From the NCBI RefSeq assembly GCF_014779595.1, contig NZ_JACXZT010000019.1, positions 1,209,808-1,273,807 of the forward strand: a stretch of DNA of 64,000 nucleotides, in the 5' to 3' direction. The DNA comes from Halomonas sp. ML-15 (GTDB lineage: Bacteria > Pseudomonadota > Gammaproteobacteria > Pseudomonadales > Halomonadaceae). Both the position numbers and the translations under genes were made by a program. The notes under the pieces were generated by a model that saw only the letters and a program-made list of their open reading frames with translations, was not told where the DNA came from and made no database searches. Position 1 is the stretch's first letter. Each line of letters opens with the position of its first letter. This document shows positions 1-64,000 of the stretch, in pieces.

Positions 1-358
1 CATTGAGAGTCTTGAGGTAGTCGAAGTCGAGCCCCAAACGCGCCATCACACCAGGCCGAAAGTTCTCTACCAGTACGTCAGCACTGGCGACCAACTCTAT
101 GAAGCGTGCGCGGTCCTCTTCCGCCTTGAGGTTCAAGGTGATCGAGCCTTTGCCGGCGTTCTGAGCCAGAAACGAAACGCCCATCGACGCCCTATTGAGC
201 TCCGGATCGGCACCCAACTGGCGAGCCAAGTCTCCCCCCTGGGGCCGCTCCACCTTGATGACCTCCGCCCCAAGGTGCACCAGCTGATGGCAACAAAAGG
301 GACCTGCCAGCACATTGGTCAAATCCAAAACGCGGACTCCGGTGAGCGGCTTTGACAT
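1..358 (-). CDS. CaiB/BaiF-family CoA-transferase, N-terminal part (runs off left edge)
   Basis: The minus strand from an ATG at 358 encodes 119 residues beginning MSKPLTGVRVLDLTNVLAGP, which is the class III (CaiB/BaiF, formyl-CoA-transferase-like) N terminus. The following GAEVIKVERPQGGD segment and the later VENFRPGVMARLGLD segment are both typical of this family. Such enzymes move CoA between carboxylic acids. The catalytic aspartate lies further downstream than this window reaches, so activity cannot be judged. The gene has its own promoter region, which is a near copy of the one in front of the IclR/dehydrogenase pair near 4.4 kb. I infer that it belongs to the same regulon. The substrate is unknown. 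Confidence 0.9.
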   Translation of the reverse strand, partial: MSKPLTGVRVLDLTNVLAGPFCCHQLVHLGAEVIKVERPQGGDLARQLGADPELNRASMGVSFLAQNAGKGSITLNLKAEEDRARFIELVASADVLVENFRPGVMARLGLDFDYLKTLN

Positions 359-362
359 AGAG

Positions 363-396
363 TTCCCTCTAACAGAATTTATTTCGTTAGACGGAA
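363..396. promoter_or_regulatory. Putative IclR-type twin operator upstream of the CoA-transferase gene
   Basis: Two 15-bp imperfect palindromes lie 19 bp apart centre to centre: TTCCCTCTAACAGAA at 363-377 and TTTCGTTAGACGGAA at 382-396. Both resemble TTCCnTC-T-GACGGAA, and the pair is itself an inverted repeat. The same arrangement occurs at 4398-4431 beside an iclR-family gene. Binding by that regulator is inferred. Confidence 0.6.
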
Positions 397-470
397 TATA
401 GACCAATGATTCCGCCCAATGCAATGCGTTCTACCTGACAGCATACTAAAGTCGCATTAGTGGAGAGATG
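363..470. repeat. Promoter-region repeat, copy 1 (partner at 4398-4505)
   Basis: These 108 bp align without gaps to 4398-4505, with 85 of 108 positions identical by hand count (about 79%). Copy 1 lies upstream of the CoA-transferase gene on the minus strand. It ends in a Shine-Dalgarno-like GGAGAG, as copy 2 does, but the IclR start codon of copy 2 aligns here with a non-start triplet, and no regulator gene follows. It looks like a duplicated divergent promoter whose regulator side has been lost. Confidence 0.85.
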
Positions 471-540
471 ACATCGGCGGCACCCTCGTTTCTCGCATAA
501 GTTTCGGGAAGCGAGGTTTGATTTTCACTATGCACAAAGC

Positions 541-563
541 GTTATGTTATAATATAACTTAAC
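541..563. promoter_or_regulatory. Zur-box-like 23-bp palindrome
   Basis: The core GTTATAATATAAC (546-558) is a perfect palindrome around a central A. It extends to a 23-bp element whose 11-bp arms match at 10 positions. Length and sequence closely resemble the gammaproteobacterial Zur operator (TGTTATAWTATAACA core, from memory). The core also contains a TATAAT that could serve as a -10 box, so bound repressor would block transcription. It lies 49 bp before the dihydroorotase-like gene. Zur-controlled dihydroorotase paralogues are known in other gammaproteobacteria. Confidence 0.7.
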
Positions 564-611
564 TATCAAACGAGCCGACTGTGTGCCCCAGCATTTGCCC
601 AAGAGCCTCGC

Positions 612-1994
612 ATGACTATCACCGACGACCTCGCCACTCGGCTAACCCACCGCCACGCAGACCTGCTTGTGCTAAGCGCCAACGTGGTGACTCCTGCTGG
701 TATAGAGCGCCTGGACATCGCCTGCCTGGGAGGGCGCATCGTAGCGCTGGGTGAGCTGCGCGGCCGCTGGACCGGCGACAACACCCTGGAGGCCAGCGGC
801 CTGCACGTGCTGCCTGGCATCATCGACACCCAAGTACATTTCCGCGAACCCGGCCTAACCCATAAAGAGACCCTGGAAGCGGGCACTCGCGGCGCCGTAC
901 TAGGCGGCGTTACCGGGATCTTCGAGATGCCCAACACCACGCCGTTAACACTTACACCAGCGGATCTCCAAGCCAAGCTCGACCTCGCCCAAGGCCGCGC
1001 CTGGTGCGACCACGCCTTTTACATCGGCGGCTCGGCGGTCAATGCCGAACGCTTGGCCGAGCTGGAAAATCTGCCCGGCTGCGCTGGTGTCAAAGTCTTT
1101 ATGGGCAGCTCCTTCGGCGACCTGCTGAGCGATGACGACGCCGTTCTGCAGCGGATCCTGCGTCACGGCAAACGGCGCATGGCGGTGCACGCCGAGGATG
1201 AGACACGGCTGCGCGAACGCCGCGCCCTGGTAGAGGCCAGCGGCGATGTGTGCGACCACCCGCACTGGCGCGACCCGGAAAGCGCCCTGCTGGCGACCCA
1301 ACGCATCGTAGCGATGGCCGGTGAGATCGGTCGGCGGCTACATGTGCTGCATGTATCCAGCGCCGACGAGATGGCTTACCTCGCGCACCACAAGCGCCGC
1401 GTCAGCGTCGAGGTCACTCCCCACCATCTAACGCTATGCGCCCCTGAGTGCTACCAACGCCTGGGCAGCCTGGCGCAGATGAACCCACCGGTGCGCGATG
1501 AAAGCCACCGACAAGCGCTATGGCAAGCCATTCGCGACGGCGTGGTCGATGTGATCGGCAGCGACCACGCCCCGCACACGCGGCAAGGGAAGGCCCACCC
1601 CTACCCCGACTCACCTAGCGGCATGACCGGCGTACAGACCCTAGTGCCGATCATGCTCGACCATGTCCACAAGGGGCGACTGAGCCTGCAGCGGTTAGCC
1701 GACCTGACCAGCGCAGGACCAGCCCGCCTATTCGGTATTGAAGGCAAAGGACGCATCGCCCTCGGCTACGATGCCGACCTGACCCTAGTCGACCTAAACG
1801 CCGAACGGCGGATCAGCGATGCGTGGATCGCCAGCGTCAGTGGCTGGACGCCCTACCACAACGAGGCGGTCACCGGCTGGCCAGTGGCGACCGTGGTGCG
1901 CGGCCAAACGGTGGTACGCGATGAAACACTGGTGGGCTGTAGTCCCCAGGGACAACCTATGGCATTTTGTGAGGTCACACCCACGCAAGCTTAA
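612..1994 (+). CDS. Dihydroorotase paralogue (amidohydrolase family)
   Basis: This 460-residue protein belongs to the cyclic-amidohydrolase group of dihydroorotases, which interconvert carbamoyl-aspartate and dihydroorotate in pyrimidine synthesis. The metal-site motifs are VHFREPG (residues 75-81), the carboxylated-lysine segment GVKVFMGSS (Lys161), a histidine at 193, LHVLHVSS and SDHAPHT. The first histidine of the usual HxH pair is glutamine here (IDTQVHF). I recall the same change in a subgroup of dihydroorotases, including Pseudomonas PyrQ-like paralogues. A Zur-like box precedes the gene, which suggests a backup enzyme for zinc limitation. luxS follows 55 nt downstream. Whether the enzyme is active cannot be told from sequence. 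Confidence 0.85.
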   Translation: MTITDDLATRLTHRHADLLVLSANVVTPAGIERLDIACLGGRIVALGELRGRWTGDNTLEASGLHVLPGIIDTQVHFREPGLTHKETLEAGTRGAVLGGVTGIFEMPNTTPLTLTPADLQAKLDLAQGRAWCDHAFYIGGSAVNAERLAELENLPGCAGVKVFMGSSFGDLLSDDDAVLQRILRHGKRRMAVHAEDETRLRERRALVEASGDVCDHPHWRDPESALLATQRIVAMAGEIGRRLHVLHVSSADEMAYLAHHKRRVSVEVTPHHLTLCAPECYQRLGSLAQMNPPVRDESHRQALWQAIRDGVVDVIGSDHAPHTRQGKAHPYPDSPSGMTGVQTLVPIMLDHVHKGRLSLQRLADLTSAGPARLFGIEGKGRIALGYDADLTLVDLNAERRISDAWIASVSGWTPYHNEAVTGWPVATVVRGQTVVRDETLVGCSPQGQPMAFCEVTPTQA

Positions 1995-2049
1995 ACAGCA
2001 GCCCCATTCGCGAAGGGGGCACGCTTGAGCCATTCAATAAGGAGTCAAG

Positions 2050-2568
2050 ATGCCTTTGCTCGACAGCTTTACCGTTGACCATACGATCATGAACGCCCCA
2101 GCAGTGCGTGTCGCCAAAACCATGCATTCACCCTCAGGTGACACCATTACCGTATTTGATTTGCGCTTCAACAAGCCCAATGAGGAGATGATGGGTGAAA
2201 AAGGCATCCACACCCTGGAGCACTTATTCGCCGGCTTTATGCGCAATCATTTAAATAGCGACAACGTCGAAATTATTGATATTTCGCCGATGGGCTGCCG
2301 TACCGGGTTTTATATGAGCCTACTGGGAAGCCCAACGGAAGAGCGCGTCAGCGACGCCTGGCTAGCCGCCATGCATGATGTCCTGAAGGTGGAGCGAATG
2401 GAAGACATTCCAGAGCTCAATGAGTTTCAGTGCGGCACCTTCGTGATGCACTCGCTAGACGAAGCCAAGCGCATTGCTCAGAGCATCATTGATCAAGGTA
2501 TTGGGGTAAACAAGAATGACGACATCGCTCTAAGCGCCGAGCGGCTAAAGGCCTTGGGCAACGTGTGA
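2050..2568 (+). CDS. luxS: S-ribosylhomocysteine lyase LuxS
   Basis: The protein has 172 residues, the normal LuxS length. It carries the metal-binding HTLEHLFAG motif (HxxEH), the catalytic CRTGFY cysteine segment and a C-terminal region with the family pattern. LuxS splits S-ribosylhomocysteine into homocysteine and DPD, the precursor of autoinducer-2, in the activated methyl cycle. The ATG has a good Shine-Dalgarno (AAGGAG, 8 nt upstream). The gene starts only 55 nt after the dihydroorotase paralogue, so both may be read from the Zur-like promoter at 541-563. No separate promoter is obvious in the gap. Confidence 0.97.
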
Positions 2569-2592
2569 CGTAGGGTTAGAAACCCGGGAGAA

Positions 2593-2613
2593 CGCCGCTC
2601 AATTCGAGCGGCG
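2593..2613. terminator. Hairpin between convergent luxS and RraA-family genes
   Basis: CGCCGCTC (2593-2600) and GAGCGGCG (2606-2613) form a perfect 8-bp stem with a 5-nt loop. It lies between convergent stop codons, but there is no U-run on either side, so termination strength is uncertain. Confidence 0.4.
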
Positions 2614-2623
2614 CCTCGGCTGA

Positions 2624-3325
2624 TCAGACCGGACAACCTCTCTGACGCAAGTTTGCGTCGAAGCGTTCAGTATCGATATGCCCTGTTTCGTTATTGGCGC
2701 GGATGCGCGCTTCTTTTTCCGCATGGATGTGGCATTTAGCCAGGACGGCCTCTGCCTCAGCGGCGGGGATCGCAATGACGCCATCGGCATCACCGAGAAT
2801 CAGGTCCCCAGGCTGGATCGCCAGACCGGCGCAGGCGATCGGCACATTGACCTGACCGGGCCCCTCCTTACTGGGACCACGGTGGGTGTGACCGCGCGCA
2901 TAGACGGGCACCCCTCCTTCGGCCCATTCGGCAACATCGCGTAGAGCACCGTCGATCACGAAGCCACCCAGCTGACGAGAGATCGCCGTCGTGCGCATCA
3001 GTCCGCCGATCACCGCCGTGGATAGATCACCACCGCCATCTATGACAATGACATCGCCAGGCTGGGCGCGTTGCATCGCGGCATGCACCATCAGGTTGTC
3101 ACCGGGGCGAGTTCGTACTGTGACCGCGGGACCACACATCGTCAGGCCAAGATCATTGTGGTACATCTGCAACCCCAGCGTGCCGGTATGGCGCCCCATC
3201 ACGTCGCCAGCATGCGCCACAGGCACCTGACGGTAGGCGTCAACCAACGAAGCGGTCAGCGTGGTACGCCGCGGATGGATATAAAAGCCCGTTGGCCAAT
3301 TTTCGGTATCGGTATGGGCACTCAT
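2624..3325 (-). CDS. RraA-family protein (4-hydroxy-4-methyl-2-oxoglutarate aldolase-like)
   Basis: This 233-residue protein has the RraA/demethylmenaquinone-methyltransferase-like fold signatures: PGDVIVIDGGGD, GFVIDGALRDVAE (with the substrate-binding Arg-Asp pair) and the C-terminal GDADGVIAIP. Members with catalytic residues are class II metal-dependent aldolases or oxaloacetate decarboxylases acting on 4-hydroxy-2-oxo acids. Others (E. coli RraA) inhibit RNase E. The catabolic setting favours the aldolase role. The start codon overlaps the stop of the upstream 2-hydroxyacid dehydrogenase gene by 4 nt (ATGA), so the two are translated from one mRNA. The length is somewhat above E. coli RraA (161 residues), as in aldolase-type members. 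Confidence 0.85.
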   Translation of the reverse strand: MSAHTDTENWPTGFYIHPRRTTLTASLVDAYRQVPVAHAGDVMGRHTGTLGLQMYHNDLGLTMCGPAVTVRTRPGDNLMVHAAMQRAQPGDVIVIDGGGDLSTAVIGGLMRTTAISRQLGGFVIDGALRDVAEWAEGGVPVYARGHTHRGPSKEGPGQVNVPIACAGLAIQPGDLILGDADGVIAIPAAEAEAVLAKCHIHAEKEARIRANNETGHIDTERFDANLRQRGCPV

Positions 3326-4293
3326 CGTCTCATCTCCAATAAGTCTTCGTTGACAATGCGCCCGTGCGACGGCCGCTTGCCGGCCAGTATCGCCAAGGCG
3401 TTCTCGGCGGCAGCGCGAGCGGTCAATGCCAGGGCAGCATCACTGTTCCCTCCTACATGGGGCATGATGACCACCTGGGGCATGCGCGCCAGGCGATGCC
3501 CGGGAGGAACCGGCTCTTCGGCCAGAGTGTCGAGCCCCGCTCCCTGTAGATGGCCGCTGGCAATGGCCTCGGCCAAGGCATCCTCATCGATCAACCCTCC
3601 TCGAGCAGTATTGATGACAATGGCACCGGTACGCAGCGCAGCGAGTGCAGACCTATCAATCAGCTGGCGTGTCTCAGGTAACAGTGGGCAGTGCAAAGAC
3701 AAGACATCACTCTCGGCTAACAAGGCCTCTAAACTTGGCGTCTTGCGAACGCCCTCATCCATCTTGTCGACTGCTGGGTCATAGGCCATCACGCGCATCC
3801 CGATGGCGCCGGCCATGCGTGCGACATGCCTAGCAATAGCGCCGTAACCTACGAGTCCCAATACACGGCCGGAGAGCTGTAACCCAGGTGTCTGTCTCGG
3901 CCATTCGCCAGCACGTACACGCTCACTCAGCTGCGGGATGTCGCGCGCTACCGCGATCATCAAGCCAATGGCGAGCTCTGCCACTGATTGCGCATTGGTC
4001 TCCCCTACTACCGTGACGGGAATATTGCGCTCCGTTGCGGCATGGATGTCCACAGCGTCGTGACCGACGCCATGGCGCGATATCGCACGTAGCCCTTGGC
4101 ATGCTGCAATCGCCTCTCGACCAATCGGCAGCGTGCGCGCTATTACCGCATCAATCGGCTGGCTGGACATGATTTGGACAAGACGCTCTTCCTCGCCCTT
4201 GGGGATGAACAGCAGGCGGCAACCGGCCAGTTCCAGCACTTCCCGGCCCTCTACAGCCAAGCGCGGTGCAGTAATCAGAATGGTGTTGCTCAT
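3322..4293 (-). CDS. D-isomer-specific 2-hydroxyacid dehydrogenase (SerA-like)
   Basis: I chose the ATG at 4293, which follows a GAGAG Shine-Dalgarno, giving 323 residues. The open frame extends further upstream without family similarity. The protein has the substrate-binding SRHGVGHDAVD segment, the NAD-binding LGLVGYGAIA glycine motif, the NTARGGLIDEDAL segment with catalytic Arg, and the catalytic-histidine PHVGGNS. These are hallmarks of the family that reduces 2-oxo acids to D-2-hydroxyacids or the reverse. It is co-translated with the RraA-like gene and is divergent from an IclR regulator with a twin palindrome between them. The substrate is not evident. A pairing of 2-hydroxyacid oxidation with aldol cleavage is plausible. 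Confidence 0.9.
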   Translation of the reverse strand: MSNTILITAPRLAVEGREVLELAGCRLLFIPKGEEERLVQIMSSQPIDAVIARTLPIGREAIAACQGLRAISRHGVGHDAVDIHAATERNIPVTVVGETNAQSVAELAIGLMIAVARDIPQLSERVRAGEWPRQTPGLQLSGRVLGLVGYGAIARHVARMAGAIGMRVMAYDPAVDKMDEGVRKTPSLEALLAESDVLSLHCPLLPETRQLIDRSALAALRTGAIVINTARGGLIDEDALAEAIASGHLQGAGLDTLAEEPVPPGHRLARMPQVVIMPHVGGNSDAALALTARAAAENALAILAGKRPSHGRIVNEDLLEMRR

Positions 4294-4395
4294 TGCTCTC
4301 CCTCTAGCTGTACCATCACTCCCGGAGTATGGCCTTTTGCCCCCACACTGAGAGGACGCCCGCGGGGACACGAGTGGGTTGGTAGCCTTGACGCA

Positions 4396-4433
4396 TATTC
4401 CCCCTAACAGAACAAATTCCGTCAGAGGGAATA
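4396..4433. promoter_or_regulatory. Putative IclR-type twin operator between dehydrogenase and iclR genes
   Basis: Two 17-bp arms (4396-4412 and 4417-4433) form an inverted repeat with three mismatches and a 4-bp spacer. Each arm contains a 15-bp imperfect palindrome (TTCCCCCTAACAGAA and TTCCGTCAGAGGGAA). The site lies between divergent genes, as expected for autoregulation by the adjacent IclR protein. Confidence 0.65.
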
Positions 4434-4505
4434 TAATCTAATAATTCCGCCTGTTGCAATGCGTTCTACCCAGCAACATACTAAAGTTTCATCAAAGGAG
4501 AGATG
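4398..4505. repeat. Promoter-region repeat, copy 2 (partner at 363-470)
   Basis: This is the intact counterpart of 363-470. It spans the twin operator, a conserved TGCAATGCGTTCTACC block, the conserved CATACTAAAGT block and the Shine-Dalgarno of the IclR gene. Conservation of the distal blocks as well as the operator suggests duplication of the whole promoter rather than convergence. Confidence 0.85.
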
Positions 4506-4507
4506 CC

Positions 4508-5158
4508 ATGGCAGAGCAACGCGTCGAATCCGTGGAGCGCGCCCTGACCCTGCTCAACGCCTTTCGCGCCGATAAACCCGCTTGGAGCCTGGCTGAATTA
4601 GCCAACGAGACGGGGTTCTACAAGAGCACCATCCTGCGCTTGATGGGCTCGCTGGAACGCTTCGGCTATACGCAACGCGACCGTGATGGCCTCTACCACC
4701 CAGGGCCGGCACTGCTACGGCTGGGCCAGCTAGGGCAGGCAAGTGTCAGCCTCGAGGCAGTGGTACGGCCGGTACTGGAACAGCTACGCGACCAGACACG
4801 CGAAACAGCCTCGTTCTTTATTCGCGATGGCGACGAGCGGGTGTGCTTGTATCGGGAAAATGGACGCCATGAGTTGCGTCATCACGTTGAGGAAGGGGCG
4901 CGCCTGACACTTGGCAAGGGTGCGGCGGGACTAGCGCTGGCCCACCCCGCCCCAGAACGTGGTGAGATTTTCCAATCCTTCGGCGCCCGCGAAGCCAGCT
5001 TGGCCGCGATTGCCGTCCCGATCATCGACAGCCGTGGCAAGCTGCATGGCGCATTGGCCGTCTCAGGACTGATCAACCGTTTCGACGATGATGCCTGCAC
5101 CCGATTCGGCGAGATGCTCAAAGAGAAAGCCGTTCAGATCGAACGGCAGATTGGGTGA
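4508..5158 (+). CDS. IclR-family transcriptional regulator
   Basis: The ATG at 4508 is chosen because AAAGGAG lies 7 nt upstream, giving 216 residues. The N-terminal winged helix-turn-helix covers about residues 8-60 (SLAELANETGFYKSTILRLM), followed by the IclR effector-binding domain with VRPVLEQLRDQTRETASFF and a typical AIAVPIIDSRGKLHGALAV stretch. IclR proteins sense small organic acids and repress or activate neighbouring catabolic genes. Its likely targets are its own promoter, the dehydrogenase-RraA pair and, through the duplicated site, the CoA-transferase gene at the left edge. The protein is slightly short for the family (about 250), mainly at the C terminus. Confidence 0.93.
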   Translation: MAEQRVESVERALTLLNAFRADKPAWSLAELANETGFYKSTILRLMGSLERFGYTQRDRDGLYHPGPALLRLGQLGQASVSLEAVVRPVLEQLRDQTRETASFFIRDGDERVCLYRENGRHELRHHVEEGARLTLGKGAAGLALAHPAPERGEIFQSFGAREASLAAIAVPIIDSRGKLHGALAVSGLINRFDDDACTRFGEMLKEKAVQIERQIG

Positions 5159-5422
5159 AAAGCGTCAGAGAGTGTGGCAGCTCGACGGCGTTATCTCCCT
5201 AGGCGGAGGGTCCCAAAGCTGCACCTCGATATGTAGTGGGTGGCAAACTCTGGAAACGTCATTACGGCCTCACTCTGAACAACCAGCAAAAGAGTATAGG
5301 AGAAGGTCACACGCTGAGCGCGCCTAACGAACTTGGCGCATTCCCTAGCGCGACTGAAGCCGCTCCCACCGTTAGCTTGGGTAGTTACGTGATAGGTACC
5401 GAAGGCGAAGTGTAGATCAATG
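5159..5422. other. Gene-free stretch between iclR and catalase genes
   Basis: No convincing coding frame, RNA gene or repeat was seen here. The region separates convergent genes, and its right end carries the catalase terminator hairpin. Confidence 0.5.
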
Positions 5423-5457
5423 CACCTCGCCCCGCATGGGGATGGCGGGGCGAGGTG
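5423..5457 (-). terminator. Hairpin terminator after the catalase gene
   Basis: CACCTCGCCCCGC (5423-5435) and GCGGGGCGAGGTG (5445-5457) form a perfect 13-bp GC-rich stem with a 9-nt loop, 9 nt beyond the catalase stop codon. The U-run is weak. Confidence 0.65.
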
Positions 5458-5466
5458 GTGAGTGGG

Positions 5467-6924
5467 CTAGCCGTTAACCGCCTTGGCGATGCGATCACCG
5501 ATGTTCTGGTCGATATTCCGCCAGTACTGAACGGCGCGTTCCAGTACCTCGGGGGAGACGCCGTCCTTGAGGTGCCCGCTGACGTTGTTGACCAGCCGCT
5601 CGCGCTGGGCGTCGTCCATCACCTCGTTGATCAGGGTGTTGGCCTGGCTGTAGTCGTCATCGTCCTGACGCAGGGTGTAGGCCGCGCGCATGAATTCCCC
5701 GTCAGCTGCCCAGGTGGTGTCCTCCGGGTAGCGTTCGGGGTCGGCGTGGGGGCCTCCCTTGCTGTTGGGCGCATAGACCGGGTCGGTGACATTGTGCATG
5801 CGCATCGCCCCGTCCTTGCTGTAGCTGTGCACCGAGGCCTTGGGCGAGTTGACCGGAATATGCTTGTAGTTGACCCCGAGCCGCGCACGGTGGGCGTCGG
5901 CATAGGAGAAGCCGCGTGCCAGCAGCATCTTGTCAGGGCTAAGGCCGATACCGGGCACCAGGCTATTGGGCTCGAAGGCGGCCTGTTCGATCTCGGTGTG
6001 GTAGTCGGTGGGGTTGCGATCCAGGGTCAGACGGCCCACTTCGTGCAGTGGGTAATCACCTTTGGGCCACACCTTGGTGAGGTCGAAGGGGTTGAGGCGA
6101 TAGGTCTTGGCGTCTTCGAAGGGCATGATCTGGACCTTGAGCGTCCAGCTCGGATGATTTCCCCCCTTGATAGCCTCGTAAAGGTCGCGGGTGTGGTAGT
6201 CGCCGTCGGCGCCGGCCAAGTGGTCGGCCTCCTCCTGGGTCAAGCAATCGATACCCTGGTCGGTCTTGAAGTGGTACTTGACCCAGAAGCGCTCCCCCTG
6301 GGCGTTGACCCACATATAGGTATGGCTGGAGTAGCCGTTCATATGCCGCCAAGTTCTGGGGATGCCGCGGTCACCCATCAGCCAGGTGACCTGGTGAGCG
6401 GACTCCGGCGAGAGCGTCCAGAAGTCCCACTGCATATCGTGGTCACGCAGGTTGGTATCAGCGCGACGCTTCTGGGAGCGGATAAAATGCTGGAACTTCA
6501 GCGGGTCGCGGATAAAGAACACCGGGGTGTTGTTGCCGACCATGTCGTAGTTGCCCTCGGAGGTGTAGAACTTGAGGGAGAAACCACGCGGATCGCGCCA
6601 GGTGTCGGGGCTGCCCCGCTCCCCCGCCACCGTCGAGAAGCGGATCAGCGTCTCGGTGGTGGTGCCGGGCTGGAACACGGCGGCCTTGGTGTACTGGCTG
6701 ATGTCCTGGGTCACCTCGAAGCGGCCGAAGGCACCGCCACCCTTGGCGTGGGGCTGGCGCTCGGGAATCCGCTCGCGGTTGAAGTTGGCCATCTGCTCGA
6801 TGAGATAGTGGTCGTGCAGTACGATCGGGCCATCCGGGCCTACGCTAAGCGAGTGCTCGTCGCTTGAGATCGGGATACCTGCATCATTGGTAGTCGGTTT
6901 ACGGTCATCGTTAGTCACGGTCAA
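5467..6924 (-). CDS. katA: Haem catalase, small-subunit (clade 3-like) type
   Basis: This 485-residue cytoplasmic catalase converts hydrogen peroxide to water and oxygen. The distal histidine lies in [14 protein letters not shown] (His59), the distal asparagine in [12 protein letters not shown] (Asn132) and the proximal haem-ligand tyrosine in [14 protein letters not shown] near residue 340. The length matches small-subunit NADPH-binding catalases (about 480-500). Residues before the distal histidine read RQPH where RVVH is more common; I do not expect loss of function. A well-formed hairpin follows the gene. The window also contains a catalase-peroxidase, katG. The gene symbol is by family and the exact orthologue is not established. 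Confidence 0.95.
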
Positions 6925-7085
6925 TCCTCCTTGTCTGAACGCGAGGCGTCGTTACAACGCCTCCTTCAGCCTAGAAGAAGATGTGAGCGCTTACACATGA
7001 CCTAGGATAACGACGCCGATGGTATCTGCGTCACCACATCCAGACCAATGCCTACTGGATCGCAAGACATGTCCCTGTCAGCTGC

Positions 7086-7418
7086 TCACTTCCCTGTCTC
7101 TAGCTGCTGCCACCACTCCGCATATGAGCTGTTACGCGGGTGCTTGCCGGTTTCGTCTGGGGCGTCGTCATCCCACCACACGGGGCCGCGCTCGCCGAGG
7201 GCTATCTTGGCGGTATCCACTGCCTGGCGCGCTTCACGCAGGGCATCGTCATCCTCGGCCTGCTTGGCATGTTTGACGGCACGGCGGGCCTGCATCAGCG
7301 CCTTGACCCGTGCCCGGCGGGTGGCGTCATCCAACCGGGGGTCGGTCTTGCGCCAGAGTTTCTCCTTGGCGACGAAATAGCGACCGTCCGGCGTTTCGGG
7401 GTGCTTGATGCGGGCCAT
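7086..7418 (-). CDS. Conserved hypothetical protein, small and charged
   Basis: I do not recognise a named domain. The 110-residue product starts MARIKHPETPDGRYFV and continues with a KLWRKTDPRLDDATRR segment and an Arg/Lys/Ala-rich helical stretch ending in a Trp-rich tail (SYAEWWQQLE). I recall similar proteins in Halomonas and Pseudomonas relatives, always unannotated. An alternative ATG lies at 7436; neither start has a strong Shine-Dalgarno. The open frame continues upstream but overlaps the divergent nitroreductase gene, which argues against the longer version. It has no signal peptide or membrane segment and is probably cytoplasmic. Confidence 0.65.
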   Translation of the reverse strand: MARIKHPETPDGRYFVAKEKLWRKTDPRLDDATRRARVKALMQARRAVKHAKQAEDDDALREARQAVDTAKIALGERGPVWWDDDAPDETGKHPRNSSYAEWWQQLETGK

Positions 7419-7497
7419 GCGCTCTGCTCTTGCCATCGTAAAAGTGAGGGGAACACGGCACCATGATAGGCCATTCATCGCGCGCGAGGTGCCTTCC

Positions 7498-8169
7498 ATG
7501 CATGTAGACGATGCCATTCTGTCACGACGTTCGGTACGTCGTTTCCTGCCCACGCCGGTGCCGCGGGAAACGTTAGAGCGTCTACTGCAAGTGGCCAGCC
7601 AGGCACCCAGCGGCAGCAATATCCAGCCGTGGCAGGTGCACGTGGTCAGCGGCGCGCCGCTGGCGGCACTCAGCCAAGCGCTGCTCGGCGCCTTCGACCA
7701 TGAGCCGGAGCAGCACCAGGCCGAGTACGTCTACTATCCCCGCGAATGGTTCGAGCCCTATATTGGCCGCCGCCGGCGCTGCGGCTACGGGCTCTACGAG
7801 ACACTGGGCATCCACCGCGAGGAGCGCGACAAACGCCTGGCCCAGGCGCGCCGCAACTACGCTTTCTTCGATGCCCCGGTGGCGATGATCCTGACCCTCG
7901 ACCGGCGCCTGGATACCGGCAGCTATATGGACTGCGGCATGTTTCTGCAGAGCCTGATGCTGGCCGCCCGCGGCCAGGGCCTGCACAGCTGCGCCCAAGC
8001 CGCCATCGCCCCCTACCATCGAGTGATTCGCCAACAGCTCAGCCTCAACGACAACGAGTTGGTGCTGTGCGCGCTGGCCCTCGGTCATGCCGTTCCCGAT
8101 GCGCCGGAGAACGGCTTCGTGCCCAAGCGCGAGGGGTTAGAGAGCTTCACGCGCTTTTACGGCTGCTGA
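7498..8169 (+). CDS. Nitroreductase-family FMN oxidoreductase
   Basis: The ATG at 7498 (Shine-Dalgarno GAGGT) gives 223 residues. The N terminus AILSRRSVRRFLPTPVP and the FMN-binding ASQAPSGSNIQPW segment are classic for nitroreductases. Further along is the DCGMFLQSLMLAARGQGL helix that completes the FMN dimer interface. These enzymes use NAD(P)H and FMN to reduce nitro compounds, quinones or related substrates in the cytoplasm. The neighbours do not reveal a physiological substrate. The open frame extends upstream to 7405 but without family similarity. Confidence 0.92.
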   Translation: MHVDDAILSRRSVRRFLPTPVPRETLERLLQVASQAPSGSNIQPWQVHVVSGAPLAALSQALLGAFDHEPEQHQAEYVYYPREWFEPYIGRRRRCGYGLYETLGIHREERDKRLAQARRNYAFFDAPVAMILTLDRRLDTGSYMDCGMFLQSLMLAARGQGLHSCAQAAIAPYHRVIRQQLSLNDNELVLCALALGHAVPDAPENGFVPKREGLESFTRFYGC

Positions 8170-8177
8170 ATGCTCGG

Positions 8178-8270
8178 TCAGCGGGTCACCACTACCGCGG
8201 CCACAATGGCCACCGCGACTAATATGACACCGGCCAGGTTACCGGCGTAGCGCACGTATTGATGCAGCAT
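8178..8270 (-). CDS. 30-residue membrane peptide behind the oxidoreductase gene
   Basis: The minus strand reads an ATG at 8270 preceded by a perfect GGAGG 6 nt upstream, which itself begins at the stop codon of the oxidoreductase gene. The product begins MLHQYVRYAGNLAGV, then forms one long hydrophobic helix rich in Val, Ala and Ile, and ends VVTR before TGA. Position, ribosome site and a single transmembrane helix together support a real small gene co-transcribed with the membrane oxidoreductase. It could be a small subunit or stabilising peptide for that enzyme. I know no homologue. Confidence 0.6.
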   Translation of the reverse strand: MLHQYVRYAGNLAGVILVAVAIVAAVVVTR

Positions 8271-8282
8271 CTTGGGCCTCCT

Positions 8283-9602
8283 TCAAATGATGGCGAAGCG
8301 GTCGGAGATGATCCGTGTGGCGGGCACCCCAAGCTCGATCAGGCCCCCCTCTGCGGCGTTCATCATCGGTTCCGGCCCGCAGATAAAGTACTCGCGCTGC
8401 TCGTCGTCTTCCGGCAGGCAGCGCTCCAGCAGCGCCTTGTCGATATAGCCAGTCTCGCCCTGCCAGCCCTCAGGCGGGTCGCTGAGCACGTGGATCACTT
8501 TGAGCGGCAGCTCGGCCTCCAGCTCGGCGAGCTCGTCGCGAAAGGTCGCTTCATCCCAGCTGGGGTTGGCGTAGATCATCCATAGCGGCAGGGTCACCCC
8601 CTGATCACTGAAAGTGCGCAGGATGCTCATGATCGGCGTGACGCCGATGCCGCCAGCCATTAACACCGCTCCGGATGCACTGCGCACATCGGGAATAAAG
8701 GCGCCGTAGGGCCCTTCGATAAAGGCGCGGGTGCCTGGCGTTATCTCCGGCAGGGTAGCGGTAAAGTCGCCGAGATTCTTGGCGGTGAAGGCGACGCGCC
8801 CTGGCCGGCAGGCACTCGATACCAGCGAGAATGGATGCTGCTGCAGCGAGAACGGTGAGTCACCGAAGGTGATCCAGAAGAACTGCCCAGCGTTGAAGTC
8901 GATGCGATGCTCCCCCTCCGCTTCCAGGGTCAGGGTAGTGGCATCGCCCAGCGCCGGCTGATTGTCGACCACCTGCCAGGGCCGTTTACGCATTCGCCAG
9001 GGGCGCAGTAGCCGGGTATCGGCCAGCAAGTAGACCGGCACCAGCACCACCGCCACCAGCAGCCCGGCAGTGATCCAACCGGCGGTGTAGTGGCTGGCCA
9101 TTAGCGCATGGCCAAGACCGCCAAGCACCACGAACAGCGCCAGACCGCCATGCAGCAGCCGCCACCACTCGTAGGAGAGTCCCAGCTGCACCCGCCATAG
9201 CGAGCTGATGATCAGCACCACGCTGGCACCCAGCAGGCCGATTAGCGCCAGCGCGCGCAGAGTATCGTCGCGGGGGTCTAGAAACGCGAGATAGCTGGGA
9301 TCGGCGGCGAATATCAGCGGCGGGTGCAGCAGCACCAGCCACAGCGCCAAGAGTCCGGTCTGGCGGTGGAACTGCAGAATATTGTCGAAGCCGATACTCT
9401 CGGCAAACCAGCGGTGCCGGCCGGAGATGATCACCTGCATGCCGAACACACCCAGCGCCAATAGGCCGAACATCACACCAATCGCGCCGAGCAGGCCGCG
9501 GGGTTCTTGGGGAACGGAGAGTAGCGCGATACCGAGCGGCAGCAGCGCCAATAGCAGATACAGGCTGCCCCAGAGCAGCCCGCGTCGAGTGATGGGTCTC
9601 AT
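8283..9602 (-). CDS. Ferric-reductase-like membrane flavo-oxidoreductase
   Basis: The ATG at 9602 follows a strong AGGAGG and gives 439 residues. The first about 210 residues contain some six transmembrane helices of the ferric-reductase-like (cytochrome b, Pfam Ferric_reduct) type, with histidines at FHRQTG, LLHPP, LLHGG and GLGHAL as possible haem ligands. A cytoplasmic FAD-binding domain follows (QHPFSLVSS for FAD), then an NAD(P)-binding domain (AGGIGVTPIMSILR, YFICGPEPMM). Such proteins pass electrons from NAD(P)H through FAD and haem across the inner membrane. The acceptor is unknown. A tiny membrane-peptide gene follows immediately. Confidence 0.88.
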   Translation of the reverse strand: MRPITRRGLLWGSLYLLLALLPLGIALLSVPQEPRGLLGAIGVMFGLLALGVFGMQVIISGRHRWFAESIGFDNILQFHRQTGLLALWLVLLHPPLIFAADPSYLAFLDPRDDTLRALALIGLLGASVVLIISSLWRVQLGLSYEWWRLLHGGLALFVVLGGLGHALMASHYTAGWITAGLLVAVVLVPVYLLADTRLLRPWRMRKRPWQVVDNQPALGDATTLTLEAEGEHRIDFNAGQFFWITFGDSPFSLQQHPFSLVSSACRPGRVAFTAKNLGDFTATLPEITPGTRAFIEGPYGAFIPDVRSASGAVLMAGGIGVTPIMSILRTFSDQGVTLPLWMIYANPSWDEATFRDELAELEAELPLKVIHVLSDPPEGWQGETGYIDKALLERCLPEDDEQREYFICGPEPMMNAAEGGLIELGVPATRIISDRFAII

Positions 9603-9729
9603 CGGTCCTCCTTGGCTCGCATCCATGCTTGCCAACTCAGTGTGGCCCAGACCCGCAACATATCCAAGCCGGGGCAGCGACTGCTAGGCTATTCATCACC
9701 CCCTGCTCATCGCCATTAAGGAGGATGTC

Positions 9730-11037
9730 ATGAGCCAAGATGCCACACAGCAGGATCACACCAACCTGTTCGACGATGCCCGCTCGCGCCTGGAGGAGGT
9801 CTTCGAGGCGCTGGAAATCAGCCCCGATGCCTGCCAGCGGCTGATGCAGCCAGCACTGTCATTGCAGGTCAGCGTGCCGGTACGCATGGACGACGGTAGT
9901 CTCAAGGTGTTTCCCGGTTGGCGGGTGCAGTACGACACCAGCCTGGGCCCGGCCAAGGGCGGTATCCGCTTCCACCCCGCCGTCGACCAGCTAGAGGTGA
10001 CCACCCTGAGCTTCTGGATGGCGGTCAAGTGCGCGGTGGTCAACCTGCCCTTCGGCGGCGGCAAGGGCGGCGTGCAGGTCGACCCCAAACAGCTCTCGCG
10101 GCTGGAGCTCGAGCGCCTGGCACGCGGCTATATTCGCGGCATCGCGGATGTGATGGGCCCCAACCGCGATATTCCAGCCCCCGACGTCAACACCAACGCC
10201 ACCGTCATGGGCTGGATGTCGGACGAGTACGCGCATTTGGTGCGCGGCCAGACTCCGGCGGCCATCACCGGCAAGCCGCTGACGCTGGGCGGCTCCTACG
10301 GCCGGGTGGCGGCCACTGGGCGGGGAGCCCTCAAGGTGCTGGATATCTGGGCCGAGCGTGAGGGGCGCAAGCCGCAGGACACCACGGTAGCAATACAGGG
10401 CTTCGGCAATGCCGCCTACCATTTTGCCAGCCTGGCCCATGCCCAGGGCTACAAGATCGTCGCAGTGTCGGACTCCGGCGGCGCCATCTACTCCGAGGAG
10501 GGGCTGGAGCCCGATCCTATCAAGGAGGAGAAGACCCGCCACCAGCAGCTCAAGGGCATGGTCTACTGCGACGACTCGGTATGCCACGCCAAGGGGGTCG
10601 AAGCGATCGACCAGGACGAACTGCTGGCCCTCGACGTCGATGTGCTGGCCCTGGCGGCGCTGGAAAATCAGATCCACGAGGATAACGTCGGCGACGTCCG
10701 CGCCGGCCTGATACTCGAGATCGCCAATGGCCCGGTGACCTCAGCCGCCGACGACGCCCTCGAGGAGCGCGGCATTCCGGTACTGCCGGACGTGCTCGCC
10801 AATACCGGCGGCGTGATCGTCAGCTACTACGAGTGGGTGCAGAACCGCAGCGGCGATCGCTGGACGGAGGAAACCATCAATCAGCGCCTGGATGCAGTGC
10901 TGGAGCGTGAAGCAGCCACGGTGCTTGACCGCGCCGAGGCGGAGCAGATCTCCTACCGCAAGGCGGCCTACCGGCAAGGCATCGAGCGCATTGCCGAGGC
11001 GATCCGCGAGCGCGGCAACAACCAGGACGGTGAGTGA
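9730..11037 (+). CDS. Glutamate dehydrogenase (Glu/Leu/Phe/Val dehydrogenase family)
   Basis: This 435-residue protein matches the usual length of hexameric bacterial glutamate dehydrogenases. It has the substrate site GGIRFHP, the active-site lysine region LPFGGGKGGV, the PAPDVNTNATVMGW segment, and the Rossmann glycine motif IQGFGNAAYHFA followed by a DSGG segment. It interconverts glutamate with 2-oxoglutarate and ammonia. The acidic residue at the second beta strand end (VSDSGGAIY) resembles NAD-type enzymes, but coenzyme choice cannot be settled here. The gene is convergent with the acetamidase/formamidase gene, only 7 nt separating the stops, and next to an amide-degrading cluster that would release ammonia. 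Confidence 0.93.
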   Translation: MSQDATQQDHTNLFDDARSRLEEVFEALEISPDACQRLMQPALSLQVSVPVRMDDGSLKVFPGWRVQYDTSLGPAKGGIRFHPAVDQLEVTTLSFWMAVKCAVVNLPFGGGKGGVQVDPKQLSRLELERLARGYIRGIADVMGPNRDIPAPDVNTNATVMGWMSDEYAHLVRGQTPAAITGKPLTLGGSYGRVAATGRGALKVLDIWAEREGRKPQDTTVAIQGFGNAAYHFASLAHAQGYKIVAVSDSGGAIYSEEGLEPDPIKEEKTRHQQLKGMVYCDDSVCHAKGVEAIDQDELLALDVDVLALAALENQIHEDNVGDVRAGLILEIANGPVTSAADDALEERGIPVLPDVLANTGGVIVSYYEWVQNRSGDRWTEETINQRLDAVLEREAATVLDRAEAEQISYRKAAYRQGIERIAEAIRERGNNQDGE

Positions 11038-11044
11038 TCTCGCC

Positions 11045-11992
11045 TCACTCGAACACGATCCTCGGCAGGTAGAAGCTGACCACCCAGTTGGGCGCATCGA
11101 CGATCTCGCTGATACGCAGGTCGCCGCAAACCGAGCAGAGCATATAGGCCTGCTCGGCGGGCATATTGCGCGTCTTGACCAGCCACTCGATGGCGCCTTC
11201 CAGCGCCTGACGCGCGCCGTTCATCAAGTCGGGGCCGATCCCGGTGAAAACTTCATAGCCGGCGCCATCGAGATGGCGTGTCACCGGGCCGGGGGTCGAG
11301 AAGCGCGGCATCGCGAGCGGCGTATCCTTGATCAGTTCCAGGGTGACGCTGACGTCCATGGCGCTCTCGATAGCGGTGCCGCACACTTCGCCGTCGCCCT
11401 GGGCGGCGTGGGTGTCGCCGATGGAGAAAAGCGCGCCCTCCACTTCCACCGGCAGATAGAGCACGCTGCCGGCGCCCAGGTCGCGAATATCCAGATTACC
11501 GCCCACCCGCCGCGGCGGCACGATGGAGTGGCTGCCGGGGGCGGCAGGGGCCAGGCCAATGGTGCCGGCAAACGGCTTGAGGGGTATCCGCGCATGCTGA
11601 CCGAAGGCCGCCGGGCTCAGGGCCTGGCGGTCATAGTCCCACAGCGTCAGCGCCGGCTCGGGGAACTGGTCGGCGAGCAGGCCGAAGCCGGGGATATTGG
11701 CGGTCCAGCCAAAGCCCGACGGAGTAAAGTCGTTGAGAGTGATCTTGAGCACATCGCCGGGGGCCGCGCCGTCAACGTGGATCGGCCCGGTGACCGGGTT
11801 GATACGCTCGAAGGGCATGCTGGTCACCGCCTCGACACCTGAATCACGGCTGAAGTGGCCGCCCGCGGCATCGTGGCAGACCACCGTCAGAGTGGAGCCC
11901 GGGGCCACCTGCTCTACCGCAGCGATGCTGTTATCCCAGCCGTGATGGCAGTGGTGGCCATGGATAGTCTTGATCGGCAGCGCTTGGCTCAT
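11045..11992 (-). CDS. Acetamidase/formamidase family protein
   Basis: The ATG at 11992 gives 315 residues and overlaps the amidase stop codon by 4 nt. The FmdA/AmdA family motifs are visible: a His-rich metal-site start (IHGHHCHHGWDNS), the VDGAAPGDVLKI segment, GGNLDIRDLGAGS, the GDTHAAQGDGEVCGTAIE active-site region and a C-terminal CSVCGDLRISEIVD segment. These zinc-type enzymes hydrolyse short-chain amides such as formamide or acetamide to ammonia plus the acid. The preceding amidase gene and the ABC transporter genes upstream suggest a pathway that imports and degrades an amide nitrogen source. Confidence 0.93.
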   Translation of the reverse strand: MSQALPIKTIHGHHCHHGWDNSIAAVEQVAPGSTLTVVCHDAAGGHFSRDSGVEAVTSMPFERINPVTGPIHVDGAAPGDVLKITLNDFTPSGFGWTANIPGFGLLADQFPEPALTLWDYDRQALSPAAFGQHARIPLKPFAGTIGLAPAAPGSHSIVPPRRVGGNLDIRDLGAGSVLYLPVEVEGALFSIGDTHAAQGDGEVCGTAIESAMDVSVTLELIKDTPLAMPRFSTPGPVTRHLDGAGYEVFTGIGPDLMNGARQALEGAIEWLVKTRNMPAEQAYMLCSVCGDLRISEIVDAPNWVVSFYLPRIVFE

Positions 11993-13263
11993 GCGGGCAC
12001 CTCCTGACGCATCAGGGTGCTGGCAATCTGCAGCAGCCGCTGGTCCTGCCAGCGGTCCGCCACCAGCTGTACGCCTACTGGCATACCCGCCGTACCCTGG
12101 CTCAGCGGCAGATTGAGACACGGCACGCCAAGCAGCGTCCAGGCGCGGCAATAGAGCGGGTCGCCGGTCGCCTCGATACCTTCCGGCGCCACGCCGGCGG
12201 CGCTGGCGGCGAGGATCACGTCGACCTGCTCATCGAACACGCCACTCAGCGCCTGCTGCATGGTATTGGTGGCGCGCCGCGCCTCGAGATAGCGCTCATG
12301 GCCGATAGCCCTGCCCTCCTCGAGCAGCTCGACCAGCTTGGAGCCCATCTGCGCGGCGAAGCGGGCGTACTCGCTGGCCAGGGTCTGGGCGGCCTCGTAG
12401 GCCATCACCACCTTCTGGTGCTCGATCAGCGCCTCATAGCGCGCGTCGAGCTCCAGCGGTACCAGTTCAGCGCCGGCCTGCTCGAGCCGCGCCTGAGCAT
12501 GGCGCAGCGCCTGCTCGGTATCGTCATCCGGCGCCACATCGCCCGGCAGGCTGCGCACGCCGACCCGCACCCCGGCGAGGCTAGCCAGCGGCGCGATACG
12601 TGGGGCACGGGTCAGCGCCGAGTAAGTGGTGCAGATATCCTCGATATGTCGCGCAAACCAGCCCAGGGTATCCAGCGACGGCGCAAAGGATTTAACCCCG
12701 GCGGCGCTGACGGTATCGAAGGTGGGCTTGAAACCGAACACCCCGCAGAAACTGGCCGGGCGGATCATGCTGCCGGCAGTCTGAGTACCGAAGGCGAGCG
12801 GCACCATCCCGTCGGCCACCGCTGCCGCCGAGCCGCTCGAGGAGCCACCGGGGGTACGTGTTAGATCATGCGGGTTGTGGGTCTTGCCGGGCGTGAAGTA
12901 GGCGAACTCGGTGGAGACCGTCTTGCCCATGATCAGCGCCCCCTGCTCCTTGAGCAGCGTCACCAGGGCAGCATCCACCAGCCCCCCGTCAGAGTGCAGA
13001 TAGCCACGGGTACCCCAGCGCGTGGGCAGATCGACGGTCTCGATAATGTCCTTGAGGCCCACCGGAACGCCGCACAGCAGCCGATCAGCGTGGGAGTCAT
13101 CCGGCGCCGCGGGCGTTTCGGCGAGGGCTTCCCAGGCCTCCACCTCGGGCTCACGCTGGTCGATACGCGCCGCACAGGCGTGCCACCAGTCCAGCGGCTC
13201 CGCACGGCCCTCGGCCAGGGCGGTCTGGTAATCTTCGATGGTCATCTCAGAATCTAGATTCAC
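11989..13263 (-). CDS. Amidase (amidase-signature family)
   Basis: I chose the GTG at 13263 because GGAGA lies 6-7 nt upstream. A GTG at 13302 directly after the previous stop and an ATG at 13245 are alternatives without a good ribosome site. The product has 424 residues with the Ser-cisSer-Lys triad of the family: Lys in VGLKDIIET, the first Ser in TPGGSSSGSAAA and the nucleophile in FGTQTAGSMIRPA. These enzymes hydrolyse amides or related C-N bonds, and their substrates are diverse. Start and stop overlaps bind it tightly to the formamidase gene, and the TauE/SafE gene lies upstream in the same direction. Confidence 0.92.
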   Translation of the reverse strand: MNLDSEMTIEDYQTALAEGRAEPLDWWHACAARIDQREPEVEAWEALAETPAAPDDSHADRLLCGVPVGLKDIIETVDLPTRWGTRGYLHSDGGLVDAALVTLLKEQGALIMGKTVSTEFAYFTPGKTHNPHDLTRTPGGSSSGSAAAVADGMVPLAFGTQTAGSMIRPASFCGVFGFKPTFDTVSAAGVKSFAPSLDTLGWFARHIEDICTTYSALTRAPRIAPLASLAGVRVGVRSLPGDVAPDDDTEQALRHAQARLEQAGAELVPLELDARYEALIEHQKVVMAYEAAQTLASEYARFAAQMGSKLVELLEEGRAIGHERYLEARRATNTMQQALSGVFDEQVDVILAASAAGVAPEGIEATGDPLYCRAWTLLGVPCLNLPLSQGTAGMPVGVQLVADRWQDQRLLQIASTLMRQEVPA

Positions 13264-13302
13264 AATGCTTCTCCGCTCGAGTCCGGCGGCCGGTTGGTCC
13301 AC

Positions 13303-14091
13303 TCAGACAATCAGTTTCAAGCCGACCAGCAGCATCAACAGCGCAAACAAGCGCCTGAGTAGCCGCGGCGACAGGTGGTGGGCGAGCCTCACGCCGAGTC
13401 TAGCGCAGGGCACGCTGAACAGCGCTATTCCGATAAAAGCTGGCCAGTAGAGGTAGCCGCTGCTGTAAGCCGGCAGGCTGGACTGACCGTGACCGGTGAA
13501 CATGAAGGTCGCTGCCCCCACGGCAGCAATGGGCAGACCGCAAGCCGCCGAGGTGCCGATAGCGCGTGCCAGACTGGCACCGCTGCGCGCCAACCACGGC
13601 ACGCTGAGCACCCCGCCGCCTACACCGAACAGCGCCGAGAAGGTGCCGATCAGCGTCCCTGCGGCGAACATCGCCGGCATACCGGCCGGCTGCCGCCCCG
13701 GCTTAGGGGGCTTGGCCAGCAGCATGCGCAGCGCTAATAGCAGCATGAATAGCCCGAAGTAACGCTCCAGAAGTTCCGCGCGTAGCTGCCCGGCAATCAG
13801 GCCGCCCAGCACTGCGCCGACCATCAGTCCGGGCAGCATGCGCTTGAGCAGATCGACCACCACGGCGCCCTTCTGCCAGTGGCCCAGCGCCGAGGAGGCG
13901 CCGGTTACGGTTATGATCGCCAGCGAGGTACCGATGGCCAGGTGGATCACCACCGCGGGATCGATACCCTGCTGATTGAGGGCCACGATCAGCGCCGGCA
14001 CGATCACCACGCCCCCACCAATACCGAACAGCCCGGCGATAACGCCGGCGACGGCGCCCACCAGGCAGAAGAACAGCAGCGCTGACAGCAT
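13303..14091 (-). CDS. TauE/SafE-family membrane transporter
   Basis: This 262-residue hydrophobic protein has about eight transmembrane helices in two similar halves. Each half contains the family motif (GLFGIGGGVVIVPAL near residue 20 and ALFGVGGGVLSVPWL near 155). TauE/SafE proteins export sulfite, sulfoacetate or other small organic anions, and some move uncharacterised carboxylates. Its place between an ABC uptake system and two amide hydrolases suggests export of the acid product or of a sulfonate, but this is inference. The stop is 39 nt before the favoured amidase start. Confidence 0.9.
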   Translation of the reverse strand: MLSALLFFCLVGAVAGVIAGLFGIGGGVVIVPALIVALNQQGIDPAVVIHLAIGTSLAIITVTGASSALGHWQKGAVVVDLLKRMLPGLMVGAVLGGLIAGQLRAELLERYFGLFMLLLALRMLLAKPPKPGRQPAGMPAMFAAGTLIGTFSALFGVGGGVLSVPWLARSGASLARAIGTSAACGLPIAAVGAATFMFTGHGQSSLPAYSSGYLYWPAFIGIALFSVPCARLGVRLAHHLSPRLLRRLFALLMLLVGLKLIV

Positions 14092-14118
14092 TCAAACTCA
14101 CTCCAAACACCATGACGA

Positions 14119-14139
14119 ATGGGGCCTCAAGGACCCCAT
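14119..14139 (-). terminator. Weak hairpin after the ABC substrate-binding gene
   Basis: ATGGGGCC (14119-14126) pairs with GGACCCCAT (14131-14139) with one bulged A. There is no U-run, so it may attenuate rather than end transcription into the TauE gene. Confidence 0.3.
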
Positions 14140-14162
14140 CCGAGGATACGCTGCCAGAGCGC

Positions 14163-15143
14163 TTATTGAACGACCTCGCTGGCAAAGGAGGCGTCGACGA
14201 TATCGTCGTAGTACATCTCACCCTGGATATTGCCGACGAACTGCTGCATCTCGATGGCATTGGTGAAGGCGTCTTCGGTGATCATTACGCTCTCGGGATA
14301 GACGTTGTTGTCGATCATGCGCTGCACCGCGGCGTCTACCACATCGCCCTGCAAATCACCGAACTCCATCCGCGCTACCGCCTTGGCGGTGTCAGCATCG
14401 GAGTGGATCAGCGCCAGCGAGTCGTTGATAGCGCTGACGAAGCGCATCACCAGATCCGGGTTGTCATCAATCATCTCCTGGGAGGTGTTGATGGTCGAGA
14501 AGGCATACTCAGGGTAGTCGTCGGTGAAGGCGTGGATGATCTCCAACCCCTGAGAGATGCCCTGCTCGACCTGCGGCTGGTAGGCCACCGCCATATCGCC
14601 GCGCCCGGAGAGCACTGGACCCAGCTCGGAGCCATTCTGCACTTCAGTGAGGGTCACCTCACCATTGAGGCCGGCATCCTCGATCAGACGCTTGATCAAA
14701 GTATTCGACGTACCCGGGGCCAGGCCGACCACCACCTCCTTGCCTTCGAGGTCGGCCGGCGACGAGTAGTCGAGATCGGGATGCGCCAGCACCCATACTG
14801 GGGCGCTGTTGGCCACCGCACTGATCGCTTTGCCGCTGCCGCCCTGCTCCTGGGCGAAGCCGACATGCTCCGGGCCATGCACCGAGAACTGCGACTCACC
14901 GGAGAGCACCGAGGCCAGCGCCGCCGGCCCCGAACCCGCCGAGCGCACCACTGGTACATCGATATTATGGTTGTTGAACATACCTTCATGCTTGGCCACA
15001 TAGACCGGCAGGTAGAGCAGCGAATGGAAGGCTTCGTTGATCAGGATGGTATCCATGTCGTCGGCCTGGGTGTGGGCCGAGGCACCGAGTGCCAACAGAC
15101 CGGCGCCGAAGGCGATACGCTTATAGGTGGTAGATATGTTCAT
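14163..15143 (-). CDS. ABC transporter substrate-binding protein, NMT1/SsuA-like
   Basis: The 326-residue product begins with a signal peptide (residues 1 to about 27, cleavage near ASAHTQADD) and belongs to the NMT1/ThiY/SsuA-like type II periplasmic binding proteins. Typical segments are HSLLYLPVYVAKHEGMF near the start, RSAGSGPAALASVLSGE and the LEGKEVVVGLAPGTSN hinge strand. It should capture a small organic nitrogen or sulfur compound in the periplasm and deliver it to the permease and ATPase encoded upstream. The family covers nitrate, taurine, alkanesulfonates, pyrimidine and thiamine precursors. The adjacent amidases suggest an amide or heterocycle. Confidence 0.92.
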   Translation of the reverse strand: MNISTTYKRIAFGAGLLALGASAHTQADDMDTILINEAFHSLLYLPVYVAKHEGMFNNHNIDVPVVRSAGSGPAALASVLSGESQFSVHGPEHVGFAQEQGGSGKAISAVANSAPVWVLAHPDLDYSSPADLEGKEVVVGLAPGTSNTLIKRLIEDAGLNGEVTLTEVQNGSELGPVLSGRGDMAVAYQPQVEQGISQGLEIIHAFTDDYPEYAFSTINTSQEMIDDNPDLVMRFVSAINDSLALIHSDADTAKAVARMEFGDLQGDVVDAAVQRMIDNNVYPESVMITEDAFTNAIEMQQFVGNIQGEMYYDDIVDASFASEVVQ

Positions 15144-15214
15144 CGTTCAATGCCTCTTATGGTTATTGATGGTGGTGCTCACTGTTGCTTGGGTAGTGAC
15201 GCGACTTCGCGGTG

Positions 15215-16051
15215 CTATTTATGCCCCTTTTCCCACGGCAATAGGCGCTTCTCGACCTGAGAGACGATCACGTAGAGCACGATGGCAACGATCATCAGCA
15301 TGATGACTCCTACCCACACGACATTGAGGTTGAACAGGTTGCCGGCGACGAAGATCATGCGGCCCAGACCACGGTCGGAAGAGATGAATTCGCCGCCGAT
15401 TTCGGCGATCAAGGCAAAGCCGATGTTCAAGCGGAAGGCGGAGATGATCCACGGCAGCGTGGCCGGCGCGACCACCTTGGTGAACACTTCTCGACGGCTG
15501 GCGCCGAGTGAGCGCATCAGGTTGATCAAGTTGCGGTCGATCTGGTGGGTGCCCTGATAAGCGGAGAGCAATGCGACGACGAAGGTGGCGACAAACGCCA
15601 GCATGATCTTGGAGAACATCCCCGAGCCAAACCAGATGATGATCATCGGCGCCAGGGCAATCTTGGGCAGGCCGTTGAGGGCAACCATGAAGGGGTCGAT
15701 AATGCGCGCCACGGTGCGCGAGAACCACAGCAGCAAGCCGCAGATGGAGCCCAGAATGCTGCCGGCCAGGAAGCCCACCACGGTGGCATAGACGGTGGCA
15801 ATGGTATCGTTGAGCAGCTGCCCGGACTGGATCAGGCGCCAGGCTTCGCCGGCGATGCCCACCGGAGAGCCCATCAGAAACGAGTTGATCCAGCCGACGT
15901 TGACCCCGATCTGCCACAGGATAACGACCAGCGCCAGGCCAGCCCCACGCCACAGGTTGTCGCTGAGCAGCGTATTGCCGGCCAGCTGCTCATCGTTCTC
16001 CTTGACGCTGCCGGCGCGAATCACATGGGTATGCAGCTGTGCCTCGCTCAT
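15215..16051 (-). CDS. ABC transporter permease (SsuC/TauC-like)
   Basis: The 278-residue inner-membrane protein has six predicted helices and the binding-protein-dependent transport signature: the EAA loop reads SLGASRREVFTKVVAPATLP around residues 195-215. It is the membrane half of the NMT1-type importer formed with the neighbouring ATPase and binding protein. Its ATG overlaps the ATPase stop codon by 4 nt, so the ATPase and permease are co-translated. The first 35 residues are hydrophilic and cytoplasmic. Confidence 0.93.
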   Translation of the reverse strand: MSEAQLHTHVIRAGSVKENDEQLAGNTLLSDNLWRGAGLALVVILWQIGVNVGWINSFLMGSPVGIAGEAWRLIQSGQLLNDTIATVYATVVGFLAGSILGSICGLLLWFSRTVARIIDPFMVALNGLPKIALAPMIIIWFGSGMFSKIMLAFVATFVVALLSAYQGTHQIDRNLINLMRSLGASRREVFTKVVAPATLPWIISAFRLNIGFALIAEIGGEFISSDRGLGRMIFVAGNLFNLNVVWVGVIMLMIVAIVLYVIVSQVEKRLLPWEKGHK

Positions 16052-16893
16052 GACTCACCTCCAGCAATCTGAATATCCAAGTCATCCCAGATACTGTTGA
16101 AGAAGCCCTGATAGCGCACGTCACTGCGTGCCTTGAGGCATGAGCCCAGCTCGCGAGACAGCCCCACATCGTAGATCTTCTTCACCGAGGTGGGCCGCTG
16201 AGTCATTACCGCCACGCGGTCCGACATGGCGATGGCCTCGCCGATATCGTGGGTGATCAACACCACCGTTTTATGGTGCTCCTTGAGGATCGTGACGATC
16301 TCCTCTTCGAGCACTAGCCGGGTCTGATAGTCGAGTGCCGAGAACGGCTCATCGAGCAGGATAAGGTCGGGGTCGGTGATCAGCGTGCGGATCAGTGCCA
16401 CACGCTGACGCATACCGCCGGAGAGGGTATTGGGATATTGGTCGGCAAAATCGGCCAGGCCATAGCGCGCCAGCTGGTCACGGGCCATCTCATAGCGGCG
16501 CGCCTTGCGCACGCCTTGTATCTCCAGCCCCAGGCAGACGTTATCGATGATAGTTCGCCACGGAAACAGCAGATCGCGCTGCAGCATATAACCAATGCGC
16601 GCGCCGCACTCTGGGTCACTGCCGCGCAGGGTAATGCTGCCGTCGCTGGGCTCCAGCAGGCTGGCAATGATGTTGAACATGGTGCTCTTGCCACAGCCGC
16701 TGGGCCCCACGATGCTGACGAACTCTTCCTGCTTGATGTCGAGGGTGATGTCTTCAATCACCTCGATGGGTTCGGCGCCGGAGCTGCTGAACGTCTTCTT
16801 GATACCCTCGAGAGTGATTACACTCTGACGCTGTATCCCCTGCGCGCTAGACGAAGCGGCTCGGGTTGCAGAGGCGGCCATTGATGCATTCAT
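16048..16893 (-). CDS. ABC transporter ATP-binding protein (SsuB/TauB-like)
   Basis: The ATG at 16893 has AAAGGA upstream; a TTG at 16923 is a poorer start. The 281-residue protein has a Ser/Ala-rich N-terminal extension of about 30 residues and then a full ATPase domain: Walker A GPSGCGKST, Q-loop MLQRDLLFPW, signature LSGGMRQRVAL, Walker B LILLDEPFSALD and the H-loop ITHDIGEAI. It energises the NMT1-type importer. The gene is first in the minus-strand cluster. The C-terminal part beyond the H-loop resembles nitrate/sulfonate/taurine ATPases. Confidence 0.93.
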   Translation of the reverse strand: MNASMAASATRAASSSAQGIQRQSVITLEGIKKTFSSSGAEPIEVIEDITLDIKQEEFVSIVGPSGCGKSTMFNIIASLLEPSDGSITLRGSDPECGARIGYMLQRDLLFPWRTIIDNVCLGLEIQGVRKARRYEMARDQLARYGLADFADQYPNTLSGGMRQRVALIRTLITDPDLILLDEPFSALDYQTRLVLEEEIVTILKEHHKTVVLITHDIGEAIAMSDRVAVMTQRPTSVKKIYDVGLSRELGSCLKARSDVRYQGFFNSIWDDLDIQIAGGES

Positions 16894-17151
16894 CGCTTGA
16901 TCCTTTGGGGATGCCTGAGTCAAGCAGACACTGCACAGAGCGTGCCAAAAATCGATTTTTAGATATCAAATCAATGTCATGGCCTAATGCCGAGAAGGCA
17001 GGCTTTTGCCGTCATTCCGCCGGGTGCGCAATTCCAGTGCTCCACTAGCCGCGGCGTGCACCATAATAATGAATTCAGTTTTACAGGAAGGCTGACGCGG
17101 CAGCGGCGGTGGCGTAGGCTTTGCTTTTTTCGCCCACTATCAGGAGCGCCC

Positions 17152-17751
17152 ATGAGCGATCGCCAGTCACGCCATCAGCAGTCGATGCAGAAGCTCAAGT
17201 CACGCGTCGATGGCAAGGTGGCCCAGGCTACCGAGCAGCGCGGCCAGTTGCTGGTGTTCACCGGCAATGGCAAGGGCAAGACCACCGCCGCCTGGGGCAC
17301 GGTGACCCGCGCCCTGGGCTATGGCTACCGGGTTGGCGTGGTGCAGTTCATCAAGGGGCTATGGGAGTGCGGCGAGCGCCAGCGGCTGGAGGAGGATGCC
17401 AACCTCGAGGTGGCGATCATGGGCACCGGCTTTACCTGGGAAACCCAGAACCGGGAGCTGGACACCCAGGCCTGCCAGGCAGTGTGGCACGACGCAGAGC
17501 GCATGCTAGCCGATCCGGAGGTGTATCTGGTGGTGCTCGACGAGATCACCTACATGCTCAAGTTCGGCTATCTCGACATCGCCACCGTCAAGGCCGCCAT
17601 CGAGGCGCGCCCCGGTGAGCAGACGGTGATCGTCACCGGGCGCAACGCCCACCGCGAGCTGGTGGCGATGGCCGACACCGTGACCGAGATGCAGGAGACT
17701 CGGCACGCCTTCAACAGTGGGCTGCAGGCGCGCCGCGGCATCGATTTCTAA
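17152..17751 (+). CDS. cobO: Cob(I)yrinic acid a,c-diamide adenosyltransferase
   Basis: The ATG at 17152 after CAGGAG gives 199 residues, typical for CobO/BtuR. The P-loop TGNGKGKTTAAWG (about residues 36-48) binds ATP and the family segments VVQFIKGLWECGER and MGTGFTWETQN follow. VLDEITYMLKFGYL and VTGRNAHRELVAMAD are also diagnostic. The enzyme transfers the 5'-deoxyadenosyl group from ATP to cobalt in corrinoids, either in synthesis or in salvage. No other cobalamin gene is in the window, and I could not recognise a cobalamin riboswitch in the 258 bp upstream. Confidence 0.95.
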   Translation: MSDRQSRHQQSMQKLKSRVDGKVAQATEQRGQLLVFTGNGKGKTTAAWGTVTRALGYGYRVGVVQFIKGLWECGERQRLEEDANLEVAIMGTGFTWETQNRELDTQACQAVWHDAERMLADPEVYLVVLDEITYMLKFGYLDIATVKAAIEARPGEQTVIVTGRNAHRELVAMADTVTEMQETRHAFNSGLQARRGIDF

Positions 17752-17767
17752 CCAAGTTCAGCAATCA

Positions 17768-17909
17768 GGAAACGCAGCATAAACCGGCGAGCGGGATGAA
17801 GCACAAGGCGCACGGAGCACAGAAACCGGAGCCTATGGGGTATAGGTGAGGATTTCGAGCACCGCGCAACGCAGTGATTCGCCCGCGCAGACATTTATGC
17901 AGTGTTTCC
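17768..17909. repeat. 142-bp element with 16-bp inverted terminal repeats
   Basis: The left end GGAAACGCAGCATAAA (17768-17783) and right end TTTATGCAGTGTTTCC (17894-17909) are inverted repeats matching at 14 of 16 positions. Inside is a short hairpin (CCTATggggtATAGG) and a CGGAGCC/GGATTTCG stretch. It ends exactly before the yajQ stop codon, between convergent cobO and yajQ. I recall similar dispersed intergenic sequences in Halomonadaceae, but no second copy was noticed in this window. It could be a REP/MITE-like repeat or a structured RNA. Confidence 0.55.
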
Positions 17910-18395
17910 CTAATCGCGGAAGTTATCATACTGCAACGCCAAATCCGGGCCCTGCTCGCCCTTAAGCAGGGCGATGACCTGCTGCAGGTCGTCGCGCTTC
18001 TTGCCGGTCACGCGGACCTTGTCGCCCTGGATCTGAGTCTGCACCTTGAGCTTGCTGTCCTTGATCAGCTTGATGATCGCCTTGCTGTCGGCCTGTTCGA
18101 GCCCCTGCTTGAGCTTTACGTCCTGGCGCGCCTTGACGCCGGACAGCACAGGGTCCTGCTCTTCCACACAGCGTGCGTCGATACCGCGAGCAATCAGCTT
18201 GTTGCGCAGCACATCGAGCATCTGCTTGAGTTGGAAGTCGACATCGGCCTGCAGCGAGACCACCTCGCCGTTGAGCTCGAAGCTGGCGTCCACGCCTTTG
18301 AAGTCGAAGCGCGTCTGCACTTCGCGGTTGGCCTGGTCGACGGCATTGCTGGCTTCATGCTTGTCGAACTCGGAGACAATATCGAAAGAGGGCAT
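17910..18395 (-). CDS. yajQ: YajQ-family cyclic-di-GMP-binding protein
   Basis: The 161-residue product is a full-length YajQ with two ferredoxin-like domains. MPSFDIVSEFDKHEASNAVD, then the TRFDFKGVD strand and the C-terminal KKRDDLQQVIALLK helix are characteristic. YajQ proteins bind nucleotides including cyclic di-GMP. In Xanthomonas and Pseudomonas relatives they act through transcription factors to influence virulence and biofilms. A good GGAGCC-type ribosome site precedes the ATG. The gene is monocistronic as far as seen, with the inverted-repeat element at 17768-17909 touching its 3' end. Confidence 0.96.
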   Translation of the reverse strand: MPSFDIVSEFDKHEASNAVDQANREVQTRFDFKGVDASFELNGEVVSLQADVDFQLKQMLDVLRNKLIARGIDARCVEEQDPVLSGVKARQDVKLKQGLEQADSKAIIKLIKDSKLKVQTQIQGDKVRVTGKKRDDLQQVIALLKGEQGPDLALQYDNFRD

Positions 18396-18469
18396 GGCGT
18401 GGGCTCCTTGAGAAAACTGGCGACGATTCTAAGCCAGGCCCGCGGGCATTGCATCTGCTCGCCGCTCTC

Positions 18470-18943
18470 CTAACCTACCTCCCGCACCTCGGCACCGAGC
18501 CGCTTCTGCATCTGCCAGGCGGCGCAGCCGTCGATGTAGTAGTCGTCGAGCCAGCGCACCAGCTGATAACCGGCTCGGCGGTAGAGTCCCAGGGCAACGC
18601 GGTTGTCGGCACGTACTTCCAGGGTTATCGCCGCCAGATCGCGGTGGCGCGCCTCCGCCTCCAGCGCTTCCAGCAATCGCCGTCCCAGGCCATCGCCACG
18701 AGCCAAGGGGCGCACGCAGAACGAATAGAGCCGCGCCTGGCGGCTATTGCGGCGCAGCAGCAGGGTGCCGTAACCCAGCAGGGTGCCGTCGTCGGCCACC
18801 GCAATCAGGTTCACCGCATTGGCCCCCTTGAGCAGGTGTGCCAGTTGGCGGCGACTGAAACGGTCGCCATCGAAGCAGTCCAGCTCCAACTGGCAAAGGG
18901 CGTCAAGATCGCTAGGGTGCGCCGGGCGCAGGTGCGTGGTCAT
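18470..18943 (-). CDS. GNAT-family N-acetyltransferase
   Basis: This 157-residue GNAT protein starts MTTHLRPAHPSDLDALCQLE. Acetyl-CoA would bind at VRPLARGDGLGRRLLEALE (a Q/R-x-x-G-x-G/A-type loop), and the later strand LEVRADNRVALGLYRRAGY fits RimI-like members that act on amino groups. It is divergent from the RLAN-type RimK-like ligase gene. I recall that GNAT genes often accompany this ligase family, which suggests that they act on the same small molecule or peptide, but the substrate is unknown. Confidence 0.88.
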   Translation of the reverse strand: MTTHLRPAHPSDLDALCQLELDCFDGDRFSRRQLAHLLKGANAVNLIAVADDGTLLGYGTLLLRRNSRQARLYSFCVRPLARGDGLGRRLLEALEAEARHRDLAAITLEVRADNRVALGLYRRAGYQLVRWLDDYYIDGCAAWQMQKRLGAEVREVG

Positions 18944-19010
18944 GATCTTATATCGTGGTGTTTGCGCGAATTGTGGCGGTCCGGCACGCCCATGTCAGCG
19001 GCGTGTCACA

Positions 19011-19023
19011 TGAAATTATTTCA
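19011..19023. promoter_or_regulatory. Perfect 13-bp palindrome between GNAT and RimK-like genes
   Basis: TGAAATTATTTCA is a perfect palindrome around a central T. It lies in the 154-bp divergent promoter region, 75 bp before the RimK-like start. It may be an operator controlling both genes. No regulator is encoded nearby. Confidence 0.35.
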
Positions 19024-19097
19024 CCATGACGCGCTATTGTACCCGCCTCGCCTTGGTCGCATGCTAGCGCCGAATCTCCCCTGCCCCGGAGTCTCCC

Positions 19098-20585
19098 ATG
19101 TGCCCGTTGCGAATCGTCGTTGACCAACCCGCCGACTGGCGCCCCTATTATCCCAGCGACGACCTGATCAGCGCGGCAGACTTTCTGGCCGACGAGCCGC
19201 TTGCGCCGCAGCACGATGCCGCCACCCACGTCATCAACCTGTGCGCCGGACTCGATTACCTGGATACCGGCTACTACGTGTCGCTGCTGGCTCAAGCCCG
19301 CGGGCAGCGCGTACTACCTAGCGTCGAGACGCTTAACCAGCTATCACGCAAGACACTGATCGACCTGCAGTTGGAGAGCCTCACACCACTGCTCGGCGAT
19401 CTGGCACGGCGTGGCGCGCTGAGCGGAGAGACGTTGACCCTGCGCGTCATGTTTGGCGAGTGCCAGGATGAAGGACTGGCCAAGCTGGCCCGACGACTCT
19501 TCGAGCGCCTGCCCTGCCCGCTGCTCGAAGCGCGTTTTTCGCGCCAGACCGACGGCTGGCGGTTGAGCCGACTCAAGTCGCTGCCGCTGACCTCCCTGGC
19601 TGCGGATGAGCAGGATCTGTTCGCCACCGCGCTCAACCGTCACTCACGCAAGGTGTGGCGCACGCCCAAGGCGCGCCGCCGCTATCGCTACGATCTGGCC
19701 ATCCTGATCGATCCCCAGGAGGCGCTACCACCCAGCAACAAGAGCGCGCTCAAGCAGTTTATCCGCGCCGGCCGCCGGCTGGGCATCGATGTCTCGTTGA
19801 TTACCCGCCGTGACGCCGGTCGCCTTGCCGAGTTCGATGCTCTGTTTATTCGCGAGACCACCGCCCTCGACCATCACACCTATCGCATGGCGCGGCGCGC
19901 CGAGCACGAGGGCCTGGTAGTGATCGATGATCCGCGCTCGATCCTGCGCTGCACCAACAAGGTCTACCTTCACGCGCTGTTGCGCGCCAAGCGCATCGCC
20001 TGCCCCGACGGCCTGCTACTGCATCGCGACGATTTCGACAGCCTGCCCGCCAAGGCCGCCGAACTGACCTACCCGATGGTGCTCAAGGTACCCGACGGCG
20101 CCTTCTCGCGGGGAATTGTCAAGATCGAATCCCGCGAGCAACTGAGCGAGGAAGCACGCCTGCTGTTCGCCAGCTCGGCGTTACTGCTGTTACAAGAGTG
20201 GCTGCCTACCGAGTACGACTGGCGCATCGGCGTGCTCGACGGACAGGTGCTGTTCGCCAGTCGCTACTACATGGCCCGCGGCCACTGGCAGATCTACCAG
20301 CACGCCAACGGCAAGGTGAAAAGCGGCGGCTTCAGCACTCATCCACCCCACGAGGTACCCCCGGCAGTGATCAAGGCGGCGCTCAAGGCCACCCGCCTGA
20401 TTGGCGACGGCCTCTACGGGGTCGACCTCAAGCAGATTGGTGAGCGTGTGGTGGTCATCGAAATCAACGATAACCCCAATATCGATGCAGGCATTGAGGA
20501 TGCGGTGATGGGCACTCACCTCTACGACCGCATCATGGCGGTATTCCTGGAGAGGATGGAGGCGCGCCGGCGGGCGCGGCGCTAG
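19098..20585 (+). CDS. RimK-like ATP-grasp ligase with RLAN N-terminal domain
   Basis: This 495-residue protein combines an about 200-residue N-terminal domain of the RLAN type (RimK-like ATP-grasp N-terminal; VINLCAGLDYLDTGYYVSLLAQARG is diagnostic) with a C-terminal ATP-grasp ligase. ATP-grasp features are KVPDGAFSRGIVKIES, LLQEWLPTEYDWRIGVLDG and the metal-site VVIEINDNPNIDAGIED. Such enzymes form amide bonds between a carboxylate and an amine using ATP. The product of this subfamily is not known to me. The divergent GNAT gene may be its partner. It is far longer than classical RimK (about 300), which is also present at 59156-60064. Confidence 0.9.
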   Translation: MCPLRIVVDQPADWRPYYPSDDLISAADFLADEPLAPQHDAATHVINLCAGLDYLDTGYYVSLLAQARGQRVLPSVETLNQLSRKTLIDLQLESLTPLLGDLARRGALSGETLTLRVMFGECQDEGLAKLARRLFERLPCPLLEARFSRQTDGWRLSRLKSLPLTSLAADEQDLFATALNRHSRKVWRTPKARRRYRYDLAILIDPQEALPPSNKSALKQFIRAGRRLGIDVSLITRRDAGRLAEFDALFIRETTALDHHTYRMARRAEHEGLVVIDDPRSILRCTNKVYLHALLRAKRIACPDGLLLHRDDFDSLPAKAAELTYPMVLKVPDGAFSRGIVKIESREQLSEEARLLFASSALLLLQEWLPTEYDWRIGVLDGQVLFASRYYMARGHWQIYQHANGKVKSGGFSTHPPHEVPPAVIKAALKATRLIGDGLYGVDLKQIGERVVVIEINDNPNIDAGIEDAVMGTHLYDRIMAVFLERMEARRRARR

Positions 20586-20598
20586 CCTTGGCCAGGCG

Positions 20599-21441
20599 TC
20601 AGGCGACGCTAACCTCATAGCCGGTGAACTTGCGCAGGTTGATCACGCCGCTGTCGAGGATAAGGTACTGGCCCTTGAGGCCCAGCAGCGTGCCTGAGAC
20701 CTCCGGCTGCTTGTCGAAGTTGTGGGAGACGATCTTGCGCGGATGCTCCAGTACCGGATAATCGAACCGCAACGACGTGGCCTGCAGCGGGCGCAGGCTA
20801 TCGGCGCCGAAACGTTCACGCAGGCCGGCAAGACCACTATCGAGGCTCGCCAGCAACCGATCGCGCTCGGCGATCAGATCGAGTGGCTCGACCTCGCCCT
20901 TGAGCATCGCCCGCCAGTTGGTGCGATCGGCGACCTGCTCCTTGAACAGCATCTCGACGAATCCCGACTGCTGGCGAGTATCGACCTCCATGATCGGCAG
21001 CGCCTGGATCGCGCCCTGATCGAGCCAGCGAGTCGGCATCTGAGTAGCGCGGGTAATGCCAACCTTGAGCCCTGAGGAGTTGGCCAGATAGACCACGTGA
21101 GGCTGAAAGCAGTGGCGCTCGGCCCACTCCGGTTCGCGACAGGTGCCGGCATCAAAGTGACAGGTCTCTGGTTTGACGATGCAGGTGTCGCACTGGGCCA
21201 GCTTCCTGAAACAGGGATAGCAGTAGCCCTGGGCGAAGCTCTTCTTGGTGGCACGCCCGCAGTGAGTGCAAGCGATGGCACCGGTGAAGTGCAGCGCCAG
21301 CGGCTGGCCGAGGCGCGCATTGAGGTCCAGGCGTGACTCGCCGGCACGCAGCGTGTACCGGGCCGGCTCGTCGCCGCTGCCCGGGGCGATCGCCATCTTG
21401 GTCAGACAGCCTCTGGCGGCGGTGTCGATCAGTTCACCCAC
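20599..21441 (-). CDS. DUF2797 protein, zinc-ribbon type
   Basis: The 280-residue product starts at a GTG that overlaps the yeaC-like gene by 13 nt. It has cysteine pairs likely to bind zinc (ACTHCGR, YCYPCFRKLAQCDTC, then CHFDAGTC), followed by VVYLANSSGLKVGITR, a GIY-YIG-nuclease-like strand and turn. This arrangement matches DUF2797. Function is unknown; it may bind nucleic acid, given the ribbon and nuclease-like fold, but catalytic residues cannot be assigned with certainty. It is the third gene of a glpG-yeaC-DUF2797 unit. Confidence 0.85.
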   Translation of the reverse strand: MGELIDTAARGCLTKMAIAPGSGDEPARYTLRAGESRLDLNARLGQPLALHFTGAIACTHCGRATKKSFAQGYCYPCFRKLAQCDTCIVKPETCHFDAGTCREPEWAERHCFQPHVVYLANSSGLKVGITRATQMPTRWLDQGAIQALPIMEVDTRQQSGFVEMLFKEQVADRTNWRAMLKGEVEPLDLIAERDRLLASLDSGLAGLRERFGADSLRPLQATSLRFDYPVLEHPRKIVSHNFDKQPEVSGTLLGLKGQYLILDSGVINLRKFTGYEVSVA

Positions 21442-21680
21442 TTGATGCTGTCCTCACTATCGCTGCTGCAGCTTGAGCGCTCCAGGTAGCCGACGCGCTC
21501 CTCGGCGGGCACCTTGTTTTCGGCCTCGTACTTGATGATCGCCTCGAGGCACAGCTCGACCTGTTCAGCGCTGAGCACCCGCCCATCGGGCCACTTGCGC
21601 AGCGATACCGCCTGCTTGAGGCTTGCATAGATCGCCGGCGACATCTGCTGCACCATGCGATCAAAGGTCATCTCGCTCAT
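21429..21680 (-). CDS. YeaC-family (DUF1315) small protein
   Basis: The ATG at 21680 follows GGAGAGG and gives 83 residues; an earlier in-frame start at 21701 lacks a ribosome site. The sequence MTFDRMVQQMSPAIYASLKQ with WPDGRVLSAEQVELCLEAI is the DUF1315/YeaC pattern, an all-helical protein of unknown function. It sits 30 nt after glpG and overlaps the DUF2797 gene, so the three are probably one transcript. Confidence 0.85.
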   Translation of the reverse strand: MSEMTFDRMVQQMSPAIYASLKQAVSLRKWPDGRVLSAEQVELCLEAIIKYEAENKVPAEERVGYLERSSCSSDSEDSIKWVN

Positions 21681-21710
21681 TACGTCCTCTCCTGTTGACA
21701 CACGCAGCGC

Positions 21711-22565
21711 TCAGCGGCGGCGCGCGCGCTCGCTATAATACCAGCCCAGCACCAGCCCCACCGCCAGGCCGCCGACATGGGCCTCGTTGGCGACATTGCC
21801 AAAGCCGACCGTGCCGGCAAAGCCTGTCATGGTGAACACCATCCAGCCGAGCATGAACACCACCAACATCTGCGGCACGAAGAAACCGCTGTGCGGAGCA
21901 CGCCGCGACATCAGCCACACATAGCCAAGCAGCGCGTAGTCGACCCCCGACATGCCGCCGAACAGCACCGTGCCAGTGGCGTACTGGGCCAGGTTGGCGC
22001 CGATACCGCTGACCAGCACCAGCATCAGTATCTGCCGCGAGCCCTGCAGCGCCTCGATCTGACGACCGAAATACCACAGCCACAGCATATTGAAGATCAG
22101 ATGCATCCAGCCAAAATGCAGAAACGCCGGCGACAGCAGCCGCCAGACCTGCCCCGAGGCAAGCGCCTCGCCAAGCGGCATGGTTACCAGGCTACCGTTG
22201 GATACACCCAGCGGTACGATCGCCAGCATGGCGATGACCAGGTCACCAAACACCGCCATCAGGCCAAAGACCACCAGGCTCAAGGCCACGCAGGCGGCGG
22301 TGACCGGCGCCAGATAGAACGGAGTAGCCAGCGACGCGGCGCCAGCCGCGTTGGGCATACGGCGCTTGCCCTCGGGCATGATGGCGTCGCCGCGCCGCCA
22401 GCGCTCGAGCAGGTCCATCAGCGCCTCGCGCTGCTCGAGGTCGGCCAACCACAGGGTGTAGCCGTTTTCGCTCTCCGTGAAGCGGTGGCCAATACGGTGG
22501 GCCCACAGCGCCTCGCGCAGCGGACGGGTATCGGTATCGCGGGGCAGTTCAAGCACCTTGTACAT
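21711..22565 (-). CDS. glpG: Rhomboid intramembrane serine protease GlpG
   Basis: This 284-residue protein has an N-terminal cytoplasmic domain of about 75 residues, as GlpG proteins do, followed by six transmembrane helices. The catalytic serine lies in GGMSGVDYALLGY and the catalytic histidine in NEAHVGGLAVG, and the HFGWMHLIFNMLWLW helix is diagnostic. Rhomboids cleave membrane-spanning helices of other proteins inside the inner membrane. The motif reads GMSGVDYAL where GxSGVVYAL is frequent; the difference is minor. It is the first gene of the glpG-yeaC-DUF2797 unit. Confidence 0.95.
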   Translation of the reverse strand: MYKVLELPRDTDTRPLREALWAHRIGHRFTESENGYTLWLADLEQREALMDLLERWRRGDAIMPEGKRRMPNAAGAASLATPFYLAPVTAACVALSLVVFGLMAVFGDLVIAMLAIVPLGVSNGSLVTMPLGEALASGQVWRLLSPAFLHFGWMHLIFNMLWLWYFGRQIEALQGSRQILMLVLVSGIGANLAQYATGTVLFGGMSGVDYALLGYVWLMSRRAPHSGFFVPQMLVVFMLGWMVFTMTGFAGTVGFGNVANEAHVGGLAVGLVLGWYYSERARRR

Positions 22566-22640
22566 GGCGTCTTCCTTTCTCGACGGCGCCTGTCAGCCAG
22601 ACACGGCTGACGTGTGGCGCCCATGATACCCGACGCACAG

Positions 22641-22669
22641 AAAAAATCCGGCGGAGGGGGCCGCCGGAT
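22641..22669 (-). terminator. Rho-independent terminator after the metallophosphoesterase gene
   Basis: ATCCGGCGG (22646-22654) pairs perfectly with CCGCCGGAT (22661-22669) around a 6-nt loop, and the minus strand continues into six T residues. It ends the EamA-nadK-phosphoesterase direction before the glpG promoter. Confidence 0.85.
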
Positions 22670-22770
22670 CTAAAGCAAGGGATCATTCAAGGGAACACCT
22701 ACTCAGATGGGTCAAGCCGCAATGAGTTCAGCCATTAGCACAAAAAATTGTGTAACAATTTGTTTCACCC

Positions 22771-23766
22771 TTAATCGAAGTCGATTTCCCATGGCCGTGG
22801 CCGCGCTTGCTCCTCGCGGGGCACGCTGACCCATACGAAGTGATTGGCATCCAGGCGCCGCTCACCGCTCCAGCGATACGCCACCAGCCGGCCGAACTTC
22901 ACCGCGCTGTAGTCGAGACAGGCAATATTCGGGGCCGGCAGTGCCGGGATGCCCTCGCACCAGTAGTGGCCGATAAACAGCGGCGGCTGCTCGGGCCCAT
23001 AGTAGCTGAGGCGCTGTCGCTCGGCGTCGCTCAGCGGGCGTAATTCCAGGTCGCCGGGCAAGTTGTCGGGCTGGAAGATCACGTCGCCGTAGCGCTGCGG
23101 GTTACGGGCCCAGAAGTGGGTGCGAAAGGTCTTGCGCGTGAAGCCGTCACCGGAGTGGATCTTGGTGCCCTCCGGCAGCGGCAGGTGGCTGCCGCGGGTC
23201 AGGCGGTCGAGAACGCGGAAGGCCAGAGTGTCCGGATCTACCGAGGCCTCGAGCATGGCGTTGTCGAGACGACCATCGGGGCGTTCGTGGCGCAGCGCAT
23301 CGATCAGCGGCTGATCCCAGCAAGCGTGCACCACGCGAAGGTCACCGAGATCGAGAAACAGCGGGATCTGCATGAACCACGCCAGAACGTCGTCCCACTC
23401 GCCGGGATAATCGCGGTACTGCTCGAGGGTATTCATGATGATGCGGTTGTGGCGTGGCGTATGCGGACGCAGCCAGCCGTGGTCGCCGAGGCGATGGCAG
23501 TAGGCCAGGGCGTTGTACTCATGGTTGCCCATGACGATCTGCGCCTCGCCCTCCTCGACCATGCGCCGTGCAATATTGACCGCAAGCCGAATCCGCGGCC
23601 CCCGGTCGATCAGGTCGCCGAGGAAGATCACCTTGCGACGCGGATGGCGGTAGACGCCGCCGCGCTGATGATAGCCAAGCTTCTCGAGCAGCGCGGCCAG
23701 GGTCGCCCCGCAACCATGCACATCGCCGATCAGATCGTAGCCTTCAATACTAGGCGCCAGGCTCAC
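22771..23766 (-). CDS. Metallophosphoesterase, ApaH/PP2A-like
   Basis: This 331-residue protein has the calcineurin-type metal motifs in order: GDVHG (about residue 14), GDLIDRGP (about 50), GNHEYNAL (about 80), VVHACW (about 145) and a final GHYW (about 268). It is longer than ApaH and has an insertion between the fourth and fifth motifs, so it may act on dinucleoside polyphosphates or on phosphoproteins. It starts with GTG one base after the nadK stop codon and is probably co-translated with nadK. Confidence 0.88.
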   Translation of the reverse strand: MSLAPSIEGYDLIGDVHGCGATLAALLEKLGYHQRGGVYRHPRRKVIFLGDLIDRGPRIRLAVNIARRMVEEGEAQIVMGNHEYNALAYCHRLGDHGWLRPHTPRHNRIIMNTLEQYRDYPGEWDDVLAWFMQIPLFLDLGDLRVVHACWDQPLIDALRHERPDGRLDNAMLEASVDPDTLAFRVLDRLTRGSHLPLPEGTKIHSGDGFTRKTFRTHFWARNPQRYGDVIFQPDNLPGDLELRPLSDAERQRLSYYGPEQPPLFIGHYWCEGIPALPAPNIACLDYSAVKFGRLVAYRWSGERRLDANHFVWVSVPREEQARPRPWEIDFD

Positions 23767-23767
23767 G

Positions 23768-24649
23768 TCAATCTCCCAACCGGCTGCTCCAGCCGAGCTT
23801 GCTGCGACACACTTCGTAGTAGTTGTAACCGTGGGGATGCAGCAGCGTCAGGCGCTGGGGTTTGCGACGCACGTGGAGGATATCATCCGGCTTGGAGACC
23901 ACCTTGGTCTGGCCGTCACAGCTGACATGGGGATAGGCCTCGTTGGTCTCGCCGATGTGGATGCGGATCTCGGAGGCCGCATCGACCACGATCGGCCGGC
24001 TCGACAGCGTGTGCGGAAACATCGGCACCAGGGTAATGGCATCGAGCTTGGGGTGCATGATCGGGCCGCCGCCGGACAGCGCATAGGCGGTGGAGCCGGT
24101 CGGTGTGGCGATGATCAGACCGTCGCTGCGTTGGCTATAGACGAAGTGGCCGTCGATGAACAGCTCGAACTCGATCATCCGAACCGCCTTGCCGGGATGC
24201 ATGACCACGTCGTTGAGGGCATCGGCGGCACCCACCAGTACATCGCCACGATACACCTCGGCCTCGAGCAGAAAGCGCTCTTCGACCTCGTAGTGCCCGG
24301 CCAGCACTTCGCCGACCCGCTCCTCGATCTCGTGGGGCGAGATGTCGGTCAGAAACCCCAGCCGCCCGCGATTGACGCCGAGCACAGGCGTGCCGGTGCG
24401 ACACATTGCCCGCCCCGCCCCCAGCAGGCTGCCATCGCCGCCTACCACGATCGCCAGGTCGCAGATCTGACCGAGGGCCTCGCGACTGGCCTCGCGATGA
24501 CCGTGATCGAGCAGCACCGTGGCGGTGCGGTCCTCGATCACTATCGTGTAGCCGTGGCCATCGAGAAAGCGAATCAGCCGCTTGAGCGTGTCTACTACTT
24601 TGGCGCTACCCAGCCGACCGATCAGGCCAATGGTCTTGAAAGTTTTCAT
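23768..24649 (-). CDS. nadK: NAD(+) kinase
   Basis: The ATG at 24649 gives 293 residues, the normal length for gammaproteobacterial NadK. The family motifs are VVGGDGSLLGAGR (GGDG), GVNRGRLGFLTD, the ALNDVVMHPGKAV (NE/D) segment and TPTGSTAYALSGGGPI. The enzyme phosphorylates NAD to NADP in the cytoplasm. The open frame continues upstream to 24841 but this part lacks NadK similarity and overlaps the EamA gene. The metallophosphoesterase gene follows directly. Confidence 0.97.
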   Translation of the reverse strand: MKTFKTIGLIGRLGSAKVVDTLKRLIRFLDGHGYTIVIEDRTATVLLDHGHREASREALGQICDLAIVVGGDGSLLGAGRAMCRTGTPVLGVNRGRLGFLTDISPHEIEERVGEVLAGHYEVEERFLLEAEVYRGDVLVGAADALNDVVMHPGKAVRMIEFELFIDGHFVYSQRSDGLIIATPTGSTAYALSGGGPIMHPKLDAITLVPMFPHTLSSRPIVVDAASEIRIHIGETNEAYPHVSCDGQTKVVSKPDDILHVRRKPQRLTLLHPHGYNYYEVCRSKLGWSSRLGD

Positions 24650-24759
24650 GTTATCGCCCCTGTGCCGAGGCCGATCATTATGCGGTTTGCCCTCAGCCCG
24701 GGCAAACGCGCAGGCTATTTCACCCACCTGCCTAGGCGACGAGGTGCTCGAGAGCTGAT

Positions 24760-25641
24760 TCAGCCCTGCCGGCAGGGCTGGATGCTCTGCCGCCGCTTGA
24801 CCCACCACTCGTTGACCACCAGCGCCGCCAGCATGATGCACCCGCCTAGCGCCAGCCGGGTCAGGTCGGCATCCCGGTTCCAGATCACCAGATTGACCAG
24901 CAGCCCGGCGGGGATCAGCGCGTTGTTCATGATCGCCAGCGCCCCGGCGTTAACCAGGGTCGCACCCTTGTTCCACAGAAAGTAACCGCCCCCCGAGGCT
25001 GCCAGGCCGAGCCACACCAGCACGCCCCACTGCAGCCCGGTGGTGGGCATCATGCTGCGGTTGCCAAATGCGAGATAAGCCACCACCGCCAGGCACACCG
25101 CGCCCAGATAGAACCAGCCGAACACACTGAGCTGCGGCAGCTCCGCAGGCAACCGTGTGGCCAAGTGTCGGTAGGCGACCTGACCGAAGGCGAAACAGAG
25201 GTTAGCGCCCTGCACCACCAGGAACCCGAGCCAGAAGCCACTATCGATACCGTCATAGCGAATCACCGCGGCGCCGATAACGGCAAGCAGCGCGGTGAGC
25301 AGATAGAATGGCGTGAAGCGTCCGGCCATGGCATCGTCTAGCAGCGTGATATAGAGCGGCGTGAAGATGGTGAACAGCAGCACCTCGGGCACCGTCAGCA
25401 GCAGAAAGGACTGGTAGAAGAACACGTACATCAGGCCTAGCTGAATGGCCCCGATCCCCATCAGTGCCAGCTTGTGACGGTGCGCCAGCAGTCGCGGCTT
25501 GAGAAACGGCAGGAACAGCAGCGCCGCCAGCATGATCCGCATCAGCACGGCGAAGTAGCTGTCTACCTGCCCGGACAGATAGACGCCGATCAACGAGAAC
25601 GAGAAGGCCCACAGCGCCGTGACGCCGATCAGATAACCCAT
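24760..25641 (-). CDS. EamA/DMT-family transporter
   Basis: The ATG at 25641 has GAGGG upstream and gives 293 residues with about ten transmembrane helices in two EamA repeats (GYLIGVTALWAFSFSLIGVY at the start; a second repeat from about residue 150). It resembles the carboxylate/amino-acid/amine transporter subgroup of the drug/metabolite superfamily, which mostly exports small metabolites. The gene ends in a 20-bp perfect palindrome that contains the stop region. Its promoter region overlaps the start of the divergent DUF6314 gene. Confidence 0.9.
   Translation of the reverse strand: MGYLIGVTALWAFSFSLIGVYLSGQVDSYFAVLMRIMLAALLFLPFLKPRLLAHRHKLALMGIGAIQLGLMYVFFYQSFLLLTVPEVLLFTIFTPLYITLLDDAMAGRFTPFYLLTALLAVIGAAVIRYDGIDSGFWLGFLVVQGANLCFAFGQVAYRHLATRLPAELPQLSVFGWFYLGAVCLAVVAYLAFGNRSMMPTTGLQWGVLVWLGLAASGGGYFLWNKGATLVNAGALAIMNNALIPAGLLVNLVIWNRDADLTRLALGGCIMLAALVVNEWWVKRRQSIQPCRQG
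24761..24780 (-). terminator. 20-bp palindrome at the 3' end of the EamA gene
   Basis: CAGCCCTGCCGGCAGGGCTG is perfectly self-complementary and spans the last codons and stop of the EamA gene. There is no U-run, so a terminator or attenuator role is only possible. Confidence 0.3.
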
Positions 25642-25666
25642 TGGTAAACCCTCGGAAGAATCAAAG

Positions 25667-26128
25667 TTGACAAGCATTATACGCGCCACGCAACGACTGA
25701 CCAGCATCGCGCGAGTCAGCTTCGACTCTCGCCCCGGCGAGCGCTCGCACAGCGCCTGGAGTGGCAGCGGCCGGGGTAGCGTGGAAGTCAGCCAAGACCA
25801 CGATGGCCTGCGCTTTCATGAACAGGGCCGCTTTCAGCTAGCGCGCGGCGGCGCCGAGGTGGCGTTTCGCAACGTTTATCGCTGGGCGCTGCATGAGGAT
25901 CACATCGGCCTCTATCACGAGCGGCGCGGCGCAGCACATGCCGTATGGCTGTTCGACCTGGTGGCCAGTGTCGAGTACGACGTCTTGGTCGCGCGGGACG
26001 TCCATCTATGTGGCGATGATCAGTACAGCGCCCGACTGACGCTGCGCGACGATGGCGTCGATCTAGACTGGCGGATCAGCGGGCCACGTAAGGACGAGTG
26101 GCTCTACTACCGCTATCGGCAGGCATGA
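25667..26128 (+). CDS. DUF6314-like protein
   Basis: The 153-residue frame starts at a TTG and lacks a strong ribosome site, so the true N terminus is uncertain; a GTG further in is an alternative. The sequence from about residue 30 follows the DUF6314 pattern: GSGRGSVEVSQDHDGLRFHE, a RNVYRWALHEDHIGLYHE strand pair, then HLCGDDQYSARLTL and a final WRISGPRKDEWLYYRYRQ. It is a beta-rich, probably lipocalin-like small protein of unknown function. The gene is divergent from the EamA transporter, and its TTGACA start could double as a -35 box. Confidence 0.7.
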   Translation: MTSIIRATQRLTSIARVSFDSRPGERSHSAWSGSGRGSVEVSQDHDGLRFHEQGRFQLARGGAEVAFRNVYRWALHEDHIGLYHERRGAAHAVWLFDLVASVEYDVLVARDVHLCGDDQYSARLTLRDDGVDLDWRISGPRKDEWLYYRYRQA

Positions 26129-26158
26129 AAAAGCCCCGCTGGCTGAGCCAAGCGGGGC
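26128..26158 (-). terminator. Rho-independent terminator of the glycerol ABC operon
   Basis: GCCCCGCT (26133-26140) with GGC and its complements (GCC, AGCGGGGC to 26158) form an 11-bp stem with one bulge; on the minus strand it is followed by five T residues. It lies 23 nt after the binding-protein stop codon. Confidence 0.85.
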
Positions 26159-26181
26159 AAGAGAGATAGAGACGCTATCGA

Positions 26182-27921
26182 TTAACGAGTGCCGGCGGCC
26201 ATCCACTCTTCCATCATCTGCTCGTAAGGAATCGTGGTGCCCTGGGGCATTTCATCGTCGAGCTGTGGCTTGGGTGCACCAGGCTGCTCGAACCAGTACT
26301 CCGGATCCTGCTCGTCATTAAGCACCGGTGCATAGGTCTCGAAGACGTTAGCCCGCGCCAGACGCGCCATGATGTCGTCAAGCGCACCTGCCAGGTTATC
26401 GAGGCCTTCCTGGGGCGTGACTTCACCGCTCATCACCGGCGCCAGGTTCTGCCACCACAGCGGCGCCATGCGCGGGTAGTCAGGCACGTTGGTGCCGGTG
26501 GGCGTCCAGTTGGACTCGTTGGGACTGCGATAGAACTCCACCAGGCCGCCCAGCTTGGGCGCCAGCTCGGTCATCTGATCGGAGAAGATATCCGACTCGC
26601 GAATCGGCGTCAGGCCGTGCATCAGCTTCTCCAGCGATACCGACTTGGAGACGGTGAACTGACCGAACAGCCAGGCCGCGGTGCGACGATCCTCAGGCGT
26701 GGAGTCGAAGAAGGTCCAGGAACCCACGTCCTGGTAACCGACCTTCATGCCCTCTTCCCAGTACGGCCCCACCGGAGACGGTGCCATGCGCCACTTGGGA
26801 TTCCCTTCGTCGTCGGTGACCGGCACGCTGGGGTCGGTCATGTCGGCGGTAAAGGCGGTGTACCAGAAGATCTGCTGGGCGATCTGGCCCTGCGCCGGTA
26901 CCGGGCCGGCTTCGCCGAAGGTCATGCCCTGGGCCTCTTCCGGGGCGTAGGCGTTGAGCCAGTCCACCGCCTTCTGCATGGCGAACACCGAGGCCGGGGC
27001 GTTGGTGCCACCGCCGCGGGTCACGCTGGCGCCCACCGGACGGCTCTCTTCGTCAACGCGAATGCCCCAGTCGTCGACCGGGTTACCGAATGGCACCCCG
27101 GGGCTGCCCATGCCGGCCATGGAGAGCCAGGAGTCGTGGAAGCGCCAGCCCAGTGACGGATCGCGGCGACCGTAGTCCATGTGGCCGTAGACGCGCTCGC
27201 CGTCGATCTCCCCGACATGCTCGGTGAAGAACTCGGCGATCTCCTCGTAGGCGGTCCAGTTGGTGGGCACCCCCAGGTCGTAGCCGTAGATGTCGCGGAA
27301 CTGCTCCTGCAGGTCCTCGCGCTGGAACCAGTCATAGCGGAACCAGTAGAGGTTGGCGAACTGCTGGGCCGGCAGCTGATAGATGCTGCCGTCCGGGCCA
27401 GTGGTGTACTGGATGCCGATGAAGTCGTCCAGATCCAGGGTCGGCGAAGTGAAATCTGCCCACTCGTTCTCCATCGCTTCGGAGAGATTGATGGTGGTGC
27501 CGTAGCGGATATGGGTGCCGATGGCGTCGGAGTCGTTGATGAAGCCGTCGTAGATGCTGTTCCCCGACTGCATCTGGTTCTGCATGGTATCGACCAGATC
27601 ACCCTCGTTGATGATGTTGTGGGTCACCTCGATACCGGTCAGTTCAGCAAACGCCTCGGCCAGCACGTCGCGCTCATACTCATGGGTCGCGAGCCCCTCG
27701 GCGACGGTGCTGATCGACATCCCGCGGAACGGCTCCGCCGCCTCGGCGAACCAGAGTAGCTCTTCGATCTGCTCCTCGCGGGAGAGCGTGGAGTTCTGGA
27801 AATGTTCATCCACCAGCCTTTCGGCGATGGCCCTGGCATCGTGGTTGTCGGCGTGCAGTGCCGCCGAGGCGAGCATCAGGCTGCTGGCGAGCACCGTCAA
27901 TTTCATCCTGGTATGTTTCAT
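26182..27921 (-). CDS. glpV: Glycerol ABC transporter substrate-binding protein (GlpV-like)
   Basis: The ATG at 27921 (GAGGT upstream) gives 579 residues, well above the usual 400-450 for sugar-binding proteins and typical of the GlpV group. A signal peptide covers about residues 1-24 (cleavage near ALHADNHDA). The binding-protein fold shows EAFAELTGIEVTHNIINEGD and GTTINLSEAMENEW early on. The gene closes a six-gene minus-strand operon in the order ATPase, ATPase, permease, permease, DUF2160, binding protein, which is the glpSTPQUV glycerol importer order known from Rhizobium leguminosarum. A perfect terminator follows. Confidence 0.88.
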   Translation of the reverse strand: MKHTRMKLTVLASSLMLASAALHADNHDARAIAERLVDEHFQNSTLSREEQIEELLWFAEAAEPFRGMSISTVAEGLATHEYERDVLAEAFAELTGIEVTHNIINEGDLVDTMQNQMQSGNSIYDGFINDSDAIGTHIRYGTTINLSEAMENEWADFTSPTLDLDDFIGIQYTTGPDGSIYQLPAQQFANLYWFRYDWFQREDLQEQFRDIYGYDLGVPTNWTAYEEIAEFFTEHVGEIDGERVYGHMDYGRRDPSLGWRFHDSWLSMAGMGSPGVPFGNPVDDWGIRVDEESRPVGASVTRGGGTNAPASVFAMQKAVDWLNAYAPEEAQGMTFGEAGPVPAQGQIAQQIFWYTAFTADMTDPSVPVTDDEGNPKWRMAPSPVGPYWEEGMKVGYQDVGSWTFFDSTPEDRRTAAWLFGQFTVSKSVSLEKLMHGLTPIRESDIFSDQMTELAPKLGGLVEFYRSPNESNWTPTGTNVPDYPRMAPLWWQNLAPVMSGEVTPQEGLDNLAGALDDIMARLARANVFETYAPVLNDEQDPEYWFEQPGAPKPQLDDEMPQGTTIPYEQMMEEWMAAGTR

Positions 27922-27983
27922 GATGACCTCGTTATTGCTTATTGTTGTCTTCCGTGACGCGAATACCATCCGTGTACTTCGTC

Positions 27984-28262
27984 TCACCCCCAGCGCATCA
28001 GTATCAGTAGCCACACTACCGACAAGGCCAGGGCGAACCAGATCGTGATGTCGGTGAAGCCCACCACGATCAGGTGAATGTAGGCTGCGCTGAGCAGCCC
28101 GATGAACAGGCGATCACCGCGGGTGGTGGCAATCGGCAGAAAGCCCTTGCGCTCCACCGTGGGTGAGAGTATTTCCCAGGCCGTCATGCCGGCCAGAATC
28201 GCGGCAATCGTCGAGAAGAACACCGCCGTGGGTAGGGTCCAGACCATCCATGCCATCTGCAT
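27984..28262 (-). CDS. glpU: DUF2160 small membrane protein (GlpU-like)
   Basis: This 92-residue product has three hydrophobic segments and begins MQMAWMVWTLPTAVFFSTIA. The ending FALALSVVWLLILMRWG is typical of DUF2160. In the rhizobial glycerol transporter operon the equivalent gene is glpU, a small inner-membrane protein of unclear task. It is located between the second permease and the binding protein as expected. Confidence 0.9.
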   Translation of the reverse strand: MQMAWMVWTLPTAVFFSTIAAILAGMTAWEILSPTVERKGFLPIATTRGDRLFIGLLSAAYIHLIVVGFTDITIWFALALSVVWLLILMRWG

Positions 28263-28269
28263 ATCCCCC

Positions 28270-29169
28270 TCAGGTACGGCCCAGGGCGAAGCCCTTGGCG
28301 ATATGGTTGCGAACGAAATAGACCACTACGATCCCCGGCAGGATGGTCAGCACACCCGCCGCCGCCAGCGTGCCCCAGTCGATACCTGAAGCAGTCGAGG
28401 TGCGAGTCATGATCATGCCGATCGGTTGAGCGTTGGTGGCGGTGAGCGTTCTGGCCAGCAGCAGCTCTACCCAGGAGAACATGAACAGGAAGAACAGCGT
28501 CACGCCGATCCCCGAGCGGATCATCGGAATGAAAATCTTGACGAAAAAGCGTGGGAAGCTGTAGCCGTCGATATAGGCGGTCTCATCCACTTCCTTGGGC
28601 ACGCTGCTCATAAAGCCCTCGAGAATCCAGATCGCCAGCGGGATATTGAACAGGCAGTGCGCCAGCGCCACGGCGATATGGGTATCGAACAGTCCCACCG
28701 AGTAGTAGAGCTGGAAGTAAGGCAGCAGAAATACCGCCGGCGGCGCCATCAGGTTGGTCAGCAACCAGAAAAACAGGTGCTTGTCGCCGATAAAACGAAA
28801 GCGGCTGAAGGCGTAGGCTGCCGGCAAGGCCACCGAGATGCTGATCAACATGTTCATCAGCACATAGCCGATGGAGTTGACGTAGCCCATGTACCAGGAG
28901 GAGTCGGTAAAGATCCTCGTATAGTTGGCCGCTGTGAAGTTCTGCGGCCACAGCGAGAAGGAGCCGAGAATCTCGCTGTTGGTCTGGAAGGACATGTTCA
29001 GCAGCCAGTAGATCGGCAGCAAGATGAACAGTAGATAGAGCCCCAGCAGCGCACGGGGACGCAGCCGGGAGCGCCCGCGCTTGCTCGCAACGGCGCGCTG
29101 GTACTCGGGTTGAGCGTGAGCCTGAGGCGCGGCCACCTGCTCGACGTGGTTGTCGATTCGTTGGTTCAT
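28270..29169 (-). CDS. glpQ: Glycerol ABC transporter permease (GlpQ-like)
   Basis: The 299-residue inner-membrane protein has six core helices after a hydrophilic N terminus of about 35 residues. The EAA loop reads EVDETAYIDGYSFPRFFVKIF, characteristic of MalG-type (CUT1) permeases. It forms the transport channel with the permease encoded directly upstream; the two genes are separated by a single base. The symbol glpQ follows the glpSTPQUV naming and is not the glycerophosphodiesterase of E. coli. Confidence 0.9.
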   Translation of the reverse strand: MNQRIDNHVEQVAAPQAHAQPEYQRAVASKRGRSRLRPRALLGLYLLFILLPIYWLLNMSFQTNSEILGSFSLWPQNFTAANYTRIFTDSSWYMGYVNSIGYVLMNMLISISVALPAAYAFSRFRFIGDKHLFFWLLTNLMAPPAVFLLPYFQLYYSVGLFDTHIAVALAHCLFNIPLAIWILEGFMSSVPKEVDETAYIDGYSFPRFFVKIFIPMIRSGIGVTLFFLFMFSWVELLLARTLTATNAQPIGMIMTRTSTASGIDWGTLAAAGVLTILPGIVVVYFVRNHIAKGFALGRT

Positions 29170-29170
29170 A

Positions 29171-30058
29171 TCAAACGCCTCCTCGCTCGGCTTTATCCTT
29201 CTGCATATTCATGATCGCGGTGTAGAACACCCAGCAGACCAGCAGAATGATCAGGAAGTAGATCAGCGAGAAGGCAGCTGACGGCCCCAGGTCCTGCTGG
29301 CCGATCGCCATGGTGGTCAGCGACTGGCTGAGGAAGGTGGTAGCACTGCCCGGCCCACCCCCAGTGAGTACGAAGGGCTCGGCGTAGATCATGAAGGAGT
29401 GCATGAAGCGCAGCAGCACCCCGATCACCAGCACGTTGGTGAGCTTGGGCAGCTGGATATAGCGGAACACCGCCCACTTCGAGGCACGGTCGATGCGCGC
29501 CGCCTGATAGTAGGCCTCAGGAATCGAGCGCAGGCCGCTGTAGCAGAGCAGTGCGATCAGCGGCGTCCAGTGCCAGACGTCCATGAGGATAATGGTCGCC
29601 CAAGCGTCCACCGGATCGCGGGTGATGTTATAGCCATAGCCCAGCTCGCGGAGCCCGACGCCCAGCAGACCAATATCGCCGCGGCTGAAGATCTGCCAGA
29701 TGCTGCCCACCACGTTCCAAGGGATCAGCAGCGGCAGTGTGATCAGGATCAGCACCGCCGAGGCCTGCCAACCACGCTTGGGCATCAGCAGCGCAATGCC
29801 GATCCCCAGCGGAACTTGAATCGCCAGCACCGTGAACGAGAAGGCGAACTGACGCAGCAGCGCCGCCTGCAGGCCGGCGTTATTCAGGGTACGTTCGAAC
29901 CACTCTACGCCGGTGAAGAAACGGGTATTGGCATCGAAGACGTCCTGCACCGAGTAGTTGACCACCGTCATCAGCGGAATGATCGCCGAAAACGCCACCA
30001 ACACCAGCATCGGCAATACCAATAGCCAAGCTTTATTGTTATGAACCTTATTTACCAT
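29171..30058 (-). CDS. glpP: Glycerol ABC transporter permease (GlpP-like)
   Basis: This 295-residue MalF-type permease has six or more transmembrane helices. The EAA loop is PEAYYQAARIDRASKWAVFR, with the RIDxA core of CUT1 permeases. Its start codon lies inside the end of the second ATPase gene (11-nt overlap). It pairs with GlpQ in the inner membrane to move glycerol delivered by GlpV. Confidence 0.9.
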   Translation of the reverse strand: MVNKVHNNKAWLLVLPMLVLVAFSAIIPLMTVVNYSVQDVFDANTRFFTGVEWFERTLNNAGLQAALLRQFAFSFTVLAIQVPLGIGIALLMPKRGWQASAVLILITLPLLIPWNVVGSIWQIFSRGDIGLLGVGLRELGYGYNITRDPVDAWATIILMDVWHWTPLIALLCYSGLRSIPEAYYQAARIDRASKWAVFRYIQLPKLTNVLVIGVLLRFMHSFMIYAEPFVLTGGGPGSATTFLSQSLTTMAIGQQDLGPSAAFSLIYFLIILLVCWVFYTAIMNMQKDKAERGGV

Positions 30059-31151
30059 GCTCGATCTCCACTCGGTATTCGTCGGCGTAAAGCCCCAGCC
30101 AGCGCTCGGGAAAACGCAGGTAGGCCACTGCGTCGGGCAGCGGCTGGTCTTCGCTTAGGCGCACCTTGAAGAGTTCGTCGCCGAGATAGCAGGACATGAT
30201 GCGGTAGGTGCCGAGGTCTTGAACGTCCTTGACGCGAACCTCAAGACCCCCTTCGCTGGGCTCAGCAGTGACCTCGATGAATTCGGGACGAATCCCCAGT
30301 TTGAGGTTGTCGGTTTGGCAGCGGCGAGCGGCGGCGGCGAGCGGCTGACCCACCGGGATTGGTCGGTCGCCATGCATCAGCGCCTCTGAAGTCACGCTGA
30401 CGGGGATGAAGTTCATGCCGGGGCTGCCAATGAAGTAGCCGACAAAGGTATGCGCGGGCGCTTCGAACAGCTCGGTGGGCGTGCCGAACTGGACGACCTG
30501 TCCTTCGTACATCACCGCGATCTTGTCGGCGAAAGTCGAGGCCTCCAATTGATCGTGGGTGACGTAGATCATGGTGATATTGAACTGCTCGTGGATCTCC
30601 TTGAGCTTGCGGCGCAGCCTCCACTTGAGCTGCGGATCGATCACCGTCAGCGGCTCATCGAAGAGGATCGCCGAGACATCGTCACGCACCAGGCCACGCC
30701 CCATGGAGACCTTCTGCTTCTCGTCAGCGGTGAGATTCTTGGCCTTGCGGGTGAGTTGAGCCGTCAGGTCGAGGATATCGGCGATCTCCCTGACCCGTGG
30801 CTCTACCTTGCTTTCCGGCGTGCCAATATTGCGCAGTGGGAAAGCCAGGTTATCGAACACCGTCATGGTGTCGTAAACCACCGGGAACTGGAACACCTGG
30901 GCAATATTGCGCTCTTCGGGGGGCAGGTCGTTGACGATACGCTGGTCGAATATCACCTCACCCTCGGACGGGTGGAGCAGCCCGGAGATGATGTTTAGCA
31001 GCGTCGACTTGCCGCATCCGGACGGCCCCAGCAGCGCATAGGCACCGCCCTGATGCCAGGTATGGCTCATCTCACGAATGGCATAGTCCTGTGCGGAAGC
31101 GGGGTTCGCCGAATAGCTGTGCGCCAGCGACTTGAGAATAATCTCGGCCAT
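30048..31151 (-). CDS. glpT: Glycerol ABC transporter ATPase with degenerate signature (GlpT-like)
   Basis: The ATG at 31151 follows GAGGAGGG and gives 367 residues. Walker A is LGPSGCGKST (residues 41-50), the Q-loop is at Gln88, Walker B is LFDEPL (163-168) and the H-loop histidine is His199 (IYVTHD). The signature motif, however, is LTADEKQ (140-146) instead of LSGGQ. The C-terminal about 130 residues form the regulatory TOBE-like region. It starts one base after the GlpS stop codon, so the two ATPases are made together as a likely heterodimer. The name follows rhizobial glpT and is unrelated to the E. coli glycerol-3-phosphate antiporter. Confidence 0.9.
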   Translation of the reverse strand: MAEIILKSLAHSYSANPASAQDYAIREMSHTWHQGGAYALLGPSGCGKSTLLNIISGLLHPSEGEVIFDQRIVNDLPPEERNIAQVFQFPVVYDTMTVFDNLAFPLRNIGTPESKVEPRVREIADILDLTAQLTRKAKNLTADEKQKVSMGRGLVRDDVSAILFDEPLTVIDPQLKWRLRRKLKEIHEQFNITMIYVTHDQLEASTFADKIAVMYEGQVVQFGTPTELFEAPAHTFVGYFIGSPGMNFIPVSVTSEALMHGDRPIPVGQPLAAAARRCQTDNLKLGIRPEFIEVTAEPSEGGLEVRVKDVQDLGTYRIMSCYLGDELFKVRLSEDQPLPDAVAYLRFPERWLGLYADEYRVEIEHGK

Positions 31152-31152
31152 A

Positions 31153-32241
31153 TCAGTGCCCTCCTCGGTGGCTCGGCACATGAACGATGGCGCCATGCTG
31201 ATCGAAGGCGTACATCTTGTGAGTCGGCAGATATACCTTGATGCGCTGATCGGTTTCAAAACGGTGGACACCACCCAGGTGCAGCACCAGGGAGAAGATG
31301 TCATTGCGCACGTGAAGGAAGGTTTCCGATCCGCTGATTTCTGCCAGCTCTACGACCACCTCGACCTCAAGATCGGTAGGATTCAGACGCGATAGGCTGA
31401 TATGCGAGGCGCGCATGCCGAAGTGATAGGCGCCTGGGTCCAGGCGCGAAAAGACTTCATCGACAGGGAAATATAGGGAGTCATCGAAGGAGACTTCACC
31501 GCCGGATACCAGCCCTGGCACCACGTTGATAGGTGGTTCGGAGAACATCTCGGCGGTGAGAATGTTGCGTGGCCGGTGGTAAACGTCCTCGGTGCGGCCA
31601 TACTGCAGCAGCCGCCCCTCGTGAAGCACAGCAGTGTGACCGCCCAGCGCCAGCGCCTCATTGGGTTCGGTGGTGGCATAAACCGCAATGCAGTTCTTGG
31701 CCTTGAACAGCTCGCGTAGCTCGTCGCGAAACTCCTCGCGCAGCTTGTAGTCGAGATTGACCAGCGGCTCGTCGAACAGAATCAGATCCGCATCCTTGAC
31801 CAGCGCCCGTCCCATGGCGGTGCGCTGCTGTTGGCCGCCAGACAGCTCGAGGGGGAAGCGGTCCAGCAAGTGTTCTATATGCAGCATCTCCGCAGTCTCA
31901 TGCACGCGGCGGCGGACCTCCTGCTTGTCGACCCGCGCCAGCTGCAACGGCGAAGCGATATTGTCGTAGACCGTCAAGGTCGGGTAATTGATGAACTGCT
32001 GATAGACCATCGATACGTTGCGCTTGCGTACCGGCACCCCGGTGACATCGCGACCGTGCATCATCACCTTGCCGCGAGTGGGCGCCTCGAGGCCTGCCAT
32101 CAAGCGCATCAGCGTGGTCTTGCCTGCCAGGGTGCGTCCCAGCAGCACGTTGAAGGACCCGGGCGCCAGCTCCAGGCTGACGCCCTCAATATGGGTGCTG
32201 GCGCCGACTACATGATCGATATTTTCTAATATCAGAGACAT
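31153..32241 (-). CDS. glpS: Glycerol ABC transporter ATPase lacking the H-loop His (GlpS-like)
   Basis: This 362-residue ATPase is the first gene of the operon. Walker A is GRTLAGKTT (35-43), the signature is canonical LSGGQQQR (133-140) and Walker B is LILFDEPL (153-160). The switch-loop position normally occupied by histidine is threonine (AVYATTEPNEAL, Thr191). The C-terminal part carries the MalK-like TOBE region. Its defects are complementary to those of the next gene product, so the pair would form one complete and one incomplete ATP site. It is read away from the divergent glpD gene. Confidence 0.9.
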   Translation of the reverse strand: MSLILENIDHVVGASTHIEGVSLELAPGSFNVLLGRTLAGKTTLMRLMAGLEAPTRGKVMMHGRDVTGVPVRKRNVSMVYQQFINYPTLTVYDNIASPLQLARVDKQEVRRRVHETAEMLHIEHLLDRFPLELSGGQQQRTAMGRALVKDADLILFDEPLVNLDYKLREEFRDELRELFKAKNCIAVYATTEPNEALALGGHTAVLHEGRLLQYGRTEDVYHRPRNILTAEMFSEPPINVVPGLVSGGEVSFDDSLYFPVDEVFSRLDPGAYHFGMRASHISLSRLNPTDLEVEVVVELAEISGSETFLHVRNDIFSLVLHLGGVHRFETDQRIKVYLPTHKMYAFDQHGAIVHVPSHRGGH

Positions 32242-32290
32242 GCCGAACTCATCATGATTGTTGTATGGGTGACCGCGTCACTTGCGTAAT

Positions 32291-32339
32291 CGAACCCTAG
32301 TGCATTTTCATTCGAACAGACAATCATGAAATTACGAAC
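32291..32339 (-). promoter_or_regulatory. Three CGAAC repeats at 22-bp spacing upstream of the glycerol transporter operon
   Basis: CGAAC occurs at 32291-32295, 32313-32317 and 32335-32339, exactly 22 bp apart, so each reads GTTCG toward glpS. DeoR-family GlpR repressors bind ATGTTCG/TTCG-type half sites. I infer an operator array for GlpR, whose gene is not in the window. Confidence 0.6.
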
Positions 32340-32620
32340 ACGCCAGGCGAGGCATGGCCAAGCGCTCACTCCCATGCGTAAGCGCATGTAATTCAACATA
32401 TTTTACAGTTATTATACTTTTGACTAAGCCGCAGCCGATGAGCTCAGTCACCCCGACAACATTCGGACATTGACAACAAAATAATAATGCATTGATTTTT
32501 ATTAGGTTTTTATACAAAAACATCGCGACGGCGCTGATCCCACATCACCAAGAAAACCTAATTACTTTATATTTTTCAACGTGTTAGCTGCTTTCCTCTG
32601 ACAATTCTCTGCAACGCTTG
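32340..32620. other. AT-rich spacer between glycerol transporter and glpD promoters
   Basis: This stretch is clearly more AT-rich than its surroundings (for example 32400-32600) and holds no convincing gene. A 63-codon minus-strand frame there has no ribosome site or recognisable product. It probably contains the two divergent promoters. Confidence 0.5.
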
Positions 32621-32663
32621 ATGTTCGTTAAGATTTCTTCTATGTTCGTTTTCAAACACGAAC
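32621..32663 (+). promoter_or_regulatory. GTTCG operator array upstream of glpD
   Basis: ATGTTCG occurs at 32621-32627 and again at 32642-32648, 21 bp apart, and the second copy forms an inverted repeat with CGAAC at 32659-32663. The half site equals the E. coli GlpR half site ATGTTCG. The array sits 56-98 bp before the glpD start. Confidence 0.65.
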
Positions 32664-32718
32664 CTCTCGGCTATGCCACAATCTGGCAACCCAGCGACGA
32701 CACAAACGGAATAGCGCC

Positions 32719-34224
32719 ATGCCCTCACCTTCAGCGACACCGTGTATGGACCTCTTCGTGATTGGCGGAGGGATCAATGGCACTGGCATCGCCAACGATG
32801 CTGCAGGCCGCGGCCTGACAGTTGGCCTATGCGAGCAGGCCGACCTGGCTAGCGCCACCTCGTCGGCGAGCAGCAAGCTGATTCATGGTGGGCTGCGCTA
32901 TCTGGAGCACCGCGAGTTCCGCCTGGTGCGTGAGGCGCTCAAGGAGCGCGAAGTACTGCTGCGAAAGGCACCGCACATTGTCTGGCCGCTGCGCTTCATC
33001 CTTCCCCACCAGCCGCACCTGCGCCCGGCATGGATGATTCGCGCCGGACTGTTTCTCTATGACCACCTCGGCAAACGCGACAGCCTGCCTGGCTCACGGC
33101 GGGTCCGCTTCGGTGCCGAGAGTCCACTCCATCCCGATATCGTGCAGGGCTTCGAATACTCGGACTGCTGGGTCGACGATGCGCGGCTGGTGATCCTCAA
33201 TGCGCTGCAGGCCCAGCACAATGGCGCCGAAGTGCTTGTCCGCACGCGCTGCACCGATGCCCGTGAAGAGCAGGGTCGCTGGGTTATCACGCTGGAAAAC
33301 ACCTTGACCGGTGAACGGTCGATTCGACACGCCAAGGTACTGGTCAACGCCTCAGGCCCCTGGGTGGAAAGCTTCATCAGCCAAAGCACCCATCGTAAAT
33401 CGCGCTACGGCATTCGCATGATTCAGGGCAGCCACCTGGTAGTGCCGCGCCTCAACCACGATGATCGCGCCTATATCTTGCAGAACAAGGACGGCAGGAT
33501 CGTGTTCGTACTGCCCTATCATCAGGACTTCAGCCTGATTGGCACCACTGACCGGCGCTACGAGGGCGACCCCTCGAAGGTAACGGTCAGCGACGAGGAG
33601 ACCGACTATATCCTCGATGTGGTCAACTACCACTTCAAGCAGCAGCTCAGCCGCGATGACGTACTGAGCAGCTTCTCGGGGGTGCGTCCGCTATGCGATG
33701 ACGAATCCACCGACCCATCGGCGATGACGCGTGACTACACCCTCGATATGGATACCCACGATGCGCCGATGCTGTCGATTTTCGGCGGCAAGATCACGAC
33801 CTACCGCAAACTCGCCGAGGCCGCACTGCGTGAAGTAAGTGAACTGTTGCCGCAGATGGGGCCCAGCTGGACCGCCGACGCGCTGTTGCCAGGCGGCGAT
33901 ATTCGCTCACAAAGCGAGTTCAGCGATCGCCTGATTCGCGATCATCCGTTCCTGGGCGAGGCGAGAGCGCGGCGCTTCGCCTCGAGCTACGGTAGCCTGT
34001 GTCTGGGCTTTCTCGCCGACTGTATGCGAGAGGAGGATCTGGGTGAGCACTTTGGTGCCGGCCTGAGTCAGCGCGAAGTGGACTATCTGATTGGCCACGA
34101 GTGGGCACACTGCGCCGACGACATTCTCTGGCGTCGAACCAAACTAGGCCTGTTATTCAATACCGAGCAGCATCAGCGACTCGAGGCCTATCTCGCATCC
34201 CGCCTGGTCGTGAGCCCTGCCTGA
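32719..34224 (+). CDS. glpD: Aerobic glycerol-3-phosphate dehydrogenase
   Basis: The 501-residue flavoprotein has the FAD-binding start DLFVIGGGINGTGIANDAAG and the SSASSKLIHGGLRYLEH segment diagnostic of GlpD. Later motifs are LVNASGPWVE and FGGKITTYRKLAE. The enzyme oxidises glycerol 3-phosphate to dihydroxyacetone phosphate on the inner membrane and passes electrons to quinone. It is divergent from the glycerol importer and shares a probable GlpR control region. Glycerol kinase and GlpR are not in the window. Confidence 0.97.
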   Translation: MPSPSATPCMDLFVIGGGINGTGIANDAAGRGLTVGLCEQADLASATSSASSKLIHGGLRYLEHREFRLVREALKEREVLLRKAPHIVWPLRFILPHQPHLRPAWMIRAGLFLYDHLGKRDSLPGSRRVRFGAESPLHPDIVQGFEYSDCWVDDARLVILNALQAQHNGAEVLVRTRCTDAREEQGRWVITLENTLTGERSIRHAKVLVNASGPWVESFISQSTHRKSRYGIRMIQGSHLVVPRLNHDDRAYILQNKDGRIVFVLPYHQDFSLIGTTDRRYEGDPSKVTVSDEETDYILDVVNYHFKQQLSRDDVLSSFSGVRPLCDDESTDPSAMTRDYTLDMDTHDAPMLSIFGGKITTYRKLAEAALREVSELLPQMGPSWTADALLPGGDIRSQSEFSDRLIRDHPFLGEARARRFASSYGSLCLGFLADCMREEDLGEHFGAGLSQREVDYLIGHEWAHCADDILWRRTKLGLLFNTEQHQRLEAYLASRLVVSPA

Positions 34225-34233
34225 ACGCCCCAC

Positions 34234-34536
34234 TCAGTCATCAGAGCGCGGCGTAAGCGGCGACAGCAGCTCTCGATGAGTTGCGTCTACTGCATCCTTG
34301 TCCAGGTAATGCAAGTGCGCCTGATGATTGATCTTCTGCCCCAACGCTTCGGCGCCTTCAGCCAGCGTATCGTGATAGCGCTCCCAATCCTCCCAATCGT
34401 GGGGCGTGCCGCTACGCGGACGATGCTGCCCGGCTTCGCGGGCACGCGACCAGGCAAGCTCCTCCAGAGTATTGGGTTTGTCGTCGTCCTTATCGAGATC
34501 TAGGCCTTTCTTGGCCAGGTACTGGCGTGCATCCAT
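34234..34536 (-). CDS. Small conserved hypothetical protein
   Basis: The ATG at 34536 has AGGGGGAA upstream and gives 100 residues. The sequence starts MDARQYLAKKGLDLDKDDDK, is strongly charged, has a WEDWERYHDTLAEGAEALG segment and lacks a signal peptide or membrane helix. I recall unannotated relatives in Halomonas only. The gene ends 9 nt from the convergent glpD stop. Confidence 0.65.
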   Translation of the reverse strand: MDARQYLAKKGLDLDKDDDKPNTLEELAWSRAREAGQHRPRSGTPHDWEDWERYHDTLAEGAEALGQKINHQAHLHYLDKDAVDATHRELLSPLTPRSDD

Positions 34537-34752
34537 GGAGTTCCCCCTGCAGCATGTTGATGGCCTTCCCCCTACGGGAAGCACTGCTCTACTTTCGAGT
34601 CGTGCACCCGGACAGGGTTCCACCTGTGTCCGTGTACAACGTTGGTAAGGCGTGTTACCGCTATTGCGCTACGCCCTGCAGGACTCAGCTATGCTGAAAA
34701 CGCGAGACACGTTTGCCTTCGCGGCACTCGTACCGGCACAAGGAGATTGTTC

Positions 34753-35163
34753 ATGCCCAACAAGGCCCCCACTACCGTTCGCGAGATCATGTCACGCGAT
34801 TGCTATCGGGTCACTGCCACCACCTCGGTAAATACCCTGGTCGAAGGCTTGGCCCTTCATCGCCTGCCCGGGGTACCGGTGGTCGATCAGCGCGATCATC
34901 TGATCGGTTTCATCTCCGAGCAGGACGTGCTCGGCAAGGTGCTGGAGAGCGCCTACCTCGACGACGAGCCACCGCTGGTCAAGGAGCTGATGCGCAACGA
35001 GGTGCTCTCGGTCACGCCCAACAAGAGCATCACCGATCTCGCCCAGGAGATGCTCGGTACCAAGCCCAAGGTCTTCCCGGTAGTCGAACAGGAGCGTCTG
35101 GTGGGTATCGTCACCCGGCGTGATGTGCTGATGGCCATCCTGCGCATGCGCGGCAAGCACTGA
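34753..35163 (+). CDS. CBS-domain protein
   Basis: The ATG at 34753 after AAGGAG gives 136 residues made of two CBS domains only (about 10-65 and 75-130). The ends HLIGFISEQDVLGKVLE and RLVGIVTRRDVLMAILR are the repeated CBS beta-alpha motif. Such stand-alone pairs bind adenosine nucleotides and regulate other proteins. The partner is unknown. A palindromic terminator follows. Confidence 0.92.
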   Translation: MPNKAPTTVREIMSRDCYRVTATTSVNTLVEGLALHRLPGVPVVDQRDHLIGFISEQDVLGKVLESAYLDDEPPLVKELMRNEVLSVTPNKSITDLAQEMLGTKPKVFPVVEQERLVGIVTRRDVLMAILRMRGKH

Positions 35164-35183
35164 CACCTATGTTCTGATGCCAG

Positions 35184-35205
35184 ACGCCGCCCGCGGGCGG
35201 CGTTT
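35184..35205 (+). terminator. Terminator after the CBS-domain gene
   Basis: ACGCCGCCCGCGGGCGGCGT (35184-35203) is a perfect 20-bp palindrome followed by TTTCTC, about 20 nt after the stop codon. Confidence 0.75.
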
Positions 35206-35231
35206 CTCATTCGGCCGAGGTGGCAGCGCAC

Positions 35232-35263
35232 AAAGAAAAGCCGCCACGCGCAAACGTGGCGGC
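35232..35263 (-). terminator. Minus-strand hairpin terminator left of tRNA-Gly
   Basis: GCCGCCACG (35240-35248) and CGTGGCGGC (35255-35263) form a perfect 9-bp stem. On the minus strand it is followed by CTTTTCTTTG. It could stop transcripts coming from the LacI-type gene, which would pass antisense over tRNA-Gly. Confidence 0.55.
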
Positions 35264-35392
35264 AAGATCGAAAGTAAGCATAAGCACAAGGTTCGCGACT
35301 GCTATCGACGAAATGTGCTCATGCTTCCTACGACCACCGCCTCTTGAAATGATTCACTCCAGGATAAAAATTCCTTTTGCTCGTCCCCTGGC

Positions 35393-35421
35393 TTGCATGG
35401 CTAAGCGCTTGGATTTACTAT
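35393..35421 (+). promoter_or_regulatory. Likely promoter of tRNA-Gly
   Basis: TTGCAT (35393-35398) and TACTAT (35416-35421) are spaced by 17 bp and lie 12 bp before the tRNA gene, fitting a sigma-70 promoter. Confidence 0.55.
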
Positions 35422-35433
35422 CGAAAGCGCCTT

Positions 35434-35507
35434 GCGGGTGTAGCTCAATGGTAGAGCAGAAGCTTCCCAAGCTTAAGACGAGGGTTCGATTCCCTTCACC
35501 CGCTCCA
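35434..35507 (+). tRNA. tRNA-Gly (anticodon CCC)
   Basis: The 74-nt sequence folds as a cloverleaf: acceptor GCGGGTG with CACCCGC, D-arm GCTC/GAGC, anticodon loop TTCCCAA (anticodon CCC, reading GGG), T-arm with GGGTTCGATTCCC and an encoded CCA end. It closely resembles E. coli glyU. The top of the anticodon stem shows a G27-A43 mismatch by my folding. Confidence 0.96.
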
Positions 35508-35578
35508 TGGCTACCCTACCCCCCCTGTTCTTCCTCACAAAGCCCATCACTACTGGGTTCGCTGGCTGCACCAGTGAC

Positions 35579-36625
35579 TCACGTACTTTCGCGCACGGTG
35601 AGCTCATAGCCGATATCCACTTTTGCTGAGGGTGGCGTACGCCCCTCGAGCCTCGCCAGCATCAGCTTGGCGGCCTCGACCCCCATCTCGAATCGCGGCA
35701 CGGTCACAGTCGTTAGGCTGGGCGTGAGATGCTCACCCAGCGATAGCCCCAGGTAACCACCAATGGCGATCTCCTCAGGCACTCGAATGCCGCGCCGGTT
35801 GGCTTCCATCACCGCACCGGCAGCCAAGTTGTCATTGGCGAAATGTAGCGCCTCCAGATCAGGCCGAGATTCAAGCGCCTCCAGGAACAGTCGGCGCCCT
35901 GCCTGATAGGACGAGGGCTCCTCGCGGCGAAACAGCACCTCACACTCCAATCCCGCCTGTTCCAGCACCTGCCGGTGGCCCTCGAAACGCTGCATGGCCC
36001 TGTAGTCACGGCTCATCCCCGTCCCCAGGTAAGCAATCCGCCGGAAACCCTGCGAAACGAGGTGTTGCGCCATGCAGGCCCCTACCGCGTGATTGTCCAC
36101 ACCGACATTCATATCAATGAACTCGTCGCCCAGCTCCATGATCTCGATGATGGGATGGCCCCAGGCTTTGAGCCGTCGCACAGCGCCCTCATGATGGCGA
36201 AGGCCGGTCAAGATAACGCCGGACGGCGAGTAGCCAAGCACCGAGTCGATCAGACTCGCCTCGCGGTCCAGGTCGAAATCAGTGGAGCCCAGCAGTACCT
36301 GATAACCGGCCTCTTCGAGGGTCTGCTGGATACCATGGATCACTTCGATAAAGGTCAGAATCGACAGTGACGGCACCACCACCGGAATCATCCGCATTTT
36401 TGCCGATGCCAAGCCGCCTGCCACCAGGTTGGGCACATAGCCCAGAGTGCTGACGGCCTGTTCGATGCGCTCACGCAGCTTGGACGACACCCGCTCGGGC
36501 GTGTTGAGAGCACGGGATACGGTGATCGGCGCCACTCCAGCCAGCAAGGCAACGTCTTGTATCGTCACTCGATCCGAACCGCGGTGACGCCGACGCTCTC
36601 GCGCCCCGGAATTCTGTTTCACCAT
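35579..36625 (-). CDS. LacI-family transcriptional regulator of the RuBisCO-like cluster
   Basis: The ATG at 36625 follows GGGAGAG and gives 348 residues; an upstream ATG at 36652 is less likely. The helix-turn-helix is VTIQDVALLAGVAPITVSRA (about residues 20-40), followed by the LacI hinge (TLGYVPNLVAGGLAS) and a sugar-binding-protein-like effector domain. It resembles the gluconate-repressor group (GntR of E. coli), fitting a sugar-acid inducer. A perfect 14-bp palindrome lies between it and the divergent TRAP transporter genes, which it most likely represses. Confidence 0.93.
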   Translation of the reverse strand: MVKQNSGARERRRHRGSDRVTIQDVALLAGVAPITVSRALNTPERVSSKLRERIEQAVSTLGYVPNLVAGGLASAKMRMIPVVVPSLSILTFIEVIHGIQQTLEEAGYQVLLGSTDFDLDREASLIDSVLGYSPSGVILTGLRHHEGAVRRLKAWGHPIIEIMELGDEFIDMNVGVDNHAVGACMAQHLVSQGFRRIAYLGTGMSRDYRAMQRFEGHRQVLEQAGLECEVLFRREEPSSYQAGRRLFLEALESRPDLEALHFANDNLAAGAVMEANRRGIRVPEEIAIGGYLGLSLGEHLTPSLTTVTVPRFEMGVEAAKLMLARLEGRTPPSAKVDIGYELTVREST

Positions 36626-36682
36626 GGCTCTCCCTGGCGTTGTTTTTGCCATGATCTCATCCTAACGGATAACAAGCGAAAT

Positions 36683-36696
36683 GGTAGCGCTACCAA
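36683..36696. promoter_or_regulatory. LacI-type operator in front of the TRAP/RuBisCO-like operon
   Basis: TGGTAGCGCTACCA is a perfect palindrome with the central CG pair usual in LacI-family operators (ATGGTAGCGCTACCAA extends it by one match). It lies 58 bp before the regulator start and 140 bp before the DctP-like start. Confidence 0.75.
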
Positions 36697-36836
36697 AATA
36701 CCCGTGCTAGCTTTTTGGGAGTGGCATCAGAACGCATGGATCCGGCCTCAAGGTCGTGCTGCACGCCTTTGCAGGTTCACGCTCGGGATGAACGCCAAAC
36801 GCCACTCATACTGAATTCCCAAAAGGGGTACGCCAT

Positions 36837-37811
36837 ATGAATACAAGAACAGCCAGCGGAATCATCCTCGCCAGCCTGGCCAGCCTAGGCCTCGCCGCCC
36901 AAGCCAGCGCCGCTGAACTCGCTATCGCGATCCACGTCGAGCCATCCGACACCATGTTCAAGGTCGGGGAGCGTCTCAAGGAGACCATCGAGGCGGAGAC
37001 AGATGGGAGGTACACCGTCACCCTGCTGGGCACAGAGGTCGGTGGCGAGCGGGACCACCTGGAAGGCGCCAGTTTCGGTGAGTATGCCATCGCCCTGGGC
37101 GGTTCCATGCCGATGACGCTCTACGCCGAAGAGTTTGCGTCAGCCGACCTTCCCTTCGTCTATCGCTCCAGCGAAGAGGCCCGGGAAGTCTATGAGGGTG
37201 AGACTGGGGACTTGCTCAACGAGCGCTTGATCGCCAGCGGCAATATGCGCCTGGTGGGGCTCTCCCAGCGTAACCCGCGCAATCTGACGTCGAAGTTCCC
37301 CGTCAATACACCCGACGATGTCGATGGCGTCCGCCTGCGGGTGCCTGAGATAGCGCCCTGGATCAAGGTGTGGGAAGAGGTCGGTGCGCTGCCAAGCCCC
37401 ATCGCATGGCCCGAAGTCTATACCTCACTGCAAACCGGTGTGATCGAGATGCAGGAAAATCCTGTCGATCTGATTCACTCAGGCAGACTCTACGAGGTAC
37501 AGGACCACCTCAACCGTACAGAGCATGTCTTTTCGTTTTTCCACTGGTTAATGAACGAAGACGTCTATCAGAGTCTGGCCGATGAAGATCGCGACATCAT
37601 CATGGCGGCGATTGATGACGCCACCCAATGGGGCGACGAGACCATCATCAGCGGTCAGGAAGCCCTCCTCGAAGAGCTGGAATCACTTGGCATGACCATC
37701 GTCGATAGCGATGTGGACGCTTTCCGCGCTGCCGCCGAGCCCGCGGTCAGGGAAATCATTGAAGATTACCACCCCAGTGTCCGTGAATACGTGAGCTCAC
37801 TGCTCGAGTAA
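36837..37811 (+). CDS. TRAP transporter solute-binding protein (DctP family)
   Basis: This 324-residue periplasmic protein has a signal peptide (about residues 1-26, cleavage near QASAAELAI). The DctP fold is shown by MFKVGERLKETIEAETDGRY, the substrate-carboxylate-binding arginine in VDGVRLRVPE, and the WPEVYTSLQTGVIEMQENP segment. TRAP binding proteins capture organic acids, often sugar acids. It opens a plus-strand operon of binding protein, small and large membrane subunits, an SDR, a RuBisCO-like protein and a DUF1537 kinase, so the ligand is probably the acid degraded by those enzymes. Confidence 0.95.
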   Translation: MNTRTASGIILASLASLGLAAQASAAELAIAIHVEPSDTMFKVGERLKETIEAETDGRYTVTLLGTEVGGERDHLEGASFGEYAIALGGSMPMTLYAEEFASADLPFVYRSSEEAREVYEGETGDLLNERLIASGNMRLVGLSQRNPRNLTSKFPVNTPDDVDGVRLRVPEIAPWIKVWEEVGALPSPIAWPEVYTSLQTGVIEMQENPVDLIHSGRLYEVQDHLNRTEHVFSFFHWLMNEDVYQSLADEDRDIIMAAIDDATQWGDETIISGQEALLEELESLGMTIVDSDVDAFRAAAEPAVREIIEDYHPSVREYVSSLLE

Positions 37812-37884
37812 ATCGCCCAGGGCGACTCTGCCAGACAGGGGTCGCCCTTCTCTTGCCAACGACATCAGTCGACCGGAGGCGCCC

Positions 37885-38397
37885 GTGACAACCGCGGACC
37901 GCGTTAACCGTGCCATCGCTCTGTTCTGGGGACTCCTCACTACCATCGTCACCACGGCCTTCGCGCTAATGTTGACGATCATGGCCATCCAGGTCATATC
38001 ACGCTATGCATTGGGCATCGCCGTGTCCTGGACCGATGAAGCCGCTCGCTACCTCTTCCTGGCACAGATTTTTCTGGGCTCGGTACTGGCACTGCGCTAT
38101 CAGGAGCACATCCGCATTACCGTGGTGACAGATCTGATGGGGCCACGTCTGCGCCATATTGTGGCGAGCCTGGCCGACGTCATCTGCATCCTGGTGCTAC
38201 TGATGCTGGCCATTGGAGGGTGGAACATGATGGAGAGAACCGCCGGCGTCCTGGCCAGCACCTTCCGCTTGAGCTTCTCGTATATCTACCTGATTCAGCT
38301 TATATCCGCGGTGATGATGATCGGACTCCTGATAGGTGATCTCTACCGACGCCTGTTCATTAAGCTGCCCGCCATTCAACACGACCGGAGTGAGTGA
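37885..38397 (+). CDS. TRAP transporter small membrane subunit (DctQ family)
   Basis: The GTG at 37885 follows CCGGAGGC and gives 170 residues with four transmembrane helices. The motif QVISRYALGIAVSWTDEAAR is the DctQ signature. It couples the binding protein to the large channel subunit. The stop lies just before the DctM start. Confidence 0.95.
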   Translation: MTTADRVNRAIALFWGLLTTIVTTAFALMLTIMAIQVISRYALGIAVSWTDEAARYLFLAQIFLGSVLALRYQEHIRITVVTDLMGPRLRHIVASLADVICILVLLMLAIGGWNMMERTAGVLASTFRLSFSYIYLIQLISAVMMIGLLIGDLYRRLFIKLPAIQHDRSE

Positions 38398-38399
38398 CC

Positions 38400-39692
38400 A
38401 TGGAAGTCTTCGTCATCCTGTTCGTCGGCCTGATCGTCCTGTTAATGCTGGGGGTGCCGGTCGCCTTTGCCATGATCGCCTCCTCCGCCATGGTGCTGGG
38501 ATACACGAGAGGTTTTGACGCTATCCCCATGGAGATGATTGCTCAGCGCACCCTCTATGGCGTCAACAGTTTCACGCTGCTGGCCATCCCGGCCTTTCTA
38601 CTGATCGGTCGGCTAATGAACAGCGCCGGCATTTCGGACCGCGTCTTCGACATTGCACGGACGATGGTCGGCCATCTGAAGGGCGGGCTGGGCCACGTCA
38701 ATGTAGTAGCCAGTATGCTGTTCGCCGGCATGTCGGGCTCCGCGGTGGCGGACGCTGGGGGACTCGGCGCGTTGGAAATCAAGGCCATGGAGGATGATGG
38801 CTATCCTACCGGCTTTAGCGCGGCGGTCACGGCCAGTTCGGCCACTATCGGCCCAATTATTCCGCCCAGCATTCCTGCCGTCATCTATGGTGCCCTGGCC
38901 AATGCCTCCATTGCCGGCATCTTTCTGGCATCGATTATTCCCGGCCTGTTCATGGGACTGGGCCTGATGGCCATGGTCGCCATTATCTCCCACCGCCGCG
39001 GCTTCCCGACCCGCGCCCGCGCGCGCTTCACAGACTTCACGGCGGCGCTGGTGCGCGGTGTACTGCCGATGCTGACGCCACTGATCATCATTGTGGGCAT
39101 CCTGACCGGAGTTTTCACCCCCACCGAGGCGTCAGTGGTCGCCCTGGTCTACTGCTTGTTCATTGCCTTCGTCGTCTATCGCTCTATCAGCTTCCGAGAG
39201 TTCATTAACATTCTGCGCGCGACCGCCATCGACTCCGCCGCCCTGATGTTCATTATTGCCGGCAGCGCCCTTTACAGCTGGGTACTGGGGCGTTATCAGG
39301 TCACCTCTCTGGTGGCCGACTTTCTGCTCGCCACCGTTACTGACCCGCTCGGCCTGCTGCTGCTGCTGGCCCTGTTCATTCTGCTGATTGGCCTGTTCAT
39401 CGATTCGGTGCCGGCCCTGTTCCTGTTGACCCCTCTGCTGGTGCCGGTTGTGGTGCAGTACGGTATCGACCCCATACATTTCGGGGTGGTGATGATTTTC
39501 ACCCTGATGATCGGCCTGATCACGCCCCCCGTGGGTACGGTGCTATTCACTATCCAGAAGATCACCAACTTGCCGTTCGGCGTGCTGGTGAAAGAGACGC
39601 TGCCGTTCTATATCCCGCTGTTCGTCGTTCTACTCATCATTATCTGCTTCCCCTCTATGGTCATGTTCCTTCCAAATCTGGTCTTGAATTAA
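38400..39692 (+). CDS. TRAP transporter large membrane subunit (DctM family)
   Basis: The ATG at 38400 is preferred over the GTG at 38394 because of the spacing to CGGAG; it gives 430 residues with about twelve transmembrane helices. Diagnostic segments are NSFTLLAIPAFLLIGRLMN, SAVADAGGLGALEIKAM, IIPPSIPAVIYG and the late PPVGTVLF. The subunit imports the substrate with a sodium gradient, which suits a halophile. Confidence 0.96.
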   Translation: MEVFVILFVGLIVLLMLGVPVAFAMIASSAMVLGYTRGFDAIPMEMIAQRTLYGVNSFTLLAIPAFLLIGRLMNSAGISDRVFDIARTMVGHLKGGLGHVNVVASMLFAGMSGSAVADAGGLGALEIKAMEDDGYPTGFSAAVTASSATIGPIIPPSIPAVIYGALANASIAGIFLASIIPGLFMGLGLMAMVAIISHRRGFPTRARARFTDFTAALVRGVLPMLTPLIIIVGILTGVFTPTEASVVALVYCLFIAFVVYRSISFREFINILRATAIDSAALMFIIAGSALYSWVLGRYQVTSLVADFLLATVTDPLGLLLLLALFILLIGLFIDSVPALFLLTPLLVPVVVQYGIDPIHFGVVMIFTLMIGLITPPVGTVLFTIQKITNLPFGVLVKETLPFYIPLFVVLLIIICFPSMVMFLPNLVLN

Positions 39693-39703
39693 GGAGACCC
39701 ACT

Positions 39704-40660
39704 ATGTCAGTGCTTATCACAGGTGGCCTCGGTCACGTCGGTTCCTGGGTCGCCTACCTATTGGCCAAACAGGGCAAGCAGGTGATTATCTGCGATACCG
39801 CCGCCAATCGCTTCGATAGCATGGGCCTGGACTACCTGGAGGAGGTGCGCGACCTGCTCACCCTCGAGTCAGTCGACGTCCTCGACTACCACAGCGTCTT
39901 CGAGATTTTCCTGCGCCACCGCGATGACCTAGAGGGGGTCATTCATGGGGTCTCGGTGATCGCCGGGCCTTACTTCCAGGAGCATCCCTTCAAGCACGTG
40001 TCGATCAATGCCATGGGCACGCTTAACGTATACGAGACGTGCCGTATTCTGGGTATCACCAAGGTCGTCAACATGAGCTCCGGGGCCGTCTATGGCGATG
40101 CCCCCGGACCTCAGCACGAAGACACGCCCTACAAGGCCACCGATCTCTATGGTGCCTCGAAGATTTCGGGGGAGCTCTATGGCTTGCAGTACAACGACAC
40201 CTTCGGCATGGACATCCGCAATGCCAGACTCTTCTTCGTCTACGGCCCCGGTAAGCGACCGTCACATATGCACAAGGTGTATCAAGGATTATTCGGGCCC
40301 CTGGAAGGACTCGATGATATTCAGGCGCCCAATGGTTCGGAGCAGGCGCTGGACTGGACGCATGTCCTGGACACTGCCACCGGCATCGTAAAACTGTTCG
40401 AAAAGTCGCAGGTGACGCACCGCAACTTCAATATTTCCAGCGGTGTGCCCATCGACCATCTTAGGATCGTCGATGAGGTGGCCGATATCACCGGCAAAGC
40501 CGCCAAGGTCCAGTTAGGGCCAGGCCCGTTCGTGGTCCGAGGCTCGCCCCTGGATATCTCGCGGGCGCGTGAAGAGCTCGGCTTCGAACCTCGGTTCAGT
40601 GATATCCGTGAGGGGCTTCGCGACTATTGGCAATGGTTGCAGAAGGCTAATCTCAAGTAA
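39704..40660 (+). CDS. Extended SDR (NAD-dependent epimerase/dehydrogenase family)
   Basis: The 318-residue protein has the NAD-binding TGGLGHVGSWVAYLLAKQG glycine motif, an aspartate at the end of the second strand (IICDTAANRF, favouring NAD), a Ser in VNMSSGAVYG and the catalytic YGASK tyrosine-lysine pair near residue 150. It is an extended short-chain dehydrogenase. In this operon it could oxidise or epimerise the imported sugar acid before phosphorylation, providing a 3-oxo intermediate. The gene is 11 nt after dctM. Exact chemistry cannot be read from sequence. Confidence 0.9.
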   Translation: MSVLITGGLGHVGSWVAYLLAKQGKQVIICDTAANRFDSMGLDYLEEVRDLLTLESVDVLDYHSVFEIFLRHRDDLEGVIHGVSVIAGPYFQEHPFKHVSINAMGTLNVYETCRILGITKVVNMSSGAVYGDAPGPQHEDTPYKATDLYGASKISGELYGLQYNDTFGMDIRNARLFFVYGPGKRPSHMHKVYQGLFGPLEGLDDIQAPNGSEQALDWTHVLDTATGIVKLFEKSQVTHRNFNISSGVPIDHLRIVDEVADITGKAAKVQLGPGPFVVRGSPLDISRAREELGFEPRFSDIREGLRDYWQWLQKANLK

Positions 40661-40762
40661 TGGATGCCACGCCCAGCATCTCGATGAGCGGCGCAGCCAG
40701 TGTGTCGTTTCAGCTGATGAGATGACAAAGACCGTCGCTTAATCACTTGAGAGAGGTCGACC

Positions 40763-42031
40763 ATGAGCGATCGCATCCTGGCCACCTACCTGATCGAAAC
40801 GCCCTACCCGTTAGCGCATGCTGCCGAGGTGATGGCCGGTGAACAGTCATGCGGTACCTTTACTCGCCTGGCCAGCGAGACCGACGCGCTGCGCGAAGAG
40901 CATGCGGCCCGCGTCGAACATATTGAGCGACTGGGAACGCACTACACCCCCTCGCTGCCGATACCGGCGCTGCCCGCAGGAAGTGTGCATCCTGTCTACC
41001 GACGCGCACGGGTCACTCTCTCATGGCCACTCGCCAACCTCGGCGCCTCGTTGCCTACCCTGTTCGCGACGCTGGCCGGCAATCTTTTCGAACTCAAGGA
41101 GTTCTCGGCGCTCAAGCTGCTCGATCTGACACTGCCTGAGCCCTTTATCGAGGCCTACCCCGGCCCGCAGTTCGGTATCACCGGCACCCGCGAGCTGACC
41201 GGCATCCCGGAACGGCCGCTGATCGGCACGATTATCAAGCCCAGCGTGGGGCTGTCCCCGGAGGCCACCGCCGAGGTGGTCAGCCAACTGCTAGCGGGGG
41301 GCATCGACTTCATCAAGGACGACGAGCTGCAGGCCAATGGCCCCCACAACCCGTTCAAGGCACGGGTAGATGCCGTGATGCCGCTTATCCGGGAGCACGC
41401 CGAACGCACCGGGCGCAAGGTCATGTACGCCTTCAATATCACCGGTGAGACCGATGAAATGCGCGAGCATCACGACTATGTGGTCGCCGCGGGTGGCAGC
41501 TGTGTGATGGTCGCCCTTAATGCCGTAGGCCTGAGCGGCGTGAGCCAGCTGAGGCGCCACTGCCAAGTGGCTCTGCATGGCCATCGAGCGGGCTGGGGAA
41601 TGCTCAGCCGTTCACCACACCTGGGCATGAGTTTCGTGGCTTACCAGAAGCTGTGGCGTCTGGCCGGGGTTGACCATATTCACGTCAATGGCCTGCGCAA
41701 CAAGTTCAGCGAGGAGGATGCCAGCGTCATCGCCAGCGCTCGTGCCTGCCTAACGCCCATGTTCAACCCGCCGGCGCCAGGCTGCGAAGTGATGCCCGTC
41801 TTCTCGTCCGGCCAGACCGCTGACCAGGCAGCGGATACCTACGCCGCCATCACCAGTACCGATCTGATCTTCTGCGCTGGCGGCGGCATCATGGCGCACC
41901 CCGATGGCATCGGCGCCGGTGTCAGGAGCCTTCGCCAGGCCTGGGAGGCCGCGGTAGCGGGCATCGACGTCGACACCTACGCTCGCGAGCACAACGAACT
42001 AACCCGCGCTCTGGGGGCCTTCCGTCGATGA
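40763..42031 (+). CDS. RuBisCO-like protein (form IV large-chain homologue)
   Basis: The 422-residue protein aligns with the RuBisCO large chain. Catalytic and metal residues are retained by hand alignment (spinach numbering in brackets): Glu27 [60], Asn107 [123], Lys159 [175], Lys185-Asp187-Glu188 of the carbamylation motif KDDE [201, 203, 204], His274 [294], Arg275 [295], His307 [327], Lys314 [334], Ser348 [379] and the GGG phosphate loop at 373-375 [403-405]. Substitutions include Ser161 for Lys177, Ile157 for Thr173 and Phe33 for Trp66. It should enolise a phosphorylated 3-oxo acid but not fix CO2. Similar proteins with DUF1537 kinases act in the oxoisoapionate branch of D-apiose breakdown (OiaX/OiaT). 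Confidence 0.93.
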   Translation: MSDRILATYLIETPYPLAHAAEVMAGEQSCGTFTRLASETDALREEHAARVEHIERLGTHYTPSLPIPALPAGSVHPVYRRARVTLSWPLANLGASLPTLFATLAGNLFELKEFSALKLLDLTLPEPFIEAYPGPQFGITGTRELTGIPERPLIGTIIKPSVGLSPEATAEVVSQLLAGGIDFIKDDELQANGPHNPFKARVDAVMPLIREHAERTGRKVMYAFNITGETDEMREHHDYVVAAGGSCVMVALNAVGLSGVSQLRRHCQVALHGHRAGWGMLSRSPHLGMSFVAYQKLWRLAGVDHIHVNGLRNKFSEEDASVIASARACLTPMFNPPAPGCEVMPVFSSGQTADQAADTYAAITSTDLIFCAGGGIMAHPDGIGAGVRSLRQAWEAAVAGIDVDTYAREHNELTRALGAFRR

Positions 42032-43368
42032 CGATGAATCCACTGATCAGCTTCTACGGCGATGACCTGACGGGATCCACCGATGCGATGGAGGCCCTCG
42101 CTAGTCAGGGCGTCGATAGCGTGCTGTTCACCATCATCCCCGACGAAACCCAGTTGATGCGGTTCCGCCACTGCCGGGCGATCGGCCTGGCCGGCACCAG
42201 CCGCAGCGAGTCGCCGGACTGGATGGACCAGCACCTGACGCCGGCACTTAGCTGGCTGCGCGAACGCGGCGCAGCGCTCTGCCACTACAAGACATGCTCC
42301 ACCTTCGACAGTGCCCCTGACGTCGGCAGCATCGGCCGCGCCCTGGAGATCGGCCATCGCATCTTCGGCCATGAGGGCGTGCCAGTGGTGGTTGGCGCCC
42401 CTCAACTTCGGCGTTATACGGCCTTTGGCCAGCTATTTGCCGCCGCCCAGGATGAGGTCTACCGCATCGACCGCCACCCGATCATGTCACGCCATCCGGT
42501 AACGCCGATGCACGAGGCTGATCTGCGTCGCCACCTGGCAATGCAGACCTCCCTAGATATTGGCCTCATCGACCTGGTGGCCCTCGCCGACACCCAGCTT
42601 GATAGCCGCGTCGACAGCGCTCGAGTCGCTTACGCCGCTCTGCTATACGACGTGCTCGATTCATCCAGTCAGGCAGCAGTGGGGCGTCAGCTGTGGCGCA
42701 CCCGGCCAACGAACGGCGGCTTCGTGGTCGGCTCCTCCGGGGTCGAATACGCGCTGCTCGCCGAGTGGCGCCGCCTGGGGCTGATCGAGGCGCCCCCCCC
42801 CTTTACCCATCCGGGCCCCGTGGAACGCATCGCCGTGGTCTCAGGGAGCTGCTCCGAGACCACCGCTCGCCAGATCCGTTACGCCGAGGCCCACGGCTTT
42901 GTCGCTCTGCGGGCAGACGCCATGCGTCTGGCCAATGACGCCCAGGCGACCGCCGAGCTGGATGCCGTTCGCTCGCAGGCGCTGGCGGCACTCACCGCAG
43001 GTCGTAGCGTGGTGATCTACACCGCCCTCGGCCCCGATGCCGGTCTGGTATCGTTACCGCATAGCGGCGCTGCACATGCCATCGGCCGCCGACTGGGGAG
43101 GCTACTTCGGGACCTGGCTCGTGCCGAGCAGCTCGCCCGCCTTGTGGTCGCCGGTGGCGATACATCCAGCCATGCGATTCAGGAACTGGGCATCCAGGCA
43201 CTCACTACACGCTTGCCACTCCCCCAGACGCCCGGGTCGCCACTGTGCACCGCGCACAGTAGCGATCCCGCCTTTGACGGCCTGCAGGTCGTTTTCAAGG
43301 GTGGGCAGCTCGGGGACGACGCCTTCTTTGTGCGGATTCGCGATGCTGATCATTCACCTTGTGAGTAG
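42028..43368 (+). CDS. DUF1537 four-carbon-acid-sugar kinase-like protein
   Basis: The 446-residue protein overlaps the RuBisCO-like gene by 4 nt (ATGA) and is surely its partner. The N-terminal domain has FYGDDLTGSTDAMEAL and HYKTCSTFDSAP; the C-terminal domain has VVSGSCSETTARQI, RLVVAGGDTSSHAI and QVVFKGGQLGDDAFF. These are the sugar-acid and nucleotide-binding motifs of the DUF1537 (Otn/Dtn/Oia) kinases. The GDDLTGSTD version is, as I recall, found in those linked to RuBisCO-like proteins, such as 3-oxoisoapionate kinase. It should phosphorylate the terminal hydroxyl of a 3-oxo or hydroxy sugar acid, making the substrate for the RuBisCO-like enzyme. Confidence 0.92.
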   Translation: MTMNPLISFYGDDLTGSTDAMEALASQGVDSVLFTIIPDETQLMRFRHCRAIGLAGTSRSESPDWMDQHLTPALSWLRERGAALCHYKTCSTFDSAPDVGSIGRALEIGHRIFGHEGVPVVVGAPQLRRYTAFGQLFAAAQDEVYRIDRHPIMSRHPVTPMHEADLRRHLAMQTSLDIGLIDLVALADTQLDSRVDSARVAYAALLYDVLDSSSQAAVGRQLWRTRPTNGGFVVGSSGVEYALLAEWRRLGLIEAPPPFTHPGPVERIAVVSGSCSETTARQIRYAEAHGFVALRADAMRLANDAQATAELDAVRSQALAALTAGRSVVIYTALGPDAGLVSLPHSGAAHAIGRRLGRLLRDLARAEQLARLVVAGGDTSSHAIQELGIQALTTRLPLPQTPGSPLCTAHSSDPAFDGLQVVFKGGQLGDDAFFVRIRDADHSPCE

Positions 43369-46013
<2,645 letters not shown>

Positions 46014-46032
46014 TCGCTTTCCTTGGTAGCCC

Positions 46033-46056
46033 GAGCGCCCCCTTTTGGGGGCGTTC
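46033..46056 (+). terminator. Hairpin terminator after katG
   Basis: GAGCGCCCCC (46033-46042) pairs with GGGGGCGTTC (46047-46056), with one G-U pair and a TTTT loop, 20 nt after the stop. Confidence 0.65.
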
Positions 46057-46191
46057 GTGTATCTGCCACTCTCCCACGACCTACAGCCCTGGGAACGAAG
46101 CATGTAGAATAGCGCTATGCTCTCGGTGGCTGGAGGCCGTTGCCCTCCCCCCACCCCATTCGTGCCTTTGCCATCCAAGGCAGGCAACAGC

Positions 46192-46584
46192 ATGGAGCCG
46201 TCGTTTCCCATGGCCCTCTATCTGCTCGTTTTCGGTGTCTGCATACTGATCTTCGGCAGTATGATCGGCATTTTGCTGCTATCACGCACGCCCCGCTATC
46301 GCACCGAGCCCAAGCACCTGCTGGAGATCTTCGACAAGACGCTGGAAGGCAAGGCCAGTGAGACGGAGTGGAACGTGGTGGTGGGGTACCCGGTACGTCA
46401 TGACGACTACCTCGAGAGCGTCCGCCGCCGCGCCCAGCGTTTAATGGACGAACACGGCCGCCCCTGGCAAGCCGCCCGCGGGCAGCCGCTGCTCTCCAAG
46501 GCCGGCTGTGAGGAGCTTGCCGCCCTGCGTGAGCACTTGGCATCGCACACCGCGCTGAGAGACAAGCAGCACTTCGACGCCTGA
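46192..46584 (+). CDS. Hypothetical single-pass membrane protein
   Basis: I do not recognise the family. From the ATG at 46192 the product has 130 residues; an ATG at 46210 and the longer frame from 46117 are alternatives. A hydrophobic helix at about residues 7-30 (ALYLLVFGVCILIFG) is followed by a charged cytoplasmic part with LLEIFDKTLEGKASETEWN and an Arg-rich helix (ESVRRRAQRLMDEHGRPW). It lies between katG and an AraC regulator, with no evident link to either. Confidence 0.6.
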   Translation: MEPSFPMALYLLVFGVCILIFGSMIGILLLSRTPRYRTEPKHLLEIFDKTLEGKASETEWNVVVGYPVRHDDYLESVRRRAQRLMDEHGRPWQAARGQPLLSKAGCEELAALREHLASHTALRDKQHFDA

Positions 46585-46659
46585 GCACGTGGCAACCTGC
46601 CCCTCGCCGGGTACAATGGGTTACGTCTGACGCGCAGTCCCCCACTCGGAGGTGACGCC

Positions 46660-47478
46660 ATGCCCAGTGTCATCCGCTTGATGCCTCTCGATAACACCAT
46701 CAAGCATCATGCCCACGACTACCACCAGATGGTGATCGGCCTGTCAGGTCATGCCGAATTCGAGATCGAAGGCATGGGCGGCTCCATCGCCGCGCTCTCG
46801 GGCTGTATCGTGCCGGCCAACCATGTTCACTATTACGAGGGCGTCGGCGACAATCGGCAGCTGATTCTCGATCTGCCGCTGGACGCCCCGTCGCTGAGCG
46901 GCCCGCACCGCGAGCTGATGAGGCTCTTCGACGCCCCCCGCTTCTTCGCCCTCGACGAGCCGCTGCGTCAGTATCTGACCTTCCTGACCCAGGAGCTTAC
47001 CCAGCCGTATCAGCGCCAGCAGCCGCAGGGGAGCCCTCAAGGCGATCTGCTGGCGGCCACCCTGCTCGGTTGCCTGCATGCCCGCCTGCACCCCGACCTC
47101 CCCAGCCAATCCCAGCCACAGCGCCTGGATATTCAACTGATCGATCGCTTCATCCAGCACCACCTCAGTGAACGCCTGACGGTCGCCGACATGGCTGCCG
47201 AAGCCTGCCTCAGCGAAGCACACTTCAGCGCCTGCTTCCGCGAACAGACCGGCCTCACACCCTACCAATACCTGCTGCGTCAACGCCTGGGGGCCGCTCG
47301 CCAGCTGCTGACCTCGACCCGGTTGCCACTGTCACACATCGCAGAGCGCACCGGCTTCGCCAATCAGAGCGCGCTATCTCACGCCTTCCGTCGCGCCTTC
47401 GGCCACCCCCCTAGCCAGCTACGTCAACGCGGCGCCGCCGAAGTCATTCACCGCGACCACCTTGCGACCAAAGTCTAA
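46660..47478 (+). CDS. AraC-family regulator next to putA
   Basis: This 272-residue protein has an N-terminal cupin sensor domain (IKHHAHDYHQMVIGLSGHAE) and two C-terminal helix-turn-helix motifs (LTVADMAAEACLSEAHFSACF and LPLSHIAERTGFANQSALSHAF). A GGAGG ribosome site precedes the ATG. Placed 200 bp before putA, whose product lacks the DNA-binding domain that autoregulating PutA proteins have, it is the best candidate activator of proline catabolism here. That link is inference from position. Confidence 0.9.
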   Translation: MPSVIRLMPLDNTIKHHAHDYHQMVIGLSGHAEFEIEGMGGSIAALSGCIVPANHVHYYEGVGDNRQLILDLPLDAPSLSGPHRELMRLFDAPRFFALDEPLRQYLTFLTQELTQPYQRQQPQGSPQGDLLAATLLGCLHARLHPDLPSQSQPQRLDIQLIDRFIQHHLSERLTVADMAAEACLSEAHFSACFREQTGLTPYQYLLRQRLGAARQLLTSTRLPLSHIAERTGFANQSALSHAFRRAFGHPPSQLRQRGAAEVIHRDHLATKV

Positions 47479-47604
47479 CGCCTTGCCCGCCAACGCCAAG
47501 CTTCCCCGTTTTTAACAAATCCTGCCGGGAAATTGGCAAGACGCTGATGCCCTTCCCATCCTATCTTCTGGACATCACCGTTCACGTCGGGGTGCATCCC
47601 TGGT

Positions 47605-47634
47605 CGAGCGAGGCGGCCTTGTCCGCCTCGCTCG
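47605..47634 (+). promoter_or_regulatory. Perfect 12-bp stem-loop in the putA leader
   Basis: CGAGCGAGGCGG (47605-47616) and CCGCCTCGCTCG (47623-47634) pair perfectly around CCTTGT. The structure lies 44 nt before the putA start and has no U-run, so it may be an attenuator, an mRNA stabiliser or the terminator of the AraC gene. Confidence 0.55.
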
Positions 47635-47678
47635 TCGTTGCCAGGCCCTGCCCGACCGCCAACTGCAGGGAGTTTGTC

Positions 47679-50600
47679 ATGCTGAATGCCAACAATATGC
47701 TGGATGCCTCGACTTGGCAGCAGGATCTCGAGGCGCTCTTTGCTCGCATCAGTGAGCACTACATCGTCGACGAGGATGCCTTCGTCGAAGAGCTGGTCCA
47801 GCGTCTCAGCGCCGATAAAGACGACTTCCGCCGTATCGCCTCCAAGACCGCCGAGCTGGTGCGCGAAGTGCGCGAGATGGACACCGCCGTCGACTCCATC
47901 GACGAGCTGCTGCAGCAGTACAGCCTGGATACCCATGAAGGGCTGATGCTGATGTGCCTGGCCGAGGCGATGCTGCGAATTCCCGACAAGGCCACCGCCG
48001 ATGCGCTGATCGAGGACAAGCTGGGGCCTGCCGACTGGAAGTCGCACCTCGGCCAGAGCGAGTCGTGGTTCGTCAACGCCTCGACCTGGGGGCTGCTGAT
48101 GACCGGCCGAGTGATCAACCTCGACCACCCCCGCGACGGCAAGCCAGCCAACTTTATCAACAAGCTGGTCAACCGTATGGGCGAGCCGGTGATCCGTAGC
48201 GCCATGTACCAGGCGATGAAGATCATGGGCAAACAGTTCGTGCTCGGACGCGATATCGACGAGGCGCTCAAGCGATCCAAGCCACTGTTCGACAAGGGCT
48301 ACACCTACTCCTACGACATGCTCGGCGAGGCTGCCCGCACCCGCCGCGATGCCGCCAAGTATTTCGACGACTACGCCCGCGCCATCCAGCAGGTCGGCAA
48401 GACCAGCAAGGCGCTACCGACCAAGACACCGGCACCCTCGATTTCGATCAAGCTCTCGGCCCTGCACCCGCGCTATGAGTTCGGGCGCCGCGAGCAGGTG
48501 CTCGAGGAACTGGTGAGCAGCGTGCGTGAACTTGCCGCCATGGCCCGCGAGCGCGACGTGGCCATCACCATCGATGCCGAAGAAGTCGACCGCCTGGAGC
48601 TGTCGCTGGAGGTGTTCCGTGCCGTGCTCGAGAGCGACACCTGCCGCGGCTGGGGGCATTTCGGGCTGGTGGTCCAGGCTTACTCGAAGCGTGCCATGCC
48701 GGTGCTGCACTACCTTAACCGCCTGGCCGAGCAGCAGGGCGACGAGATCCCCATTCGTCTGGTCAAGGGCGCTTACTGGGATAGCGAGATCAAGGAGTCG
48801 CAGCAACTCGGGGTTGACGGCTACCCGGTCTATACCCGCAAGGCGTCCACCGATGTCGCCTATCTGGTGTGCGCGCAGTTCCTGCTCTCCGACAACACCC
48901 GTGGACGGATCTTCCCGCAGTTCGCCACCCACAACGCACACACCATCAGTGCCATTCTCGAACAGGCCAACGACGTCAACCGGGCGTTCGAATTCCAGCG
49001 CCTGCACGGCATGGGTGAAGCCTTGTATGACGCGGCCCTGGCGCGTGCCCCCCAAGGCACCTACTGCCGTATCTATGCCCCGGTGGGCGCCCACAAGGAC
49101 CTGCTGCCCTACCTGGTGCGCCGACTGCTGGAGAACGGTGCCAACTCATCGTTCGTCCACCAGTTGGTCGACCCCAAGGTGCCCATCGAGTCGCTGTGCG
49201 TTCACCCGGTAGAGGCCCTCGAGCAGTATTCTAGCTATGCCAACCCCAGGATCGTGCTGCCGCGGGATATCTTCGGCGCCGGTCGCAAGAACTCGCAGGG
49301 AGTGAACTTGAACATCCGCAGCCAGTATCAGCCGCTCATGGATAAGATGGCCGACTTCATGGACCAGCAGCACCACGTCAAGCCGCTGCTGGCCTTCGAC
49401 GTGGCCGATGATCCCGCCAACACCCATGCGGTCAAAGCTCCCTACGACCGCCGTCAGTCGGTCGGCAGCGTGCAGTGGACCACTGCCGAGCAGGCCGCCA
49501 AGGCCGTGGATGCGGCCTGGGCCGCCTTCCCACGCTGGGACGCCACACCGGTGGCCGAGCGGGCTGCCATCATTCGCCGCCTCGGCGACCTGATGGAGCG
49601 CCATATGGCCGAGCTGATGACGCTGTGTTCGCGGGAGGGTGGCAAGCTGCTCACCGACGGCGTCGACGAGATCAAGGAGGCGGTGGACTTCTGCCGCTAC
49701 TACGCCATGCGCGCGGAGGAGCTATTTGCCGACCCCACCGCCCTGCCTGGCCCCACCGGTGAATCCAACCACCTTCAATTGGGCGGCAAGGGAGTGTTCG
49801 CCGCCATCAGCCCGTGGAACTTCCCGGTAGCGATCTTCTGTGGTCAGGTCGTCGCTGCCGCGGTGGCCGGCAACACCGTGCTGGCCAAGCCCGCCGAGCA
49901 GACCTCGATCGTCGCCCACCGGGTAATCGAGCTACTACATGAAGCCGGCATGCCCCGCGACGTGGTGCAGCTGCTGCCCGGCGACGGCCCCACCGTGGGC
50001 AGCGTGCTCAGCGGCGACCCGCGCATCACCGGCGTGGTGTTCACCGGCGGCACCGATACCGCGCAGATCATCAACCGCGCCCTGGCGGCCCGCGAGGGCG
50101 CCCCGCTGCCCACCCTGATCGCCGAGACCGGCGGCATGAACGCGATGATCGTCGACTCCACCGCCCTGCCCGAGCAGGTGGTCGCCGATGTGATCCAGTC
50201 AGCCTTCCAGAGCGCCGGCCAGCGCTGCTCGGCGCTGCGCGTGCTCTACCTGCAGGACGACGTGGCCGATCGTGTGCTGGAAATCCTCGATGGCGCCATG
50301 GACGAGCTGCATGTCGGCGATCCTCGCGAGCTGGGCACCGATGTGGGCCCGGTGATCGACGAGGATGCGCGCAAGGGCCTCAATGCCCATATCGACAAGC
50401 TCAAGGCCGAGAAACGCCTGCTCGCCGAGACCCGCCTGGACCCCGCCCACACCGCCGACGGCACCTTCGTGGCCCCGATGGCCTTCCAGATCGACGGCAT
50501 CGAGGCGCTGGAGCGCGAACAGTTCGGCCCGATTCTGCACGTGGTGCGCTACAAGGCCAGTGAGCTGGACAAGGTGATCGAATCGATCAACGGTCGCGGT

Positions 50601-50870
50601 TACGGACTGACCTTCGGGGTGCACAGCCGCAATGAATCCTTTGCCAACGCCATTGCAGAGAAAATTCGGGTTGGTAATGTGTATATCAACCGCAATATCA
50701 TCGGCGCCGTCGTCGGCGTGCAGCCATTTGGTGGTCAGGGCCTCTCCGGTACCGGCCCCAAGGCGGGTGGGCCCCACTACCTGCTGCGCTTTGCCACCGA
50801 AAAGACGGTAACGGTGAATACCGCCGCCCTAGGTGGCAATGCCTCGCTGCTGGCACTCGGCGACGAGTAG
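47679..50870 (+). CDS. putA: Bifunctional proline dehydrogenase / P5C dehydrogenase PutA
   Basis: The ATG at 47679 (Shine-Dalgarno CAGGGAG) gives 1063 residues. A proline dehydrogenase domain with FAD (ITIDAEEVDRLELSLEVF, RLVKGAYWDSEI, FATHNAHTI) occupies roughly residues 80-480. The aldehyde dehydrogenase domain follows with ISPWNFPVAIF, catalytic Glu in ETGGMNAMIVD and catalytic Cys in SAGQRCSALRV. It converts proline to glutamate through P5C at the membrane. No ribbon-helix-helix domain is seen at the N terminus, so it is not a self-regulating PutA. Confidence 0.97.
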   Translation: MLNANNMLDASTWQQDLEALFARISEHYIVDEDAFVEELVQRLSADKDDFRRIASKTAELVREVREMDTAVDSIDELLQQYSLDTHEGLMLMCLAEAMLRIPDKATADALIEDKLGPADWKSHLGQSESWFVNASTWGLLMTGRVINLDHPRDGKPANFINKLVNRMGEPVIRSAMYQAMKIMGKQFVLGRDIDEALKRSKPLFDKGYTYSYDMLGEAARTRRDAAKYFDDYARAIQQVGKTSKALPTKTPAPSISIKLSALHPRYEFGRREQVLEELVSSVRELAAMARERDVAITIDAEEVDRLELSLEVFRAVLESDTCRGWGHFGLVVQAYSKRAMPVLHYLNRLAEQQGDEIPIRLVKGAYWDSEIKESQQLGVDGYPVYTRKASTDVAYLVCAQFLLSDNTRGRIFPQFATHNAHTISAILEQANDVNRAFEFQRLHGMGEALYDAALARAPQGTYCRIYAPVGAHKDLLPYLVRRLLENGANSSFVHQLVDPKVPIESLCVHPVEALEQYSSYANPRIVLPRDIFGAGRKNSQGVNLNIRSQYQPLMDKMADFMDQQHHVKPLLAFDVADDPANTHAVKAPYDRRQSVGSVQWTTAEQAAKAVDAAWAAFPRWDATPVAERAAIIRRLGDLMERHMAELMTLCSREGGKLLTDGVDEIKEAVDFCRYYAMRAEELFADPTALPGPTGESNHLQLGGKGVFAAISPWNFPVAIFCGQVVAAAVAGNTVLAKPAEQTSIVAHRVIELLHEAGMPRDVVQLLPGDGPTVGSVLSGDPRITGVVFTGGTDTAQIINRALAAREGAPLPTLIAETGGMNAMIVDSTALPEQVVADVIQSAFQSAGQRCSALRVLYLQDDVADRVLEILDGAMDELHVGDPRELGTDVGPVIDEDARKGLNAHIDKLKAEKRLLAETRLDPAHTADGTFVAPMAFQIDGIEALEREQFGPILHVVRYKASELDKVIESINGRGYGLTFGVHSRNESFANAIAEKIRVGNVYINRNIIGAVVGVQPFGGQGLSGTGPKAGGPHYLLRFATEKTVTVNTAALGGNASLLALGDE

Positions 50871-50949
50871 TGCAGCGTGCGCCCCGGATCGCTCGATCCG
50901 GGGCGCCTGGACGGCACATGACACTTCACAATATCAATAGGATACGCTC

Positions 50950-51060
50950 ATGACCCCCGGCATTTTCTTTGGCCTGATCGGCCTCCCCAGCCTGTTGATC
51001 GCAGCCTCCCTCGCCTGCTACGTGATTCAGGGCAAGCGCGACCAGCAGCGCAACACCTGA
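50950..51060 (+). CDS. 36-residue membrane peptide between putA and a symporter gene
   Basis: An ATG with ATAGGA upstream starts MTPGIFFGLIGLPSLLIAAS, a single hydrophobic helix, and ends with a basic tail (VIQGKRDQQRNT). The gene lies 79 nt after putA and 58 nt before the symporter, in the same direction. Composition (one helix, positive-inside tail) supports a small subunit or regulator of the transporter. I know no described homologue. Confidence 0.6.
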   Translation: MTPGIFFGLIGLPSLLIAASLACYVIQGKRDQQRNT

Positions 51061-51118
51061 CCCTTTTGCTTCTCTCTCCCTGCCCAAACAACAACCTATG
51101 TGATGCAAGGATACTGAC

Positions 51119-52624
51119 ATGACGGCGGAACCCGTTACCCTACTCGTGTTTGGCGCCTATCTGGTGTTTCTGGTCATTATCGGGCTGGCCAGCTCCAAGA
51201 AGAGCGCCGGCGGCCTCGAGGACTTCTTCCTCGCCGGCCGCAACCTCAACAAATGGACCGTAGCGCTGAGTGCTGTCAGCTCCGGACGCAGTGGCTGGTT
51301 GATACTCGGCGTCAGCGGCATGGCGTTCCTGTCTGGCTTCCAGGCCATCTGGGCGATCGCCGGCTATATTACCGCCGAGATCGTGATGTTCTTCTTCGTC
51401 GCCCGGCGTTTTCGCGAGTACAGCCAGGCCACCGGCAGCCTGACCATCCCAGACCTGCTCGAGTCGCGCTTTCCCGGCGGCAGCAAGGCACTGCGAGTGG
51501 TCAGCGCACTGATCCTGGTATTCTTCATGGTCGCCTATGTCGGCAGCCAGGTGGTCGCCGGCGGCACCGCCTTCTCCAGCACCATGGGGCTGTCGCAGAC
51601 CGGCGGAATGTGGCTGACCGCCGCCATCCTGCTGTTTTACGTGATGATCGGCGGCTTCCATGCGGTCAGCAAGACCGATGTGCTGCAGGCCGGCTTCATG
51701 TTCGCCTCACTGGTGATTCTGCCGATTATCGCCATCATCAATCTTGGCGGTTTCGGGCCGATCCTCGAGGCGATGCAGACCCAGGGAGCGGGCTTCGTCG
51801 ACCCCTTCGCCTTCTCCGCTGGCGCCATTCTCGGCCTGCTCGGCATCGGTTTCGGCAGCCCCGGCAATCCGCACATCCTGGTGCGCTACATGTCGCTGAA
51901 GAACGTTAGCGAAATGCGCCAGGCAGCACTGATCTCCTCGCTGTGGAATGTGATCATGGGCTGGGGCGCGGTAATGATCGGCATCATCGGTCGCGTCTAT
52001 TTTCCCGAAGTCGACATGCTGCCTGACGGCAACCATGAGGCGATCTTCACCAGCCTCGGCCAGGAACTGCTCAGCCCGCTGCTGATGGGTGTGCTGCTGG
52101 TAGCGATTCTGGCGGCGATCATGTCCTCGGCTGACAGCCAGCTGCTGGTCGGGGCCAGCGCACTGGTCCGCGATATCTATGACAAGCTGATCCATCGCGG
52201 TGAGGAGATTTCCCAGACCCGTCTGGTGGCCTACAGCCGCCTGGCCACGGCGTCCATCATGTTGCTCGCCGTGCTGCTGGCCTTCTCGGCCGAGACCTTC
52301 GTGTTCTGGCTGGTGCTGTTCGCCTGGGGTGGCCTCGGCGCCTGCTTCGGCCCGGTGCTGCTGCTGACCCTGTATTGGAAGAAGTTGACCCGCCAAGGCA
52401 GCCTGTGGGGCATGCTGGCCGGCCTGATCGCCGTATTGATGGGCTCCCAGCAGCCAGCCTGGACCTACGCCTTCCTGCCCGACATCAACAACCTGTTCGC
52501 CACCATCCTGTTCGGCATCACCAACGCTGCGGTACCCGGCTTCCTGATCTCAGCACTGGTTGCCATCGTGGTCAGCCAGTTGACCTACCGCGAAACCAAC
52601 GACCAGACCGCCACCGAACGCTGA
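51119..52624 (+). CDS. Sodium:solute symporter (SSS family, PutP-like)
   Basis: The 501-residue protein has about thirteen transmembrane helices. Segments SSGRSGWLILGVSGMAFLSG and AILAAIMSSADSQLLVGASAL are characteristic of the SSS family, including the sodium-site serines. It is related to PutP but differs from the second symporter at 53563, with which it shares the operon region. It may transport proline or another solute such as a betaine. Confidence 0.92.
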   Translation: MTAEPVTLLVFGAYLVFLVIIGLASSKKSAGGLEDFFLAGRNLNKWTVALSAVSSGRSGWLILGVSGMAFLSGFQAIWAIAGYITAEIVMFFFVARRFREYSQATGSLTIPDLLESRFPGGSKALRVVSALILVFFMVAYVGSQVVAGGTAFSSTMGLSQTGGMWLTAAILLFYVMIGGFHAVSKTDVLQAGFMFASLVILPIIAIINLGGFGPILEAMQTQGAGFVDPFAFSAGAILGLLGIGFGSPGNPHILVRYMSLKNVSEMRQAALISSLWNVIMGWGAVMIGIIGRVYFPEVDMLPDGNHEAIFTSLGQELLSPLLMGVLLVAILAAIMSSADSQLLVGASALVRDIYDKLIHRGEEISQTRLVAYSRLATASIMLLAVLLAFSAETFVFWLVLFAWGGLGACFGPVLLLTLYWKKLTRQGSLWGMLAGLIAVLMGSQQPAWTYAFLPDINNLFATILFGITNAAVPGFLISALVAIVVSQLTYRETNDQTATER

Positions 52625-52691
52625 GCCGTCATCGGCGCCGCCGCGTGCGGTGCCATTGGCGACACGCCCCAGGCGGAGGAGCGCAAGAATT

Positions 52692-53513
52692 ATGCACAAG
52701 ACGATAGCCTTCATTGGCGCCGGCAATATGGCCAGCGCGATCTTCGGCGGCATGATCGACGGCGGCTACCCCGCCGCTGCGATCATCGCCACCTCCCCCG
52801 ATGAAACCATGCTGGCGCCACTGCGTGAGCGCTACGGCATTCGCACTCAGACCGACAACGCCACCGCCGTCAGCGAGGCCGATGTGGTAGTGCTGGCGGT
52901 AAAACCGCAGATCATGCGCCAGGTCTGCGAGCCGCTCCGCAAAACGGTCCAGGACCGCAAGCCGCTGATCGTATCGGTGGCTGCCGGCCTCGAGGCGGCC
53001 ACCCTGGAAGGCTGGCTGGGCGGTGAACTGGCGGTCATTCGCTGTATGCCCAACACCCCCTCGCTGGTCGGTGCTGGCGCCTCAGGGCTATTCGCCAACT
53101 CACGCGTCAGTGCCGAGCAGCGCGAGCTGGCTGGTGAACTGCTGAGCGCCGTAGGACTGGTGGAGTGGGTCGAAGAAGAAGCGCTGCTGAATGCCGTCAC
53201 CGCGGTCTCAGGTAGTGGCCCGGCCTACTTCTTCCTGTTCTTCGAAGCCATGGAAGAAGCCGGCGTGAAACTCGGGCTGCCGCGTGAAACGGCCCGCCGC
53301 CTGGCACTGCAGACCGGCTTCGGTGCGGCCAGCATGGCGCTGCAGAGCGAGCACGAGCCGGCCCAGCTGAAGCGCAACGTAATGTCGCCGCAGGGTGCTA
53401 CAGAACGCGCCATCCAGCACTTCGAAGACGCCGAACTCCGCCAGATCGTCGAGGGAGCCATGCAGGCCTGTGCCGCGCGTGCCCAAGAGATGGCCAAGGA
53501 TTTCGGCAAGTAA
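52692..53513 (+). CDS. proC: Pyrroline-5-carboxylate reductase
   Basis: The ATG at 52692 gives 273 residues, the normal ProC length. The NAD(P) motif IAFIGAGNMASAIFGGMI opens the protein and the diagnostic LNAVTAVSGSGPAYFFLF lies near residue 165. It reduces P5C to proline, the last step of proline synthesis. It is placed between two proline-type symporters and downstream of putA, so synthesis and breakdown genes are interleaved. A GGAGGAG ribosome site lies upstream. Confidence 0.97.
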   Translation: MHKTIAFIGAGNMASAIFGGMIDGGYPAAAIIATSPDETMLAPLRERYGIRTQTDNATAVSEADVVVLAVKPQIMRQVCEPLRKTVQDRKPLIVSVAAGLEAATLEGWLGGELAVIRCMPNTPSLVGAGASGLFANSRVSAEQRELAGELLSAVGLVEWVEEEALLNAVTAVSGSGPAYFFLFFEAMEEAGVKLGLPRETARRLALQTGFGAASMALQSEHEPAQLKRNVMSPQGATERAIQHFEDAELRQIVEGAMQACAARAQEMAKDFGK

Positions 53514-53562
53514 GCAATCACGGCGCCCCTGGCGCGTCATTCGCCCCAAGAGGACACTTTTC

Positions 53563-55041
53563 ATGGTCCAGAACAACATCACCATTGGCCTGACGTTCGG
53601 CGTCTACCTGCTGGTCATGCTCGGCATCGGTATCGTCGCCTACAGGCGTACCACCAACCTCTCCGACTATATCCTCGGTGGTCGCTCGCTGGGCCCCTGG
53701 ACCTCGGCGATCTCTGCCGGCGCATCGGACATGTCGGGCTGGCTGCTACTGGGCCTGCCTGGGGCGGCCTACGTCAGCGGCATCTCGGCGAGCTGGATCG
53801 CCGTGGGCCTGCTGATCGGCACCTGGCTCAACTGGCTGATCGTCGCCCGCCGCCTGCGTGTCTACAGCTTCCGTGCCAGCGATTCATTGACGCTGCCGGA
53901 CTTCTTCGCCAACCGTTTCAACGACAACACCCAGTTGCTGCGGGTGATCTCGGCGATCTTCATCCTGGTATTCTTCCTGTTCTATACCAGCTCCGGGCTG
54001 GTCGCCGGTGGGCGCCTGTTCGAGACGGTATTCGGTTTTGATTACACTCTTGCGGTCACCGTCGGCACCCTGGCAATCATCTTCTATACCTTCTTCGGCG
54101 GCTTCCTGGCCGTCTCCTGGACCGACCTGATCCAGGGCCTGATGATGGCTGCGGCGCTGGCCATCGTGCCGATCATCGCCTTCAGCGACCTGGGTGGTGC
54201 CAGCGGCGCCGGCGCGGCACTCGCCGCCGAGAGTGAGTACATGCTGTCGTGGTTCCGCGATGCCTCTACCGGTGAAGCCCTCACCGCCATGGGCATTATC
54301 AGCTCGCTGGCCTGGGGCCTGGGCTACTTCGGTCAGCCGCACATCCTGGCACGCTTTGCCGCCATCCGTAGCGAAGACGACATCCCCACCGCACGGCGCA
54401 TCGCCGTCAGCTGGTCGGCGCTGTGCCTGGTGGCCGCTATTGCAGTGGGCCTGCTCGGGGTAGGCTTCGTGTCTCGCGAGCTAGGCGACGGCGAGACGGT
54501 GTTCATGGTGATGGTCAACCTGATCTTCCATCCGGTGATCGCCGGTATCCTGCTAGCCGCCATCCTGGCCGCGGTGATGTCTACCGCCGACTCTCAGCTG
54601 CTGGTCTCCTCCTCAGCGCTCACCGATGACTTCTACAAGGCGATCTTCCGCAAGGACGCCTCGCAGTCGGAGCTGGTGTGGGTCGGCCGCTTTGCAGTCA
54701 TCGGCATCGCCGTACTCGCCTACCTGCTGGCGCTCAACCCCGATGCCACCGTACTCGACCTGGTCTCCTATGCCTGGGCCGGCTTCGGTGCGGCCTTCGG
54801 TCCGGCACTCATCATGTCGCTGTTCTGGCGGCGCATGAATCAGTGGGGCGCGCTGGCCGGCATCATCGTCGGCGGTATCACCGTGGTGGTCTGGGCCGAG
54901 CTGTCCGGCGGCCTGTTCGACCTCTACGAGATCGTGCCCGGCGTGGTCTTCGCCTACCTCGCCATCGTCGCCGTCAGCCTGATGACCGACGAACCGGCGT
55001 CCAGCGTGACCGCCGAATTCGATGCCATAGACCGCAGCTAA
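53563..55041 (+). CDS. putP: Sodium/proline symporter PutP
   Basis: The ATG at 53563 gives 492 residues. The PutP motifs are LSDYILGGRSLGPWTSAISA, GASDMSGWLLLGLPGAAY, and MSTADSQLLVSSSALTDDFY, together with GLGYFGQPHILARF. PutP imports proline with sodium at the inner membrane, for carbon use and as an osmoprotectant. The gene is 49 nt after proC and ends in a strong terminator. Confidence 0.95.
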   Translation: MVQNNITIGLTFGVYLLVMLGIGIVAYRRTTNLSDYILGGRSLGPWTSAISAGASDMSGWLLLGLPGAAYVSGISASWIAVGLLIGTWLNWLIVARRLRVYSFRASDSLTLPDFFANRFNDNTQLLRVISAIFILVFFLFYTSSGLVAGGRLFETVFGFDYTLAVTVGTLAIIFYTFFGGFLAVSWTDLIQGLMMAAALAIVPIIAFSDLGGASGAGAALAAESEYMLSWFRDASTGEALTAMGIISSLAWGLGYFGQPHILARFAAIRSEDDIPTARRIAVSWSALCLVAAIAVGLLGVGFVSRELGDGETVFMVMVNLIFHPVIAGILLAAILAAVMSTADSQLLVSSSALTDDFYKAIFRKDASQSELVWVGRFAVIGIAVLAYLLALNPDATVLDLVSYAWAGFGAAFGPALIMSLFWRRMNQWGALAGIIVGGITVVVWAELSGGLFDLYEIVPGVVFAYLAIVAVSLMTDEPASSVTAEFDAIDRS

Positions 55042-55055
55042 TCGCCGCACCCTGA

Positions 55056-55089
55056 ACGCAAGGAGCCGCCTACGGGCGGCTCCTTGCGT
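55056..55089. terminator. Strong bidirectional hairpin after putP
   Basis: ACGCAAGGAGCCGCC (55056-55070) and GGCGGCTCCTTGCGT (55075-55089) form a perfect 15-bp stem closed by the stable C(UACG)G tetraloop. It lies between convergent putP and the gene at 55119. Confidence 0.85.
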
Positions 55090-55118
55090 TGCGACTCTTA
55101 TCTGCCAAATATCCGGCC

Positions 55119-55424
55119 TCAGCCACCTCCCCATAGCCCCCGCGCCAGTACGACCAACGTGAAGGCTCCCAGCAGCCACCAGCAAAGCGGTGGCCCCAGC
55201 AACCGGCGCAGCCGGCCTCGCTGGGGTACCAGTCCAGCTCCCAGGCTGAAGCCCGCGCCCAGCGCCCAGATCCCAAGTACAATCAGTGGCAACCGCCAGA
55301 CCATCGCCAGCCCACTGAGCAGCTCAGGGCGCCACAACAGCCATAGTGCGAGCAGCGTCGAGATCCCCATCGCCACCAGCGGTGCCTGAGGCAGTCCGGC
55401 AAGGCGTGTCGCAAAGCTTGGCAT
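55119..55424 (-). CDS. Small multi-pass membrane protein
   Basis: The 101-residue product is mostly hydrophobic, with three helices (ALVAMGISTLLALWLLW region, LPLIVLGIWALGAGFSLGAG and LCWWLLGAFTLVVLA) separated by a basic loop (QRGRLRRLLG). Its composition recalls YbgE-like cyd-operon proteins, but no cyd genes are near and I would not assign it. It is convergent with putP. Confidence 0.65.
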   Translation of the reverse strand: MPSFATRLAGLPQAPLVAMGISTLLALWLLWRPELLSGLAMVWRLPLIVLGIWALGAGFSLGAGLVPQRGRLRRLLGPPLCWWLLGAFTLVVLARGLWGGG

Positions 55425-55774
55425 AAGACTCTCCAGTGGTTGAACCCAGGCCGGCGGTTGATTCTAGGATAGTTAAGATGAAAATGGCCGTCACGGCGAG
55501 GTCTCTCTCAGGGTGGACACCCGCGTTGTCGCAGCGCGGCATTTGTTATACAAAAACATTACACTAATTCACTGGTGTCAAACACCGATTCCGCTATACT
55601 CATTCAAGCAAGGCGTCATACCCTGTTTTTATCGGCCCTATTGCGCTCATTGCAATTTTCAACCAGACTTAGGAAACAGTGTTTCTTATACTAGGTTGCC
55701 TGACACGGTTTGGAACGCCGTTGCCGACTGGCAAGGCATTGATGTGACGAAGCAAGGCTTCAAGGAGAACTCCC
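55425..55774. other. 350-bp promoter region of ompW
   Basis: No gene is supported in this region. Frames crossing it lack ribosome sites. It is AT-rich in its middle and contains the palindrome and -10-like box at 55673-55692. Confidence 0.5.
55673..55692 (+). promoter_or_regulatory. Palindrome GAAACAGTGTTTC next to a -10-like TATACT
   Basis: The 13-bp palindrome (55673-55685) is of the GAAAC-N3-GTTTC form bound by PsrA-type TetR regulators (consensus from memory). It directly precedes TATACT (55687-55692), a likely -10 element of the ompW promoter 83 bp before the start. Confidence 0.4.
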
Positions 55775-56386
55775 ATGAAAACCACCAAACTGATCACCGC
55801 TGCCGCCATCGCTGGAAGCTGCATGTTCGCTGCCCAGTCTGCCATGGCCTACAGTGCCGGCGACTTCTTCGTTCGCGGCGGCGTGGCCAAGACCGATACC
55901 CGCTCCGACAATGGCCAGGCCGATGGTAACGATCTGAGCATCAGCAGTGCCGAACGCGGCTTCTCCTACGGTCTCGGCTACCTGTTCCACGACAACATCG
56001 GCGTCGAGCTGTCCGGCACCGAGAAGGTCGAACATGATCTCACCCTTGGCGGGGGAGATTTCGGGACCCTGGATCGTATGCCGATTAACCTGATGGTCAA
56101 CTACTATCCGCTGGGTGGCCTCGATTCGCGCATTCAGCCCTACGTCGGCGCCGGCCTCAACTACACGCGCTTCTCCGGCGAGTCGGTTGAAGGCCTCGAC
56201 GTGCGTCGCTCCTACGGCGCCATCGGCCAGGTAGGTATTGATCTGGCGGTCACCGACAACGTGATGCTTAACGGCTTTGCCAACTACGCTGACGTCGAAG
56301 GCGACATCCGCGTGGACGGCACCGAAGTGGGCACCGCCAAGGTCGACCCGCTGACCATCGGCGGCGGCGTCACCTTCCGCTTCTGA
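55775..56386 (+). CDS. ompW: OmpW-family outer membrane protein
   Basis: The 203-residue protein has a signal peptide (cleavage after SAMA, about residue 25) and an eight-stranded barrel typical of OmpW: DFFVRGGVAKTDTRSD, FSYGLGYLFHDNIGVELSG, PYVGAGLNYTRF and the C-terminal phenylalanine in GGGVTFRF. OmpW forms a narrow hydrophobic outer-membrane channel linked to stress and salt adaptation. The gene is transcribed alone and ends in a strong terminator. Confidence 0.95.
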   Translation: MKTTKLITAAAIAGSCMFAAQSAMAYSAGDFFVRGGVAKTDTRSDNGQADGNDLSISSAERGFSYGLGYLFHDNIGVELSGTEKVEHDLTLGGGDFGTLDRMPINLMVNYYPLGGLDSRIQPYVGAGLNYTRFSGESVEGLDVRRSYGAIGQVGIDLAVTDNVMLNGFANYADVEGDIRVDGTEVGTAKVDPLTIGGGVTFRF

Positions 56387-56426
56387 TCGATCGATGCGGC
56401 AATCGCTGTGTGTAACAGCGGTATCG

Positions 56427-56456
56427 AAACGCCGGGGCCTTGGCCCCGGCGTTTTT
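56427..56456 (+). terminator. Rho-independent terminator of ompW
   Basis: AAACGCCGGGGCC (56427-56439) and GGCCCCGGCGTTT (56442-56454) pair perfectly and run into five T residues. Confidence 0.9.
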
Positions 56457-56494
56457 GCATGGTGGGGCTGAAGAAATGACAGCCCGGGTCGCGG

Positions 56495-56995
56495 CTATCG
56501 CGGCGTGCTGGCGTGCAGGCCCAGCACCGCCAGAGTGGCAGCGTCGAGCCCCTCTACGGCGTCCACCTGACGCAGGCGGGCATGGTAGTCGGCACTCAGG
56601 AAGGCCTCACCGGCCAGCAGATGCGCGACATACTCCCGGGCCGGTTTGAGGGCGCTACGCACCCGTTCGGGCACGGCGATATACACCCAGGCCTCTATCA
56701 CGCCCTGGTGGGTGATAATCTCGCGACGCTGGCGCTGATAGTCGTGGGGCACCCCCTCGAAGGGGTCCATCAGCTCGATCTGCTCGGCTCCCATCAGCTC
56801 GAATAGCGCGCCTTCGACCCGGTCACCGGGCTGGCAGGCAACATTGGCATGGGCAATACCCGGAATCCGTGAGGCCTTGTCGAAACGCAGCGCATGGTCG
56901 GCCAGCGTGCCCGGCAGCACACGTCGAGTGGTTCCGATGCGCGCTTCGACACGCGCCGGATTCATGTTGCTGCCATAGGCGAAATAGTACGCCAT
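56495..56995 (-). CDS. Gamma-glutamylcyclotransferase-like protein
   Basis: The 166-residue product starts MAYYFAYGSNMNPARVEARI, the YGSN substrate loop of the GGCT/AIG2 family, and keeps the glutamate in EGVPHDYQRQ, close to where the catalytic acid lies in these proteins. Members make 5-oxoproline from gamma-glutamyl peptides, though many bacterial ones are uncharacterised. The gene is 2 nt after the yqcC-like stop and probably in the same transcript. Confidence 0.87.
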   Translation of the reverse strand: MAYYFAYGSNMNPARVEARIGTTRRVLPGTLADHALRFDKASRIPGIAHANVACQPGDRVEGALFELMGAEQIELMDPFEGVPHDYQRQRREIITHQGVIEAWVYIAVPERVRSALKPAREYVAHLLAGEAFLSADYHARLRQVDAVEGLDAATLAVLGLHASTPR

Positions 56996-56997
56996 AC

Positions 56998-57330
56998 TCA
57001 GCCCTCCGTGACCGCGCAGTCGACTTGCTCGATCGCCTTGACCACCAGCAGCAGGTGATGGGAGGGCACCTTGGCCTGGCGCAGGTACGCTTCGGCGGCA
57101 GGCGCCACGCTACAGTTGGCCGGCAGTGGTGCGCGGTCCTCGACGAGTGCATCGAGCTTGGCGACGAAGACATAGCGCAGCCACTGCGGCAACGCCATGG
57201 TGTCGACGCAGAACGGCTGCTGGCTGGCGAGCGCCTCGGACGAGGGCTGCTCAACGCGCCACAGATCGGCCGCCTTGAGGGTGGCTTCCAGCTCGCGTAG
57301 GGCCTGGTCGAGTCGTTGGTGCGGATTCAT
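56998..57330 (-). CDS. YqcC-family (DUF446) protein
   Basis: The ATG at 57330 after GGGAGAA gives 110 residues; an upstream ATG at 57348 is less favoured. The WRVEQPSSEALASQQPFCVD and LPQWLRYVFVAKLDALVE segments define DUF446/YqcC, a helical protein often next to the tRNA pseudouridine synthase gene truC. Here its neighbour is the gamma-glutamylcyclotransferase-like gene instead. Function is unknown. Confidence 0.9.
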   Translation of the reverse strand: MNPHQRLDQALRELEATLKAADLWRVEQPSSEALASQQPFCVDTMALPQWLRYVFVAKLDALVEDRAPLPANCSVAPAAEAYLRQAKVPSHHLLLVVKAIEQVDCAVTEG

Positions 57331-57611
57331 GCTTTCTCCCTTGGACATAGGACCATTATCCCGCGCCCGCCTCAGCCTGGCCACCCTAGTGCTGTTAAGG
57401 GATTCACAAATTCACTGCAAGAGGCTGTGGATAACCCTTTGACAACTGCCGCTTGGCCAACCCTCATGGGCCATTGCGCAAACTGATCAATTTATGACCA
57501 GAATGTGACCAGAACGCCGATTCACTCCAGGCGGTCTTACGCTGGTCAGACGCTGCTGACAAGCGGCCCGGCCTCGCGTTACAGTGCGCGGCTCGACTCG
57601 GAGAATGTTCC

Positions 57612-58643
57612 ATGCAGCCAATTGCGACGCTTACTGATTTCTTCGACCGCAGCGGCGCCGAGGTGCGGCTCTATCATATGGGTCGTCGCGTAACGCCCTG
57701 CCCGCTCACCACTCTGGCCGAGTTCGAGCGCGGCAGCGAGCCCTGGCCCGCCCCCTGGCAGAGCGAGGCGCGGCTTGCCTGCGTGTTTCGCCTACGCCCC
57801 GCTCAAGAGCCGATGATCTGGTTTCTGGCCCTGCCCCTGGATGAACAGGGGCAGCTCAGCGCCGCGCCCCGCGACGCCTTTATCCAGCGTCTGCTGGAAA
57901 CCCTCGGGCGCAGCGCCGAGCGACGCGAGGCAGCGCAGCAGGCGGACGATATCGACAACCTGATGAAGGACAACCCGCTGGCCTTCACCCCGACGCTAGC
58001 GCTGCAGGCCATGCTCCACGCCCGGGCCAGCGCCGACCTCGACGCCCCCGCCAGCCAGCATCATGAACTTGCCGAGGAGTACCTCACCGGCCAACGCGAC
58101 CACGACTGGCAAGCGCTGGGGCTGCAGGGCCTGGCCGACGTTGCGGTACGCCACGATGCGATCCAGGCCGAGCGACTCGCCGCTCGCCTCGCCGCGCTGC
58201 CCACAGACGTGCTACAGCCGCTGTGCTACTGCCTCGAGCACCTGGCGTTGGCGCCAAGCCTGGCGGCGGCGCTGCGCCAATGCGGCGAGCGAGCCGCCGA
58301 GACGGGCGACCTCGAGACCCTGTGCGCCTGCGTGCGAGCAGTGGGGGCCAGTCAGACGGTCGCCGCGGCATGGTATAGCGAACTGCTCAACGACCCGGCC
58401 GCTTGCGGCCCCGACCTGCTGGCGGCGATGGCCGCCCGCGGCTGGGAGCACCTCGAGGATGATGAGCGACTGCCACTGTTCTTGACGCGCCTGGCCGAGC
58501 ATCCCGAGGCGGAATTCAGCGCGCTGGCCCGCGACCTGGCACTGATCCCCCGGCTACGGCTACCGGTGTTGATGACCCTGCGCCAGGCCGACCCCGGCTC
58601 GGCCATCGGCCAGCGCCTGCGCGGCCTGACAGCCCAGTGCTGA
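57612..58643 (+). CDS. DUF3549-family protein
   Basis: The 343-residue product begins with a compact domain (ATLTDFFDRSGAEVRLYHMGRR) and then runs as helical repeats to its end (LALQAMLHARASADLDAP, PTDVLQPLCYCLEHLALAP), matching my memory of DUF3549. It has no signal or membrane segment. The helical repeat part may bind protein partners. It is followed 14 nt later by the RimB-like protease gene and may be co-transcribed with it. Confidence 0.85.
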   Translation: MQPIATLTDFFDRSGAEVRLYHMGRRVTPCPLTTLAEFERGSEPWPAPWQSEARLACVFRLRPAQEPMIWFLALPLDEQGQLSAAPRDAFIQRLLETLGRSAERREAAQQADDIDNLMKDNPLAFTPTLALQAMLHARASADLDAPASQHHELAEEYLTGQRDHDWQALGLQGLADVAVRHDAIQAERLAARLAALPTDVLQPLCYCLEHLALAPSLAAALRQCGERAAETGDLETLCACVRAVGASQTVAAAWYSELLNDPAACGPDLLAAMAARGWEHLEDDERLPLFLTRLAEHPEAEFSALARDLALIPRLRLPVLMTLRQADPGSAIGQRLRGLTAQC

Positions 58644-58657
58644 ACGAGGAAGATCCC

Positions 58658-59095
58658 ATGAAATCGCTGCCCTACCACGCCCAGACGGTCATCGGTCGCC
58701 GCGAAATGGTGACACTGCCCGAGCTGGGGCTGAGCCTGTGCGCCAAGGCCGATACCGGGGCTCGCACCTCCTCGCTGCACGCCGAAGATATCGAATCGTT
58801 CGAAGAGCACGGCCACGTCTGGGTCAGCTTCATCACGCGTGCCGGCGGGCCCGGCAGCCCAGCCCACCCGTTCAAGCTGCACCTCCACGATCGGCGCCGA
58901 GTGACCAGCTCCAACGGCCATGCCGAGTGGCGCTACGTGATCCGCACGCGTCTCGAGCTCGGCACGCTGGGCTTCAACGCCGAGCTGACCCTCGCCGACC
59001 GCAGCAACCTGCGACACCCGATGCTGCTCGGCCGGCGCGCAATGCGCCGATTACTGATTGCGCCCGGGGAAACCTTTCTGCACGGTGAGCCATGA
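58658..59095 (+). CDS. RimB-like retropepsin-type protease (Zn_protease family)
   Basis: The ATG at 58658 after GAGGAAG gives 145 residues. The active-site-like segment CAKADTGARTSSLHAE (D-T-G) and the closing MLLGRRAMRRL are diagnostic of the family annotated as ATP-dependent zinc protease, which is structurally retropepsin-like. In Pseudomonas it is RimB, the partner of RimK. It lies directly before rimK here, supporting a role in controlling the ribosomal protein S6 glutamylase. Confidence 0.9.
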   Translation: MKSLPYHAQTVIGRREMVTLPELGLSLCAKADTGARTSSLHAEDIESFEEHGHVWVSFITRAGGPGSPAHPFKLHLHDRRRVTSSNGHAEWRYVIRTRLELGTLGFNAELTLADRSNLRHPMLLGRRAMRRLLIAPGETFLHGEP

Positions 59096-59155
59096 AGCGC
59101 ACCCTGCGAACTGCCATCCTGTCCCGTCTCATGACACCTGACAATGGAGTTAGCC

Positions 59156-60064
59156 ATGCATATCGCCCTGCTGTCGCGTAACCGTAATCTCTATTCAACG
59201 CGTCGGCTGATCGAAGCCGGCGAGGCGCGTGGCCACAGCGTTCGCGTGGTGGACACCCTGCGCTGCTACATGAACATCGCCTCGCACCGCCCATCGATCC
59301 ACTACAAGGGTGAGGAGATCGAACACTTCGACGCGGTGATTCCGCGTATCGGCGCCTCGGTAACCTTCTACGGCTGCGCACTGCTGCGTCAGTTCGAGAT
59401 GATGGGCACCTACGTGCTCAACGACTCGGTGGCCATTACCCGCTCGCGCGACAAGCTGCGCTCGTTGCAGCTGCTGTCGCGTAAAGGGCTGGGGCTGCCA
59501 ATCACTGGCTTTGCCCACTCACCCGATGACATTCCTGACCTGATCACCATGGTCAAGGGCGCGCCACTGGTGATCAAACTGCTCGAGGGCACCCAGGGCA
59601 TCGGCGTGGTACTCGCCGAGACCAACCAGGCCGCCGAGAGCGTTATTCAGGCCTTCATGGGCATGAAGGCCAACATCATGGTGCAGGAGTACATCAAGGA
59701 GGCCAAAGGCGCCGACATTCGCTGCTTGGTAATCGGTGACAAGGTGGTCGCCTCGATGAAGCGCCAGGCCGCCGAAGGCGAGTTCCGCTCCAACCTTCAT
59801 CGCGGCGGCAGCGCCAGTGAGATCCGAATCACCCCCGAGGAGCGCTCCACGGCGATTCGCGCCGCCAAGGCCATGGGACTGCGGGTGGCCGGCGTCGACC
59901 TGCTACGCTCCAACCACGGCCCAGTGATCATGGAGGTCAACTCCTCCCCCGGCCTGCAGGGCATCGAAACAGCCACCGGCAAGGATATCGCCGGTCTGAT
60001 CATCGAGCATATCGAGAAGCACTCGACCCAAGTCCGCAAGACCCCGGCCAAGCCCAAAGGCTGA
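59156..60064 (+). CDS. rimK: Ribosomal protein S6 glutamate ligase RimK
   Basis: The ATG at 59156 gives 302 residues, as in E. coli (300). The start [21 protein letters not shown], the ATP-grasp lysine stretches ([20 protein letters not shown]), [20 protein letters not shown] and the metal-site [15 protein letters not shown] are clear. It adds glutamates to the C terminus of ribosomal protein S6. It is the classical form, unlike the larger RLAN-type ligase at 19098. The RimB-like gene precedes it. Confidence 0.96.
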
Positions 60065-60190
60065 GCGACGAGGCGCCAAAGCCTCGAATAAAGGCAAAAA
60101 CTGCGAAAGCGTGAAAATTATTCGCAGCGGGGCTAGCAAAACACTGTTTCCACCCGCACAATTTATGGTCACCGGAGGAGGTGACCGCTC

Positions 60191-60631
60191 ATGTTTCTCG
60201 ATAATCGCCAGGTGGCGATGGATAGCCTGCTGGAAGCGCTGGCCGACAGTCTCGATTATTTTCAGGACAACCTCGAACGCCTGCGCCCTTCCCTGCGCGA
60301 AACGTTGAAACCGCTCTATGACGAGCGCGATGCGGCCATGCACGAGCTGCAGGCGCTGGCCAAGAAGCATCTGCGCCTGCTTCCCCGCGACGCCGACGTC
60401 GAGCGCGACGACTACATGTGGCTGTGGAGCCGCCTCAAGAGCTTCGTCGGCAACGACAGTCAGGTGCTGATCGGCGAGCTACTGGAACAGGAACGCGTGC
60501 TGATGCAGGCGCTGGCAACGGTGCATACCCACCCCTTGCCGGACGCCATCGAGCCACTTATCGAGCGCTGCTGGAAAAACTGCCGGGCGCTGATTCGCGA
60601 GCTCTACCGCATCCAGAAGCAGCGTCGCTGA
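60191..60631 (+). CDS. Hypothetical all-helical protein
   Basis: I do not recognise the family with confidence. The 146-residue product has four amphipathic helices (DSLLEALADSLDYFQDNLER; AMHELQALAKKHLRLL; ELLEQERVLMQALATV; CWKNCRALIRELYRIQ), resembling small bacterial four-helix-bundle proteins such as DUF2383. A strong GGAGGTGACC ribosome site precedes the ATG. It is probably cytoplasmic. Confidence 0.7.
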   Translation: MFLDNRQVAMDSLLEALADSLDYFQDNLERLRPSLRETLKPLYDERDAAMHELQALAKKHLRLLPRDADVERDDYMWLWSRLKSFVGNDSQVLIGELLEQERVLMQALATVHTHPLPDAIEPLIERCWKNCRALIRELYRIQKQRR

Positions 60632-60652
60632 ACGAGCTCCCATGAGCCGCGA

Positions 60653-61321
60653 TCAGGCCCGTGGGGCGATCTCCAGCGGCTCCAGCGGTCCCAGGAAATA
60701 GGGCCGCCGTCCCCATACGTAGAGATCCCCCAGGGTCGCTACCCGCGCCACCCACTCCCTCGCCTGCAACCGCCATACCCCGGCCACCGGCTGCGCCGGC
60801 GCCGCACAGCCGGTGGCCTCCAGCCCCAGCGCATCGGCAATGAACAGCGCTCGCGGCAGGTGCCATGACTGGGTGACCAGCAGTACGCGCTGGGCACCGA
60901 ACACATCCCGCGCCCGGGACAGGGTATCGAAGGTGCTGAAGCCGGCGTAGTCGAGGGTCATGTCGACGTCGCGCACCTGACGGGCACGCAGGTCGCGCCA
61001 CATGGTCACCGGCTCGTTATAGAAGCGGGTCCGGTTATCGCCGGAAAGCAGCAGGTGCTGCACCCGGCGCATGCGAATCAGCCGCGAGGCAGCACTCATG
61101 CGCGCTTCGAAGTGAGGGTTGCGAGACCCGGCTCGGGTCCAGTGGGAAGTGCCAAACACGATCCCTACCGGCTGAGCGGTGCAGATCGGCAGATCATGCT
61201 CGATGCGTGCAGACGTCTTGGCCAGCACCCAGGCGTTGGCGCCGACGAACATCAGCACCGCCATCAGCAGCACGGCGCCCAGCACCATCAGCACAGCCTT
61301 GAACGGCTTCCATAGTGGCAT
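60653..61321 (-). CDS. SanA/YdcF-type DUF218 membrane-anchored protein
   Basis: The ATG at 61321 follows GGGGAAA and gives 222 residues. A transmembrane helix at about 10-35 is followed by the DUF218 domain: VGIVFGTSHWTRAGSRNPHFEARM, LLSGDNRTRFYNEPVTM, FDTLSRARDVFGAQRVLLVTQSWHLPRALFIA. It resembles SanA (vancomycin-sensitivity protein of E. coli), with the periplasmic domain acting in cell-envelope synthesis. Its exact role is unknown. Confidence 0.88.
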   Translation of the reverse strand: MPLWKPFKAVLMVLGAVLLMAVLMFVGANAWVLAKTSARIEHDLPICTAQPVGIVFGTSHWTRAGSRNPHFEARMSAASRLIRMRRVQHLLLSGDNRTRFYNEPVTMWRDLRARQVRDVDMTLDYAGFSTFDTLSRARDVFGAQRVLLVTQSWHLPRALFIADALGLEATGCAAPAQPVAGVWRLQAREWVARVATLGDLYVWGRRPYFLGPLEPLEIAPRA

Positions 61322-61394
61322 CGATTTCCCCGATTGCGACAGGCACAGCACCCCGCCGACGCGGCATACCGCGGCCGGATATCGGGGCGCCGGC

Positions 61395-61967
61395 TCAGAA
61401 CATGCCCAGTTCCAGCTTGGCCTCGTCGCTCATCATCTCACGACTCCAGGGCGGATCGAAGACGATCTCGGTATGTACCTGGCTGATCTGCGGTGCGCCG
61501 AGAATCTTGTTGCGCGCGTCGGCAGCGATCACATCGCCCATCCCGCAGCCCGGCGCAGTCAGCGTCATGCGGATGGTGACGATACGTTCGCCGCTGAGCA
61601 GCCGCTCGATGCGGCAGCCGTAGACCAACCCCAGTTCGACGATATCCACCGGGATCTCCGGGTCGAAACAGGTGTGCAGCTGGTCCCATACGAACTGCTC
61701 GATCTCTTCGTCACTGGCATCCTCATGCAGCGTCGGCCGCGGCAACGACTCCAGCCCCAGCGCATCCAGGTTGGCGCCCTCGACCAGATACAGGCGGCCC
61801 TCGAAGGCCACGCTGACGCTGCTGCCCTTGGCCTGCATCACCGAGACGATGCTGTCCTCCGGCAGGGTGATGGTCTTGCCGAAGGGGATCGAGATCACCT
61901 CCACATCGCGCTGCAGCGGGAGGCTCTGGCCCTTGTACAGTTGCTCTTGTGGTGCGCTAACCGCCAT
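61395..61967 (-). CDS. sufT: Iron-sulfur cluster assembly protein SufT
   Basis: The 190-residue product has an N-terminal SufT-specific part (LQRDVEVISIPFGKTITLPE) and a DUF59 domain with the conserved cysteine in TLTAPGCGMGDVIAAD. SufT assists maturation of iron-sulfur proteins. It is 36 nt after sufS and read in the same direction, so it is the last gene of the suf operon seen here. Confidence 0.95.
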   Translation of the reverse strand: MAVSAPQEQLYKGQSLPLQRDVEVISIPFGKTITLPEDSIVSVMQAKGSSVSVAFEGRLYLVEGANLDALGLESLPRPTLHEDASDEEIEQFVWDQLHTCFDPEIPVDIVELGLVYGCRIERLLSGERIVTIRMTLTAPGCGMGDVIAADARNKILGAPQISQVHTEIVFDPPWSREMMSDEAKLELGMF

Positions 61968-62003
61968 AACTCTCCTTAGCCGCTGTCCGTAAAATAGTGA
62001 TGC

Positions 62004-63263
62004 TTAGCGCACCATGCCAATCACCCGCTCCAGCGCATCGCCGAAGACCTCGACTTCCTCGAGGGTGTTGTAGGCAGCAAAGGAGGCCCGGCAGGTAGCA
62101 TCTACGCCGAAGTGGTTGAGCAGCGGCTGGGCACAGTGGTGGCCGGTACGGATCGCCACGCCAAGCTGGTCGATCAGCAGGCCGATATCCTGAGCGTGGG
62201 CGCCCTCCACCACGAACGACAGAACGCTGGCCTTGTGCGGTGCGGTACCAAGAATACGCAGCCCCTCGATACGCAGCAGCCGTGACGTGGCAGCCTCGAG
62301 CAGCTGCCCTTCCCAGGCGCCGATGGCATCGATACCCACGCCCTCCATCCAGCGCAGCGCCTCGCCCAGGGCAATGACCTCGGCAATCGCCGGGGTGCCG
62401 GCTTCGAACTTGTGGGGAATCGCCGCGAAAGTGGTCGGCGTCTCGAAGGAGACCGTCTGAATCATCTCGCCGCCACCCTGCCAGGGCGGCATGGCCTCGA
62501 GCAGCGCCGCCTTGCCGTAGAGCACACCGACCCCGGTAGGGCCGTAGACCTTATGCCCCGAGAAGGCGTAGAAGTCGGCATCGATGTCGCGCACGTCCAC
62601 CGCCTGGTGAGGCGCGGCCTGGGCGCCATCAATCAGGATCAGCGCGTCATGGGCGTGGGCGATCGCCGCCATCTCGCGCACCGGGTTAACGGTGCCGAAG
62701 GCGTTGGAGACGTGGTTGACCGCCACCAGCCGGGTACGCTCGCTGAACAGCCCCCGATAGGCGTCGAGATCGAGCACGCCGCGGGCGTCCACCGGAATCA
62801 CCTTGATCACGATCCCCAACTGGCTGGCCAGCAGCTGCCAGGGCACGATATTGGAGTGGTGCTCCATCCGCGACACCAGCACTTCGTCGCCGGGGTGAAG
62901 ATTGGTGCGCCCCCAGGCGTTGGCGACCAGATTGATCGCCTCGGTGGTGCCGCGAGTGAAGATGATCTCACGACTATCGGCAGCGTTGAGAAAAGCACGC
63001 ACCGTCTCGCGGGTGCCCTCGAAGGCCGCGGTGGCCTCGTCGGACAACGTATGCAGTCCGCGATGGATATTGGCGTTATAGCGTCCGTAGTAGTCCTCGA
63101 ACGCTGCCATCACCCGCCGCGGCGTCTGACTGGTCGCGGCATTGTCCAGGTACACCAGCGGCTTGCCGTGCACCTCGCGAGCCAGAATCGGAAACTCCTC
63201 ACGCAGCGCAGCAACGTCGAGCGGCGGCGTGTCGAGCCTGGGCTGGGTGGCAAGATCGGTCAT
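62004..63263 (-). CDS. sufS: Cysteine desulfurase SufS
   Basis: The 419-residue PLP enzyme has the cofactor lysine in AFSGHKVYGPTGVG, the PLP aspartate in LILIDGAQAAPH and the persulfide cysteine in RTGHHCAQPLLNHFG. The short loop around this cysteine places it in the group II (SufS) class. It supplies sulfur from cysteine to the SufBCD scaffold. A SufE or SufU partner gene is not seen on its 3' side, where sufT follows. Confidence 0.96.
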   Translation of the reverse strand: MTDLATQPRLDTPPLDVAALREEFPILAREVHGKPLVYLDNAATSQTPRRVMAAFEDYYGRYNANIHRGLHTLSDEATAAFEGTRETVRAFLNAADSREIIFTRGTTEAINLVANAWGRTNLHPGDEVLVSRMEHHSNIVPWQLLASQLGIVIKVIPVDARGVLDLDAYRGLFSERTRLVAVNHVSNAFGTVNPVREMAAIAHAHDALILIDGAQAAPHQAVDVRDIDADFYAFSGHKVYGPTGVGVLYGKAALLEAMPPWQGGGEMIQTVSFETPTTFAAIPHKFEAGTPAIAEVIALGEALRWMEGVGIDAIGAWEGQLLEAATSRLLRIEGLRILGTAPHKASVLSFVVEGAHAQDIGLLIDQLGVAIRTGHHCAQPLLNHFGVDATCRASFAAYNTLEEVEVFGDALERVIGMVR

Positions 63264-63288
63264 TTCACACTCCCGCGGACCACGCCGC

Positions 63289-64000
63289 TCATTGTTCGTC
63301 GAGCGCCGCAGCGGCCTCGACCAGCCCGGTCAGATTGAAACGCTCCGGCAGCTTGCCGGCCACCGCCAGCTCGACGCGTTCGGCGATGACATCCAGATTC
63401 ACCTCCTCGAGCACCTCACCGGCGAAGGCCAGGGTCAACAGGCCGCGTGCGGTCTGCAGATCGATGCCGCGAGTGCGCAGCGCGAAGATCGCTTCCTGGT
63501 CGAGCTGACCGGTGGTGGTGCCGTGGGAACATTTGACGTCGTCGGCGTAGATCTCGAGTTCCGGCTTGGCATCGATCTCGGCGCGATCCGAGAGCAGCAG
63601 ATTGGCGTTACTCTGGAAACCCTCGATCTTCTGGCTGTCGCGCTTGACCACTACCCTGCCGTTGAACACGCCGCGGGCGCGATCATCGAGAATGCCCTTG
63701 TAGTTCTCGTTGGAGAACGTCAACGGCGCGTTGTGGTTGGCCACGGTATGGTTGTCGATATGCTGACGGCCCTGGCCGTAGAACAGGCCGTAGAAGTTGG
63801 CCACGGCGCCCTGGCCGTTGAGATCGCTGATCAGGTCGTTACGCACCAGACCGCCCCCCAGGTTCAGATTGAACGAGGTGTAGCGGCTGTCGCGGGCCTG
63901 TTCGGCGTGGATGCTGGCCACGTGAAGGTCGCCCAGCGGGGCTTCCTGCAGCTTGTAGTGATCGAGGATCGCACCGCGCTCGATGATCAACTCGGCGACC
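63289..64000 (-). CDS. sufD: SufD scaffold protein, C-terminal part (runs off right edge)
   Basis: The minus strand reads into the window with VAELIIERGAILDHYKLQEA and continues through HNAPLTFSNENYKGILDDRA and GFQSNANLLLSDRAEIDAKP to a C-terminal helical end. The DDVKCSHGTTTGQLDQEAIF segment is highly characteristic of SufD/SufB. About 236 residues are inside the window; the N-terminal part is missing only because of the window edge. SufD joins SufB and SufC as the iron-sulfur cluster scaffold. sufS starts 25 nt later. Confidence 0.95.
   Translation of the reverse strand, partial: VAELIIERGAILDHYKLQEAPLGDLHVASIHAEQARDSRYTSFNLNLGGGLVRNDLISDLNGQGAVANFYGLFYGQGRQHIDNHTVANHNAPLTFSNENYKGILDDRARGVFNGRVVVKRDSQKIEGFQSNANLLLSDRAEIDAKPELEIYADDVKCSHGTTTGQLDQEAIFALRTRGIDLQTARGLLTLAFAGEVLEEVNLDVIAERVELAVAGKLPERFNLTGLVEAAAALDEQ

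Follow-up and report, generated by a model that had tools for sequence, protein, structure and literature searches.

A LacI-linked TRAP importer, SDR, RuBisCO-like protein and DUF1537 kinase in Halomonas sp. ML-15: a possible route of branched sugar acid catabolism

Background

The apionate oxidoisomerase ApnO converts D-apionate to 3-oxo-isoapionate, and both an OiaT from Xanthobacter autotrophicus and an OiaX from Agrobacterium radiobacter K84 have been characterised. Apiose is a plant sugar. The RuBisCO-like protein (RLP) branch of the oxidative D-apiose pathway, reportedly described by Carter et al. in 2018, is said to run through ApsD, ApnL, ApnO and OiaK to either OiaX or OiaT. RuBisCO itself, in its second half-reaction, hydrates a 2-carboxy-3-keto compound and cleaves a C-C bond.

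The locus considered here pairs an RLP with a DUF1537 kinase, next to an importer and an SDR. It lies in a 64,000-nucleotide stretch of the genome of the salt-loving Halomonas sp. ML-15 (the window, meaning the whole stretch analysed).

The locus and its regulator

The genes and the one regulatory element are as follows.

35579..36652, minus strand: LacI-type regulator of the GntR/IdnR-like subfamily, divergent from the operon (PF00356, 65.5 bits; PF13377, 109 bits)
36682..36695, no strand assigned: palindrome TGGTAGCGCTACCA, putative operator of the adjoining LacI, between the regulator and importer genes
36837..37811, plus strand: DctP, TRAP solute-binding protein (PF03480, 180 bits; nearest solved chain 4pc9/4pcd)
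37885..38397, plus strand: DctQ, TRAP small permease (PF04290, 95.5 bits)
38394..39692, plus strand: DctM, TRAP large permease (PF06808, 398 bits; TIGR00786, 404 bits, above cut-off)
39704..40660, plus strand: extended SDR, putative dehydrogenase acting at C3 of the acid taken up (Epimerase PF01370, 130 bits)
40763..42031, plus strand: RLP, proposed to cleave the 3-oxo 4-phosphate (PF00016, 244 bits; PF02788)
42028..43368, plus strand: DUF1537 (four-carbon acid sugar) kinase (SBD_N PF07005, 166 bits; NBD_C PF17042, 112 bits)

The Pfam assignments of all seven genes exceed gathering scores, those of the kinase in both of its domains, and DctP, DctQ and DctM lie within one operon, as a TRAP transporter. 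An earlier, sequence-only reading had proposed this seven-gene layout, and each gene is found where it was placed. The reported 4-nt overlap of RLP and kinase is likewise present (the RLP ends at 42031 and the kinase starts at 42028), and DctQ and DctM overlap to the same extent.

The regulator scores best against the NCBIfam GntR model (347 bits, short of the cut-off of 400) and shares 52% identity with the LacI encoded in the genome's tetronate operon. The palindrome TGGTAGCGCTACCA has a single exact copy in the 4.8 Mb genome, where ~0.02 copies are expected. It is present in exact form in 16 of 18 LacI-divergent regions, and the remaining two contain one-mismatch pairs. LacI probably binds this element.

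Conservation of the SDR module

The survey of the family covered 201 Halomonadaceae genomes. (Its two locus listings overlap: L033 is apparently the same contig as L093, and a similar duplication apparently links several of L057-L063 to some of L093-L104.) Identical gene order is found in L032, in L033 (through L093, apparently Halomonas alkalisoli) and in L092, from Vreelandella zhanjiangensis; the cluster is therefore more than a chance assembly. The proposal that it is a self-contained catabolic unit is supported. LacI-TRAP-SDR is a conserved module.

The SDR is present in 18 of the 201 genomes. All 18 carry a related RLP (43 of 201 do so overall), in each case including one from the nearer group, which 31 of the 201 genomes possess (Fisher p 1e-17, uncorrected for kinship). 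These RLP counts omit G085, G160 and one match in G029, at 30-34% identity; the omitted G029 match is an ordinary RuBisCO on reading of its residues. Eight of the 18 genomes are without ApnO and have the RLP adjoining the SDR; the other ten also carry an ApnO-like locus. Beyond the family, RLP and kinase adjoin the SDR module in other arrangements in two alphaproteobacterial loci (L112 and L114). The module stands without a neighbouring RLP or kinase in seven loci, and in the T2 loci the same module accompanies a kinase that is only 35-38% identical to that of the window. (L115, matching at 29% over part of the query, was left out of the SDR loci.)

The SDR itself has the motifs GGLGHVG and YGASK, and the glycine motif and YxxxK are found in 24 of 24 SDRs checked. 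L058 was left out of the SDR alignment used for scanning. It is not DenD: the D-erythronate dehydrogenase model NF043036 gives 34.6 bits against a cut-off of 325.

No relatives of ApsD or ApnO in the genome

The sequence-only reading had noted the lack of a lactonase, an apiose dehydrogenase and an oxidoisomerase at this locus, and for the last two the lack extends to the whole genome. The best match to ApsD has 23% identity and is no relative, and ApnO has no match at E<=1e-30, although the same query matches 38 of the 201 family genomes. The ApnL lactonase query, which had no positive control, also found no match genome-wide.

That the SDR replaces these enzymes holds in the sense that the locus has an SDR in a genome with no relatives of ApsD or ApnO. 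It does not hold in the sense of an ApnO substitute acting on the same substrate: the ten genomes with both loci have different importers and regulators for them, and that notion was rejected. The best reading is that 3-oxo-isoapionate catabolism has a second point of entry in the SDR, which would probably oxidise an isoapionate-type acid at C3. No such SDR partner for this RLP is described in the literature searched, a body that lies outside the founding apiose paper.

The RuBisCO-like protein

The best NCBIfam model for the RLP is OiaX (NF042437; 464 bits against a curated cut-off of 700), and it shares 46% identity with one named OiaX. The OiaX cut-off is a weak test, in that four RLPs encoded on plasmids together with apiose genes (L081, L086, L090 and L091) score 411-472; failure to reach 700 bits was thus rejected as evidence. 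Identity as a form III RuBisCO or MtnW was rejected on scores of 268 (cut-off 497) for TIGR03326, 196 (409) for PRK09549 and 157 (514) for TIGR03332. No OiaT model is among the NCBIfam profile matches to the window proteins.

The window RLP keeps 15 of 16 RuBisCO catalytic positions, against 11 in each of two named OiaX proteins. At RuBisCO positions 60, 123, 327 and 379 the window RLP has E27, N107, H307 and S348, and both named OiaX have D, G, Q and G; in the set compared with these two, 62 of 62 proteins retain E60, N123, H327 and S379. The four replacements may define OiaX, and judged by these residues the window RLP is not of the type that NCBI names OiaX. As regards its place among known groups, then, OiaX is the nearest model, but the protein falls below the OiaX, MtnW and form III cut-offs and departs from OiaX at four catalytic positions.

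Kinship with ApnO-linked RLP-kinase pairs

ApnO-like genes match in 38 of the 201 genomes. Identity reaches at least 76% in 23, and these are the same 23 genomes that bear that type of RLP. In the RLP tree the window, L032 and L033 fall inside the ApnO-linked RLPs as sisters of L034/L035 (support 99/99). A second tree places the window RLP identically (97/95) and leaves the alphaproteobacterial RLPs unplaced. The window kinase takes the corresponding position inside the ApnO-linked kinases (100/100, in a tree that omits 12 of 15 T4 kinases). The trees show that the window RLP and kinase share ancestry with ApnO-linked pairs; they are 88% and 79% identical, respectively, to ApnO-linked copies, with aligned catalytic motifs unchanged.

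The kinase scores best against OiaK (NF042436; 473 bits, cut-off 700) and is 56% identical to a kinase adjoining a named OiaX. Its assignment as OtnK (NF043035) was rejected at 168 bits against a cut-off of 350.

Binding protein and substrate

DctP is 33% identical to 4pcd. The solved binding proteins nearest to it are 4pc9/4pcd, 4xeq, 4nq8 and 4pdh, which we take to be binders of hexonates, pantoate and erythronate. Import of an acid, as proposed, is supported; the resemblance of DctP to sugar-acid binders is loose, and fold comparison singles out no one ligand. The best candidate is isoapionate, as had been suggested. The strongest support for the reading is that the RLP-kinase pair lies inside the ApnO-linked pairs and that ten genomes hold both the SDR module and an ApnO locus.

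Proposed pathway and its alternatives

The explanation that we prefer as a whole, with confidence just short of even, is an operon under LacI control that serves a branched C5 sugar acid, which would pass from SDR to kinase to RLP. DctPQM would take up this acid, whose most likely identity is an isoapionate (2-C-hydroxymethyl-tetronate); the SDR would oxidise the hydroxyl at C3, with NAD+ as the probable cofactor, and so yield 3-oxo-isoapionate; the DUF1537 kinase would phosphorylate C4 of that compound; and the RLP would break the resulting phosphorylated beta-keto acid, by OiaT-like carboxyl transfer and hydrolysis, to 3-phosphoglycerate and glycolate. OiaX-like decarboxylation to L-erythrulose 1-phosphate and CO2 would be a somewhat less likely outcome. 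The earlier scheme of import, oxidation, phosphorylation and an RLP step is thereby supported, with substrate, individual reactions and products that we infer. Its cleavage step keeps the RLP, and may be hydrolytic rather than decarboxylating, given the four catalytic differences from OiaX.

A broader proposal, held more tentatively, is that the window RLP belongs to a widespread group, distinct from OiaX and with an almost intact RuBisCO active site, which uses the RuBisCO second half-reaction catabolically, and that the TRAP-SDR module has repeatedly captured either RLP-kinase or OtnK/OtnC for isoapionate-type acids. The products could then be 3-phosphoglycerate and glycolate, or glycerate and 2-phosphoglycolate by direct hydrolysis.

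Next in standing, and on the doubtful side, is the same route with the RLP as a plain OiaX-like decarboxylase, its L-erythrulose 1-phosphate passing on to an aldolase or to isomerases of other families. The ranking of OiaX among the NCBIfam models speaks for it, as does the presence of RLPs of the window's group (L081, L086, L090) in the operon place that a named OiaX occupies in L169. The four RuBisCO residues kept in all 62 proteins and replaced in the two named OiaX speak against it. The RpiB and TIM families presumably hold the isomerases needed after decarboxylation; the OiaT-like split fits somewhat better because RpiB has no match in the window's genome and there is one TIM-family gene. 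On the other hand, genomes with ApnO show a mild enrichment of RpiB (13 of 23, p 0.02), as do those with an RLP (16 of 31, p 0.04); this pattern favours the decarboxylase branch over OiaT and counts against the preferred explanation.

The main rival as regards substrate, though rather improbable, is an unbranched tetronate (D-erythronate or a threonate), oxidised by the SDR to 3-oxo-tetronate, phosphorylated to the 4-phosphate and converted by the RLP, in OtnC's stead, to DHAP, a product that needs no further enzymes. The TRAP-SDR module does adjoin OtnK and OtnC in L084 and L109 (with DctP 62-67% identical to that of the window) and in part in L057, L063, L094 and L108; four T2 loci have OtnC or OtnK/OtnC nearby. 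OtnC occurs in all 18 SDR genomes, but it is common anyway (131 of 201). Moreover, the window's genome has a separate LtnD-OtnK-OtnC-OtnI-DenD operon, all above NCBIfam cut-offs, and the window kinase and RLP are closest to ApnO-linked relatives, the kinase being 33% identical to OtnK.

A longer acid or another C2-branched one (e.g. 2-C-methyl-tetronate), with shifted RLP and kinase specificity, is quite unlikely: the presumably varied ligands of the nearest solved binding proteins leave a wide choice, and the T2 kinases diverge within the same module, but a shift is made less likely by the close identity and unchanged catalytic motifs that the window RLP and kinase share with ApnO-linked copies.

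Significance

If true, the preferred pathway would open a second way into the RLP branch by which branched sugars are catabolised, and would add a sugar acid not found described as a substrate in the literature searched. It would also draw attention to a group of RLPs whose active site remains RuBisCO-like and whose scores against the curated OiaX model are low. Comparison with OiaX would show which residues divide decarboxylation from hydrolytic cleavage, which bears on the evolution of RuBisCO chemistry. The loci are small and amenable to testing.

Comparison with known systems

The nearest PDB chain to the window RLP is 3nwr, a solved RLP structure (446 bits over nearly full length). Its own motifs are closer to those of the TRAP-VOC-RLP type (T4, Azospirillum L083) than to those of the window RLP.

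The tetronate pathways (LtnD/DenD-OtnI-OtnK-OtnC) share with the proposed scheme TRAP import, oxidation, a DUF1537 kinase acting on a 3-oxo acid, and a decarboxylating or cleaving last step. They use DenD, which the window SDR is not, and the window cluster is without OtnI and OtnC; the place of their class II aldolase-type decarboxylase is taken in the window by an RLP.

The Halomonadaceae ApnO-TRAP/RLP-kinase loci (T3) come closer, with RLPs 70-88% and kinases 57-79% identical to those of the window (an intact kinase ORF was not found in one of the 23 loci, L039). They have a NanR-type regulator, an ApnO-like enzyme and a TRAP binding protein ~30% identical to DctP, in contrast with the LacI, SDR and DctPQM of the window.

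The RLP branch of D-apiose breakdown likewise pairs a DUF1537 kinase with an RLP, the window's copies of both branching with ApnO-linked pairs, and 3-oxo-isoapionate is probably a shared intermediate. The named OiaX of that branch is the 46% identical protein with the four catalytic replacements. ApsD and ApnO there correspond to an SDR in the window, an ABC importer to a TRAP transporter, and a NanR-type regulator to a LacI.

A conserved operon in several settings

The seven genes that the sequence-only reading placed at window 35579..43368 (LacI on the reverse strand; a DctPQM TRAP importer, an extended SDR, a RuBisCO-like protein (RLP) and a DUF1537 kinase on the forward strand) are all present there and carry the Pfam domains to be expected of them. 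In two gene pairs, DctQ/DctM and RLP/kinase, the reading frames share 4 nt; gaps of 11 and 102 nt separate DctM from SDR and SDR from RLP. The cluster is a real, conserved operon, and its architecture is well supported. A KatG-like peroxidase gene following on the same strand after ~390 nt looks unrelated. (A tRNA-Gly (CCC) gene lies just downstream of the LacI gene, at window 35434-35507, within a spurious ORF at 35220-35609.)

With the window's RLP as query, 45 of 201 family genomes gave matches; exclusion of three matches at 30-34% identity left 43 genomes and 49 loci including the window's, and neighbourhoods of up to 20 kb were examined around the other 48.

Locus types (identities are to the window's proteins)
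T1 (n=3: window, L032, L033): LacI; DctPQM-SDR-RLP-kinase
T2 (n=7 in the family search): kinase (35-38%) and LacI; RLP (57-61%)-DctPQM-SDR
T3 (n=23): NanR/GntR-type regulator, ApnO-like gene, RLP (70-88%), kinase (57-79%; no intact ORF found in L039), different TRAP
T4 (n=15): different LacI; TRAP-VOC-RLP (47-50%)-kinase, without an intervening oxidoreductase
T5 (n=7, from the SDR scan): LacI-DctPQM-SDR alone
L064 (n=1, odd): RLP locus with PhyH-type protein

The odd locus (L064:4209-11762) combines an RLP (53% identical) and a DUF1537 kinase with a TRAP importer and a PhyH-type dioxygenase-like protein, and may be another entrance. Where a TRAP-VOC-RLP-kinase locus has no oxidoreductase between its genes (L065-L079 in Halomonadaceae, L083 on an Azospirillum brasilense plasmid), the acid may be taken up in oxidised form and the VOC protein may act as an isomerase or epimerase. 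An RLP-kinase pair belonging broadly to this group also occurs in haloarchaea (L087:8971-11695, Natronosalvus plasmid), with SDR, VOC and cupin genes nearby.

The SDR module and its partners

SDR is found in 18 of the 201 family genomes (E<=1e-60). All 18 also encode an RLP of the nearer group, versus 31/201 overall (Fisher p 1e-17, not corrected for kinship); the RLP adjoins the SDR module in ten (T1, T2) and lies solely elsewhere in eight. An SDR alignment scan of named genome contigs, which relies on two peptide patterns and may miss relatives, returned 24 loci, 23 of them real: 2 T1, 8 T2, 7 T5, 2 cut by contig ends and 4 alphaproteobacterial. RLP and kinase adjoin the module, in differing gene orders, in alphaproteobacterial L112 and L114; L113 has neither RLP-kinase nor OtnK/OtnC. 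Eleven genomes or records were searched for an RLP elsewhere, and ten have one: all seven T5 genomes, plus the genomes of L097, L109 and L113. The one without is a single plasmid record; a second Paroceanicella profunda plasmid encodes an RLP (50.5% identity). In T5 genomes the RLP matches the contig position of a T3 locus in 6/7 (six checked). In Paroceanicella plasmid locus L084, a small nucleoside/nucleotide-kinase-like gene (L084:10106-10780) follows SDR at the usual place of RLP and DUF1537 kinase.

The palindrome TGGTAGCGCTACCA, a putative operator, lies between LacI and DctP in the window. It is exact in 16 of 18 LacI-divergent regions, the other two having one-mismatch pairs, and is absent from the T3 and T4 loci examined. 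Exact sites were counted in 12 genomes, with the reversed pattern as control: the window's genome has one, and two occur in each of five T5 genomes out of seven, all near the SDR module; none occur in the remaining two or in four genomes that lack SDR. The control matched once in each of two genomes.

In an RLP tree of 62 rows, T1 proteins are nested in T3 as sisters of L034/L035 (99/99), L112 and L114 group with RLPs from apiose-gene plasmid loci (99/97), and T2 stands apart. Inclusion of named OiaX and RuBisCO (27 rows) keeps T1 within T3 (97/95) but leaves L112 and L114 without a placement. For T1 the kinase tree (51 rows) gives the same result (100/100); in it, L112 and L114 group with Shinella and Rhodobacteraceae at just 93/68. 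By these placements, the SDR module was combined with RLP-kinase pairs at least twice, perhaps three times.

Which acid is the substrate?

Oxidation of isoapionate at C3 would yield 3-oxo-isoapionate directly, without an ApnO-type rearrangement, and assignment of an isoapionate-type acid is moderately supported. The main rival is an unbranched tetronate: OtnK and OtnC accompany the SDR module in L084 and alphaproteobacterial L109, OtnC (alone or with OtnK) lies near T2 loci L057, L063, L094 and L108, and OtnC occurs in 18/18 SDR genomes (vs 131/201 family genomes). In the window's genome, however, the tetronate operon is separate from the cluster, on contig C17 at ~1.43 Mb.

Tetronate operon of the window's genome, L153:829-10275 (score; cut-off)
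LtnD: 445 bits; 350
OtnK: 607 bits; 350
OtnC: 347 bits; 250
OtnI: 406 bits; 325
DenD: 425 bits; 325

This operon also encodes a LacI (52% identical to the window's) and a TRAP binding protein (37% identical to the window's DctP). The solved structures closest to DctP are 4pc9/4pcd, 4xeq and 4nq8, whose ligands we take to be hexonates and pantoate; structure comparison, with a good predicted model, did not separate the candidate ligands. SDR is unlikely to duplicate the role of ApnO, since ten genomes retain both it and an ApnO-like gene.

The RLP reaction

The window's RLP, the sole RuBisCO family match in its genome, retains 15 of 16 RuBisCO catalytic positions compared (the exception is K177, which is S161 here). 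Positions 60, 65, 123, 175, 201, 203, 204, 294, 295, 327, 334 and 379 are conserved in all 62 RLPs not named OiaX. The two record-named OiaX proteins (L169, Rhizobium leguminosarum; L170, Sinorhizobium meliloti) retain 11/16, with D, G, Q and G at 60, 123, 327 and 379. RLPs of apiose-gene plasmid loci L081, L086, L090 and L091 score 411-472 bits against the OiaX model (cut-off 700), and are therefore named just 'ribulose-bisphosphate carboxylase large subunit family protein'.

OiaT yields 3-phosphoglycerate and glycolate; the OiaX product requires TIM- and RpiB-family isomerases. The mild enrichment of RpiB among ApnO genomes (13/23) and RLP genomes (16/31) counts against an OiaT-like reaction, whereas the window's genome, with no RpiB match (present in 68/201 family genomes) and one TIM-family gene, points the opposite way. 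The reaction could be OiaX-like, OiaT-like or of one unknown type. Both this enrichment and the lack of a placement for the alphaproteobacterial RLPs speak against parts of the best explanation (SDR oxidation of an isoapionate-type acid, followed by phosphorylation and a somewhat more probably OiaT-like cleavage) and of the more novel reading (a RuBisCO half-reaction as a catabolic step), and slightly lower confidence in each.

Relation to D-apiose catabolism

T3 ApnO-like genes (we take PF16896-type proteins to be ApnO) are 66-74% identical to four of five plasmid-locus counterparts and 54-56% to the fifth. Plasmid loci L081, L086, L089, L090 and L169 have two further genes, one for a Gfo/Idh/MocA dehydrogenase and one for a large uncharacterised protein; judging from gene order, these are presumably ApsD and the lactonase. 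Read most simply, the data have SDR and ApnO both feeding the same kinase and RLP. On a Croceibacterium plasmid (L082:7989-10528), RLP and kinase lie among glycosidases (fucosidase, beta-galactosidases, beta-L-arabinofuranosidase), the setting to be expected if apiose from pectin RG-II is used.

According to PMC11747546, D-apiose supports growth of a strain whose annotation includes an ApsD/ApnL/ApnO/OiaK/OiaX set. No SDR-TRAP-RLP-kinase unit is described in the literature searched, which included PMC6302742 and PMC11747546; neighbourhoods of this kind may appear in Carter et al. 2018, and this limits any claim of novelty. The kind of pathway is already known, and its SDR-TRAP-RLP-kinase version is new within the literature searched.
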